This document shows positions 1-46,725 of a stretch of DNA of 46,725 bases, in pieces. The stretch comes from Gemmatimonadota bacterium (GTDB taxonomy: Bacteria; Gemmatimonadota; Gemmatimonadetes; Gemmatimonadales; GWC2-71-9). The stretch is taken from positions 1-46,725 of the forward strand of contig QHUU01000074.1 in the NCBI GenBank assembly GCA_003222155.1, written 5' to 3'. The notes beneath the pieces are model-generated. The model did no database searches and had not been told where the DNA came from. It was given only the letters and a program-made list of their open reading frames with translations. The stretch's first letter is position 1; each line of letters begins with the position of its first letter. Both the position numbers and the translations under genes were made by a program.

Positions 1-314
1 ACCTTCACCGTCACGGTGCAGCGCGCGCCCCCGGTCTCCACGCCCACGACGGAATACGCCAGATGGCAATCCACCTCGCAGATGTGCTTCTCCTGCCCGA
101 GGGCGAGCACCCGCTCCTTGCTCGTGCCGCCGGCGATCAGGAGGAGCGCCACGTACAAGTCGACCCCGCCGAACGCGAGCGCGGCGATCAGCTTGGCCAC
201 GTCGCCCCGCCTGAGCATCAGCGCGAACACGCCGAGCAGGCCCGCGCCAGCGACGCCGAGCACGAGGCCGACCAGCAGGAGGAAGGTGAGCGGAGTCAGG
301 CCGTCGGTGATCAC
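1..314 (-). CDS. Membrane protein, C-terminus cut by window edge
   Basis: The frame starts at GTG (314-312), which overlaps the TGA stop of the upstream DUF4173 gene (GTGA), and runs off the left edge, so only about 104 residues are visible. It begins [17 protein letters not shown] and has two clear hydrophobic segments, roughly residues 6-32 and 41-64. A more polar part with a Cys-His rich stretch follows (EKHICEVDCHLAYSVV, near residue 80), probably outside the membrane. Two cysteines and two histidines close together could bind metal or form a disulfide, but I do not recognise the family with certainty. Translational coupling puts it last in the five-gene minus-strand operon. Function unknown. 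Confidence 0.7.
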   Translation of the reverse strand, partial: MITDGLTPLTFLLLVGLVLGVAGAGLLGVFALMLRRGDVAKLIAALAFGGVDLYVALLLIAGGTSKERVLALGQEKHICEVDCHLAYSVVGVETGGARCTVTVK

Positions 315-1804
315 GGCCGGGATGCGGGACAGGCGACGGTGCGAAGACGCTCCCCCTGATCGTGCAAGAGGCGGCGTGCCGTCGTGCGGGCGAAGTTCCA
401 GGTGCGCCAGTCGTCGTGTTCGAGCGCCGTCCGTCGGACGACGAGACCATGAGCCACGCGGCACTGCTCGGGCGGTGCCAGCCGCGGGAGCGCATCGAGC
501 AGGAGCGGCACGGCGTCGGCGCCGAGCGACGCGGCGTAGCGGCCGTCGAACGGGCGCCCGGCGGCGGGGCGCGCCAGGTTGGTCCGGACGATGAAGGCGT
601 CGGGGTTGACGAGGTGCAGCCCGGCGAGCACGGCGAACCCCTGGACCAGCGCTCCGAACGCAAAGCGACGGCGCTCCCCGCGCAACGTGGTCCAGGCAAA
701 CCAGGCGCACACGCCTGCGAGGTACAGCATGACGGCGGTCGAGTAGAGCCGGATCTCCGAGAGTCCGAACGCGTCCACGTACAGGCGCATGCGCTCGAGT
801 GCCGAGGCCATGACGACGACGAGCAGCAGCAGCAGGACGACGGCCAGGTGCCGGAAGGTCCGCTGTCGCTCGCGTGATTCGTTTCGCAGGACGCAGTCGG
901 CGGTCACCAGGAGCGGGAGCGTGAGCGCGGTGGCCGTCACGAGCTCGAAAAACCCGCGCCGGGCATACTCCGCGTATGTGAGGCCCGTGGCCGTGGCGAT
1001 CAGCTGCGCTCCCCCGAACAGGTAGCGCAGCTGGATGACGACGAAGACAAGGAAGAGCGCGTCGACCAGTCCCAGCGCCGTCGCGACGGGAACGATGCCG
1101 ACGGAGAAGCCGGAACCCTCCCCCGCCGACGACACGCGGCGCAGCAGGGCGCCGCGGAAGTAGCCGGCGGCGAGCGTGGCGAACACGGCGATGAGAACCG
1201 TGTGCGACAGGAGCGCGCCGAAATCCACGGCGAAGGCCTGCGTGACGAGGTCGCGAAACACCACGTCGGCCGAGGCGAACAGGGTGCCGAACACGATGAG
1301 GAGGGGGAAGGCCACCACGGCGCCCAGCGCCACGCCGCGCGCCCGCCCGAGGCGGGCGCCGCCTGAGACCTCGCTCCAGGCGATGTCGCGGCCGATGAGC
1401 GGGAACACGCCGATACAGGCCGTCGCTGCGGCGTCGAGCGCGGTGCGCGCGTAGTCCCACGCCTGGCGCCCGCGCAGCGTGCCGCCCCGGAGACTCAGCA
1501 TCGCGACGGCCAGGATGATCACCAGGCCGATGGCGTCGAGCGCGTGCAAGGCCGCCGAGTCCCGGGCGACGAAATTGGAGGCGACGAGCAGGGCCGCCGC
1601 GGCGAGCCACGGGGTGTCGGGACTGACGGGAACGCGATGGCGGCGCACGAGCCAGACTGCCAGTGCGACGAGCGTCGTGGCGCAGAGAAAGGCGTTGAGG
1701 CCCAACGGCATCGCGCGCAGCAGCAGGTCCCCGACGACGCCCAGCATGGCGGCCCCGGCGAGAACGTGGAGCCCGAGCCTGGTCTCGGGGCGCACGGCGC
1801 TCAT
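311..1804 (-). CDS. DUF4173/DUF4153-type polytopic membrane protein
   Basis: 497 aa starting [17 protein letters not shown]. The ATG overlaps the uppS stop (ATGA at 1801-1804). About ten to twelve hydrophobic segments fill residues 1-390, including [48 protein letters not shown] and [18 protein letters not shown], then a roughly 100-residue soluble C-terminal part. The phrase ADVVFRDLV followed by QLRYLFGG and the Tyr-rich [14 protein letters not shown] is typical of the DUF4173 family, whose role is not known. The family sits in the inner membrane, often near small regulators. I infer co-transcription with uppS because of the 4-bp overlap. Confidence 0.8.
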
Positions 1805-2436
1805 CCGGCCGCCGCCTCGGGCAGACCGCCGAAGCGGCGCTGGCGCGTCCGGAAGTCGGCCACGGCGCGCGCCAGGTCCGCCGCGCCGAAGTCGGGCCAC
1901 AGGGTGTCGGTGAAGTACAGCTCGGCATAGGCGGCTTCCCACAGCAGAAAGTCCGAGAGCCGCTGCTCGCCGCCGGTGCGGATCAACAGGTCGACGTCCG
2001 GCAGAATGACACCGGCGCCGATCGCCCAGCGGGCCGAGTAGTCCACGGCGAGCCGGAGTGCGAGCCGCCCGCCCGCAGCCGTGGCGCGCTGGGCGGCGGC
2101 GATCCCTGCGACCAGCGGCGCGGGCAGCCGATCGCGCCGGCCCACCACCTCGAGCCGCACGCCGTTCTCCACCAAGCGCGGCGTCTCGGTGCGGAGGTGA
2201 CGCGCGAACAACCGCATCAGCGCGGCGACCTCGCCCGGCGGGCGCTTCCAGTTGTCGGCGGAGAAGGCGTACAGCGTGAGCGCGGTGATGCCCTGATCGG
2301 GCGCGGCCTCGACCGCCCGACGCACGGCCTCGGCGCCGGCACGATGGCCCGCGACGCGCGGCAGGCCGCGGCGCGCGGCCCAGCGGCCGTTGCCGTCCAT
2401 GATGATTGCGACGTGGATAGAAGAGCTTTGCGGCAT
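1801..2436 (-). CDS. uppS: Isoprenyl (undecaprenyl-type) diphosphate synthase, shortened
   Basis: 211 aa. Cis-prenyltransferases condense isopentenyl diphosphate onto farnesyl diphosphate to make the polyprenyl carrier lipid of the envelope. Seen: the N-terminal catalytic motif MDGNGRWA (Asp14), [14 protein letters not shown], and the C-terminal block [18 protein letters not shown] followed by [15 protein letters not shown], all strongly conserved. The protein is about 35-40 residues shorter than usual: only GAGVILP lies between DYSARWAI and DLLIRTGG, where the family normally has a helical segment. I chose ATG 2436 because GAGGT lies 9 nt upstream; an in-frame TTG at 2451 is the alternative. 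The neighbours are not the usual cdsA/dxr genes, so it may be a second, specialised prenyltransferase. Confidence 0.88.
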
Positions 2437-2449
2437 AAAGTAAGACCTC

Positions 2450-2480
2450 AAAAAAAATCCCGGGGCTCACCCCTGACGGG
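2450..2480 (-). terminator. Hairpin plus T8 between regulator and uppS
   Basis: Read on the minus strand, the 3' end of the regulator gene forms a GGGG/CCCC stem with a 4-nt loop that contains the TGA stop, nested inside a GGG/CCC outer pairing, followed at once by eight Ts. It looks like a weak intrinsic terminator or attenuator. It lies only about 14 nt before the uppS start and would lower uppS expression relative to the first two genes. Confidence 0.45.
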
Positions 2481-2841
2481 TGACGCGAATCAGCGCTTCC
2501 ATGTGGTCGAGGTAATGCTCCAGGGCGCGCCGCCCGGTGCCCGTCAACCGGTATTCGGTTTTCGGGATCCGTCCTTCGAACGACTTGGTGCAGGTCACGT
2601 ACGAGGCCTCCTCGAGCTTGCGCGCGTGCACGCTCAGGTTCCCGTCCGTCGTTTTGAGGAGCGCCTTGAGCTCGTTGAAGCTGAGGCTGTCGTTCACGGC
2701 GAGCGCGCTCACGATGCCGAGGCGCACGCGCTCATGGATCAGCCGGTCGAGCTCGGCCGTGCGCACGCCTGCGCCGGAGCGCTGTCGCGCGACGTCCCGC
2801 TCGGCCGCCTCGGTTTTTCTCGCCGCTCCCGGTCTAGCCAC
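2467..2841 (-). CDS. Winged-helix transcriptional regulator (HTH_34/MarR-like)
   Basis: 124 aa, one-domain DNA-binding protein. Residues about 25-105 form a winged helix: [19 protein letters not shown], then [29 protein letters not shown] (helix-turn-helix), then the wing [26 protein letters not shown]. This is the ArsR-like HTH_34 family, commonly paired with a small membrane protein as here. I chose GTG 2841 because GGAGG sits 4 nt upstream; a TTG at 2856 is possible. It overlaps the end of the preceding membrane-protein gene by 8 bp. The palindrome at 3457-3471 just upstream of this operon is its most plausible operator, which would make it autoregulatory. That link is inference. Confidence 0.85.
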
Positions 2842-3418
2842 CGTACCTCCGAGCAATGATCGCGCCGAACACGAGGTGCAACCCGCCGAACCCGGCCGCC
2901 ATCAGCCAGTTCCCCCAGACCGCCGGTCCCAGCAGCGCGACGGCGCCGACCGTCATGAAGCAGAGACCCATGACGGGGACGATGCGGACCGAGAACGCGC
3001 CCCCGGTCACGAACCCGGTGCCGTAGAGCAGCAGCCAGGTTCCCGGGAGCGCATGCCACAACCCTGCCCGCGACAGCGCGACCGTCAGGAGACCTCCCGC
3101 CACCATCGGGGGCAGGAGGCTCAGGCCGGCCCGGCGCCCCGGTCCCGACAGCAGGGGATCGTTCACGGCGAACGCCTTGCGGACCATGGTCGAGCCGCCG
3201 ATGGCGAGCGCCACGACCGCCTCGCCGAGCCAGGTGGCGAGCCACAGCTCGGGCGTCGGCTGCCGCGCCGCTAACAGCGCGGCGACGAGCGCGGTCGCCC
3301 CCACGGCCGCCTGTCCCCAGCCCGGGACGGCCGTGAACGAGCCGGCGCGCTCCATCGTCTGCCGGATGTAGCGGAGGTTGTCGAGCGCGCGATCGTGCAG
3401 CGGCCGGGGAGCGGTCAT
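2834..3418 (-). CDS. Small polytopic membrane protein, partner of the regulator
   Basis: 194 aa. A cytoplasmic N-terminus ([26 protein letters not shown]) precedes about five hydrophobic segments ([71 protein letters not shown]) and a short basic tail ARRYGG. Proteins of this type are regularly encoded directly before a HTH_34 regulator; their biochemical role is unknown. A -10 hexamer lies 6 nt before the ATG with no ribosome site between them, so the mRNA is predicted to be leaderless. First gene of the minus-strand operon that continues to the left edge. Confidence 0.75.
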
Positions 3419-3424
3419 GGAGGC

Positions 3425-3453
3425 ATGATAGCGCCCCGCCGCCCTGGTGTCAA
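3425..3453 (-). promoter_or_regulatory. Consensus sigma-70 promoter, leaderless
   Basis: On the minus strand TTGACA (3453-3448), 17-bp spacer, TATCAT (3430-3425), then 6 nt to the ATG at 3418. The expected transcription start falls on or within 1-2 nt of the A of ATG, so no ribosome site can be present in the transcript. Confidence 0.8.
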
Positions 3454-3456
3454 GTA

Positions 3457-3471
3457 CTTTGTATCACAAAG
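3457..3471. promoter_or_regulatory. Operator-like palindrome CTTTGT-ATC-ACAAAG
   Basis: A perfect 6-3-6 inverted repeat in the divergent intergenic region. It sits just upstream of the -35 of the minus promoter and inside the would-be -35/-10 spacer of the plus-strand dppA promoter (TACGCT at 3476-3481, 6 nt before GTG). The adjacent winged-helix regulator is the obvious candidate to bind it; no binding evidence exists. Confidence 0.55.
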
Positions 3472-3487
3472 CAACTACGCTTCCACC

Positions 3488-4324
3488 GTGCGCGTCTACA
3501 TCTCGGTCGACATGGAAGGCGTCGCCGGCGTGGTGCACGAGTCCCAGACCGACCCCACCGACCCGGCCTGCGCGGCCGACTACGCGCGCTTTCGCCGCCT
3601 CATGACGGCGGAGGCCAATGCCGCCGTGGAGGGAGCAGTCGCCGCGGGGGCCACCAGGGTGGTGGTGAACGACAGCCACTGGTTCATGCGCAACCTGCTG
3701 GCGGAGGAGCTGCACCAGGCGGCGGAGCTCGTGGCCGGCGACCCCAAGCCGCGCTCCATGGTGCAGGGGATCGATGAGCAGGAGCCGCGTGGCTTCGACG
3801 CGGCGCTGTTCATCGGGTATCATGCGCGCGCCGGCACGGCCCACGCGATCCTCGACCACACGTACGCCGATCGGATCTACGAAGTGCGCCTCAACGGCAA
3901 GGCGGTAGGGGAGCTGGGCCTGAACGCGGCGCTCGCCGGCGTCCACGGGGTGCCGGTGGCGCTCGTGAGCGGCGATTCCGCGCTCGCCGCCGAGGCGAAA
4001 CAGCTGCTCGGCGACGGGGTCAGCACGGTGGTCGTGAAGTACGCGGTCAGCCGGCACGCGGCGAGCAGTGTCGCTCCGGCCGTGGCCTGCCGCATGATCC
4101 GGGACGAGGTGACGCTGGCGCTCAAGCGGAAGCACACGCCCCTGATCCTGGCGACGCCGATCGCCCTGGAGGTGGATTTCGCTCAGACCATCCATGCCGA
4201 CATGGCGGAATTGTGCCCCGGCACGACGCGCCCCGCGGGGCGCACGGTGGCATTCTCGCACCACGACTACCGCGAGGTGTTCCGGGTGTGGCGCGTGCTG
4301 TTGAACCTGTCGGCCGTCGTGTGA
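3488..4324 (+). CDS. dppA: D-aminopeptidase, DppA/M55 family
   Basis: 278 aa. M55 enzymes are zinc-dependent aminopeptidases that release D-amino acids from short peptides such as peptidoglycan-derived ones. Seen: N-terminal MDMEG-type motif with Asp8 and Glu10 in the same positions as Bacillus DppA, NDSHWFMRN (His64), GDPKPRSMVQG, GYHARAGTAHAI (His112) and VGELGLNAALAG (Glu142). These match the family's metal ligands and self-compartmentalising fold. The start is GTG 3488 because the frame begins VRVYISVDMEG exactly where the family does. There is no ribosome site upstream, and a weak TACGCT hexamer 6 nt away suggests a leaderless message. It ends at 4324, directly abutting the converging GNAT gene. 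Confidence 0.92.
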   Translation: MRVYISVDMEGVAGVVHESQTDPTDPACAADYARFRRLMTAEANAAVEGAVAAGATRVVVNDSHWFMRNLLAEELHQAAELVAGDPKPRSMVQGIDEQEPRGFDAALFIGYHARAGTAHAILDHTYADRIYEVRLNGKAVGELGLNAALAGVHGVPVALVSGDSALAAEAKQLLGDGVSTVVVKYAVSRHAASSVAPAVACRMIRDEVTLALKRKHTPLILATPIALEVDFAQTIHADMAELCPGTTRPAGRTVAFSHHDYREVFRVWRVLLNLSAVV

Positions 4325-5185
4325 CTAGGGCGCCAGCAGCACCAACCCGTAGTCTCCCACGATCCGAAAGCCGATCGACAGGTACGCGGCTCGCGCCGCG
4401 GCGTTGAGCGGATCGGCGAACAGCACGGCGCGCGCGACGCCCTGCGTGCGCGCCGCCACGAGCGAGCCCGCCACCACCGAGCGGGCGTAGCCACGACCGC
4501 GGCGCTCCGGTGGCGTCCACACGCCGCCGATTTGCACGATGTCCGGCAGCATCGCGTTGAATACGGAATAGGCCACGGGCGTCTTGTCGTGGACCAGGAC
4601 CCAGTCGGCGCTGCGCTCGTGGTGCAGCAGGACGTCGGCGCGGCTGGCGCGCCCGAGCTCCGGCCCGTCGACCATGCCCAGCGCCTCCACGGAAAAGCTC
4701 GCCCGCCACGCCGCCAACAGCTCCAGCTCTTCGGGCTCCGGATGGCGGCAGCGCACCGCTCCGCTGGCGAGCGGCGCCGGAAGTACCAGTCGGTCCAGAT
4801 CGAGCGCGTACAGCTCGTCGCGGCTGTCCTGGACCGCCGTGGCGGCCGCCAGCCCGAGCGCGTCGCGCGCGGCGACGACCTGTGCCCACGGACCCGAGAA
4901 CCCCGTGACAGCGCGGCCCGAGCGGCGCACCGCTTCCCGCGCCAGCACGGCGCTGTGCGCGGGCGCCTGCACGAGGACCATCCCGTTCCAGCAGTGCGCC
5001 ACCACGCCGACCATGCGGCCGTCCTCGAGCGCCGCTACGTAGGTCGCGTGCAGCGGTTGCCCGCGGTCCACGAGACCGGCCGCCCGCGCGTTGGAGCGCA
5101 GGAACATGGACGAATCGGCCCGGGCGACGAGGAACGCGTCGAGCGCGGCTTCGTCGCCGGGGTGCAGCACGCGGAGCTCGGACAC
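4325..5185 (-). CDS. GNAT-family N-acetyltransferase
   Basis: 286 aa starting at GTG (MSELRVLHPGDEAALDAFL). The C-terminal half carries the acetyl-CoA-binding core VWTPPERRGRGYARSVVAGSLVAA (motif A, R/Q-x-x-G-x-G/A type, near residue 225) followed by ARAVLFADPLNAAARAAYLSIGFRIVGDYGLVLL, the usual beta-bulge and C-terminal strand of FR47-like GNATs. The N-terminal half is a degenerate GNAT-like fold (FLRSNARAAGLVDRGQPLHATYVAAL), so this is a tandem-GNAT arrangement. Substrate unknown. Its stop codon abuts that of dppA with no bases between, and it starts 3 bp after the PHP gene ends, so it is probably co-transcribed with it. Confidence 0.85.
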   Translation of the reverse strand: MSELRVLHPGDEAALDAFLVARADSSMFLRSNARAAGLVDRGQPLHATYVAALEDGRMVGVVAHCWNGMVLVQAPAHSAVLAREAVRRSGRAVTGFSGPWAQVVAARDALGLAAATAVQDSRDELYALDLDRLVLPAPLASGAVRCRHPEPEELELLAAWRASFSVEALGMVDGPELGRASRADVLLHHERSADWVLVHDKTPVAYSVFNAMLPDIVQIGGVWTPPERRGRGYARSVVAGSLVAARTQGVARAVLFADPLNAAARAAYLSIGFRIVGDYGLVLLAP

Positions 5186-5188
5186 CGC

Positions 5189-6391
5189 TCAGCCCGGCGC
5201 GGAGCGGTGCAGCTTGAGGATTTTGAGCGACAGGCTGCGCGCCAGGATCCCGATCCCGCCCGGGTCGCCCTGCCGGCGCGGCACCGCGCGGTAGATCAGG
5301 ATGACCAGGATCCACGTGAGCCAGCTCGATCGCTCGCTCCACGAGAGCCCGCGCAGCATGAGCCACGGCTGCGTGTAGGCCGCGGTCCAGGCCTGCCAGT
5401 CGGCCTGGGCGAGGGCGATCGGGCGGGCCAGGACGCGGTTCGAGCGGTAGCCGTGGGCGCTCGGGCTCGAGAGGTTCCAGACGCAGGTCGCCTTGCCCCA
5501 GCCATGATTGTCGCTGGCGCCGACCGCGAGCAGATCGTGGTCTCGGGCGAGCTCGAGCACCCGGGCGCGCGCCGGCCGGGGGAAACCGAGCGCCCTGGGC
5601 GCACAGTTCACGATCTCAAAGCCGTCGACGCCGGCAGTGACGAACCGATCGAGATCGTCCCAGTGATTGCGCCAGTACTCGGGCAGCGATGCGATGCCGA
5701 TTGCGCCCTGGCCGTGGAGCGCGGCGAACAGGCCGAGCATCCCGGGCGTGTCGCGCATGTATGCGGCACGGTCGATCAGGGTCACCGGGCCGAGCGCCAC
5801 GACGTGCTGACCGTACACGCTCCACTCGACCCCGGGCAGGAGGCGGAGGGGCTGGTCGATCGCCTGGTCGAAGACCACGTTGTGATCGGTGACGAAGGAG
5901 GCGTCGAAGCCCTGCGCGGCGTGCCACCGCGCCAGATCGGCGGCGCTCCAACCGGGGCGCCCATCGTGTGACGCGGCCGTGTGGGCGTGGTAGTCGATCA
6001 CGGTGAGGGTGGAGTCCGCCGGCGCGAGCCGCGCGACGGGACGGGGCAAGAGCACCGCGGCCACGCCGAGCCCCAGCACCGCCAGCGGACCGAGCGTCGC
6101 CCGCAGCAGCCGCCGCCGCGGCGGGCCGGAGCGCGACAGGCCCCAGACGGCCAGGCCGATCACCCAGACCAGCAGGAATGCCCACGCGCGCCCCAGGCTC
6201 AGGAACGTGAGCGCGTCGAGCACGTCCGAAAGCGGGGCGAGCACGGTGTACAAGGCGGGGCGCACGAGGTCGACGTCGTACGGCACCGCGCCGCTCACGG
6301 CATCCACGAGCGGCGGGAGCGGGGCGAGCGCCGAGACGAGCAGCAGCGCCAGGAGCGTGCAGGTGATCGGGTAGCGGCGCAGGAGATTCAT
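5189..6391 (-). CDS. Membrane-anchored PHP-domain phosphoesterase-like protein
   Basis: 400 aa. N-terminal hydrophobic segments (TCTLLALLLVSALAPLPPLV, AFLLVWVIGLAVWGL, LLRATLGPLAVLGLGVAAVLL; residues about 8-135) anchor a PHP domain. The metal-binding motifs are seen as VIDYHAHTAASHDGRPG (HxH, near residue 155), SFVTDHNVV (DH), LLPGVEWS and GASDNHGWG (DNH). PHP domains act as phosphoesterases or polymerase-associated nucleases; the substrate here is unknown and the active site may face the periplasm. A final hydrophobic stretch, SSWLTWILVILIYRAVP, lies near the C-terminus. I chose ATG 6391 (MNLLRRYP); an ATG 15 nt... codons further upstream (MPKIVR, 6406) is possible but would run into the divergent gene. 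Confidence 0.82.
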   Translation of the reverse strand: MNLLRRYPITCTLLALLLVSALAPLPPLVDAVSGAVPYDVDLVRPALYTVLAPLSDVLDALTFLSLGRAWAFLLVWVIGLAVWGLSRSGPPRRRLLRATLGPLAVLGLGVAAVLLPRPVARLAPADSTLTVIDYHAHTAASHDGRPGWSAADLARWHAAQGFDASFVTDHNVVFDQAIDQPLRLLPGVEWSVYGQHVVALGPVTLIDRAAYMRDTPGMLGLFAALHGQGAIGIASLPEYWRNHWDDLDRFVTAGVDGFEIVNCAPRALGFPRPARARVLELARDHDLLAVGASDNHGWGKATCVWNLSSPSAHGYRSNRVLARPIALAQADWQAWTAAYTQPWLMLRGLSWSERSSWLTWILVILIYRAVPRRQGDPGGIGILARSLSLKILKLHRSAPG

Positions 6392-6394
6392 CCG

Positions 6395-6400
6395 TACAAT
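6395..6400 (+). promoter_or_regulatory. -10 hexamer TACAAT, leaderless
   Basis: TACAAT lies 7 nt before the ATG at 6408 of the lipoprotein gene, with no ribosome site between. The 17-bp-spaced -35 position (TAGCGG) is poor, so activity may depend on another factor. Confidence 0.5.
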
Positions 6401-6407
6401 CTTGGGC

Positions 6408-6746
6408 ATGCGGGCACTGCACGCCACAGTCGTCGGGTTGCTCGCGTCGAGCATCGTCGGCGCGGGGACTGCATGCCGTCAATCCTCACGCGCGAGCGGC
6501 GCGTCCGATGCCGGCGCGTTGGTGACGGTCTATGTGCCGGCCCGGATGGCTGACCAGGTGATGGGGCCGCTGCAGGCGGTCGCGGCACGGCACCGGTGGG
6601 CCCTCTCGGTCCGGACGGACAGCGGCGCCCTCGCCGACGCCGACCTGACGATCGCCGACAGCGCGGGCCGTCCCGTGGCGCGGGTCCGGGCGGGATCGGC
6701 GGTGGAGGCGCAGGCGAGGCAGCTGGCGAAGGGAGCGCTGCCGTGA
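6408..6746 (+). CDS. Small predicted lipoprotein
   Basis: 112 aa. It begins MRALHATVVGLLASSIVGAGTAC, a signal peptide ending in a lipobox-like GTAC, so the mature protein should be lipidated at Cys near residue 23. The mature part is about 90 residues, mixed alpha/beta, including VTVYVPARMADQVMGPLQAVAARH and ADLTIADSAGRPVARVR. This recalls the start of a periplasmic substrate-binding protein but is too short to be one. It could be a truncated or minimal version. The stop overlaps the next gene's GTG by 4 bp (GTGA), so the two are translationally coupled. Confidence 0.65.
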   Translation: MRALHATVVGLLASSIVGAGTACRQSSRASGASDAGALVTVYVPARMADQVMGPLQAVAARHRWALSVRTDSGALADADLTIADSAGRPVARVRAGSAVEAQARQLAKGALP

Positions 6747-7246
6747 CGCTCGACGGGTTCGCCGCGATTCCCGACATGGTGCTCGGGCCCCTGGCGGGCC
6801 GGCCCGAGGCCGACTGGCACCGCGCCCCGCCCGGCAAGTGGACGCCGGCGCAGATCGTCCATCACCTCGCCATCTCCGTCGACGGGAGCAGTCGCGTGTT
6901 TCAGGAGCGGCGTGCGAAGCCGCCGATGCGGCGCCGACCGCGGCCCATGCGGCAGCGGCTGGCCCACGTGCTGTATCTCGATATCGGGTGGATTCCCTCG
7001 GGCCGTCCCGCGCCGGCGGCGACCGAGCCCGCCGGGCGCCCGGATGTGGGCGCCGTGGAGCGCCAGCTGCGCGACGGCGTGGCGCGGTTCCTCGCGCTCG
7101 CAGGCGAGCTGCTGCCGGCCCGCCGGGGCGATCTATTTGTAAGACACCCTGTCTTCGGTGACCTCACGCTGCCCGAATGGCTGCGGTTCCACGTCCGCCA
7201 CTGCGCGCATCACGCGAAGCAGATCACGGCGCGCCTCGAGCCGTGA
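6743..7246 (+). CDS. DinB-like four-helix metalloprotein
   Basis: 167 aa starting at GTG (VTLDGFAAIPDMV). It has the DinB-superfamily pattern: WTPAQIVHHLAISVDGSSRVF with His40/His41 in the first long helix region, and FHVRHCAHHAKQITARL at the C-terminus (His153, His156/157), which together make the usual three-histidine metal site. DinB-fold proteins include thiol transferases (bacillithiol and mycothiol S-transferases) and uncharacterised stress proteins, so the reaction is not known. The GTGA overlap at both ends places it in the middle of a coupled three-gene unit with the lipoprotein and the 51-aa basic protein. Confidence 0.8.
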   Translation: MTLDGFAAIPDMVLGPLAGRPEADWHRAPPGKWTPAQIVHHLAISVDGSSRVFQERRAKPPMRRRPRPMRQRLAHVLYLDIGWIPSGRPAPAATEPAGRPDVGAVERQLRDGVARFLALAGELLPARRGDLFVRHPVFGDLTLPEWLRFHVRHCAHHAKQITARLEP

Positions 7247-7398
7247 CGCGGAAGAAGGACAAGCTCACGGTCCGCGTGCCGAACCCCAAGGCACCGGTGA
7301 AGCAGCGGCTCAAGACTCCGGCGCACAAGGTGCACCGGTCCGCGAAGCAGTACCGCAGGAGGGAGAAGCATCCGCACCGGTCGACCGACGTTGAGTGA
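7243..7398 (+). CDS. 51-aa highly basic small protein
   Basis: Starts GTG 7243, overlapping the DinB stop (GTGA). The product begins VTRKKDKLTVRVPNPKAPVK and continues through QRLKTPAHKVHRS, QYRRREKHPHR and ends STDVE. About a third of its residues are Lys or Arg, with no hydrophobic core, so it is probably disordered and may bind nucleic acid or the ribosome. I do not recognise a named family. Support for it being real comes from the coupled start and the open frame to a clean TGA 98 bp before the next gene. Confidence 0.6.
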   Translation: MTRKKDKLTVRVPNPKAPVKQRLKTPAHKVHRSAKQYRRREKHPHRSTDVE

Positions 7399-7496
7399 CG
7401 GTGTGGCGAGTCGGAGGGAACGCCGGAGTGCCATCCGGGGTTGCCCACCACGACGTACCTCGTAGTACCGGAAACGCCCTCCAACTACGGTGCTCC

Positions 7497-8675
7497 ATGC
7501 CCGACTACACCTATGTGATTGTCGGCGGCGGCATGACCGCCGACGCGGCGGCACAGGCCATCCATGAAGCCGATCCCGTCGGATCGATCGGGGTGATCGG
7601 CGCCGAGCCGCACCCCCCGTACGACCGGCCGCCGCTCTCGAAGGCCCTGTGGAAAGGCGAGCCCGAAGACAAGATCTGGCGCAAGACGGTCTCCACGGGC
7701 GCGCAGCTGCACCTCGGTCGCCGCATCGGCGCGATCGATGTGCGGGCGCACCTGGCGACGGACGACCGGGGCACGAAGTACCGTTTCACCAAGCTGCTCC
7801 TCGCCACCGGCGGGACCCCGCGGCAGCTGCCGCTCAAGACGGACCAGATCATCTATTTCCGCACGCTCGATGACTACCGGCGACTGCGCGCGCTCGCGAG
7901 CCAGAGCGTGCGGTTCTGCGTGATCGGCGGTGGGTTCATCGGGAGCGAGGTCGCCGCGGCGCTTCGGATGCAGGGGCGCGACGTGACGATGCTCGTTCCG
8001 GAGGCGGGGCTGGGCGCGCGGGTGTTTCCCGCCGAGCTGGCCCGCTTCCTGGCGGACTATTACCGGCAGAAGGGCGTGACGATGCGGCTCGGGGAGGGCA
8101 TGGCGGGCCTCGACCGGCGCGCAGGGTCTTGTCTCGTGCACACGACCACCGGCGGCGAGCTCGTGGCCGAGGTGCTGGTGGCGGGTCTCGGCATCATGCC
8201 GACGGTGGATCTGGCGGAGCAGGCGGGCCTGCGCGTGGACAATGGCGTCGTGGTGGACGAGTTCTGCCGCACGAGCCATCCGGACGTGTATGCGGCGGGT
8301 GACGTCGCCAACTTCGCGAATCCCGCGCTGGGCACGCGGTTGCGCGTGGAGCACGAAGACAACGCCAACACGATGGGGCGCACCGCCGGCCTCAACATGG
8401 CGGGCCGGGCGACGGCCTACGATCATCTGCCGTTCTTCTATTCGGACCTGTTCGATCTGGGCTATGAAGCGGTGGGCGACCTGGACGCCCGGCTCGAGAC
8501 GGTGACGGACTGGAAGGTGCCGTTCCGAGAAGGTGTGGTCTACTACCTGAAGGGCGGCCGGGTGCGCGGCGTGCTCTTGTGGAACACGTGGGGGCAGGTG
8601 GACCACGCGCGGGCCCTCATCGCGGAGCGGGGCCCGTTCCAGGCTCAGGACTTGAAGGGTCGGCTGCCCGCGTAA
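7497..8675 (+). CDS. FAD/NAD(P)-dependent oxidoreductase (ferredoxin-reductase type)
   Basis: 392 aa from ATG 7497 (MPDYTYVIVGGGMTADAAA). Two Rossmann folds are visible: the FAD site VIVGGGMTADAA at residues 6-17 and the NAD(P) site FCVIGGGFIGSEVAAAL near residue 140. Also seen are the ATGGTPRQLP hinge and the second FAD motif DVYAAGDVANF near residue 262. The C-terminal domain (RVEHEDNANTMGRTAGLNM, then VYYLKGGRVRGVLLWN) is that of rhodocoxin/putidaredoxin reductases and AIF-like proteins, which pass electrons from NAD(P)H to a ferredoxin or quinone. No ferredoxin lies nearby. A TACGGT hexamer ends 5 nt before the ATG. The stop overlaps the start of the next gene (TAATG). Confidence 0.9.
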   Translation: MPDYTYVIVGGGMTADAAAQAIHEADPVGSIGVIGAEPHPPYDRPPLSKALWKGEPEDKIWRKTVSTGAQLHLGRRIGAIDVRAHLATDDRGTKYRFTKLLLATGGTPRQLPLKTDQIIYFRTLDDYRRLRALASQSVRFCVIGGGFIGSEVAAALRMQGRDVTMLVPEAGLGARVFPAELARFLADYYRQKGVTMRLGEGMAGLDRRAGSCLVHTTTGGELVAEVLVAGLGIMPTVDLAEQAGLRVDNGVVVDEFCRTSHPDVYAAGDVANFANPALGTRLRVEHEDNANTMGRTAGLNMAGRATAYDHLPFFYSDLFDLGYEAVGDLDARLETVTDWKVPFREGVVYYLKGGRVRGVLLWNTWGQVDHARALIAERGPFQAQDLKGRLPA

Positions 8676-9658
8676 TGGCGCTGCGCGGGGCGCCCGTCAC
8701 GAAGATCTTGGTGGCCGCGACCTCGTCGCTCGCCGCGCTGCTGGGCGTGACGCTCGCTCTCGCCACGGTGCAGGCGAATCGCGGGGCGGACGAGTCGATC
8801 CGGCGCGCGCTCGCGGACACGCGCCGCGGCGTCCAGACGCTCTTGGCGGGCCGCACCGCGACGCTCGCCGGCATGAGCGACGTGAGCGCCCAGGTGCCGC
8901 AGTTCCGCGAGCGGCTGCTCAAGAGTGACGAGCGCTCCGCCGTGCTGGACCAGGTGGCGGAGTACCGGCGGCTGCTCGGGGCCGCCTGGGTACTGGTGAC
9001 CAACGAGCACGGCATCCTGGTGGCGCGCACTGATTATCCCGAGGAGGTCGACGTCGACCTGTCGCGCGGCGCGCTGGTCGCAGGCGCGCTGTCCGGAGAG
9101 TCATCGAGCGGGGCCTGGCTCGACGACCGGTCGCACCAGCTGTTCGTAGCCGTGGGGGTGCCGCTGCGGGCATCCGCAGCGGCGACGCCGCAGGGCGCAC
9201 TCCTGGCCGCGTACGCGATCGACGACACGCTCGCGCAACAGATCAAGCAGGCGACGAACGCCGACGTGGTCCTCTTCGCGCTCGATACGCTGGACCATCC
9301 CTACGTCGTCGGCAGCACGCTGCCGCGCGAGCAGGTCGGCCCGGCGCTCGCCGCCGACACGGCGGCGCTGCGCCGCTTCGCTGCCGACTCGGGCGCCGAG
9401 GAGCTGTCGGCGGTCCTGGATCGCGAACATCTGATCGGTCTCGCCAGTCCGATCCGTTCGGCGGGCGGCGACGCGTTCGGCGGATTTGTGGTATTCCGGT
9501 CGCGCGAGCGGGAGCTGGCGGCGTTTGCCGGCCTGCGCCGCACGCTGGCGATCGCGTTCGCGCTCGGGCTTGGGCTGGCGGTTGCCTCTGTCTCTAGATC
9601 CCTCCGAACCAGGGATACCCCTGGTCCTCCCAGTAGCCGCCGGGTCGCCGATCGGTGA
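8675..9658 (+). CDS. Membrane-anchored Cache-like sensor without an output domain
   Basis: 327 aa, start ATG 8675 overlapping the previous stop (TAATG). Layout: TM1 at residues about 10-32 (ILVAATSSLAALLGVTLALATV), a large extracytoplasmic domain of about 260 residues with Cache/CHASE4 features (YRRLLGAAWVLVTNEHGILVARTDYPEE, LFVAVGVPLRA, HLIGLASPIRSAGGDAFGGFVVFRSRERE), then TM2 near residues 288-306 (TLAIAFALGLGLAVASV). After TM2 only about 20 residues follow and no HAMP, kinase, cyclase or MCP domain. The tail (RSLRTRDTPGPP onward) is encoded antisense to the end of the molybdopterin oxidoreductase gene. It may signal through a partner protein or be a remnant of a longer receptor. Confidence 0.75.
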   Translation: MALRGAPVTKILVAATSSLAALLGVTLALATVQANRGADESIRRALADTRRGVQTLLAGRTATLAGMSDVSAQVPQFRERLLKSDERSAVLDQVAEYRRLLGAAWVLVTNEHGILVARTDYPEEVDVDLSRGALVAGALSGESSSGAWLDDRSHQLFVAVGVPLRASAAATPQGALLAAYAIDDTLAQQIKQATNADVVLFALDTLDHPYVVGSTLPREQVGPALAADTAALRRFAADSGAEELSAVLDREHLIGLASPIRSAGGDAFGGFVVFRSRERELAAFAGLRRTLAIAFALGLGLAVASVSRSLRTRDTPGPPSSRRVADR

Positions 9659-10343
9659 ACGTCATCGAGACCAGGTACTTGGTGAGCTTGTAGCCCAGCT
9701 TGGTTGGCGAGTACAGCCGCAGGGGCGCACCGTGCGCCGGTGGGAGCGGATTGTCGTTCATCCCGTACGCCAGGATGGTTTGCGGATGCATGGCGCTCGC
9801 CAGATCCCACCCGTTCGAGTAGCCGGCGTCGAACGAGTCGAAACTGATGTAGCGCGCGGTGTCGAGCGGGCGGCAGCGGGCGACGATCGCGGACACCGGG
9901 ACGCCGTGCCAGCTCGCGATCGCCGACCAGCCCTCCACGCAGTGATGCTTCACCGTGTACGCCGTTCGCGGCAGCCGCATGAGGTCGTCGAGCGACAATT
10001 CGAGCGGGTGCTCGACCAGGCCCTGCACGCGCAGCCGCCAACGGTCCGGGTCGCGCAGCATGGGCATCATTCCCGAGATGAAATAGCTCGGCAGCATCGC
10101 GCTGCGCTCGGCGGCTGAGTACGTCCGCGCCAGGTGCGTGGGGGAGAACAAGACCTTCTCGCCCACCCAGTCGTTGACGCGGCTCCAGTCGAGGAGCAGC
10201 GGGCGAATGGCGCCGCCCCCGTCCCAACCGCACGCCGCCGCCAGCGCGGTGCCAGCTCCGCCCAGACCCAACTTTACGAATGCGCGCCGGTCGACACCGG
10301 GCGTCTGGGCGCCTAGGAGTCTGCGTCTCTCGGTCTCAGTCAT
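9594..10343 (-). CDS. Tat-exported molybdopterin-dependent oxidoreductase (MsrP/YedY-like)
   Basis: 249 aa. The N-terminus has a twin-arginine signal (VDRRAFVKLGLGGAG, Arg19-Arg20) running into a lipobox-like ALAAAC (Cys38), so the protein is probably a Tat-exported lipoprotein. The sulfite-oxidase-type Moco domain follows: YFISGMMPMLRDPDRWRLRV, then YTVKHHCVEGWSAIASWHGV with the molybdenum-ligating Cys135, and DNPLPPAHGAPLRLYSPTKLGYK, the usual substrate/cofactor loop. Members reduce oxidised methionines or other S- or N-oxides, or oxidise sulfite. It is encoded with a b-type cytochrome (8-bp overlap), which suggests quinol-linked reduction. It converges with and overlaps the sensor gene by 65 bp. 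Confidence 0.9.
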   Translation of the reverse strand: MTETERRRLLGAQTPGVDRRAFVKLGLGGAGTALAAACGWDGGGAIRPLLLDWSRVNDWVGEKVLFSPTHLARTYSAAERSAMLPSYFISGMMPMLRDPDRWRLRVQGLVEHPLELSLDDLMRLPRTAYTVKHHCVEGWSAIASWHGVPVSAIVARCRPLDTARYISFDSFDAGYSNGWDLASAMHPQTILAYGMNDNPLPPAHGAPLRLYSPTKLGYKLTKYLVSMTFTDRRPGGYWEDQGYPWFGGI

Positions 10344-11013
10344 GGCTCGGAAAGCGGCCTCGGTACCACCCCGTGATCATGGCCCGCAGCGAAGCGGGGT
10401 CCACGACGAACACGAGGATCACGTGCATGATCGTGAACCCCACGAAGATCCACACGATCCAGAAATGCCAGTAGCGCGCCGCCTGAAATCCACCCAACAA
10501 CGCCGTCAGCCAGCTCAGCTGGGTCGGTTTGTAGATCGCGAAGCCGGTGAGCACCGCGAGCGCGCCCAGCACGATCACACCCGTGTACGCAAGCTTCTGG
10601 AGCGGGTTGTGCTTACCCTGCGGTGGATGCTCCCGGCGGAGATGGAGGTAGTACTTCGTCATCGCGAGCGCGCCCGGAACGTCCCGCGGGCGGAACAGCA
10701 GGGCGCGCCACTCGCCGCTCCGTACGAGGTACCCGAGGTACAGGAGACCGAAAGCGACGAGCGGCCATGCCAGCGCGAAGTGCCAGTTGAGCGCGCCCGC
10801 GAGCCAGCCGCCGAGCCGGCTCCAGTGCGGGAACTGTGCGCCGTCGAACGGGCTCGCTAAGTACGGCCCGCCCCGGTTTCCGAACCGGTCGTAGGCCTCG
10901 TAGATCTGCAGGCCGCTCGCGATCAGGCCAGCGAGCACGACGACGGTCGCCCAGTGGGTGAGCCGGACGATCCAGTGGTGGCGGCGTACGGTTGCGGCAG
11001 GAGTCGCGGTCAT
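10336..11013 (-). CDS. Cytochrome b561-type membrane subunit
   Basis: 225 aa starting MTATPAATVRRHHWIVRLTHW at ATG 11013. It has four main hydrophobic segments, with histidines placed as heme ligands: RLTHWATVVVLAGLIASGL, LNWHFALAWPLVAFGLLYLGY, YTGVIVLGALAVLTGFAIY and YWHFWIVWIFVGFTIMHVILVFVV. This is the YedZ/cytochrome b561 fold that passes electrons from the quinol pool to a periplasmic oxidoreductase. The next gene, overlapped by 8 bp, is the Tat-exported molybdoenzyme, so the two should form one membrane-anchored redox system. Confidence 0.88.
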   Translation of the reverse strand: MTATPAATVRRHHWIVRLTHWATVVVLAGLIASGLQIYEAYDRFGNRGGPYLASPFDGAQFPHWSRLGGWLAGALNWHFALAWPLVAFGLLYLGYLVRSGEWRALLFRPRDVPGALAMTKYYLHLRREHPPQGKHNPLQKLAYTGVIVLGALAVLTGFAIYKPTQLSWLTALLGGFQAARYWHFWIVWIFVGFTIMHVILVFVVDPASLRAMITGWYRGRFPSHD

Positions 11014-11106
11014 GGCAGCAGGGGAAACCTGCGGCCACGGCCCGATCCCCGCCACTGTCGTCCGTGCGCTTCCAGGCCGCCCTGCCCGGCCTTAGCTTGC
11101 AGGCCG

Positions 11107-13263
11107 ATGACTCAGACCCGACACAGCGCGCCTGCCCTCCCCGAACGGATCGGCGGGCTCGCCGCCGTTGCCGCCAACCTGTCGTGGAGCTGGAACCGCA
11201 ACGCGCGCGCACTGTTCCGCATGCTGGATGCGGCGCTGTGGCGTCGCACCCAGCACAATCCCATCGAGCTGTTGCGTCGGGTCGATCCCGCACGACTCGC
11301 CGCCTGCGCGGCGGACCCCGCGTTTCTGCGGCTGTACGACGCCGTCGCGGCGGCCGTGGCGCAGGACGGGACGTCAGCCGGCACGTGGTTCGCCACGTCG
11401 TACCCCGAGTCCGTCCAGCGGCCGATCGCGTACTTCTGCGCCGAGTTCGGTCTGCACGCCTCGGTCCCCATCTATTCCGGCGGCCTGGGCGTGCTCGCGG
11501 GGGACCAGTGCAAGGCGGCTTCGGACCTGGGCGTCCCGCTCGTGGGTGTGGGCCTGTTCTATACCAAGGGATACTCCGACCAGCGCCTGCGGCTGGACGG
11601 ATGGCAGGAGGACGCCGAAGAGCGTTTCGACGTGGCCGCGACGCCGCTCGAGCGGGTGCGCGGGCCGAAGGGCGATCCCTGCCTCGCGACGGTGCGGCTG
11701 TCGGGACGCCCCGTGAGCGTGGGTGCATGGCGCGTCATGGTGGGCCGCGTGCCGATCCTGCTCCTGGACACGGACCTCGAGCAGAACGACGCGGCCGACC
11801 GCGGGCTGTCCCATCGGCTCTACGCCGGTGGCCCCGACCTGCGGCTGCGTCAGGAATGGATCCTAGGCGTGGGCGGCGTGCGAGTGCTGCGGACCCTGGG
11901 ATACGACCCCGCCGCCTGGCACGCGAACGAAGGGCACGCTGCCTTCATGCTCGTCGAGCGGGTCCGCGAGCTCGTGACGCGAGGGCTCCCGTTCGCGGAC
12001 GCTGTGCGCCGCGTACGTGGGACCAGCGTCTTCACGACCCACACGCCGGTGCCCGCCGGGCACGACACGTTTTCGCTCGAGCAGGTGGAGCAGTGCCTCG
12101 GCCCGGTGTGGCAGGAGATGGGAGTGGCCCGCGAAGCGTTCACGCGCCTCGGGCGTCATCCCGTGATCGACCACGACCGCTTTCATATGCCGGTGGCGGC
12201 CATCCGGTTGTCGGCGCGGGTCAACGCGGTGTCGCGCCGTCACGGGGAAGAGGCTCGCCGCATTTGGGCCCCGCTCTGGCCCGACCGCGAGGCGGCGCGT
12301 GTGCCGATCGGCCACGTCACGAACGGCGTCCATATCGCTACGTGGATGGCGAACCGCGTCTTGACCCTGTTCGACTCGCACTTCGGCCCGGATTGGCTCG
12401 CGCGGGTGGACGACGCGGGGTTCTGGGACAAGGTGCTCGAGCTGGACGGCGGGGCCGTGTGGGCGGTGCACAGCCAGCTCAAGTCCCATCTGATGCGGAG
12501 CATCCGGGAGCAGGCGCGGCGACGCTGGGCGGATCAGTGGAAGGAAGCCCTGCACCTCGTGGGCGCGGGGACCCTGCTCGATCCGGAGGCTCTGACGATC
12601 GGCTTCGGACGGCGGTTCGCGACCTACAAGCGGGCCGACCTGATCTTCCGGGATCCCGACCGGCTGCAGCGCCTGCTGGTGAACCCCTGGCGCCCGGTCC
12701 AGATCGTGTTTTCCGGCAAGGCGCACCCGGGCGACGAGCCCGGCAAGCAGGTGCTGCAGCGCGTGTACGCCCACACGCGGGAGGCCCGGTTCGAGGGTCG
12801 GATCGCGTTCATCGAAGACTACGACATGCATCTGGCCCACAGCCTGGTGCAGGGGGTGGATCTCTGGCTCAACGTGCCGCGCCCGCCGCTCGAGGCGTGT
12901 GGCACGAGCGGCATGAAGGCGGCGTTGAACGGCGTACCGCAACTCAGCACGCTGGACGGCTGGTGGGCCGAGGGTTACGATGGGCCGAACGGGTGGGGCA
13001 TTCCGCCGGCGCCGGCCGGTCAGGACGCCGATGCGGCCGATGCCGAGCAGCTGTACCGGCTGCTCGAAGCCGAGGTGGTGCCGCTGTTCTACGACCGGGA
13101 TGCTGCGAATGTGCCGCGGCGCTGGGTCGAGACGATGAAACACGCGCTGCGCGCGGCGGGCGCGCGGTTCACCGCGCAGCGGATGGTGAGGGAGTACCTC
13201 ACCCAGTACTATCTCCCCGCGATGCGGGGCGAGCCGCCGGCGGACGATCCGCCGACCGCCTGA
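11107..13263 (+). CDS. glgP: Alpha-glucan (glycogen) phosphorylase, GT35
   Basis: 718 aa, the shorter form of the family (E. coli GlgP and MalP are about 800 residues). It releases glucose-1-phosphate from alpha-1,4-glucan using pyridoxal phosphate. Seen: RPIAYFCAEFGLHASVPIYSGGLG, AWHANEGHAAFM, NGVHIATWM, the GRRFATYKRADL motif and EACGTSGMKAALNG, where Lys604 is expected to hold PLP. Start ATG 11107. A weak TTCCAG-N17-TAGCTT element ends 8 nt upstream and there is no ribosome site. First gene of the five-gene glucan operon; glgA follows after 12 bp. The divergent neighbour is the cytochrome b gene. Confidence 0.95.
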   Translation: MTQTRHSAPALPERIGGLAAVAANLSWSWNRNARALFRMLDAALWRRTQHNPIELLRRVDPARLAACAADPAFLRLYDAVAAAVAQDGTSAGTWFATSYPESVQRPIAYFCAEFGLHASVPIYSGGLGVLAGDQCKAASDLGVPLVGVGLFYTKGYSDQRLRLDGWQEDAEERFDVAATPLERVRGPKGDPCLATVRLSGRPVSVGAWRVMVGRVPILLLDTDLEQNDAADRGLSHRLYAGGPDLRLRQEWILGVGGVRVLRTLGYDPAAWHANEGHAAFMLVERVRELVTRGLPFADAVRRVRGTSVFTTHTPVPAGHDTFSLEQVEQCLGPVWQEMGVAREAFTRLGRHPVIDHDRFHMPVAAIRLSARVNAVSRRHGEEARRIWAPLWPDREAARVPIGHVTNGVHIATWMANRVLTLFDSHFGPDWLARVDDAGFWDKVLELDGGAVWAVHSQLKSHLMRSIREQARRRWADQWKEALHLVGAGTLLDPEALTIGFGRRFATYKRADLIFRDPDRLQRLLVNPWRPVQIVFSGKAHPGDEPGKQVLQRVYAHTREARFEGRIAFIEDYDMHLAHSLVQGVDLWLNVPRPPLEACGTSGMKAALNGVPQLSTLDGWWAEGYDGPNGWGIPPAPAGQDADAADAEQLYRLLEAEVVPLFYDRDAANVPRRWVETMKHALRAAGARFTAQRMVREYLTQYYLPAMRGEPPADDPPTA

Positions 13264-13275
13264 CAGGAGGCGACC

Positions 13276-14832
13276 ATGGGCGCGACGACACCAACGCCGA
13301 AACCGGGCCGGCAGCGCACCACCCGTCCGCGACGGATCGCGGGCACGACACCACGGCCGCAGACGCCCGAGGGCGAACGGATCGGCGTCGCCCACCTGAC
13401 GGCCGAGTATTGGCCCTTCGCGCGCACCGGCGGGCTGGGTGAGGCGGTGAGCGGCCTGGCGACGTTTCAGGCCGCGGCGGGCCTTGCGACGACGGTCATC
13501 ATGCCGCTGTACCAGCTGGTGCGCGAGACGACACCGTCGCTCGAGCGCACGGGGTTGACGCTCACGGTCACTCTCGGTGGTCATACCGAACGGGCGTGGG
13601 TGTACGAATCCCGAGCCCCGGGCCCCGGACCCCGTGTCTTTTTCATCGAGCACCCCGACTTCTTCGATCGGGCGGGCATCTACGGCGACAACGGCGCCGA
13701 CTATCCGGACAACGCCCGACGGTTCGCGTTCTTCTGCCTCGCCGCGCTGACGGCGCTTCCGGAGATCGCCCCCGCGACGCAGGTGCTGCACGCGCACGAC
13801 TGGCATACGGCCCTGGCCCCCGTCTACCTGCGCACCGCGTTCGCCGGCCAGCCGTTCTACCGCGGCCTTTCCGTCGTGATGTCCGTTCACAACGCGGGGT
13901 TCCAGGGGCACTTCCCGCCGGACACGCTCGCTGGGTTGGGTCTCGCCGCCGAGCTGTACAACCCGGGTGTGTTCGAGTGGTACGGCCGGATGAACATGCT
14001 CAAGGCGGGGCTCGCGTTTTCCGATCTCGCGGTGACGGTCAGCCCCACGCACGCACGCGAACTGTGCACCCAGGAGGGGGGGTTCGGGCTGCACGACACG
14101 TTCATCGGCATGGGCGACCGGCTCAACGGCATCCTGAACGGGATCGATCCGACCCTCTGGAATCCCGAGACCGACCCCGAGATCACGGATCACTTCTCGC
14201 GCGAGGATCTGTCGGGAAAGCGTCGCTGCAAGGCAGCGCTGCAGCGCGCGTACGGCCTCCCCGTAGAGCCGCATACGCCGCTGTTCGGCATGAGCGCGCG
14301 CATGGTGGCGCAGAAGGGGCTGGACCTGGTGCTCGGCGCCGATCTCCTGGGGACGTCGAACGCGCAATTCATCTTCCTCGGCGCGGGAGAGCATCGCTAT
14401 CACGAGGCGCTGGGAAACCTCGCCGCCGCGGCCCCCGACCGCATGGCGGTCGAGTTCATGTTCACCGATCACCTCGAGCATCGTCTCCTCGCCGGGGCCG
14501 ACGCCCTGCTGATGCCGTCCTTGTACGAGCCGTGCGGGCTCACGCAGATGCGCGCCCAACGCTACGGCGCGGTCCCCGTCGCGCGCCGGGTGGGCGGCCT
14601 GTCGGACAGCATCTCGGACGGCGTGACCGGGTTTCTGTTCGACGAATACACGCCGGCGGGCTTGGGGCTGGCGGTGCGCCGGGCGATGGACAGCTACGCC
14701 GACCGACCGGCGTGGCGCAAGCTCGTGCGGGCCGCGATGACGCAAACGTTCGGCTGGGACCGCTCCGCGGACCGGTACCTGGCGCTGTACGCCCGCGCGC
14801 TCGCGGTGCGCTCGGCCGCGCTTTCCAGCTGA
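13276..14832 (+). CDS. glgA: Glycogen synthase, GT5
   Basis: 518 aa. Transfers glucose from ADP-glucose (or UDP-glucose) to growing alpha-1,4-glucan. An unusual basic, Pro/Thr-rich leader of about 35 residues precedes the GT5 N-domain (IGVAHLTAEYWPFARTGGLGEAV). Other motifs are HAHDWHTALAPVYL, VMSVHNAGFQG, NGIDPTLWNPETD, FGMSARMVAQKGLDLVL and PSLYEPCGLTQMRAQRYG (catalytic-site Glu418). The family's KTGGL or KVGGL is RTGGL here (Arg50). A strong AGGAGG lies 6 nt before ATG 13276. No glgC for making ADP-glucose is in the window. Confidence 0.95.
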   Translation: MGATTPTPKPGRQRTTRPRRIAGTTPRPQTPEGERIGVAHLTAEYWPFARTGGLGEAVSGLATFQAAAGLATTVIMPLYQLVRETTPSLERTGLTLTVTLGGHTERAWVYESRAPGPGPRVFFIEHPDFFDRAGIYGDNGADYPDNARRFAFFCLAALTALPEIAPATQVLHAHDWHTALAPVYLRTAFAGQPFYRGLSVVMSVHNAGFQGHFPPDTLAGLGLAAELYNPGVFEWYGRMNMLKAGLAFSDLAVTVSPTHARELCTQEGGFGLHDTFIGMGDRLNGILNGIDPTLWNPETDPEITDHFSREDLSGKRRCKAALQRAYGLPVEPHTPLFGMSARMVAQKGLDLVLGADLLGTSNAQFIFLGAGEHRYHEALGNLAAAAPDRMAVEFMFTDHLEHRLLAGADALLMPSLYEPCGLTQMRAQRYGAVPVARRVGGLSDSISDGVTGFLFDEYTPAGLGLAVRRAMDSYADRPAWRKLVRAAMTQTFGWDRSADRYLALYARALAVRSAALSS

Positions 14833-14843
14833 CCGGGACCGCG

Positions 14844-16481
14844 ATGGAGTTCGTCCTCGCGCTCCACAGTCACCTCCCGTACGTCCTGAATCACGGCCGC
14901 TGGCCGCACGGCAGCGACTGGCTGTGCGAGGCCGCGCTGGACACGTATCTCCCGCTGCTGGAGCGGCTCGAGGAGCTGTCCGCCGAAGGAACGGCTGCGC
15001 CGCTGACGATCGGCTTCACGCCGGTGTTGGCGAATCAACTGGCCAGTCCCGCCTTCGCGCGGGAGATGGAGGAGTTCTTCGGCCAACGGCTGGCTGCCTG
15101 CGACGAAGCCGCGGCGTCGTTCGGGCCGCTGGTGGAATTCTGGAGGGAGCGATTCAGTCGCCTGCGGGCGCTGTTCCGGAGCATCGACGCAAATCTCGTC
15201 TCCGCCTTTCGGCGCCTCCAGGAGCGGGGCCGCCTGGAGATCATCGGATCCGCGGCCACGCACGGCTACCTGCCGCTCCTCGCGCGGGACGAGAGCATCC
15301 GGCTGCAGCTGGCCGTCGGCCAACACGAGCACCGTCGTCTGTTCGGAGTCGCACCGCAAGGTTGCTGGCTGCCGGAATGCGCCTATCGACCGCGCGGCAA
15401 GCGGCGCCGGGGCATCGAGGAGCATCTCGCGGACGCCGGGTTCCGCTACTTTTTCACCGACGCGCATCTCGCCCGCGCCGGCAGCCCGCTCGGCGCCTAC
15501 GGCGACATTCCCCTTGGCGCGGAGCGGTTCGATGCGGAGCGGCACGACGATCCCTCGAAGCCCGGCCGCCGCACGAAGGCGGCGCGGTCGCCGTATCACG
15601 CGTATCGCGTCTCCCAGGCTACGCGTGGATCCGCGCGCGGCTCGGTCGCCGCGCTGGTGCGCGATCCCCGCTCCTCCATGCAGATCTGGAGCCGGCACCA
15701 GGGCTACCCGGGCGACGAGTCGTACCTCGAGTTCCACAAGATCCGCTGGCCGGGCGGCCTCAAGCTGTGGCGGGTGAGCGGCCCCAATGTCGACCTGGGC
15801 GCGAAACGTCCGTACGAGCCGCGCACGGCGCTCGAGCGCGCGGCGGGTCACGCGTCGCACTTCGTCTACCTGCTCGAGAGCGTCACACAGGAGCAGCGGG
15901 CGGATGGCGACGGAGTCATCGTGGCGCCGTTCGACACCGAGCTGTTCGGCCACTGGTGGTTCGAGGGAGCGGACTTCCTCGCCGCGACGTATCGCGCGTT
16001 GCGCGGGAAGAGCGTGCGCGCGGTGACGGCGTCGCAGCATCTGGAGGCCCATGCTCCTCGCACCGCGCTGCAGCTGGCCGAAGGCTCCTGGGGAGCGAAT
16101 GGCGACCACTCCATGTGGCTGAACGATCGGACCGCATGGACCTGGAAGCGGCTCGCACCGCTCGAGGAGGCCTTCTGGGACGCGGCGCCCACCGCGCTCA
16201 CATCCGCCGCCTTGCGACCCGTGCTGGCGCAGGCCGCGCGCGAGCTGCTGCTGGCGCAGGCCTCCGACTGGCAATTCATCATCTCGACCGGGGCGGTGGT
16301 CGACTACGCCGAGCGGCGCTTCACGCTGCATTGCGACGACGCCGAGCGGCTGATCAAGCTGATGGGGGGCGTCGGCGGCGGCGAGCTCGAGGCGGGACGG
16401 CGGCTGGCCGACGAGCTCGCCCGCCGTGACGATCTGTTCCCCGATGTGCTGGCCCAGGTGGCGGAGGCGCTCAACGGTTGA
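14844..16481 (+). CDS. GH57 1,4-alpha-glucan branching enzyme
   Basis: 545 aa. GH57 branching enzymes cut alpha-1,4 chains and rejoin them through alpha-1,6 links. Seen: N-terminal FVLALHSHLPYVLNHG, the nucleophile motif CWLPECAYRP (Glu178), SRHQGYPGDESYLEFHK, the acid/base motif PFDTELFGHWWFEG (Asp364) and EGSWGANGDHSMWLN, with the helical DUF1957 domain at the C-terminus. Length and motif order match the TIGR03009/AmyC-type enzymes. It starts 11 bp after glgA and its stop overlaps the next start (TGATG), so it should be co-translated with its neighbours. It takes the place of the GH13 GlgB. Confidence 0.93.
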   Translation: MEFVLALHSHLPYVLNHGRWPHGSDWLCEAALDTYLPLLERLEELSAEGTAAPLTIGFTPVLANQLASPAFAREMEEFFGQRLAACDEAAASFGPLVEFWRERFSRLRALFRSIDANLVSAFRRLQERGRLEIIGSAATHGYLPLLARDESIRLQLAVGQHEHRRLFGVAPQGCWLPECAYRPRGKRRRGIEEHLADAGFRYFFTDAHLARAGSPLGAYGDIPLGAERFDAERHDDPSKPGRRTKAARSPYHAYRVSQATRGSARGSVAALVRDPRSSMQIWSRHQGYPGDESYLEFHKIRWPGGLKLWRVSGPNVDLGAKRPYEPRTALERAAGHASHFVYLLESVTQEQRADGDGVIVAPFDTELFGHWWFEGADFLAATYRALRGKSVRAVTASQHLEAHAPRTALQLAEGSWGANGDHSMWLNDRTAWTWKRLAPLEEAFWDAAPTALTSAALRPVLAQAARELLLAQASDWQFIISTGAVVDYAERRFTLHCDDAERLIKLMGGVGGGELEAGRRLADELARRDDLFPDVLAQVAEALNG

Positions 16482-17701
16482 TGCGGTCGATCGTGATCCA
16501 CGGGCACTTCTACCAGCCGCCGCGCGACGACCCGTGGACCGGGACCATTCCCGTCGAGCCGAACGCCGCGCCGTTCCATGATTGGAACGAGCGCATCGAG
16601 CGGGAGTGCTACGCGCCCGTGGCCCCGTCGCTTGCGTCCCTGAGCTTCGATTTCGGGCCCACGCTGCTCGAGTGGATGGAGCGGCACGCGCCCGGGACGT
16701 ACCGGGCCGTGGTGGCGGCCGGCCGCGCGGGCGGAGCGGTGGCCATGCCGTACCATCACCCGATCCTGCCCTTGAGCTCCCGCCGCGACAAAGTAACCGA
16801 GGTGCGCTGGGGCATCGCCGACTTCCGGCGACGGTTCGGGCATGAGCCCGAGGGCATGTGGCTGCCCGAGACCGCCGTGGACGACGAGACGCTCGACGTG
16901 CTGGCCGCCGAGGGCGTGCGCTTCACGATTCTCGCACCGCACCAGGTGGAGCGAGCCCCGGCTGGTGGGCTCCCCGGCTGGTATCGCACCAGCGGAGGCC
17001 GCCGCATCGCCGTCTTCACGTATGACGGCGCGATCTCGCACGACGTCGCGTTCGGGCCGTTGGTGCGCGATGCGAACGCCTGGATCGAGCGGCTCACTGG
17101 CGGATCGAATCAGCTGGTGGCGGTGGCCACCGACGGAGAGACCTACGGTCACCATCACAAAGGCGGCGAGGTCGTCCTGGCCCGCGTGCTCGACGCCCTG
17201 AAGCAACGGGGCGACGTGCGGGTCGAGAGCTTTGCCACGTTCCTCGCCCGGCAAGAGCCCCAGGAGGAAGTCCGGCTCGTCGCGCCCAGCTCGTGGAGCT
17301 GCCCGCACGGCGTGGAGCGCTGGCGCGCCGAGTGCGGCTGTCGCGCGGCGCCGGAGCGCGGCCTGCATCAGCGCTGGCGCGCGCCGCTGCGCGCGGCCCT
17401 GGAATGGCTCGCCGCGGAGCTGCGCGCGCCGTTCGAGCGCGACGGCCGGCCGCTGCCCCCCGAACTCGAGCGCCACGCGCTGCGGATGTTCACGTCTTGC
17501 GGCTGGTTCTTCGACGACATCGCCGGCATCGAGTCGGTGATCGTGCTGCGCTCGGCCGCGCGCGCCATCGAGCTGTCGGGCCCCCCCTCGGAGGCGGCGC
17601 GCCTCGAGGCCGGCCTGCTCGAGCGTCTCGCGCTGGCGCCGAGCAACGATCCCGCGGTGGGATCGGGGCGGGAGCTGTACCTCAAGCGGGTGAAGCGGTG
17701 A
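16481..17701 (+). CDS. GH57 family glycoside hydrolase with DUF3536
   Basis: 406 aa starting MRSIVIHGHFYQPPRDDPW. The (beta/alpha)7 GH57 fold is shown by IHGHFYQPPRD, FDFGPTLLEWME, YHHPILPL, the probable nucleophile motif GMWLPETAVDDETL (Glu130) and VATDGETYGHHHKGGE, with an acidic residue in the acid/base position. Residues about 270-400 match DUF3536, with HALRMFTSCGWFFDDIAG. The activity of this subfamily is not established; alpha-glucan hydrolase or transferase is likely from context. The stop overlaps the GTG of the next gene (GTGA), giving three GH57 genes in a row with overlapping ends. Confidence 0.88.
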   Translation: MRSIVIHGHFYQPPRDDPWTGTIPVEPNAAPFHDWNERIERECYAPVAPSLASLSFDFGPTLLEWMERHAPGTYRAVVAAGRAGGAVAMPYHHPILPLSSRRDKVTEVRWGIADFRRRFGHEPEGMWLPETAVDDETLDVLAAEGVRFTILAPHQVERAPAGGLPGWYRTSGGRRIAVFTYDGAISHDVAFGPLVRDANAWIERLTGGSNQLVAVATDGETYGHHHKGGEVVLARVLDALKQRGDVRVESFATFLARQEPQEEVRLVAPSSWSCPHGVERWRAECGCRAAPERGLHQRWRAPLRAALEWLAAELRAPFERDGRPLPPELERHALRMFTSCGWFFDDIAGIESVIVLRSAARAIELSGPPSEAARLEAGLLERLALAPSNDPAVGSGRELYLKRVKR

Positions 17702-19644
17702 ACCCGGTCGGCTTCGTGTTCGGCGTCCATCTGCACCAGCCGGTGGGGAATTTCGATCATGTCTTTGCCGATCATCTGCGGGACGTCTATCGGCCCCTCG
17801 TCGAGCGGCTGGCGGAGCGACACTTCTTCCCGTTCACGCTGCACATCTCGGGCCCGCTGCTCGAGTGGCTCGAAACGCACGACGCCGCCTACCTCGACAT
17901 GATCGGTCGCCTGGCGGCGGACGGTCACGTCGAGCTCCTGTTGGCCGGATTCTACGAGCCGGTGCTCGCGTCGCTCCTCCCCGCCGATCGGGTCGAGCAG
18001 GTAGCATGGATGCGCGAGGCGATCCAGCGCCGGTTCGGCGTCGCGGCGACGGGACTGTGGCTCACCGAGCGGGTGTGGGAGCCCGATCTGGCGGCGCACC
18101 TGGCCGATGCCGGGGTGCGCTACGTCGTCCTGGACGACCGGCATTTCCTCGTGAGCGGGTTCGAGCGGGACCAGCTGCACGCGCCCTTCTGGACCGAGAG
18201 CGGCGGGAAACGGGTTGCGTTGTTCCCCATCGACGAGCGGCTGCGCTATCTCATTCCCTTCAGGCCGCCCGCCGAGATCGGCGCCTACCTGCGCGACTTG
18301 AGGGCGGCGGGCCGTCCGCTCGCCGTGTTCGTGGACGACGGGGAGAAGTTCGGCGGCTGGCCCGGCACCAAGGATTGGGTGTACACGCGCGGCTGGCTGG
18401 CGCAGTTCCTCGACGCCATTGACGCGCTCGTCGCCGCGGGGGACGTCCGCCTCACGACGCCCGGCGCGGCGCTCGACACGGTGCGGAGCGGGGGCCTCGC
18501 TTATCTCCCAACGGCTTCCTACCGGGAGATGGAGGCGTGGGCGCTGCCGCCCGTGGCCGCGCGCCGCCTCGCCGTGCTCGAGCAGGAGCTGGGCGAGGCC
18601 CGCCTGGCGGGGCCGGAGGGGGCGTTGGTGCGCGGCGCGCACTGGCGCAACTTCCTCGTGAAGTACCCCGAGGCGAATCGCATGCACAAGAAAATGCTCG
18701 CGCTGTCGGGGCTGTGCCGCGCGCGCGGCGACCCGCCGGCCGCGCGCCGCGCCATCGGCCGGTCCCAGTGCAACGATGCCTACTGGCACGGGGTGTTCGG
18801 AGGATTGTACCTGCCGCACCTGCGGGCCGCGATCTGGCGGCAGCTGGCGCTCGCCGAGGGCGAGCTGCGCCGCGGCGAGGGGCTGGTCGTCGAGCGGCTC
18901 GATTTCGACGGCGACGGCGCCGAGGAGCTGTGGATCCACTCGGCCACCTGCTCGGCGCTCGTCAGCCCACAGCGCGGCGGCGTGGTCGAGGAGTACACGG
19001 TGTTCGAGCAAGGCATCAACTATTCGGACGTGCTGACCCGGCGGCGCGAGTCGTACCACGAGCCGGCTCCCGGTCGCGCGGGCGGGGAGGCGACGGCCAG
19101 CGACGGCGCGCCCAGTATCCACGACCTCGAGCACATGGTCCGCCTGCAGCACCTGCCGCCGATCGATCCTGCGGATCGCGCGCTGCTCGTGGATCGTGTC
19201 CTCGGGAGTGACGTGTCGCTCGATGGCTATGCGGGTGGAGGCTTCGAGTCGATCGCCTGCTGGTCACGCACCACGTTCCACGCGACCCTGGAGCAATCGG
19301 CGGTCGCAGTTGAAGTCGTCCTCAAACCGATCCCCGACGCTTCGCCAGGAGGGCTTCTCGAGAAGCGCATCAGGCTCGACCAGACCGGGGAGCTGAGCGC
19401 GCGCTACCGCTGGGATCCCGCCGCGTTCCCGTCAGACGCGCTGTTCTGTCCCGAGATGTCCGTGTCGCACGAGGTGGAGCTCGCTGTCTCGCCGGCGGCC
19501 GATGTGTGGCAGTTTCCCGTCGCGACCGTGTCTCGCTCGGAGCGCGGCTTCGAAGAAACGGTGCAGGGGTACTCGTACACGCCGCGCTGGCCCGTGCGCG
19601 CCGGGGAAGCGCGGCTCACCATGCGCGTGCGTCAGTCAGCGTAA
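17698..19644 (+). CDS. GH57 4-alpha-glucanotransferase (DUF1925/DUF1926)
   Basis: 648 aa, the usual length for the archaeal-type enzyme. It transfers alpha-1,4-glucan segments between chains. Motifs: FVFGVHLHQPVGNFDHVF, SGPLLEWLE, the nucleophile motif LWLTERVWEPDL (Glu124), FVDDGEKFGGWPGT with Asp213/Asp214 as acid/base, and SQCNDAYWHGVFGGLYLPHLR at the domain boundary. The Thermococcus litoralis enzyme uses Glu123 and Asp214, so the numbering nearly coincides. C-terminal beta domains (residues about 400-648) correspond to DUF1925 and DUF1926. Start is GTG 17698 (NPVGFVFG), overlapping the previous stop. Last gene of the glucan operon; no terminator hairpin is visible after it. Confidence 0.92.
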   Translation: MNPVGFVFGVHLHQPVGNFDHVFADHLRDVYRPLVERLAERHFFPFTLHISGPLLEWLETHDAAYLDMIGRLAADGHVELLLAGFYEPVLASLLPADRVEQVAWMREAIQRRFGVAATGLWLTERVWEPDLAAHLADAGVRYVVLDDRHFLVSGFERDQLHAPFWTESGGKRVALFPIDERLRYLIPFRPPAEIGAYLRDLRAAGRPLAVFVDDGEKFGGWPGTKDWVYTRGWLAQFLDAIDALVAAGDVRLTTPGAALDTVRSGGLAYLPTASYREMEAWALPPVAARRLAVLEQELGEARLAGPEGALVRGAHWRNFLVKYPEANRMHKKMLALSGLCRARGDPPAARRAIGRSQCNDAYWHGVFGGLYLPHLRAAIWRQLALAEGELRRGEGLVVERLDFDGDGAEELWIHSATCSALVSPQRGGVVEEYTVFEQGINYSDVLTRRRESYHEPAPGRAGGEATASDGAPSIHDLEHMVRLQHLPPIDPADRALLVDRVLGSDVSLDGYAGGGFESIACWSRTTFHATLEQSAVAVEVVLKPIPDASPGGLLEKRIRLDQTGELSARYRWDPAAFPSDALFCPEMSVSHEVELAVSPAADVWQFPVATVSRSERGFEETVQGYSYTPRWPVRAGEARLTMRVRQSA

Positions 19645-19649
19645 GCGAG

Positions 19650-20189
19650 CTACAAGATTGATGTCAGGCTGCAGGAGAATCCCGGAAGTACGTCTTCGCC
19701 TTCGATTATGCCGCTCTCCCCGAGATGGGTCTCGGTCCCATCCCGTCTATACACCCGAGCGACGCGTCGCTCGGGGTCGATGACCCAGACGAGGCGCACG
19801 CCTGCTTCGAGCCAATCGCCGATCTTGGCGAGCGTTTCACCTGGTCGGTTGTCGGGCGAGAGGACTTCGACGACGAGGTCCGGTCCGAGCGCGGGAAAGC
19901 CACGGGTTTGCGGGTCCGGGAGTCGCTCACGGCTGATGAACGCTACGTCTGGCGCGCGCACGGTGTCCGGATCGGTCGTGAGCTTGAATCCCGTGTCGCC
20001 GCTCACCACTTGGCCCGCTTCTGTCCCCTCCACGTGCTTCGACAAGAGGAATGCGAGGTTCATGGACACGCGTCCGTGCCGGTAGCCCGCCGGCTCGCGG
20101 ACTACGAGGATCCCGCGGACGAGCTCCACACGCTTGTCGGGAATGCTGGTCCGAAGCAGTTCGTCGGCCGTCATGAGCGCCGGTGACAT
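19650..20189 (-). CDS. Uma2-family (DUF820) putative restriction-type endonuclease
   Basis: 179 aa from ATG 20189 (MSPALMTADELLRTSIPDK). Uma2 proteins have a PD-(D/E)XK nuclease-like fold; here the core is APDVAFISRERLP, DLVVEVLSPDNRPGETLAKIGDWLEAGVRLVWVIDPERR. The Asp of APDV, the Glu of VEVLSP and a downstream Lys are in the expected places. Such genes are common as lone copies in mobile or accessory regions, and their biological role is unknown. ATG 20189 is preferred to the upstream GTG 20219 because a TTGCCG-N17-TACGTT promoter ends 6 nt before it. It converges with the glucan operon, with only 5 bp between stops. Confidence 0.85.
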   Translation of the reverse strand: MSPALMTADELLRTSIPDKRVELVRGILVVREPAGYRHGRVSMNLAFLLSKHVEGTEAGQVVSGDTGFKLTTDPDTVRAPDVAFISRERLPDPQTRGFPALGPDLVVEVLSPDNRPGETLAKIGDWLEAGVRLVWVIDPERRVARVYRRDGTETHLGESGIIEGEDVLPGFSCSLTSIL

Positions 20190-20195
20190 ACTCGG

Positions 20196-20224
20196 AACGT
20201 AGACGCGCTCGGCGGGCACGGCAA
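20196..20224 (-). promoter_or_regulatory. Promoter of the Uma2 gene, leaderless
   Basis: On the minus strand TTGCCG (20224-20219), 17-bp spacer, TACGTT (20201-20196), 6 nt, ATG at 20189. No ribosome site lies between. Its position argues against the longer GTG start. Confidence 0.55.
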
Positions 20225-20325
20225 CGGAATCGGGCGGCCCTCATTCAACCGTGTATCAACCGCCTGTCCGCAATTTTTCGGTACCGTGCGCGGGAATCCG
20301 GTTCGTTCCACCGGATTCGCCCGAT

Positions 20326-20331
20326 TATCGT
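20326..20331 (+). promoter_or_regulatory. -10-like TATCGT, leaderless
   Basis: TATCGT lies 6 nt before the GTG at 20338. The -35 position (TTCGTT with an 18-bp spacer) is weak. Spacing matches the other leaderless starts in this window. Confidence 0.35.
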
Positions 20332-20337
20332 TGCGCC

Positions 20338-20718
20338 GTGTCAGCCTACGAAGACTTGGATGCGTTCAAGGCGTGCCACCAGCTCACGTTGGCGGTGCAT
20401 CGCGTGGTCGAGACGCTGGAGGAGCGCGACGCCACACTGGCCGCGCAGCTGTGGGCCGCGGCGCTGTGCGCCTCGAGTCGCATCGCGCGCGGCTCGGGCT
20501 TCCGAAATCGCCGCATGTTCGCGGCGTGCGTGGATCGAACGCTCGCGGCCCTCGCCGAGATCTCTTTCTACCTCGAGGTGGGTTGCGCGATGGACCTCAT
20601 CTCCAAGGACGAGCGCCAGGAGCTGGAAAGCCTCGGTGGCCGCGCGTTGTTCTACTCGATGAAGCTGGTCACGTCGCTTGCGGGCGGGAGTCCCAGCGAA
20701 ACGGGGCCCGCGCCCTAG
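20338..20718 (+). CDS. Four-helix-bundle protein (23S rRNA IVP-like)
   Basis: 126 aa starting VSAYEDLDAFKACHQLTLAVHRVVE at GTG 20338. Composition and length fit the four-helix-bundle family first seen in 23S rRNA intervening sequences (S23): helices about 6-28, 30-58 (DATLAAQLWAAALCASSRIARG), 65-90 (RRMFAACVDRTLAALAEISFYLEVG) and 95-118 (SKDERQELESLGGRALFYSMKLVTSLAG). Members oligomerise into pentamers and their function is unclear. It is not in an rRNA gene here. An upstream in-frame extension of 29 codons has no family similarity and was not used. Confidence 0.78.
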   Translation: MSAYEDLDAFKACHQLTLAVHRVVETLEERDATLAAQLWAAALCASSRIARGSGFRNRRMFAACVDRTLAALAEISFYLEVGCAMDLISKDERQELESLGGRALFYSMKLVTSLAGGSPSETGPAP

Positions 20719-20736
20719 AACCTGGTGAAGCCTCGT

Positions 20737-21918
20737 CTACTGAACGCGCCGCCACAGCGCGGCGTGACGCACGCCTTCGAACTGGCCGTCCCCGAACCAG
20801 CCGGCGACATCGGCGGCGGCGTTGATCGCGGTCGGGGAGCTCGACGCCGGGTCGCTCAGCGTATTGGGCGCTCCGAGGTCGGTGACCTGCCCATCCCGCC
20901 ACACGGCGGCGTGCTCCACGTCCCGCGCGATATCCACCACACCGACCACGATGCCCCCCTGGTTCAGCCTGGCACCGCCCAACCCCAGGCCCGTGGATGT
21001 GCCACGGTCCCAAAGGGCGTCGTGCAGCAGGACCTGCCCGCGATTGTTGACCGCGACGCCGTAGCCGGCGAAGGTGAAGGAGGAAAGTGGGCCGAGATCG
21101 ACGAGCTGACTGCCGTCCCACAGCCAGGCGCGGTACGAGGGGCTCGAAGGGTTGATAATGGCCTGGCCGACGACTTCTCCCCGGGCGTTGAGGCCGGCGG
21201 TCGCCATCTGGTCGCCCAGATTTCCAAGATCCAGCATTCCAGAGGCGGGAGTCCACAGGAAGGCATCTTGATGTGCCGACGTGGGCGCGTCGGAGTGGCC
21301 TGCGACCACGCCCGCCTGATTGATGCCGCGGACGAGGCTCGCGGCGCCGCCCAAGGTGCCGAGGTCCTGGGCCGCGCCGCCGCTCCAGCGCATGGCGTGA
21401 CCAGGTGTGCCGAGAGTGCCGGCGGTCCAGGCAACCTCTCCCGCGTCATTGAGATACACAAGGGCTTCCGGGTCGTGGAAAGCAGGCCCCAGGTCCAGCA
21501 TTTGTCCGGCGGTCCACAGAAACGCGTGCCACTCGCCCGAGGCCGTCGTACTGCTGCCGGCCACCTGGCCCGCGAGATTGACCGCGTCGGCCCGGCTGCA
21601 GCACCCACCCAGGGTGCCCAGGTCCTGCATCGAGCCATGGGTCCACAGGAAGGCATGCGAGGGGGGCCGGTACTCGTCGGTGGTCTGGCTCCACCCGGCG
21701 ACCGCGTCGCTGTCGTTCAGGCTCGTGGCCTGACTCACCTGTCCGCCGAGGGTGCCGAGGTCTACGATTTCGTAGCCCGGTGAGGCGCTGGCTACAGCGT
21801 CTGTAGCGAGCCGCGCAGGGCTGGCCGGAGCGAATCGGTCGCTACACGCGGCCGTGGCGGCCAACAGAAGGAGAATCGGAAATGCGGCGCGGACTCGGTC
21901 CGTTCCACCCACCGTCAT
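20737..21918 (-). CDS. HAF-repeat lipoprotein, degenerate repeats
   Basis: 393 aa. The signal peptide AAFPILLLLAATAACSDR ends in a lipobox (Cys near 25), so the protein should be lipid-anchored outside the inner membrane. The rest is eight repeats of about 43-45 residues built round a DLGTLGG-type turn: VDLGTLGGQ, MQDLGTLGGCC, MLDLGPAFHD, AQDLGTLGGAA, MLDLGNLGDQ, LVDLGPLSSF, TGLGLGGARL, VTDLGAPNTL. The HAFLW tag is also repeated (SHAFLWTHG, WHAFLWTAG). Such HAF repeats likely fold as a beta-propeller. The repeats are more diverged than in the upstream neighbour. ATG overlaps that gene's stop (ATGA). Function unknown; binding to a surface or polymer is plausible. Confidence 0.85.
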   Translation of the reverse strand: MTVGGTDRVRAAFPILLLLAATAACSDRFAPASPARLATDAVASASPGYEIVDLGTLGGQVSQATSLNDSDAVAGWSQTTDEYRPPSHAFLWTHGSMQDLGTLGGCCSRADAVNLAGQVAGSSTTASGEWHAFLWTAGQMLDLGPAFHDPEALVYLNDAGEVAWTAGTLGTPGHAMRWSGGAAQDLGTLGGAASLVRGINQAGVVAGHSDAPTSAHQDAFLWTPASGMLDLGNLGDQMATAGLNARGEVVGQAIINPSSPSYRAWLWDGSQLVDLGPLSSFTFAGYGVAVNNRGQVLLHDALWDRGTSTGLGLGGARLNQGGIVVGVVDIARDVEHAAVWRDGQVTDLGAPNTLSDPASSSPTAINAAADVAGWFGDGQFEGVRHAALWRRVQ

Positions 21919-22972
21919 GGTGCCCTCCCCACCGTCCAGAGGACGGCATGACTCTCGCCCGAGGGGGTCGTGCTGGATCCCACGATCTGGCCTGCGTTAT
22001 TCAGATCTCCCGCCCCGCTTTGCGAACCCCCCAACGTGCCCAGGTCGTGCATTGTCTGACCGTCCCAGAAGAAGCCGTGGGTTTCGAAGGAGCCCGTGGT
22101 GCTGAAGCCGACGACCTCGCCCTGACCGTTGACGGCGGTGGCGCGGCTGTTACCGCCCAGCGTGCCGAGGTCCAGCATGGTCCCGCCGTCCCAGAGAAAC
22201 GCGTGCCGTCCGCCGTCGGCCGTCCGGCTCTCGCCCACCACCTGGCCCTTGTCGTTGATAGCAGTGCCGAAGCTCTCACGACCCCCGAGGGTGCCCAGGT
22301 CCCGCATGGTTCCGGAATCCCAGAGGAAGGCGCGGAAGGAGCCACTGCCGTTCAGGCTCTGGCCCGTGACCTGACCTCGGCCGTTGATGGCCACGACGAC
22401 GACCGATCCGCCGCCGAGCGTGCCCAGGTCCTGCATGGTCCCATTTTCCCAGAAGAAACCGCGTGAGTACGTGGCCGGGCCGGGGGGGAACCACATTCCC
22501 GTCACCCGACCCGCCGGGTTGACCGCGGTGGCAGTCGTGTTAACGGAGCCGCCGATGGTACCGAGGTCCCGCATGGCGGTGCCGTCCCACAGGAACGGGT
22601 GGAGGTCACCGGACGACGTGTAGCTGCTCCCGACTGCCTGCCCTCCGGGATTGAGAGCGAGGGCGTCGCTGGAGGGGCCCCCCAAGGTCCCCAGATCCTG
22701 CATGGTCCCCGCGTCCCACAGGAACGCGTGCCGATCGCCCGAAGCGGTTGAGCTCAGGCCGACCACCTGGCCGCGAGGGTCGATCGCCCGGGGCTCGCTG
22801 TAGTCGCCCCCCAGGGTGCCGAGGTCGTGCATGGTTCCGTCCCAGAGAAAGGCATGCAGCGCGCCGGATCCGGTCGTGCTCGTGCCGACCACCTGACCAC
22901 GCTCATTGATGGCCAGGGCGCTCGAACGGCTGCCGCCCAGCGTCCCCAGGTCGAGGATGGTCGGGGTGGCGG
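21915..22972 (-). repeat. Tandem repeat of about 129-bp HAF modules
   Basis: Each module encodes one DLGTLGG...HAFLWD unit. At DNA level the phrase for MQDLGTLGG recurs with few changes, so the array can recombine between units. A second, more diverged array lies in 20737-21790. Confidence 0.7.
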
Positions 22973-23084
22973 CTTGACTAAGTGTCGGATGCGCGGGTTG
23001 TGCCGGGTTACGGACTGCGTCGCAGCTACCGAGGAGCGGAGCGAGAGCGAATGCACCCAGGAAGCGGAGAGTCGGGACGCGCAT
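21915..23084 (-). CDS. HAF-repeat lipoprotein, eight near-regular repeats
   Basis: 389 aa from ATG 23084 (MRVPTLRFLGAFALAPLLGSC), with GGGGGAG 6 nt upstream. The signal peptide ends in LLGSC, a lipobox. Eight repeats of about 43 residues follow, each with D-L-G-T-L/I-G-G, then a hydrophobic-Asn/Asp-Gly-QVVG strand (GQVVGTSTTG, GQVVGLSSTA, GQAVGSSYTS) and an HAFLWDGGTM strand. Eight blades would close one propeller. The repeats carry poly-Ser/Thr-Gly loops (STTGSG, STASGD), typical of secreted proteins. Upstream member of a two-gene operon with its diverged copy. Role not known; it may have arisen by duplication. Confidence 0.87.
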   Translation of the reverse strand: MRVPTLRFLGAFALAPLLGSCDAVRNPAQPAHPTLSQAATPTILDLGTLGGSRSSALAINERGQVVGTSTTGSGALHAFLWDGTMHDLGTLGGDYSEPRAIDPRGQVVGLSSTASGDRHAFLWDAGTMQDLGTLGGPSSDALALNPGGQAVGSSYTSSGDLHPFLWDGTAMRDLGTIGGSVNTTATAVNPAGRVTGMWFPPGPATYSRGFFWENGTMQDLGTLGGGSVVVVAINGRGQVTGQSLNGSGSFRAFLWDSGTMRDLGTLGGRESFGTAINDKGQVVGESRTADGGRHAFLWDGGTMLDLGTLGGNSRATAVNGQGEVVGFSTTGSFETHGFFWDGQTMHDLGTLGGSQSGAGDLNNAGQIVGSSTTPSGESHAVLWTVGRAP

Positions 23085-23228
23085 CGAGCACTCCCCCTTT
23101 ATTGTGTGACGAACGAGACGTGTGGGGAGACGGGAGGTGCAAGAAGCGAGCCGTTTCAGATGAACGGTAACCGGGCGCACGCATGACGTTCCGGCGCAAC
23201 ACGTGCAAGGGCCGGGCGGTCCTAGACG

Positions 23229-23753
23229 TCACCGGTGAAGCACGGGCAGGTACGCCTCCCACGGCCCCACCGCTTCCCGGTACTGCTTCGCCATCACGCG
23301 GCTGATCTGCGCCACGTGTCCCAGATCGTGTACGACCCACGTCGCCAGCAGCTGCCGCAGGGTCACCGGCCCAAGGTCGGGATGCTCACCCATGAGCTCG
23401 AGCTGCTCCGGGCCGAGCTGCATGCCCCGGAGCTCGGCGAGGTTGTTCTTGCGCAGCACCTCGAAGCGAGCCAGCAGTTGTGCCGTGGTGCGACCCTGAT
23501 TCAGCCGGAGGTGTCGCCCCCGGTCGAACGGTTCGAAACGGCGACTTTTCCCTTGCGCCAGGACGATCCGAGCGCGCTCCATCCAATCGGTTTCCTCGGC
23601 ATCGATGAGGTGACCCACTACGTCGAACGGGCTCCAGGTATCGGGCCCCTCATTCGGCGAGGTCCATTCCGTCGGCAGCCCCGCAAGCAAGGCGTGGAGC
23701 ACGCGTGGCGTGCGCGCCAGGACCAGGATGGTCTTCTCGAGATCGAAGTCCAC
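23229..23753 (-). CDS. DinB-family protein
   Basis: 174 aa beginning MDFDLEKTILVLARTPRVLHALLAGLP at GTG 23753. The three-His site of the DinB fold is seen: WSPFDVVGHLIDAEETDWMERARIV (His48), and near the C-terminus WVVHDLGHVAQISRVMAKQY (His142, His146). The WTSPNEGPDTWSPFDVVGHL stretch is close to the common DinB_2 subgroup, which is often stress-induced and may act as a thiol transferase. Not close in sequence to the other DinB-like protein at 6743. A small palindrome (AGGGG-A-CCCCT) abuts the start at 23754. It stands alone, 97 bp from the next gene on the same strand. Confidence 0.85.
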   Translation of the reverse strand: MDFDLEKTILVLARTPRVLHALLAGLPTEWTSPNEGPDTWSPFDVVGHLIDAEETDWMERARIVLAQGKSRRFEPFDRGRHLRLNQGRTTAQLLARFEVLRKNNLAELRGMQLGPEQLELMGEHPDLGPVTLRQLLATWVVHDLGHVAQISRVMAKQYREAVGPWEAYLPVLHR

Positions 23754-23849
23754 AGGGGACCCCTTAGTCTGGGCTGAGAGTCGGTGACGGCGCCCGCGGG
23801 AATGTGACCCTCGGAAGGACGCTGGTCGCCACCGGCAGGGCCTTGTTTC

Positions 23850-24260
23850 CTAGTGCCACACGCTCACGATGATCGGGATCACCAGCAGCTTCACCAGCCA
23901 GTCCCCGCCATGGATCGCCGCCACCTTCCACGGGATGTTCTCCCACAGGACCGATCCCGTGAGCAGGACCACCGGGAACCCGATCCACAAGGCGAAGCCG
24001 ACGTGCACCGCGCCCATCCAACTGCTGACGCCGAGTAGCGCCACAAGGCGGGCGATCACGCAGGCGAGGACGAGGCACCGCGCCAACTCGATGACCAGTT
24101 TTCCCGCGGGCATCTTGGCACCGGCCATCGCCGCGACCGGGTCCATGCCGCGCAGCCGCATCCACGGCTTGTAGAACAGCAGGGGGCTGTACCAGAGCCA
24201 GCCCAGCACGAATACAGCGAGCGCCGCCGCGAGGACGGCAAAGTAGTTTACGTGCACCAT
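23850..24260 (-). CDS. DUF1761 membrane protein
   Basis: 136 aa, about four membrane segments: VNYFAVLAAALAVFVLGWLWYSPLLFYKPWM (family signature WYSPLLF), LVIELARCLVLACVIARLVALLGV, VHVGFALWIGFPVVLLTGSVLWEN and WLVKLLVIPIIVSVW. DUF1761 proteins are small inner-membrane proteins of unknown function. A good ribosome site, GGGAGGG, lies 7 nt before ATG 24260. It follows the VOC gene after 57 bp on the same strand. Confidence 0.85.
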   Translation of the reverse strand: MVHVNYFAVLAAALAVFVLGWLWYSPLLFYKPWMRLRGMDPVAAMAGAKMPAGKLVIELARCLVLACVIARLVALLGVSSWMGAVHVGFALWIGFPVVLLTGSVLWENIPWKVAAIHGGDWLVKLLVIPIIVSVWH

Positions 24261-24317
24261 GGCCGAGCCCTCCCTTCAGCGCAGCATCTTCCCGTAGCGC
24301 GCGTAGATGCGGCTTCC

Positions 24318-24758
24318 TCACGCGTCGGAAGCGCGCTTCCCCCTTGGGCGCTTTGTGGTCCCACGTTCGTGGAGCAGCATCCAAGACGTGCCGAACCTGT
24401 CCCTCAGCATCGCAAAGCGAGATGCGAAAAACGTCTCCGCCATTTTCATGAAGATCTGACCGCCGTCGGAGAGCAGCGCATAGAGCCGTTCCGCCTCCTG
24501 GTCGCTGTCGACTGTGAGCGTCAGGTAGGCGCTGCGCATGGGCTCGGCTCCCGGAATGTCCGCACCCATCAGCACCGTCTTTCCGATGTCGATGCGGGCA
24601 TGCAGGATGGCATCTTTCCGATTCGCCGGCCCGCTGGCCGGATTCGGCTGCTGGCCGTGCGTCATCATCATCGTAATCTTGCCGCCGAGGTGTCGCTCGT
24701 AGAAGCGGAACGCCTGCTCGCAGTTCCCGTTGTAGTTGAGATAGATGTCGAGTTTCAT
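24318..24758 (-). CDS. PhnB-like VOC (glyoxalase-fold) protein
   Basis: 146 aa starting MKLDIYLNYNGNCEQAFRFYERHLGG. The VOC fold is shown by the two beta-alpha-beta-beta-beta halves: AFRFYERHLGGKITMMMTHG and AYLTLTVDSDQEAERLYALLSDGGQIFMKMAETFFASRFAMLRDRFGTSWMLLH. The pattern FFASRFAMLRDRFGTSWML is typical of PhnB/YjdN-type proteins, a group without a settled reaction. ATG 24758 overlaps the preceding stop (ATGA), so it is coupled to the SnoaL-like gene and probably to carbonic anhydrase before that. The last 10 residues are basic (KRPRGKRASDA). Confidence 0.88.
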   Translation of the reverse strand: MKLDIYLNYNGNCEQAFRFYERHLGGKITMMMTHGQQPNPASGPANRKDAILHARIDIGKTVLMGADIPGAEPMRSAYLTLTVDSDQEAERLYALLSDGGQIFMKMAETFFASRFAMLRDRFGTSWMLLHERGTTKRPRGKRASDA

Positions 24759-25264
24759 CGGATTGCGCTCGTGGGGCGCGTCGCCGGATCCCAATGTTCG
24801 TCCGCCTTACCGTCCTTGAAACGCCACATGTCGAACCAGGTCGTGGTGTAGCTCTTTGCGGAATCGTGGGCGTCCTTCAGCTCGTGCACGTACGCGACTA
24901 CCACGAGATCGCCCTCCGCCACCACCGACACGACCTTCGTCTTCATCTTCTCCGGTATTGGTACGGGCTTCACCTTCCGGACCTCGGTGAAGTACTTCAC
25001 CACGCCGACGCGGCCGGACGCGGCGTTGGGATTGTGCTGGATGTAGCGCTCCGTCAAGTAGTTGTCCGCCAGCTCCCAGTGCCCCGCCTCGAGCAGGTCC
25101 CGTACGATGTGGTAGGCGGCCTGCTTGTTCCTATCGAGCTTCGGGTCGCTGCTGTGGAACAGGGCCTCCGGGTAGGTCGCGCCGGCGACGGGTTCTTGTG
25201 CGTGCAGCGAAAGGCTGCCGGCCACGAGAGCGGCGGCAAGTGGGAGTGGGAGACGAGGAAGCAT
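24755..25264 (-). CDS. Exported SnoaL-like (NTF2-fold) protein
   Basis: 169 aa. The signal peptide MLPRLPLPLAAALVAGSLSLHA is followed by QEPVAGATYPEALFHSSD. The mature part is a SnoaL-like domain: AAYHIVRDLLEAGHWELADNYLTERYIQHNPNAASGRVGVVKYF, then VVSVVAEGDLVVVAYVHELKD and WFDMWRFKDGKADEHWD. SnoaL-fold proteins are cyclases or lyases, or simply ligand-binding. The IQHNP and EHWD positions are the usual active-site ones. It follows carbonic anhydrase by 11 bp with an AAGGA ribosome site 4-5 nt before ATG. Confidence 0.85.
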   Translation of the reverse strand: MLPRLPLPLAAALVAGSLSLHAQEPVAGATYPEALFHSSDPKLDRNKQAAYHIVRDLLEAGHWELADNYLTERYIQHNPNAASGRVGVVKYFTEVRKVKPVPIPEKMKTKVVSVVAEGDLVVVAYVHELKDAHDSAKSYTTTWFDMWRFKDGKADEHWDPATRPTSAIR

Positions 25265-25275
25265 GTGTTCCTTTT

Positions 25276-25890
25276 TCAGGGGGCACCATCGAAAAAGTCT
25301 ACCACACCCGTCCGCAAACAGTACTCGGCTCCGACGATCAGCAGCCTGTCGTGTTCAACCAGGCGCTCGAGGATCGCTGACCCGTGACGCAGATGGTCGA
25401 CCGCAGCCCGAATGTTCGCGCGCACGGCGTGTGCGACGAGGGTGGACGCTTGCTCGCGGAGCGGCGTGGCCAGCAGGGGCTCCACGGCAGGCCGGATCCG
25501 CTCGACAATCGCGCGCAGGCCAGCCGACTGATGCAGGGTGGGTTGGCGTAGCTCCTCTATGGTGGCCGTGATCGCGCCGCATCCCGTGTGGCCGAGCACG
25601 ACGACAAGCCTCGTGCCAAAGCGTGTGGCCGCAAATTCTACGCTGCCGACCTGAGACGGCGCCACGATATTCCCGGCCACCCGGATGACGAACAGGTCGC
25701 CAAATCCCTGCCCGAAGACGAGCTCGGCGGGAACGCGGGAGTCCGAGCATCCGAGGACAATGGCGAAGGGCTGCTGTTCTTCGGCGAGCGCGAGGCGACG
25801 GGTCTGGCTGACAGCGGGAGCGGTGTCGGCTAGGCTCGCGACAAACCGGCGGTTGCCCTCCTGCAATCGCATGAGCGCTTCACAGGTCAT
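25276..25890 (-). CDS. Beta-class carbonic anhydrase
   Basis: 204 aa. Interconverts CO2 and bicarbonate with one zinc per subunit. The zinc ligands and catalytic dyad are seen: LGCSDSRVPAELVFG (Cys48, Asp50, Arg52) and VLGHTGCGAI (His101, Cys104). FVIRVAGNIV and SVEFAATRFGTRLVVVLGH are typical of the bacterial type. Length matches the family. It starts MTCEALMRLQEGNRRFVASL at ATG 25890, with a near-consensus promoter ending 6 nt upstream and no ribosome site, so leaderless. First gene of a unit with the SnoaL-like and VOC genes. Confidence 0.95.
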   Translation of the reverse strand: MTCEALMRLQEGNRRFVASLADTAPAVSQTRRLALAEEQQPFAIVLGCSDSRVPAELVFGQGFGDLFVIRVAGNIVAPSQVGSVEFAATRFGTRLVVVLGHTGCGAITATIEELRQPTLHQSAGLRAIVERIRPAVEPLLATPLREQASTLVAHAVRANIRAAVDHLRHGSAILERLVEHDRLLIVGAEYCLRTGVVDFFDGAP

Positions 25891-25896
25891 TGCGAA

Positions 25897-25925
25897 CAGA
25901 TACGCGAGCTGGTGCTAGTCGTCAA
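25897..25925 (-). promoter_or_regulatory. Promoter of the carbonic anhydrase gene, leaderless
   Basis: On the minus strand TTGACG (25925-25920), 17-bp spacer, TATCTG (25902-25897), then 6 nt to ATG 25890. Five of six bases match consensus at -35. Confidence 0.7.
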
Positions 25926-25988
25926 TGAGGCGGCGCTGTCTGACGGATCGCGCTGCAAGGGCTTGTTACGCTGCGGCGGCTGGCGAGA

Positions 25989-26468
25989 TCAGGGAACGCG
26001 ATAGAGGACACGCCGGGTAAGAACTGGGGCGTCAGCCGGGTAGCTGTAATACTCCAGATGGAGTTCGTTGGCCACGATCTGGTACCGCGTACTGTCGCGG
26101 GGCCAACCGCTGAAGTCGCGCTGTACATGACGGTACGTCGGGCCGTAGAAGACATCCGTCGTCACCAGCGAATCGGGATGGATGACGAACTTGTCCTCGC
26201 CGATCCCGATGTGACCGTAGAGCACCTCGTGGGCGGACAGGTCGTCAGAGGCTTGATTCGGGTAGAGGCCACGAGTGATCACGTGATCTTCAATTCCGGC
26301 GTCGGCGCGGACGATGAACAAGCCGTCCATTGTGCCTTGGGGTTGGAGGGGCTGTGTCGGCGGGCGCCAATGACCGATCAGGTGAGTAAGCGCGGGGCTG
26401 ACGGGGTCCGAGCTACAGGCTATGAGTGCCGCGGCCACGATCGTGGCTGGCAGTGGGAACGGCTTCAT
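25989..26468 (-). CDS. Predicted lipoprotein, unknown family, low-GC island
   Basis: 159 aa from ATG 26468 (MKPFPLPATIVAAALIACSSDPV), with GGAGG 5 nt upstream. The signal peptide ends in the lipobox ALIAC, so Cys near 18 is lipidated. The mature domain is beta-rich: LTHLIGHWRPPT, MDGLFIVRADAGIEDHVITRGLYP, HEVLYGHIGIGEDKFVIHPDSLVTTDVFYGP and ELHLEYYSYPADAPVLTRRVLYRVP, a small barrel-like pattern. I do not recognise the family. Sampled stretches are about 55-58% GC, clearly below the roughly 70% of neighbours, and short integron-like core sequences lie on both sides, so it may have been acquired. Confidence 0.7.
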   Translation of the reverse strand: MKPFPLPATIVAAALIACSSDPVSPALTHLIGHWRPPTQPLQPQGTMDGLFIVRADAGIEDHVITRGLYPNQASDDLSAHEVLYGHIGIGEDKFVIHPDSLVTTDVFYGPTYRHVQRDFSGWPRDSTRYQIVANELHLEYYSYPADAPVLTRRVLYRVP

Positions 26469-26800
26469 GTACCCTCCGACGCCGAGGCGAGGAACCGGAT
26501 CCATCCCAAAGTCGATACCCTGCGTGGGTGGGGGTGGGTCACCCATCAAGGTGCTGGTTAGGCGGCGCCTCAGTCACAGTGGAAATAGAAACGGTTTCCG
26601 TCTAGAGCCTCAACGGTGAACTGCCTCTGCCTCTCGCTCCGCCTAGCGGCTCGCGCGCTGTTCTGACCTGGCCTGCAACGTAACGCCTCACCTCGAGCTC
26701 GGGTCGAGCCAGCTCAAGGGTCTCCTGGCCCGCGGGTTTACGCGGCCGAGCAGCCTAATGCGCACACACGCCGCGCGCTCCGCTGCTCCCATGGGTGGAA
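26469..26800. other. Intergenic stretch of about 330 bp, no gene recognised
   Basis: Between the two divergent lipoprotein genes I see no convincing CDS: open frames here have poor codon use and no family signal. It holds GGAGG for the left gene, a GTTAGGC core at 26557-26563, a perfect GAAAC-G-GTTTC palindrome at 26588-26598 and the start of the right-hand promoter. Confidence 0.5.
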
Positions 26801-26806
26801 TATATT
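26801..26806 (+). promoter_or_regulatory. -10 hexamer TATATT, leaderless
   Basis: TATATT stands out in GC-rich surroundings and ends 7 nt before ATG 26814, with no ribosome site between. The -35 position is not recognisable. Confidence 0.55.
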
Positions 26807-26813
26807 TCTCCCC

Positions 26814-27332
26814 ATGCGAATCGGCGCGCTCGTAGCGCTCGTGTGCGTGGCCGCGTGCCGAACGCGGCCGCTCGTCAGAATGGGGCAGCAAAGCGACTCG
26901 GTGGATCTCGCCCAGCTCGTGCCCCACGGCTCGACCGACAGCTCGCTCGCCGCGCCGCGCGTGATCACCACACCGAGCGTCGTGCTGTTCTGGCTGCACG
27001 CGGCGGACACGCTCAGCGGGGACGACCAGGCCGACACCTTCGACGACCTGAAGTACTACACGGCGCAGGTGGCGCCCGCCCTCGCCGCGAGCGGCATCCA
27101 GCTCGTCGCCACCAATGCCGACACGGTCTTCGTCTCCCTCCCCAACGCCAGGCGCCGCACGATTCTGCTGTCGGGCCTGGACTATCCGTACGGCTACCTC
27201 CTGATCGATCCGGGCGGCCCCGAGCGGATCCTCACGGGTGTGTACGAGGACGGCGATCTGATGGACGAGCTGCGCGCCTACTTCGACCTCCCCGACGACT
27301 CGACCAGCGCCCCGCCGCGGGCCACCACCTGA
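26814..27332 (+). CDS. Predicted lipoprotein with thioredoxin-like segment
   Basis: 172 aa. MRIGALVALVCVAACRTRP is a short signal peptide with lipobox VAAC (Cys15). The mature part includes PSVVLFWLHAADTLSGDD, VAPALAASGIQLVATNADTVFVSLP and YPYGYLLIDPGGPERILTGVYEDGDLMDELRAYFDLP. The order strand-helix-strand-hairpin-helix is like a thioredoxin fold, but the usual CxxC is absent. Function unknown. The amidohydrolase follows 17 bp after the stop on the same strand, so the two are probably one transcript. Confidence 0.7.
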   Translation: MRIGALVALVCVAACRTRPLVRMGQQSDSVDLAQLVPHGSTDSSLAAPRVITTPSVVLFWLHAADTLSGDDQADTFDDLKYYTAQVAPALAASGIQLVATNADTVFVSLPNARRRTILLSGLDYPYGYLLIDPGGPERILTGVYEDGDLMDELRAYFDLPDDSTSAPPRATT

Positions 27333-27349
27333 CGCCCCCGGGGCAGCAC

Positions 27350-28711
27350 GTGCCCGACTTGCGGCTCGCCGGCGGCGACGTCCTGCTGCACGACGGCACC
27401 TGGCGGGTGGTGCGGGCGGATGTGACGGTGCGCGAAGGGAGAATCGAGGCGATCGCGATGGCGGGGAAGGGGGAAGAAGGAAGGGGGAAGGGGCTCCCCA
27501 GCGCCCCTCCTCAGGTCCGGGACTGCCGGGGCTGTCTGGTCATACCCGGTCTCATCCAGGCCCATGTGCACCTCTGCCAGACGTTGTTCCGCGGACTGGC
27601 GGACGACCTGCGGCTCGAGGACTGGCTGGTGCGCCGCATCTGGCCCCTCGAAGCGGCGCATACGGAAGAAACGCTGTACGCCTCCGCCCTGCTCGGCTCC
27701 GCGGAGCTGCTGCTCGGCGGCACCACGGCGATTCTCGACATGGAGACGGTGCGCCACACGGAAGCGGCGTTCCGGGCGCTCGAGCGGATCGGGATCCGCG
27801 CCACGGTCGGCAAGTGCCTGATGGACGCGCACCCCGAGGGCGCGCCGATCGACCTCGCCGAGTCGACCGACGACGCGCTGGCGGACGCCGCGTCGCTCGC
27901 TCAGCGCTGGCACGGCGCCGCCGACGGCCGGCTGCGCGTGTGCTTCGCCCCGCGCTTCGTCCCCAGCTGCTCGGGTCCATTGCTCCGGGCGGCGAGCGAT
28001 CTGGCGGAACGGTTCGACGCGCAGCTGCACACCCACGCGGCGGAGACGATCGTGGAACGCGAGACGGTGCTCCGGACAACCGGGCTGGAAGAGATCGCCT
28101 ACCTGGACTCCGTCGGCGTCGCGGGGCCACGCGCGGCGCTCGCCCACTGCGTCTGGGTCGACGCGCACGAGATCGATCGGCTGGCACGTCAAGAGACCAC
28201 AGTGGTGCACTGTCCCTCCTCGAACCTGAAGCTCGCGAGCGGCGTTGCGAAGGTCCCGGAGATGCTCGCCGCAGGCTGCCGCGTGGCCATCGGCGCGGAC
28301 GGCGCCCCGTGCAACAACGGGCTCGATGCCTTCGCCGAAATGCGCCTCGCCGCCCTGATCCAGAAGCCGCGCCTGGGTGCCGACGCGCTCCCCGCCGCCC
28401 AGGTGCTCGAGCTCGCGACGCTGGGCGGCGCCCGCGCCCTCGGGCTCGAGCAGGAGATCGGCTCCATCGCGCGCGGGAAGCGGGCCGACCTCGTCGTGCT
28501 CGACCTGTCCGAGCCGCACCTCCATCCGCTGCTGGGCGACCCCGTATCGCGCATCGTGTACTCGGCCCGCTCGAGCGACGTGCGCGACGTGTTCGTCGAG
28601 GGCCGCCCCGTCGTGCTCGGACACGAGCTGCTCACGGCACCGGTCGACCACATCGTGCGCGAGGCGGATCGCGCCGCCGCCGAGCTGCACCGCCGGGCGA
28701 GGCTCGCGTAA
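27350..28711 (+). CDS. Amidohydrolase, MTA/SAH deaminase or TrzN-like
   Basis: 453 aa from GTG 27350 (VPDLRLAGGDVLLHDGTWRVV). The metal site of the amidohydrolase superfamily is complete: IQAHVHLCQTLFRG (His72, His74), LHTHAAET (His229), ALAHCVWVD (His266) and IGADGAPCNNGLDAF (Asp317). FRGLADDLRLEDWL and the composite C-terminal beta domain fit the group that deaminates 5'-methylthioadenosine, S-adenosylhomocysteine or guanine, or dechlorinates triazines. Exact substrate not determined. A purine heptamer repeat at 27463-27493 puts an AGKGEEGRGKG insertion into the N-terminal beta domain. The stop overlaps the cytochrome c gene (TAATG). Confidence 0.9.
   Translation: MPDLRLAGGDVLLHDGTWRVVRADVTVREGRIEAIAMAGKGEEGRGKGLPSAPPQVRDCRGCLVIPGLIQAHVHLCQTLFRGLADDLRLEDWLVRRIWPLEAAHTEETLYASALLGSAELLLGGTTAILDMETVRHTEAAFRALERIGIRATVGKCLMDAHPEGAPIDLAESTDDALADAASLAQRWHGAADGRLRVCFAPRFVPSCSGPLLRAASDLAERFDAQLHTHAAETIVERETVLRTTGLEEIAYLDSVGVAGPRAALAHCVWVDAHEIDRLARQETTVVHCPSSNLKLASGVAKVPEMLAAGCRVAIGADGAPCNNGLDAFAEMRLAALIQKPRLGADALPAAQVLELATLGGARALGLEQEIGSIARGKRADLVVLDLSEPHLHPLLGDPVSRIVYSARSSDVRDVFVEGRPVVLGHELLTAPVDHIVREADRAAAELHRRARLA
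27463..27493 (+). repeat. In-frame GGGGAAG heptamer repeat
   Basis: Four 7-bp units (GGGGAAG, GGGGAAG, AAGGAAG, GGGGAAG) plus a partial fifth, inside the amidohydrolase reading frame. Four units are 28 bp, so gain or loss of one unit would shift the frame. Confidence 0.75.
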
Positions 28712-29697
28712 TGCTCGGCGGGATGCTGCTCGTCCTGGCGCTCGCGATGCAGCGGCCTGCGGACTCCGGTGCCGCGCTGTTCGCGTCGTGGTGCAAGTCG
28801 TGCCACGGCGCGGACGGCCGGGGCACGCCCGCGGCGTCGACCCGGCTCGAGGTCCCGCCCGCGGACCTGCACGAGTGCAAGGGCTCGACGGCCGAGACGG
28901 AAGATCGCTGGGTGAAGATCGTCGCCCAGGGCGGCGCGGCATTCGGGCTGTCGCTCGACATGCCGGCCTTTGGGGAAGCCGGAACGCCCGCCCAGATCCG
29001 TGCCGTCGTGCGCTACGCACGCTCGTTGTGCGGCGAGCTGGGCTGGCCGCCGGGCGAGCTGAACTTCCCGCGCGCGTTCCTGGTCGAGAAGGCTTACCCG
29101 GAGGACGAGGTCGTGATCAGCGATCGCGGCCGCGGCCAGGACTACATCTATGAGCACCGGCTCGGCAAGCGGCTCCAGCTCGAGGTGAGCGCGGGCAGCG
29201 TGTTCGACGGGCAGCCCCAGGCGTTCCAGGGCGTGACCGGCGCGCTCAAGTACAACGTGTGGCACAGTCTCGAGCGGCGCGCGCTCGTGAGCCTCGGGCT
29301 CGAAGCTACGCCGCCCCTGGGACGCCAGGACGTGTGGGAGATGGAGCCCTTCCTAGCGTTCGGCGCCAGTCCCGGACGGGCGCTCGTGGTGCAGGGCGAA
29401 GTCCAAGGCAGCTGGGAAGAGACCGAGGGGTTCGGGGGGATGTCCTATCGGGTCGGCGTCGGCCACGAGCTGGGGCGCTTCGTGCCGATGCTGGAAGCCG
29501 GCTGGACCGTACCGGCGGACGGCGAGCGGACCGTGTCGCTTTATCCGCAGGTGTGGGTCCAGCTCTCCCGGCTCGGACACGTGGCGGGCTCGCTCGGCGC
29601 CGAGCTCCCGGCGACGGGCCCGGAGCCGCGGCATCCGCGGCTGATCGCGTTCGTGTTGTGGGACTTCGGCGACGCGCCGCTATTCCGAGGCTGGTAG
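28711..29697 (+). CDS. Cytochrome c domain fused to a beta-rich domain
   Basis: 328 aa starting [20 protein letters not shown], a short signal peptide. Residues about 20-110 are a mono-heme cytochrome c: [17 protein letters not shown] (Cys28, Cys31, His32) with a likely axial Met in [17 protein letters not shown]. From about residue 115 on, a beta-rich part has alternating strands ([61 protein letters not shown]) and ends APLFRGW with an aromatic last residue, as in outer-membrane barrels. It may therefore be an outer-membrane electron carrier. ATG 28711 overlaps the previous stop; the 3' end overlaps the converging chemoreceptor gene by 18 bp. Confidence 0.82.
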
Positions 29698-31293
29698 GCT
29701 CGCGCCGTTCACGTTGAACCGCTGAATCGTCTCGATCAGTTTCGCGGCGGCGATCGCGAGCTGCTGCGACGTCGCGGTGAGCTCGCCGAGCGAGGCGCTC
29801 TGCCGCTCGGTCGCCGCCGACGTCTGCTCCGCCCCCTGCGCCGCCGTCTCGGCGATCCCCGCGACCTCTTCCATGCGCCGGACCACCTCGCGGATCCGGC
29901 CCGTCTGGCCTTCGGTTTCGCCCGCCAGGGCGGCGGCGAACTGGACCGTCGCGTTCAGGTCGCCGAAAATGGCGTCCAGCGCCTGGCGCACGGCCGCGGA
30001 CACCGTGCCCACACCCTGCGCTGTACGGCGGCCTTCTTCCATGGCGCCGAGCAGCTGGGTGATCTGGTCCTGCGTCTGGCGCACGCGCGCGCGGACCTCG
30101 TCCGCGGAGCGGGCGCTCTGCTCGGCGAGCTTGCGCACCTCGTCGGCCACGACGCGGAACCCCAAACCATGCTGGCCCGCCCGCGCCGCCTCGATGGCGG
30201 CGTTCAGGGCGAGCAGATCGGTCTGGCTCGCGATCCGCGTGATCGCATCCACCAGCTTGCCGATCTCGCGCGAGCCCAGCTCGAGCGTGGCGGCCGCCCG
30301 CGACACCTGGTCGAGGTGATCCACCAGCGTGACGAGCAGCTCGCTCGCCCGGGCGATCTCCTGTCCGTGGCGTCGCGCCTGCTGCGCCACGCCGGCGATC
30401 TGACGCTCAGCGTCCCGGGCGCGGGCGTGCAGCTGCGAGGCCACGGCGGCGGCCGCCTCGGAGTCGGCCCGCCCGTGCCCGATCAGCTCGCGCTGCCGCT
30501 CGACGCCGCGCGTCACACTCTGTGCGGTCGTCGAGATCCCTTGCGAGGCGGCCTGAAGCTGGCGTGCCGACCCCGACAGCTGCTGCGCCATGGCGGCGAG
30601 ACCCTGACCCTGGCGCTGCACCTGCCGTACCATGGCGGCGATCCCGTCGGTGGTCCGGTTCACGCTCGCGCCCAGGAACCCGAGGTCGTCGGGATCGTCG
30701 TCCGCTACGCGCACGGTCAAGTCGCCCGCCTCGAGCCGGGCGACCGTCGTGCGGGTGGCGCGCAACCGCGCGGTGATTCGCGTGAACATCGGCAGCAGCG
30801 CCGCACTCGTGACGAGGAGAACGAGCGCCTCCTCCAGCGACGCGCCCCACGACCAGCCCGGTGCTCCCTGACTCGTGCGGACGGCCGTGACGAGCGCAAA
30901 CCCTGCCAGGTTGAGCACCAGGGCCTGCCAGGCCTCGGTGCGGCCCAGGTAGAGTGCGGCCTGGAGCGGGGCGATCAGGTACGCCACGTACAGGAGGTGC
31001 CCCGTCGGCCCCATGGCATAAAGGATCGCGGAGATCATGGCTGCGCCCACCGCCAGCGTGGCGTGGGTATACCAGGGGGGCGGCTCGTCGGTGCGTGCGA
31101 CGCGGACCATCGCGTAGTTGACGACGGCGAACACGACGGCGAAGCCGAGGATGAACGACCAGGCGATAGGCGCGAGGCCCGCGATCCGGACGGCGGCGAG
31201 CAGCGCCACGCCGAGACCGGCCGCCCGCCAGCGCCCCCGGGCGCTCGCCAGGGCGTACCGGCGCAGCTTGGCGCGGTCTTCGGCGTCGGACAT
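29680..31293 (-). CDS. Methyl-accepting chemotaxis-like receptor
   Basis: 537 aa. N-terminal part (residues about 20-185): roughly six hydrophobic segments with only short loops, so it lacks a periplasmic ligand domain. Then a HAMP-like linker ([26 protein letters not shown], about 190-225) and a long coiled-coil signalling domain. The hairpin tip is seen near residue 360: [39 protein letters not shown]. It would bind CheW/CheA. The canonical glutamate methylation sites are not obvious. It follows the DUF5916 gene by 9 bp and is probably read from the same promoter. No other chemotaxis gene is in the window. Confidence 0.9.
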
Positions 31294-31302
31294 GGCGGGA
31301 AT

Positions 31303-33612
31303 CTACATCCGGAACAGATAACTCAGCTTGAGGAAGAACCCGTCCGCCGTGCGGCTCAGGTCGCGGAACCGGAAGGCGTCCGCTTCCGTGAGCGATGTGC
31401 CGTAGCCCAGGAACACCACGGTCCCCGGCGTCGGCTTGTAGGAGAACAAGACGTCGTTGCGGAAGTCGTTCGAAACGATCGCTCGCGCCGGGCCGCCGTT
31501 CACGAGCAGCGGTTGACCGGTGCGCGGATCGAGCAGGGCGGCCTGGTCCTCCGCGAAGTACTGTCCGATGTAGCGCACGAAGACGGCGCGCGTCAGCTGG
31601 TACTCGAGCTTGAGCCGGGGGATGTTCGCGGTCGAGAAGCGGCTGCCGTCGCGCGTGCGGGTCAGGCGCTGGTGCACCCAGCGCGCCTCGACGCGCAGGG
31701 CGGGCGTGGGGCGCAGGGCGGCGATGGCGGTCACGGCGACCTCGCGGCCCTCGGACGCCTCGGGAAAGATGGCTGCGGCCCCATAGCCCAGCACCACGCT
31801 CCCGGCCACCGCGCGGTTGGGCGTATTCACGATGAAGGCGCCCCCGGGCAGATGATACAGGTCGTGGGGGACCACGAAGGCCGCCGTGTCCACCGTGCGG
31901 TCGACCCGGTAGCCGGAGTAGTCCCCCGTCTCGAAGCCGAAGTGATTCAGGCTGAGCGTAAGCTGGAGCTGCCAGCCGCCGCGCAGGGTAGCGATCCAGA
32001 AGTTCTGCAGCGTGTCCTCGATGGTGCGGTTCAACCGGCCGAAGTCGCGGTAGCGCCAGATCGGCGCGAACCCGACGATCGCCGTCAGCTGCTCGACCAG
32101 CGCGCCCGGGCGGCCGTACCAGCTGAACCGGTTGTAGGTCCGGCCGGCGACGAAGTCGGTTCGATTCACGAACCCGCTGGTGTCCTGGAAGCTCTTCTGG
32201 ATGCCCAGCAGCTCGAAGTGGTTGCCGTACGCGCGGCCGGTGCGGTCGCCGAAGGTGACGGTCCACAGCTTGCCGGCGCGCCCGCCCGTCGGGTCGCGCG
32301 TCCACGCTCCGGCGACCTGCACCTCCGAGAACCAGATCTTGCGCCACACGACGTGCGCGTCGACGCCCAGGACCCGGTTGTACTCGTCGCCATCGAAGCG
32401 GTCGGTGTAGGCCACCCCCAGCGTGGAGGTCGGCCCCAGATCGCGCCGCAGGCGCAGCATGTTGTAGACGGGGTGCGCGCCCGTGGCCGACTGGTCGCTG
32501 TTGTCGACGGCGCCGAGGTAGGCGATCCCGGTGCCGCCCACTTTGCCGGCGAGCTTGGCGCCGAACACCGGCTGCGCGATGCGGCGCGTGTAGATGAGGC
32601 TGTTGGGTGTGTCGAACTGCTCGAGCCCCTCGAGGAAGAACGGCCGCTTCTCCGGATAGAACAGCGCGAAGCGCTGGTTGAGCGTCACCTGGCCGATGTC
32701 GGCCTCGACCTGCGAGAAGTCCGGGTTGGCGGTCGCCGTGAGGCCGAGGTTCTGCGTGACACCCCAGCGCAGGTTGCCGGCGACTTCGGGCGTGCCGCGA
32801 TAGTCGTAGCCCGGCGTGGTGGGGGCGCCGTCCACCTTGGTGGTGAATTCCGGCGTGAGATCGAGCACCAGGCCGCGCCGCAGCGCTCCGAGGCCCACCA
32901 GGCGGCCGGACTGGATGAGGAAGCTCGCATTGGCGCGGACCGCGGGGGTCCAGGTTTCCTCGTAGCCCGAGTGCTGCACCGAGCGCAGCAGCTGGATGCC
33001 CCAATCCTGGGGGTCGGCGCTCTGATAGCGCAGGCTCTTGAAGGGGATCCGCACCTCCACTTCGTAGCCCCGCGCGGTCACGCGGCCGCGCGATTCGTAG
33101 ACGTAGTCGGGGTTCAAGTCGATGGTCGCGTCGAACCGGCCGCCGGCGCTCGGGCCCCCGGCGGCGCCGGCGGCGACGCCGTCGCTCCAGACGCCGTCCT
33201 CCTGCACGCCGAGCGGATTCACGGCGAACATCGTGGCGCGGCGGTGGTCGAGGTAAGTGTCGAGCAGGATGGCGACGTGGTCGTCCGCGTCGATGTTGTC
33301 GCGGTCGGCGAGGGTGGCGCGCACCGCGTTGCCGTGGCGCTCGAATGCGCGAATGCCGAAGTAGATCGCGTCGGGCGCGTACCAGACCAGTACCTCGGTC
33401 GAATCCTCGGCGGGGCGCCCGTCCACGGGGCGGTACTGCGAGAATCCCGTGAGGCGGGCGGCCCGGCGCCACACGGGCTCGTCCAGCACGCCGTCGATTG
33501 TCGGCTGGGCCTCGAAGCGCGGGATGCGGGCGTCGAGCTGCTTCGCGAGGCCGCTGTAGACGGGGGCGGAGTCGGTGGCGACGCTCTGGAACACGAGGAG
33601 GAGGGGAAACAT
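31303..33612 (-). CDS. DUF5916 outer-membrane protein with CBM9-like domain
   Basis: 769 aa. Signal peptide MFPLLLVFQSVATDSAPVYSG. The N-terminal CBM9-like domain starts PTIDGVLDEPVWRRAARLTGFSQYRPVDG and includes DAIYFGIRAFERHG, DDHVAILLDTYLDHRRATMFAVNPLGVQ and EVEVRIPFKSLRYQ. The middle and C-terminal parts match DUF5916: NPDFSQVEADIGQVTLNQRFALFYPEKRPFFLEG is its hallmark, followed by many amphipathic strands and a final KLSYLFRM. The family is outer-membrane and is thought to be involved in carbohydrate or peptide handling; function unproven. The promoter -10 is 7 nt before ATG, and its -35 lies in heptamer repeats. Confidence 0.9.
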   Translation of the reverse strand: MFPLLLVFQSVATDSAPVYSGLAKQLDARIPRFEAQPTIDGVLDEPVWRRAARLTGFSQYRPVDGRPAEDSTEVLVWYAPDAIYFGIRAFERHGNAVRATLADRDNIDADDHVAILLDTYLDHRRATMFAVNPLGVQEDGVWSDGVAAGAAGGPSAGGRFDATIDLNPDYVYESRGRVTARGYEVEVRIPFKSLRYQSADPQDWGIQLLRSVQHSGYEETWTPAVRANASFLIQSGRLVGLGALRRGLVLDLTPEFTTKVDGAPTTPGYDYRGTPEVAGNLRWGVTQNLGLTATANPDFSQVEADIGQVTLNQRFALFYPEKRPFFLEGLEQFDTPNSLIYTRRIAQPVFGAKLAGKVGGTGIAYLGAVDNSDQSATGAHPVYNMLRLRRDLGPTSTLGVAYTDRFDGDEYNRVLGVDAHVVWRKIWFSEVQVAGAWTRDPTGGRAGKLWTVTFGDRTGRAYGNHFELLGIQKSFQDTSGFVNRTDFVAGRTYNRFSWYGRPGALVEQLTAIVGFAPIWRYRDFGRLNRTIEDTLQNFWIATLRGGWQLQLTLSLNHFGFETGDYSGYRVDRTVDTAAFVVPHDLYHLPGGAFIVNTPNRAVAGSVVLGYGAAAIFPEASEGREVAVTAIAALRPTPALRVEARWVHQRLTRTRDGSRFSTANIPRLKLEYQLTRAVFVRYIGQYFAEDQAALLDPRTGQPLLVNGGPARAIVSNDFRNDVLFSYKPTPGTVVFLGYGTSLTEADAFRFRDLSRTADGFFLKLSYLFRM

Positions 33613-33619
33613 GACGCCA

Positions 33620-33625
33620 AAGATA
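33620..33625 (-). promoter_or_regulatory. -10 hexamer TATCTT of the DUF5916 gene, leaderless
   Basis: TATCTT ends 7 nt before the ATG at 33612. The best -35 is TTCCGC with an 18-bp spacer, which falls inside the heptamer repeat array. Confidence 0.5.
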
Positions 33626-33633
33626 CAAGTCGC

Positions 33634-33736
33634 AACGCGGAATGCGGAACGCGGAACAGGTGGGCCGGCGTCGGGCCCTGACCTACGAATCGTCAGCGCG
33701 TCGTGCTGTTCCGCGTTCCGCGTTCCGACTTCCGCC
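33634..33736. repeat. Inverted pair of GCGGAAC heptamer arrays
   Basis: Left arm 33634-33659 is 7-bp units (CGCGGAA, TGCGGAA, CGCGGAA) ending ACAG. Right arm 33706-33736 is the reverse complement with period 7 (TTCCGCG, TTCCGCG, TTCCGAC, TTCCGCC). About 22 of 24 bp pair, with a 46-nt loop. It sits between the ABC permease stop and the DUF5916 start, so it could end the efflux transcript. Confidence 0.8.
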
Positions 33737-33738
33737 TT

Positions 33739-34953
<1,215 letters not shown>

Positions 34954-34955
34954 CG

Positions 34956-36206
34956 CTACCTCGGCGCTCCGCTCGTGAGCACCAGCACGGTGTCCTTCTC
35001 CGCCAGGCCCGCCGTCACCTCCATGTAATCCTGATCCGTGAGCCCGGTGGCGATGGACACCGGCACGATCTTGCCGCCTCGCAGCGCGAACACGATGTAG
35101 CCGGGGCCGGCCGTCGCGGTCGGCCGCTGAGGGGGCCGAGCGCCGTGCCCGCCGCGCCGCCGCACTTCGGCGGCGTGCAGCTTGCCGCCGTCCCGCAAGG
35201 TATCGGCGCTAGACTGCGGCGCGTCCGCCGGCGCCGCGAGCTGCCGTGCGACGGCCAGCGAATCGAGGCCGAGCACGCTCGCCGCGGACGCGACGTCCTT
35301 GGGCGTGCGCAACGCGGCGTTCGGCACGGCGAGCACACCCTGGCGCTGCCCGATGTGAATCTCGACTTCGGTGTTCATCCCCGGCTTGAGAACGTGCTCC
35401 GGGTTGGGGATATCCACTTCGACCGGGAACATGGTGACGTTCTGGCTCACCTGCGCCTGCGGCTCGATCTTGAGGACGGTGCCGTCGAAGCTACGGTGGG
35501 GGAAGGCGTCCACGCTGATCGTCACCGGCACGCCCGGCTGCACCTTGCCGACGTCGGTCTCGTCCACCAGGGCGGAGACCTGCACCGTGTCGAGGTTCGC
35601 CATCTTGAGGATGACGGTGCCGCCTCCTACGTCGTTGGTCGGGCTCGAGATCACCGTGCCGAGCACCGCGTCCAGCTCGAGCACGGTGCCGCTGATCGGC
35701 GCGCGGACGTGTGTGTCCTGCATGGCGTCTTTGGCGGTCTGGAGGTTCGCCTGCGCCGTGGCGACGGCGGCGTGTGCCGTAGCCGCCGCGAGCCGGGCGG
35801 AGTCGAGTCCCGCCTGCGTGATCGACTGGCTCTGGAACAGGGCCTCGCTCCGCTTGAGCTGCGCCGTCGCGGTCTCGAGCTGAGCCTGCGCCACGCCGAG
35901 ATTCGCCTCGGCCTGCGTCAGGTTGCTCTGCGGAATGCGCGGGTCGATGCGCGCCAGCAGCTGACCCTGCTTCACCTCGTCGCCGGTCTGTACCGGCTCT
36001 TCGAGGATCTCGCCCGACGCCTTGGATTTGACGCTCAACGTGAGGATCGGCTGGATCACGCCCGAGGCGGTGGCCGTGACGACGATGTCGCGGTGCTCCA
36101 CGGGAATCTTCTGGTAGGGCGGCGCGGGCTCTGCCCGGCGGCAGGCGACGCCGAATACGGCACACGCTGCCAGCGCGACGCGGACGAGGTGCGTGACTCG
36201 GCTCAC
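34956..36206 (-). CDS. MacA-like periplasmic adaptor, second copy
   Basis: 416 aa from GTG 36206, overlapping the first adaptor's stop (GTGA). N-terminal lipoprotein-type signal VALAACAVFGVAC. Then the membrane-fusion-protein parts: lipoyl half-motif SVKSKASGEILEEPVQTGDEVKQGQLLARIDPR, a helical hairpin rich in Ala/Gln (residues about 95-165), the second lipoyl half [16 protein letters not shown], a beta-barrel domain and a membrane-proximal domain ending GLAEKDTVLVL. About half identical by eye to the first adaptor. A disordered Arg/Pro-rich insert (near residues 335-365) interrupts the last domain. Confidence 0.92.
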   Translation of the reverse strand: MSRVTHLVRVALAACAVFGVACRRAEPAPPYQKIPVEHRDIVVTATASGVIQPILTLSVKSKASGEILEEPVQTGDEVKQGQLLARIDPRIPQSNLTQAEANLGVAQAQLETATAQLKRSEALFQSQSITQAGLDSARLAAATAHAAVATAQANLQTAKDAMQDTHVRAPISGTVLELDAVLGTVISSPTNDVGGGTVILKMANLDTVQVSALVDETDVGKVQPGVPVTISVDAFPHRSFDGTVLKIEPQAQVSQNVTMFPVEVDIPNPEHVLKPGMNTEVEIHIGQRQGVLAVPNAALRTPKDVASAASVLGLDSLAVARQLAAPADAPQSSADTLRDGGKLHAAEVRRRGGHGARPPQRPTATAGPGYIVFALRGGKIVPVSIATGLTDQDYMEVTAGLAEKDTVLVLTSGAPR

Positions 36207-37650
36207 CGCGACCCGCCGCCCTGCTGCCGCAGTCCGGGCAGCCCGCCGCCGGTCACGTTCTGGAACCGCTGCTTGAACTGCTGCTGCGCCTGCACCAGCG
36301 AGGCGCTCGGCAGTACCAGCACGGTATCGCGCTCCGTGAGTCCGCTCGTCACCTCGATGTAGTCCTGGTCGGTGAGCCCGGTCTTGATGGGCGCGGCGAC
36401 GAGCTTCCCGTCCCGCAGCGCGAACACGACGTAGCTCTGGTTGTTCCGAGTCTGGCGCGACTGCCGGAATCTGGGTCCCGGCGCCCGGCCGAACACGCTG
36501 CCGAGCAGTCCGCGGTCGGCCGGCGTCGGCTCGGCACCGCTTCGCATCCGCTTCATCACGGCCTGGAACTGCTCGGGCGTCACGCCGGGCGGGAGCGTGA
36601 CCGTGCGCCCGTTGGGGAGCGTAACGGTCTGTGCACCACCGCCCGCGCCGGCTGCGGCCGTGTCGGGCCCGGCGCGCCGGCCGCTGTCCGCGGACTGGGC
36701 GGCTGCGATTTGCTGAGCTACGGTGAGGGAATCGAGCCCGAGCAAGTCGGCCGCGGAGGCCACGTCGCGCGGCGTGCGGAGCGCGGCATTGGGTACGGCC
36801 AGCACGCCCTGCCGCCGCCCCGTCGGGATCCTCACCTCCGTGTTCATGCCCGGCCGGAGCAGATGCCCGGGGTTGGGGACCGCGATGAGCACCGGGAACA
36901 TGGTGGTGTTCTGCACGACCTGCCCCTGCGGCAGGATCTTCGCGACGGTGCCTTGGAACGGGTGATCGGGATACGCCTCGACGTTGAGCGTGGCCGGCAT
37001 CCCGGCCTGCACGCGGCCCACGTCCGTTTCGGCGACGAGCGCCGAGTCCTGCACGCTGTCGAGGCTCGCCATCTTGAGGATGACCGTGCCGCCGCCCAGC
37101 GTGGGGCTCGAGATCACCGTGCCGCGCACGGCGTCCAGCTCGAGCACGGTGCCGGTGATCGGCGCCCGTACATGCGTATCCTCCATGGCGTCTTTGGCGG
37201 TCTGCAGGCTCGCCTCGGCGTCGACGGCCGCCGCCTTGGCCGTGGCCGCGGCGAGCTTGGCCCGCTCGTAATCGGTTTCGGCGAGCGACCCGCTCTTGTA
37301 CAGGGCCTCGCTGCGCTGCAGCTGCGCGGTGGCGTTCGCCAGCTGCGCGTGCGCCTTGTCGACGCTGGCCTGCGCCTGGACCAGGTTGTTTTGGGGCAGG
37401 CGCGGGTCGATGGTGGTGAGGAGCTGGCCCTTTTTCACCTCGTCGCCGGTCGCGACGGGCTGGCCGACAATCTCGCCCCAGGCCTTCGACTTCACGCTGA
37501 ACAGCAGCACCGGCCGGATCACGCCCTGGCTGATCACCGTGACCACGACGTCGCGGCGCTCGACGGGGACTTTCTCGTACAAAGGCGCGGTCTGTGCCGT
37601 CTGGCAGGCGACGCCGACCAACGCGAACGCGGCGACTGCGAAGCGAGGGC

Positions 37651-37654
<4 letters not shown>
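36203..37654 (-). CDS. MacA-like periplasmic adaptor, first copy
   Basis: 483 aa from GTG 37654, overlapping the ATPase stop (GTGA). Signal with lipobox [10 protein letters not shown]. Same architecture as the next gene: [35 protein letters not shown], helical hairpin ([23 protein letters not shown]), [17 protein letters not shown], barrel, and membrane-proximal domain with [23 protein letters not shown]. It is longer because of a roughly 90-residue insert (about 330-420) containing [22 protein letters not shown] and a Gly/Gln-rich C-terminus. The two adaptors clearly arose by duplication, so the pump may use a mixed adaptor ring. Confidence 0.92.
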
Positions 37655-38390
<736 letters not shown>

Positions 38391-38394
<4 letters not shown>

Positions 38395-39728
38395 AGCGCG
38401 TGCCCCACGATCGCCTCGAGCTGCGCGCGGGCGATGAGATAGTTGTAGCGGGCCTGCACCTGGCTCACGGCGGCCTGGGTGAGGTTCGCCTGGGCGGTGA
38501 GCAGGTCGAGCAGGGTGCCCGCGCCGAGCCGGTAGCGCTCCTGCTGCACGCGGACGGCCTCGGTGGCGGCGGCGACGTCGGCGCCGGCGATGGCGATCTG
38601 GGCCCAGGCCGTGAATGTCGCCGCGAGTTGTTGGGTGTACAGGGCGTTCACTTGCCGGCGTGTGTCGGCCGCGGTGGCCTTCGCGACGTCGCGCTGCACC
38701 GCCGCCGACACGTAGGCGGCTTCGCGTGTGAACCCGTTGAACAGAGTCCAATTGAGCGAGAACCGCAGCGCCCAGTTGTTGACGTAGTCCTTGGTCGTGT
38801 ACCAGGGAGACAACCCAAGGCGACCCAAGCTGTCGACGCCGCTGTAGCCGTTCGAATACGAGACCGAGAGCGTGGGCCAGTACTGCGAGCGCGTGACGCC
38901 GACCTGGGCTCCGGCCGCGCGAGCCTTCGCTTCCGCCGACTGCACCTGCGGGGAGGACGCCAAGACCTCGGCGCGCAACGTCGTCGTATCGGGAAGCGCC
39001 GGGAAGGCCGTGTCGGGGACGGCGCGTACCAACTGGTCCACGCCGACTTGGCGTCCGAGGTTGGCCTGGGCGGTGGCGAGGTTCGCCTGCGCCTGGAGCA
39101 GCGCGAGCAGCGCGTTGCCGACGTCGACCGTGGCCGTGAGTGTGTCGGAGCGGGTGGCGGCGCCGGCCTGGAACTTGTTCACGGCGGTCTGCAGCTCGGC
39201 CCTGGCGCGCTCGACCTGAGCGCTGCCGACTCGCACGAGCTCCTCGTTCGCGAGGGCAGTATAGAAGACCTGGGCGGTCGTCGCGGTCACCTGGTAGCGT
39301 TGGCTCACCACCCCGGCGTCGGCGGCGTCCGCGGTGGCGGACGCGGCGCTCTTGTTGGCGAAGCGCCGGAAGCCGTCGAAGAGGTCGATGCTCAGCCCGA
39401 GCGACCCCGAGTACGACGTGCCCGACGAGGTCACCACCTGTCCGGTCGAAGAGTTATACCGGTTCGGCGACGCCAGGTTGGACGACCCGCTGCCGGTGAT
39501 CGTCGGCAAGAACGCCCCGGCGGCGGACAGCTGCCCAGCGCCGGCGTTGCGCTGATCACCCCGCGCCTGCACCATCGCGGGCTGCACGTCGAGCGCCCGC
39601 CGCACCGCCTCCTGGAGCGTGATCTGGAGCGGCGCTTGCGGCACCAAGGGCGCCTGCTGCGCCGCGAGCCCCGTCGCGACCACCGCCCACACCACGCCTC
39701 CGACGATCGCCAGCCGCGTCCCCGTCAT
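38391..39728 (-). CDS. TolC-family outer-membrane efflux protein
   Basis: 445 aa. Signal peptide [19 protein letters not shown], then two structural repeats of the OEP family: [28 protein letters not shown] ... [16 protein letters not shown] in the first and [47 protein letters not shown] ... [17 protein letters not shown] in the second. Long Ala/Gln-rich helices form the periplasmic tunnel ([44 protein letters not shown]). It completes a tripartite pump with the ATPase, adaptors and permease. ATG 39728 overlaps the Spy-like stop (ATGA). Confidence 0.93.
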
Positions 39729-40132
39729 TGCTTCCGTCCGCCCGAATCGCTCTTGACCCGCTCCCTTTGATGCCGATGCCGGGCAATAAGGTCGCGGTAG
39801 GTCGCCTGCTGCTCGGGAGTGAGCTGGCGCGACACCTCGGAATCCATCGCGGCGCGCAGGGTGTCGAACCGGGGCCGCACCGTCTCCCACGCCTCGCTCA
39901 TGCGCGTGTAGTGGCGTTGCAGGATGGCGTGCACCGAGTCGCGCTGCAGCGCCGTGAGCCGCAGCTCGCCGTTCAGCTCGCCCATCAGGCGCTCGACCCC
40001 GTGAGCCCGCTCGGGCGCCGCGGCGGACGCGTAGCGGACCCACAGGGCCCGGCCACCGACGCCGACGACGACGCCGGCCCCGAACGTCGCGGCCAAGAAC
40101 GCCGCAGCCCAGGTGGTGGAGCGGTTCAACAT
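39725..40132 (-). CDS. Spy/CpxP-like periplasmic stress protein
   Basis: 135 aa. An N-terminal hydrophobic segment (WAAAFLAATFGAGVVVGVGG) acts as signal or anchor. The rest is helical with the Spy/CpxP/ZraP pattern: LNGELRLTALQRDSVHAILQRHYTRMSEAWETVRPRFDTLRAAMDSEVSRQLTPEQQATYRDLIARHRHQRE, i.e. an LTxxQ helix and the LTPEQQAxY helix, both hallmarks. Such proteins are ATP-independent chaperones or metal sensors. An AAGGAAAGG ribosome site lies 5 nt before ATG. It sits between the candidate anti-sigma gene and TolC, so the operon encodes sensing and export together. Confidence 0.83.
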   Translation of the reverse strand: MLNRSTTWAAAFLAATFGAGVVVGVGGRALWVRYASAAAPERAHGVERLMGELNGELRLTALQRDSVHAILQRHYTRMSEAWETVRPRFDTLRAAMDSEVSRQLTPEQQATYRDLIARHRHQRERVKSDSGGRKQ

Positions 40133-40144
40133 GGCGGCCTTTCC

Positions 40145-40477
40145 TTAATTGCCGATGACGGAGGCGAGCACGATGTCGACTTCCCCGGGGTGCGCCGGGG
40201 GTGCCATCAGCGCGTCGTACACCGACGGCCGCGGAGCGGGCGCCGCGCTGGCGCGGCCCACCAGGTAGCCGGCGGCGAGCGCCACGAGGACGGCGGCGGC
40301 GACGCCGGGGCGCGCCCAACGTGCCAGCACCGCGTCCCACGAGGCGACGCGCGCCTCGGCGGCGCGCGCCAGCACGCGCGCGACGAACGACGCGGCGTCA
40401 CCCGGGTCCAGCGCCCGTCGCAGCTCCTCCCCGAGCACTGTGTCGGGTCGGTGATCGAACGGCAGCGGCTCCTTCAT
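40145..40477 (-). CDS. Single-TM protein, candidate anti-sigma factor
   Basis: 110 aa. The N-terminal 55 residues are soluble and helical (MKEPLPFDHRPDTVLGEELRRAL, ASFVARVLARAAEARVASWDAVLARW). One TM follows (GVAAAVLVALAAGYLVGRA, about 59-77), then a 35-residue Pro-rich periplasmic tail. Gene order sigma-then-TM-protein with an ATGA overlap is the classic sigma/anti-sigma arrangement. It lacks the HxxxCxxC zinc motif of ZAS anti-sigma factors, so the assignment rests on context. It could also simply be a small membrane protein needed by the pump. Confidence 0.65.
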   Translation of the reverse strand: MKEPLPFDHRPDTVLGEELRRALDPGDAASFVARVLARAAEARVASWDAVLARWARPGVAAAVLVALAAGYLVGRASAAPAPRPSVYDALMAPPAHPGEVDIVLASVIGN

Positions 40478-41058
40478 GCCTCCTCCTTCCAGTCCGCCAG
40501 CAGCGCGCGCAGCCGGCGCCGCGCGTGAAACACTTCCGATCGCACGGTCCCCTCCGGGATGCCGAGCACCGCCGCGATCTCGGCGTGCGAGTACCCCTCC
40601 ACGTCGAACAGCACGACGGCAACGCGCCGCCGCTCGGGCAGCTCGGCCAGCGCCTGCCGCAGCCGCTCGCCCAGCGCCCGCCGCTCGGCCGTCGTGTCGG
40701 GCCGGGGGCCGCCGGCGGTGAGCCCCGCGTCGAGCGGCTCGACGCGCCGCACCGTGCGACGGCGGCGGCGATCGGTCGCGGCGTTGGCGACGATGCGCAG
40801 CAGCCAGGGACCGAAGGGCCGCCGCGCGTCGTACTGATCGAGCTTCACGAGCGCCGACAGCATGGCGTCCTGCGCCGCGTCGTCCGCGTCTTCGGGGTTG
40901 CCCAGCACCGCCCGGGCCACCCGGCGCGCCACGCCGGCGTAGCGCTCCACCAGGACGCCGAAGGCCGCGCGGTCGCCCGCGGCCGCTCGGACCACCAGCT
41001 CCGCCTCGTCCTGCTCAGCTATACGCGCAGCCCGCTGGGGGGGTTGGGGATCAGCCAT
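40474..41058 (-). CDS. ECF-family RNA polymerase sigma factor
   Basis: 194 aa from ATG 41058. Region 2: AFGVLVERYAGVARRVARAVLGNPEDADDAAQDAMLSALVKLDQYDARRPFGPWLLRIVANAATDRRRRR, with the NPEDADDAAQDA core-binding motif and the -10-reading helix. Region 4: ALAELPERRRVAVVLFDVEGYSHAEIAAVLGIPEGTVRSEVFHARRRLRALL, a helix-turn-helix for -35. Length is typical of ECF sigmas. Its start overlaps the PLD gene by 8 bp and its stop overlaps the TM protein by 4 bp, so it lies inside the operon it may control. Confidence 0.95.
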   Translation of the reverse strand: MADPQPPQRAARIAEQDEAELVVRAAAGDRAAFGVLVERYAGVARRVARAVLGNPEDADDAAQDAMLSALVKLDQYDARRPFGPWLLRIVANAATDRRRRRTVRRVEPLDAGLTAGGPRPDTTAERRALGERLRQALAELPERRRVAVVLFDVEGYSHAEIAAVLGIPEGTVRSEVFHARRRLRALLADWKEEA

Positions 41059-42505
41059 CGTCCGTGTCCCGGGAGCGGCGCCGCTCGAAGGCGTACAAAC
41101 CGAACGCCAGGGCCACCGCGAACGCTCCTGCGGCGAGCACGCCGGACATGATACGGGGGAAGGCGAGCAACAGGATCCCGATGCCGGCGCTGGCCAGCGC
41201 GGCGGTCGACGCCATGGCGCGACGCAGCCCGCCCGCCACACGGCGCAACGCCACCACCGCCACCGCGCCGAGCTCGTACCCCGAGCGCTTGTGCGGCGCG
41301 TCGCTGGCCGGCTTGCTCTGCGCCGCCGGCGCGCCCACGAGCTTGGGTGGCAGCAACAGCCGGCGAGCCTGCAGCACGATTTCGCGGCTGGAGGCGAGAT
41401 CGCGCCGGAACTGGTCGGCGAGCTCTCCGGTCAGGGCCTCGCACTCGGCCGCGAGGTCGAGCTCGTAGTTGGTGAGCAGGCTCGAGACGTTCAGGTTGCT
41501 CGAGCCGACGCGGGCCCAGCGGCGGTCCACCAGCATCGTCTTCGCATGAATCATCGGACCCTGGTACTCGAACACGCGCACGCCGGCGCGCAGCAAGTCG
41601 CGATACCCGACCCGCGTGAAATTGCGCAGGATGGGCAGGTCGCTCGCGCCGGGCACCAGCAGCCGTACGTCCACACCGCTCCGCGCGGCGTCGATCAGGC
41701 TGGCGTACAGTGTAGCGGGCGCGATCAGGTAGGCGTCGGTGATCCACAGCCGCTCGGCGGCGGTCGCGGCGAGCAGCTGCACGGCGCGGTACACGCGGGC
41801 CCGACCCGGCATGCCCTCCACCACGCGCACGATCGAGCTGCCGCACGGGGCGGGATCGGACGCGAGCTCGTCGGGCGGGAGCGCCGGGCCGGCGCGGCTC
41901 CAGATGCGGGCGAAGGCGCCGTCCAGCGCGGCCGCCGCCGGCCCGGAGACCGCGACCATGGTATCGCGCCACGGCCGGCGCCCGCGAGCCGGATCCCCCG
42001 CCCACTCGTCGCCGATGCACAGCCCACCGATCATCGCCCATTCGCCGTCGGTGGCGAGCAGCTTGCGGTGATCGCGCTGCAGCAGCTCGAAGGGGCGCGG
42101 CGTGAGCAGGGGATGGAACGCGCGCACCTCGGCGCCGGCCTGCCGCAGCCCGCGCCAGTAGCGATGCGACGTGCCGAGCGACCCGAGCGCGTCATACAGC
42201 ACGCGCACCCGCACGCCCGCGCGCGCCCGCTCGGCGAGCACGTCGGCGAAGCGGCGGCCGGTCGCGTCGTCGCGGATGATGTAATTCTCGAAGTGGATGG
42301 TGGCGCGTGCCGCGGCGATCGCGGCCACCATGGCATCGAGCGCGCGCGGGCTGTCGGGGTAATGCTCGAGCCGGTTCCCCCCGATCGGCCGGGCGCCGGC
42401 CGCGCGGTCGATCGCCCGGCTCAGCTCGTCCGGCGGCGCGGGCGCGACCCGATCGACCGGATCGACCGGATGTTGGGCCGCCGCCACCCTGCGAGAGGCC
42501 CTCAC
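41051..42505 (-). CDS. Cardiolipin synthase-like phospholipase D protein
   Basis: 484 aa from GTG 42505, overlapping the HD gene's stop (GTGA). Two HKD motifs: HRKLLATDGEWAMIGGLCIGDEW (near residue 143) and HAKTMLVDRRWARVGSSNLN (near residue 315). The first carries GG in place of GS, as in Cls enzymes. IHFENYIIRDDATGRRFADVLAERARAGVRVRVLYD is the usual N-terminal core. It would join two phosphatidyl groups to make cardiolipin or transfer a phosphatidyl group. There is no N-terminal anchor; instead two hydrophobic segments lie at the C-terminus (ALASAGIGILLLAFPRIMSGVLAAGAFAVALAFGLYAFERRR), which is unusual. Confidence 0.9.
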   Translation of the reverse strand: MRASRRVAAAQHPVDPVDRVAPAPPDELSRAIDRAAGARPIGGNRLEHYPDSPRALDAMVAAIAAARATIHFENYIIRDDATGRRFADVLAERARAGVRVRVLYDALGSLGTSHRYWRGLRQAGAEVRAFHPLLTPRPFELLQRDHRKLLATDGEWAMIGGLCIGDEWAGDPARGRRPWRDTMVAVSGPAAAALDGAFARIWSRAGPALPPDELASDPAPCGSSIVRVVEGMPGRARVYRAVQLLAATAAERLWITDAYLIAPATLYASLIDAARSGVDVRLLVPGASDLPILRNFTRVGYRDLLRAGVRVFEYQGPMIHAKTMLVDRRWARVGSSNLNVSSLLTNYELDLAAECEALTGELADQFRRDLASSREIVLQARRLLLPPKLVGAPAAQSKPASDAPHKRSGYELGAVAVVALRRVAGGLRRAMASTAALASAGIGILLLAFPRIMSGVLAAGAFAVALAFGLYAFERRRSRDTDDG

Positions 42506-43092
42506 CCCACGGGGGCGGCCGCGGCGCCCAGACCGAGCGCGCCTTCCACCGGCCGGAGGGCCTGGATGACGAAGGCGATGTGCTCCTCCAGCGGCACTCC
42601 CAGCTCCTCCGCCCCCTGGCGCACCTCGTCTCGGTTCACGCCCTTCGCGAACGCCTTGTCTTTGAGCTTCTTCTTCACCGACGAAACCTCGAGATCCGCG
42701 AAGCTCCTGGAGGGCCGCACCAGCGCGCACGCCACCAGAAACCCGCACAGCTCGTCCACCGCGAACAGCGTCTTAGCCAGCGGCGTGTCGCGCGGCACGC
42801 CGGTGTAGTTCCCATGTCCCAGAATCGCCCGGCACATCGTCTCGGGCACGCCCCGCTCCCGCAGCAGGCGCACGCCCCAGGCCGGATGGCCCTCGGTGGG
42901 TGAGTGCTCGGGATTGGGGAACTTCTCGTAGTCGAAGTCGTGCAGCAGCCCCACGATTCCCCACGCCTCGGTATCCTCGCCGTGTCGCTGCGCGTAGGCG
43001 CGCATCGCCGCCTCGACGGCCAGCATGTGCTGCCGCAACGAGGCAGACTTCGTGTGCTCCTGCATCAGCTGCAAGGCTTCTGCGCGGGTCAT
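42502..43092 (-). CDS. HD-domain hydrolase-like protein
   Basis: 196 aa. HD fold: LRQHMLAVEAAMRAYAQRHGED (first His), GIVGLLHDFDYEKFPNPEHSPTEGHPAWGVRLLRERG (HD pair, about residue 51), AILGHGNYTGVPRDTPLAKTLFAVDELCGFLVA (last Asp). These are the metal ligands of HD phosphohydrolases. This small type with HDFDYEKFPNPE is widespread and uncharacterised. There is no clear ribosome site before ATG 43092. It overlaps the next gene by 4 bp (GTGA), and a palindromic repeat region separates it from asnB upstream. Confidence 0.88.
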   Translation of the reverse strand: MTRAEALQLMQEHTKSASLRQHMLAVEAAMRAYAQRHGEDTEAWGIVGLLHDFDYEKFPNPEHSPTEGHPAWGVRLLRERGVPETMCRAILGHGNYTGVPRDTPLAKTLFAVDELCGFLVACALVRPSRSFADLEVSSVKKKLKDKAFAKGVNRDEVRQGAEELGVPLEEHIAFVIQALRPVEGALGLGAAAAPVG

Positions 43093-43120
43093 GGTTCCAG
43101 GGTTCTGTTGTGTCGGTCAT

Positions 43121-43187
43121 CCCGGGCTTGCGCCCGGGGTTAGTTGTCACCGCTCCTGTTTCACTGACCCCGGGCGTGAGCCCGGGG
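43121..43187. repeat. Two GC-rich palindromes, dispersed-repeat type
   Basis: First: CCCGGGC-ttgc-GCCCGGG at 43121-43138. Second: CCCCGGGC-gtga-GCCCGGGG at 43168-43187. Both have flanks of the form GGTTA or TCA. The TTA just after the second is the TAA stop codon of asnB. The two are near-copies and resemble REP-like elements. Confidence 0.8.
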
Positions 43188-45023
43188 TTACTCCACCGCC
43201 GGCTCTGTGTCCACCTGCCACCGCTCCGCCCACAGCTCCGCCATGAGCAGCGGCCACAGCTTGCGGGCGTGGTTCCGTTTCCCCGACCGGTGCTCGGCCA
43301 AGAGGCGCGCCGTGGGCGCCCCCGGGAACAGCCGGGGCGCCATGAGGTGACGCTGGGCGAGCGCCGCCAGGCCGGTGTTGAGCCAGCGCGCCACCGGCAC
43401 CGACAGGCCGCGCTTGCGGCGGCGAATCACGCCGCCCGGCACCAGCCCGCGCGCCGCTTCCTTTAATATCGCCTTGGTGGTGAAGCCCCGCACCTTGAGC
43501 GCCGGCGGCAGGGGGAGGGCCAGTTCCATCATCTCGCGGTCCAGATAGGGGGCGCGCGCCTCGATCGACGCGAGCATCGTCCCGCGATCGACTTTGGCGA
43601 GCAGGTTGTCGGGCAGGTAGGAGAGGAAGTCGAGCCACAGCAGGCGGTTCAAGGACGGATCGCCGGGGAACTGGTCCAGCAGACCGGTCGCCCACGCGAC
43701 AGTGCGCGCGTCGGGCCCGAGCGCGCCGAACCAGGTGAGGTGCCGCTCGAGCGGCGGCAGCTGGGCCGCCGCGACCAGCTCCTTGAGCAGGAATTCGATC
43801 GTGACCTTCCCGGTCGAGGTGGGAAGGCGATTCACGAGCCAGGCGAGCGCGGAGCGTCCGGGGATCCGGCGGTACAGGCCGGCGGCCTTGTGCCCGAGGT
43901 ACGTCGGATAGCCGCCGAACAGCTCGTCCGCGCCTTCACCCGAGAGGACGACCTTGACGTGCTCGCGCGCCGCCTCGGCCAGGAGGAAGGTGGGCAGGAT
44001 GGCGGGGTCGCCCATCGGCTCGGCCAGCGAGCGCGTGACGACCTCGAACGCCCGCTCGAGCGCGGCGCCGTCCGCCGTGACGACGTGGTGGATGGTGCGG
44101 ATGGAGTGGGTCACGGCTTCCGCGTAGCCGCTTTCATCGTACCCCGGCTCGACGAATCGCACCGAATAGGTGTGGATGCGCTCGCCCGCCATGACGCGCG
44201 CCGCCGCCGCCGCGAGCAGCGAGGAATCGAGCCCGCCGCTCGTGAACACGCCGACGGGCACGTCGGACATGAGCTCACGCTCCACGGACGCGAGCAGCGC
44301 GTCGCGCAGCGCGGCGGGCCGATCGTGCCGCGACGGAGCGGCGGCCGCGGCGGCCGCATCCCAATAGCGGCGCAGCGCGACGCCGCTCCGATCGGCGACG
44401 AGCAGGTGTGCCGGCGGGAGCTTGGAGATCCCGGTGATCATCGTGAGCGGAGCGGGGACATACCCGAGGGCCGCGTACAGTGCCGCGGCCGGCGGATTCA
44501 CGCGGCGCGGCTGGTCGGGGTAGACGAGCAACGCCTGCACCTCGGAGGCGAACCGCAGCTCGCCCGCGACCTCGGTCCAGAACAGCGGCTTTTCTCCTGC
44601 CCGGTCACGCGCCAGGATCAGACGGCCGCGCGCATCGTCCCACACGGCGAGCCCGAACATTCCCTCGAGCCGTGGCACGGCGTCGGGGCCGAGTCGTTGA
44701 TACAGCGGCACGATCGTCTCGATGTCGCCCGACGAGCGGAACGAGTAGCCCGCCCGCGCGCATTCTTTGCGCAACGCCGGCGCGTTGTAGATCTCGCCGT
44801 TGCAGATCATCCAGATCGTGTGGTCGGGACTCTGGAACGGCTGGTCGCCGGTGGTCAGGTCCATGACGGCGAGGCGGCGGGCGCCCAGGCGCGCGCGCTC
44901 GTGGCCGACGACGCGCTCGCCGTCGGGGCCGCGATGGGCGAGCGCGGCGGCCATCGCGCCGAGGCAGCCCGGGTGCCTCAAGGGGGCGCCGGAGAGCGAC
45001 ACGGCGCCGAAGATGCCGCACAT
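43188..45023 (-). CDS. asnB: Asparagine synthase (glutamine-hydrolysing)
   Basis: 611 aa starting MCGIFGAVSLSG; Cys2 is the glutaminase nucleophile. Glutaminase domain: AHRGPDGERVV, RLAVMDLTTGDQPF, ICNGEIYNAPALR and SGDIETIVPLYQ. Synthase domain: PVGVFTSGGLDSSLLAA, the ATP-pyrophosphatase loop (near residue 260), VKVVLSGEGADELFGGYPTYLGH and LDRGTM-type KVDRGTMLASIEARAPYLD. Exosortase-type and polysaccharide clusters often carry such AsnB-like amidotransferases, so the true substrate may be a cell-surface sugar or lipid, given the glycosyltransferase just upstream. Only 3 bp lie between that gene's stop and this ATG. Confidence 0.93.
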   Translation of the reverse strand: MCGIFGAVSLSGAPLRHPGCLGAMAAALAHRGPDGERVVGHERARLGARRLAVMDLTTGDQPFQSPDHTIWMICNGEIYNAPALRKECARAGYSFRSSGDIETIVPLYQRLGPDAVPRLEGMFGLAVWDDARGRLILARDRAGEKPLFWTEVAGELRFASEVQALLVYPDQPRRVNPPAAALYAALGYVPAPLTMITGISKLPPAHLLVADRSGVALRRYWDAAAAAAAPSRHDRPAALRDALLASVERELMSDVPVGVFTSGGLDSSLLAAAAARVMAGERIHTYSVRFVEPGYDESGYAEAVTHSIRTIHHVVTADGAALERAFEVVTRSLAEPMGDPAILPTFLLAEAAREHVKVVLSGEGADELFGGYPTYLGHKAAGLYRRIPGRSALAWLVNRLPTSTGKVTIEFLLKELVAAAQLPPLERHLTWFGALGPDARTVAWATGLLDQFPGDPSLNRLLWLDFLSYLPDNLLAKVDRGTMLASIEARAPYLDREMMELALPLPPALKVRGFTTKAILKEAARGLVPGGVIRRRKRGLSVPVARWLNTGLAALAQRHLMAPRLFPGAPTARLLAEHRSGKRNHARKLWPLLMAELWAERWQVDTEPAVE

Positions 45024-45024
45024 G

Positions 45025-45125
45025 CCTCACCCCCTGTCCCCCTCTCCACGACGTGGAGAGGGGGGACGACGCTCGCCCGTCCGTCCCCCCTCTCCGCTGC
45101 GCGGAGAGGGGGTCAGGGGGTGAGG
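45025..45125. repeat. Composite palindromic repeat, about 100 bp
   Basis: Outer arms (45025-45047 and 45103-45125) are near-perfect reverse complements. Inside are two hairpins: CCCCCTCTCCACG/CGTGGAGAGGGGG around 45051 and CCCCCTCTCCGC/GCGGAGAGGGGG at 45086-45112. It encodes the final residues and the stop codon of the glycosyltransferase and abuts the asnB start. Such elements are dispersed in many GC-rich genomes. Confidence 0.85.
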
Positions 45126-46725
45126 CTCGCACGGGCCGTAGGCGGCGTAGTGGCTGTCGGCCGCGAGAAGGGGCAACGCGGCGCCGAGCGTCTCGCGCGC
45201 CTCGCGGTTGCCGGCGCCGGCGAGAAACACGGTGGGGACCGGGCAACGGGCGAGTGCCTCGCGCCAGTAGCCCGCGGGGAGGAGCGGCGATCCCGTGGCG
45301 GTCCGCAACCGCTCCACGTTGTCCGCGATATAGTTGCTCGTGAGCTCAGCGCCCGTGGGAGTCGCCACCGCAATGGGGCGACCGAGATAGAAGGGCAGCG
45401 AAGGCGGGTACGCCAGCACGCCCAGCACGGCGCCGGTACCGCCGGCGCGTTGCAGGGCGGCGGCGGTGGCGCCGGCTACCGCGGCGGAGGAGCGGTCGTC
45501 GCCCACCGCGGCGAGCAGATTTCCGGACAGGAACGGGATGGCGATGACGACGACGGCATACCCCCAGATCGTGACGCGGGGGCGGCGGGCCAGGGCGCCG
45601 AGCGCGACCAGGGCAGCCGAGCACAACACCACGACGCCGAGGGCGAGCGCCGCCGCAGGAATGGCGGCCTTCTCGGCGGGCGTGAGGCTGATCGGCGCTG
45701 GGAGCCAGCGCGTCAGCGCGACCAGCGCGAGACCCCCCAGCAGGGCGACCGCCACATAGGCGCGCGCGCCGGTGGTGCTCGCGCCGGTGGTCAGGTTGCG
45801 GGTGGCCGCGAGCGCGACCGCCGGCATGAGCGGCAGCACATACTGCGGCAGCTTCGACTGGTTTAGCGTGAAGAAGAGCAGCGGTGCGATCAACCAGCAG
45901 GCGAAGAGCAACGGCTCACTCGTGGCCGGGTCGCGGCGCGCCGCCCACGTGACGCGCCAATGTCGCAGGCGCGCGAGCGCCGGGATGATCCAGGGGAAGG
46001 CCGCCACGGGAACGATCGGCAGGTAGTACCAGAACGGCGCGGTGCGATGGAAGCTCGTGGTCGTCACGCGCGCCAGGGTCTCGCGCAGGAATACGTAGCC
46101 GGGGAAATCCGGGTGCGCGACCGAGACGGCGACGAACCAGGGGAGGGCGATCGCGGCGAACGCGACGAGGCCGCGCCTGGGCAACAGGCCCCGCACGCTC
46201 GCGCCGGTCGCGAGCGCGTGCGGCACCAGCACGAGCAACGGGATCGCGACGGCGATGGGTCCCTTGGTGAGGGCGCCGACCGCCATGGCCGCCCAGGCGG
46301 CGACCGGCCGCTGTTCGAGCATTCCCAGGATGGCGGCGGTGGTGCACAGCGTGAGCGTGCTGTCGAAGATCGCCGTGCGGGCGTAGGCGAGGGGCAGCAC
46401 CATGGTGGCGTAGGCGAGCCCGGCGAGCCAGCCCGCGTCGTCGCCCCAGCGGCGGCGCGCGACCCACGCCAGCAGTCCAATAGTCGCGAGCGTCGCGATG
46501 TAGGCCGGCAACCGGGCGGCGGTTTCCGTGAAGCCGGTGAGCTCCATGATCGCCGCCGCGGCGGCGAAGTACACGATCGGCTTGTCGAGGTAGGGCAGGC
46601 CGTCCAGGTGCGGGACGAGATAGTCGTTCGAGCGCGCCATCTCGCGCGCCACTTCGGCGTTGCGGCCTTCGTCGGGGTCGAGCAGGCGGTACCCGTTCAG
46701 GTTCCAGCCCAGCGCGATGCAGGCC
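45027..46725 (-). CDS. ArnT/PMT-like glycosyltransferase (GT39/GT83 type), N-terminus cut
   Basis: At least 566 residues; the frame is open to the right edge, so the start lies beyond it. The visible N-terminal part reads NLNGYRLLDPDEGRNAEVAREM, the catalytic Asp/Glu loop of ArnT-family lipid-linked sugar transferases. LPYLDKPIVYFAAAAAIMELTG follows, then about eleven TM segments. These enzymes move a sugar from a polyprenyl phosphate donor to a lipid or protein on the periplasmic face. The true C-terminus probably ends near YAAYGPCEP; the last 30 or so residues (HPLTPSPRSGEGG, then PSPRRGEGDRG) are encoded by the palindromic repeat. Confidence 0.88.
   Translation of the reverse strand, partial: ACIALGWNLNGYRLLDPDEGRNAEVAREMARSNDYLVPHLDGLPYLDKPIVYFAAAAAIMELTGFTETAARLPAYIATLATIGLLAWVARRRWGDDAGWLAGLAYATMVLPLAYARTAIFDSTLTLCTTAAILGMLEQRPVAAWAAMAVGALTKGPIAVAIPLLVLVPHALATGASVRGLLPRRGLVAFAAIALPWFVAVSVAHPDFPGYVFLRETLARVTTTSFHRTAPFWYYLPIVPVAAFPWIIPALARLRHWRVTWAARRDPATSEPLLFACWLIAPLLFFTLNQSKLPQYVLPLMPAVALAATRNLTTGASTTGARAYVAVALLGGLALVALTRWLPAPISLTPAEKAAIPAAALALGVVVLCSAALVALGALARRPRVTIWGYAVVVIAIPFLSGNLLAAVGDDRSSAAVAGATAAALQRAGGTGAVLGVLAYPPSLPFYLGRPIAVATPTGAELTSNYIADNVERLRTATGSPLLPAGYWREALARCPVPTVFLAGAGNREARETLGAALPLLAADSHYAAYGPCEPHPLTPSPRSGEGGRTGERRPPSPRRGEGDRG

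Follow-up and report, generated by a model that had tools for sequence, protein, structure and literature searches.

Gene organization of the locus

The window, as we call the whole analyzed stretch of 46,725 nucleotides, carries at positions 8675-9658 a gene for a membrane sensor with no recognizable output domain, situated between the genes of an FAD-dependent reductase and of a molybdoenzyme. The features of the locus are listed below.

7497..8675 (+): FAD/NAD(P)-dependent reductase (Pyr_redox_2; ferredoxin-reductase/AIF-like), Pfam PF07992, 1.8e-50
8675..9658 (+): kinase-less dCache-like membrane sensor, 327 aa, also contained in a longer frame, 8579-9658
8702..8770 (+): TM helix 1 (TM1), residues ~10-32, by hydropathy; helix 6-72 in the structure model
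8777..9529 (+): predicted periplasmic double-Cache-like ligand-binding domain, residues ~35-285, by structure model
9539..9592 (+): TM helix 2 (TM2), residues ~289-306, the last part common to full-length orthologs
9586..9597 (+): deletion joint, by DNA comparison; TM2 sequence fused just before the receptor/molybdoenzyme stop overlap of relatives
9594..9658 (+): tail of ~21 residues, antisense over the molybdoenzyme 3′ end, by sequence
9594..10343 (-), stop included: molybdopterin oxidoreductase (Oxidored_molyb), PF00174, 7.9e-39
10336..11055 (-): b-type cytochrome (Ni_hydr_CYTB / cytochrome b561), adjoining the molybdoenzyme, PF01292, 9.2e-28

The start of the FAD reductase was set at 7497, since the ortholog matches begin at its residue 1. 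The sensor ATG overlaps the TAA stop of the reductase gene as TAATG (8673-8677); at the other end, the sensor and molybdoenzyme genes overlap by 65 bp (9594-9658), a segment that spans the last ~21 sensor residues and the stop. Hydropathy gave two hydrophobic stretches in the sensor, the best 19-residue segments beginning at residues 11 and 290, and Pfam found no output domain, neither HAMP nor protein kinase, after TM2. The initial annotation had described an N-terminal TM helix, a Cache-like domain and a second TM helix followed by ~20 residues, a C-terminus antisense to the last 65 bp of the molybdoenzyme gene, and TAATG coupling to the FAD oxidoreductase; all of this was borne out, the Cache fold being seen in the structure model. 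The same ORF, with the TAATG overlap and the deletion joint, recurs in two other species (genomes G027 and G021, the genome of the window being G000), thus the sensor ORF is more than a product of chance.

The best named match of the molybdoenzyme was MsrP (NCBIfam) at 111.6 bits, below the cut-off of 207. Elsewhere in the window, at 5192-6454 on the minus strand, we saw hydrophobic N-terminal stretches and, by eye, a PHP-like HxH...TDHN pattern; this frame had no Pfam match at E ≤ 0.01.

Fold of the sensor

A structure model of the sensor was built with an alignment of 26 sequences (A1; identity to the window protein 39-87%). Its mean pLDDT was 82.5, with residues 315-327 below 50, and its layout is a long N-terminal helix, alpha/beta modules at residues ~35-285 (two Cache modules) and a C-terminal helix. 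Foldseek against solved structures produced matches to Tlp3 (6.4e-10), Mlp37 (1.1e-9), DctB (2.2e-9) and PctA (2.5e-9), the TM-scores by query length for the Cache matches being about 0.4-0.5; VIA-align gave DctB with Z 16.1 (223 residues, rmsd 4.5) and CitA with Z 15.9 (129 residues, rmsd 2.2). Prediction of the extracellular domain, a check proposed at the outset, thus placed residues ~35-285 among Cache sensor domains. The best Foldseek row, an integrative WalK-YycH model (E 4.2e-10), was set aside for its rmsd of 50.7, and four thioesterase-like structures (E 0.59-0.62, A1 against solved structures) were taken as chance matches.

The dCache assignment rests on fold, as the Pfam models of the Cache clan stayed under their cut-offs: CHASE4 reached 16.2 bits (cut-off 26.2) and sCache_3_2 15.3 bits (cut-off 28.4). 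The NCBIfam models gave no match for the sensor. The periplasmic domains of DctB, CitA, sporulation kinase D and Tlp3 have a fold like that of the sensor; however, these proteins are histidine kinases or chemoreceptors, with aligned identity to the sensor of only about 8-17%.

Full-length orthologs

The sensor was found in 40 of 102 genomes of the family, the window's included (E ≤ 0.001), and in 106 of 288 genomes of the order (E ≤ 1e-10). Among the 17 reading frames that were printed, 14 continue past TM2 into HAMP and kinase, the exceptions being those of G027, G021 and G014. In one of the 14, the protein of G026, Pfam identified HAMP (2.2e-14) and Pkinase (7.3e-52). Used as a probe, this full-length protein reached the kinase in eight more family genomes (G001, G003, G004, G005, G006, G010, G087 and G098); the HAMP-kinase half is also present in G023. 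For the rest of the order we relied on frame lengths, plus HAMP and/or kinase read by eye in G042, G090, G236, G254 and G062.

The G026 ortholog (L033) occupies the same locus and is about 69% identical across the sensor plus its two TM helices. Full-length orthologs of this kind run on into HAMP and Pkinase, both deleted in the window sensor, which has the orthologous sensor domain, the two flanking TM helices and the same neighbors as the receptor kinases. A search for homologs with and without output, as the initial annotation had advised, showed the HAMP-kinase half in the six other sensor-bearing genomes of the genus. Its suggestion that an older receptor had lost its output therefore stands, since same-locus orthologs continue into HAMP and kinase; the suggestion that this happened when the two regions were joined does not, because relatives likewise have sensor and molybdoenzyme as convergent neighbors, and the output was lost by an internal deletion.

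Conservation of the pairing with the FAD reductase proved to be partial: of 28 sensor-bearing genomes besides that of the window, 13 have both genes on a single retrieved stretch, and in 9 of the 13 about 0.7-3.3 kb lies between them. The TAATG overlap is present in all three species that share the deletion joint and absent in G028, the one full-length species whose bases were compared at this start.

Gene content between the FAD reductase and the molybdoenzyme varies much across relatives. An M1-family peptidase gene lies between receptor and molybdoenzyme in G026 (L033, 6100-7731, minus strand; by Pfam) and between the FAD gene and the molybdoenzyme in G025 (L089, 1108-2763, plus strand; by likeness to that of G026). 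A 387-aa protein with two CxxCH motifs adjoins the FAD reductase in G014 (L040, 7597-8760, plus strand) and G016 (L091, 4510-5673, plus strand); by eye it resembles a di-haem cytochrome c peroxidase, and the G014 copy had no Pfam match at E ≤ 0.01. In G028 (G028:C69:42117-42824, L068) the molybdoenzyme match stops at residue 236 of 249, with an in-frame TGA inside, so the C-terminus of this protein may be altered.

Loss of the kinase half

Base-by-base comparison showed that the TAG stop of the receptor in G024, G029, G012, G015 and G022 overlaps the molybdoenzyme gene at its end. The TM2 sequence of the window, G027 and G021 is fused within a few bases of this stop-overlap point, G021 being one codon shorter. 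Judged from this comparison, the kinase half is removed by an internal deletion from the end of TM2 to the stop-overlap point. The deletion, put at about 1.1 kb from the length of the HAMP-kinase half in relatives, ends where the molybdoenzyme's own coding starts. The three genomes form one clade, with support 99/99, in a 17-genome tree made from the FAD reductase and the molybdoenzyme; given the shared joint, one deletion in their common ancestor explains all three cases.

We observed two further losses, each in one assembly. In G014, of another genus, the sensor ends in ...LARQA-TAG; the HAMP-kinase part is gone and the stop lies at the same point. In G085, of a third genus, the frame ends about ten residues into HAMP, with other genes after it; this case is weaker, as the gene lies in two pieces on separate contigs and the part between these is missing. 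The sensor as a whole is absent from G025, G013 and G016, which retain the FAD reductase and the molybdoenzyme with no sensor between; these are the three of the 62 sensor-less family genomes in which absence was examined as loss. In the tree, G016 is sister to the kinase-less G014.

Several other candidates for kinase loss were rejected: G236, G254 and G062 reach HAMP and/or kinase before the contig ends, the frames of G286 (C309) and G226 (C81) are cut off within the sensor by the contig end, and in G019 the match stops one base before the contig end.

The kinase half was not seen elsewhere in the assemblies. No HAMP-kinase ortholog was found in 4 of the 10 genomes of the genus (G000, G021, G025 and G027), whose best kinase matches are 41-43% identical, versus 80-85% for the orthologs in G022, G023, G024, G028 and G029. 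Outside these, G014, G013, G016 and G085 had no match to the HAMP-kinase half at E ≤ 1e-65, while the same search recovered the ortholog in G012 and G015 at 77-79%. Relocation of the output thus received no support from these searches, although the draft genomes are incomplete (the window genome is 95% complete) and a kinase could in principle lie in a part that they lack.

Selection on the remaining sensor

Purifying selection acts on the left-over sensor, less strongly than on full-length receptors and least strongly in TM1. In codon models, where ω may be biased by GC-rich and partly saturated data, ω for the kinase-less trio was 0.130 (301 codons; 2ΔlnL 164 versus ω = 1), compared with 0.033, 0.047 and 0.049 for three full-length trios. 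The differences are significant (p 8.5e-9, 1.3e-5 and 2.4e-4), constraint being 2.7-3.9 times laxer in the kinase-less sensor. NG86 ratios were 0.26-0.33 in the kinase-less trio and 0.11-0.19 in full-length pairs.

For the same groups, the FAD reductase showed no significant shift of ω (2ΔlnL 0.5-2.7). The molybdoenzyme of the trio had ω of 0.090 versus 0.047-0.060 (2ΔlnL 2.4-6.0, p 0.014-0.12); as this gene is somewhat laxer too, part of the laxity of the sensor may be lineage-wide.

By region, TM1 was the laxest, with ω of 0.34 (30 codons) in the kinase-less clade versus 0.028 (25 codons) in full-length receptors, and for TM1 alone neutrality was not rejected (2ΔlnL 3.4). The periplasmic part had ω of 0.121 versus 0.034, with neutrality rejected (2ΔlnL 139.5), and TM2 had 0.063 versus 0.037 (21 codons each). 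On the branch of G014, ω was 0.047; the deletion there may be recent.

Identity between G000 and G021 is 77% for the sensor, 92% for the FAD reductase and 85% for the molybdoenzyme. Between G000 and G027 the values are 88%, 91% and 88%, with no gap between the genes; the gap appears with G021. The full-length pair G026-G024 has 82%, 81% and 83%. Third codon positions carry 57 of 91, 82 of 162 and 86 of 166 sensor differences. The sensor frame is intact in all three kinase-less species, at pairwise dS of 0.24-0.43. A stop-free frame as such is too weak a proof of selection: in a neutral simulation with the observed GC-rich composition, 11.6% of 2000 runs remained stop-free in all three lineages.

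In the antisense tail, third codon positions of the molybdoenzyme fall on second codon positions of the sensor. Differences in the tail lie at molybdoenzyme wobble positions in 5 of 8, 10 of 14 and 7 of 11 cases. The tail thus seems to vary within what the molybdoenzyme permits, and every such substitution replaces a tail residue; the numbers are small, and we read the tail as unconstrained. Arginines beside TM2, present in all three species, may help anchoring.

Origin and role of the kinase-less sensor

We propose that the window protein is the sensing half of an ancestral Cache-TM-HAMP-Ser/Thr-kinase receptor whose output was deleted and which has been kept by selection, acting in trans (probability about 0.72). 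In the ancestor of three species of the genus, a deletion of ~1.1 kb stripped HAMP and kinase, as the sequence comparison shows, and translation now extends ~21 codons antisense into the convergent molybdoenzyme gene; the tail would then be an accidental cytoplasmic end with no function of its own. The periplasmic Cache domain would still fold and bind its ligand at the membrane, while the sensor's own job in transmembrane signaling would be gone. It would be co-translated with the FAD reductase and work in trans, either as a tethered protein with a binding or accessory function in the periplasm or by providing input to another membrane protein. With the domain kept, the output gone and TM1 laxer, the protein looks more like a tethered binding protein, or a component that works via another protein, than like a receptor of the old style. 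From these sequence data, retained ligand binding combined with one of these two modes of action appears most likely.

The main rival, which we consider rather unlikely, is that the receptor was destroyed by the deletion, leaving a sensor ORF that is decaying and persists only since too little time has passed. The relaxed constraint would agree with this, as would TM1, compatible with neutrality, and the loss of the sensor from between the same neighbors in G025, G013 and G016 (the last being the sister of a kinase-less genome). However, neutrality is rejected for the whole sensor and for the periplasmic part alone, so decay in the strict form (ω = 1 throughout) is already rejected, and the frame has stayed intact in three species at the dS values given above; the deletion itself must predate their split, as the joint is shared. 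Relaxed selection, a TM1 compatible with neutrality and the three relatives lacking the sensor make a slow loss possible.

It is very improbable that the sensor was always free-standing, never had an output and signals via a dedicated partner. The TAATG coupling in all three species would suit such a design, and the two closest homologs of the window sensor (87% and 77% identical), both kinase-less, end at the same point. If all close homologs ended there, truncation would be refuted; only these two do, and they share the deletion. The other same-locus orthologs are full-length receptor kinases, which makes the free-standing form the derived one, and the DNA still shows the joint.

Dimers are the usual working form of Cache receptors, and one could imagine that the truncated sensor inhibits a full-length paralog, as a decoy or by forming mixed dimers with it. 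We regard this as highly unlikely: the window genome has a single match to the sensor (E ≤ 0.001), and the family alignment likewise picked up just one (E ≤ 1e-10); with no second copy found there, a mixed dimer with a close paralog is not to be expected. Least probable of all is an assembly artefact falsely fusing the sensor to the molybdoenzyme gene, in spite of the draft state of the genomes and of the G014 and G085 cases resting on one assembly each (with the G085 gene on two contigs), since the same joint occurs in separate assemblies of three species, with both sides diverged as expected and no long repeat seen at the joint in the compared sequences.

Returning to the selected sensing half, we note three independent cuts in the family at or just after TM2, which, as far as the assemblies show, left the periplasmic domain. 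One could speculate, tentatively, that removal of the kinase is a repeated and perhaps favored route from such receptors to free-standing binding proteins that are tethered to the membrane and have a new job, in this case with translational coupling to an FAD reductase.

No published report of the locus was found in the literature searched, outside which most subscription papers lie. The closest precedent is SMP_2, a free-standing module of the Cache clan whose nearest relative is the sensor of BarA/GacS-type histidine kinases (PMC4822843). As described there, SMP_2 resembles the window protein in being a membrane sensor without an output domain; it is related to a histidine-kinase sensor, whereas the output lost here is a Ser/Thr kinase. 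A further difference is that here one locus still permits comparison of the deletion joint with intact orthologs. SMP_2 was not among the three Pfam families listed at E ≤ 1 for the sensor, in a Pfam copy that may lack a model of that name.

A receptor without output is usually assumed to be useless; here the remnant sensor is still under selection. The locus also illustrates how a convergent neighbor with an overlapping stop limits the viable deletion and supplies a new C-terminus coded antisense. With a traceable deletion and intact orthologs at the same locus, it provides a clean before/after pair for the role of an orphan sensor, and would be a visible intermediate for the scenario proposed for SMP_2 (PMC4822843): a natural case of a receptor outliving its own output.
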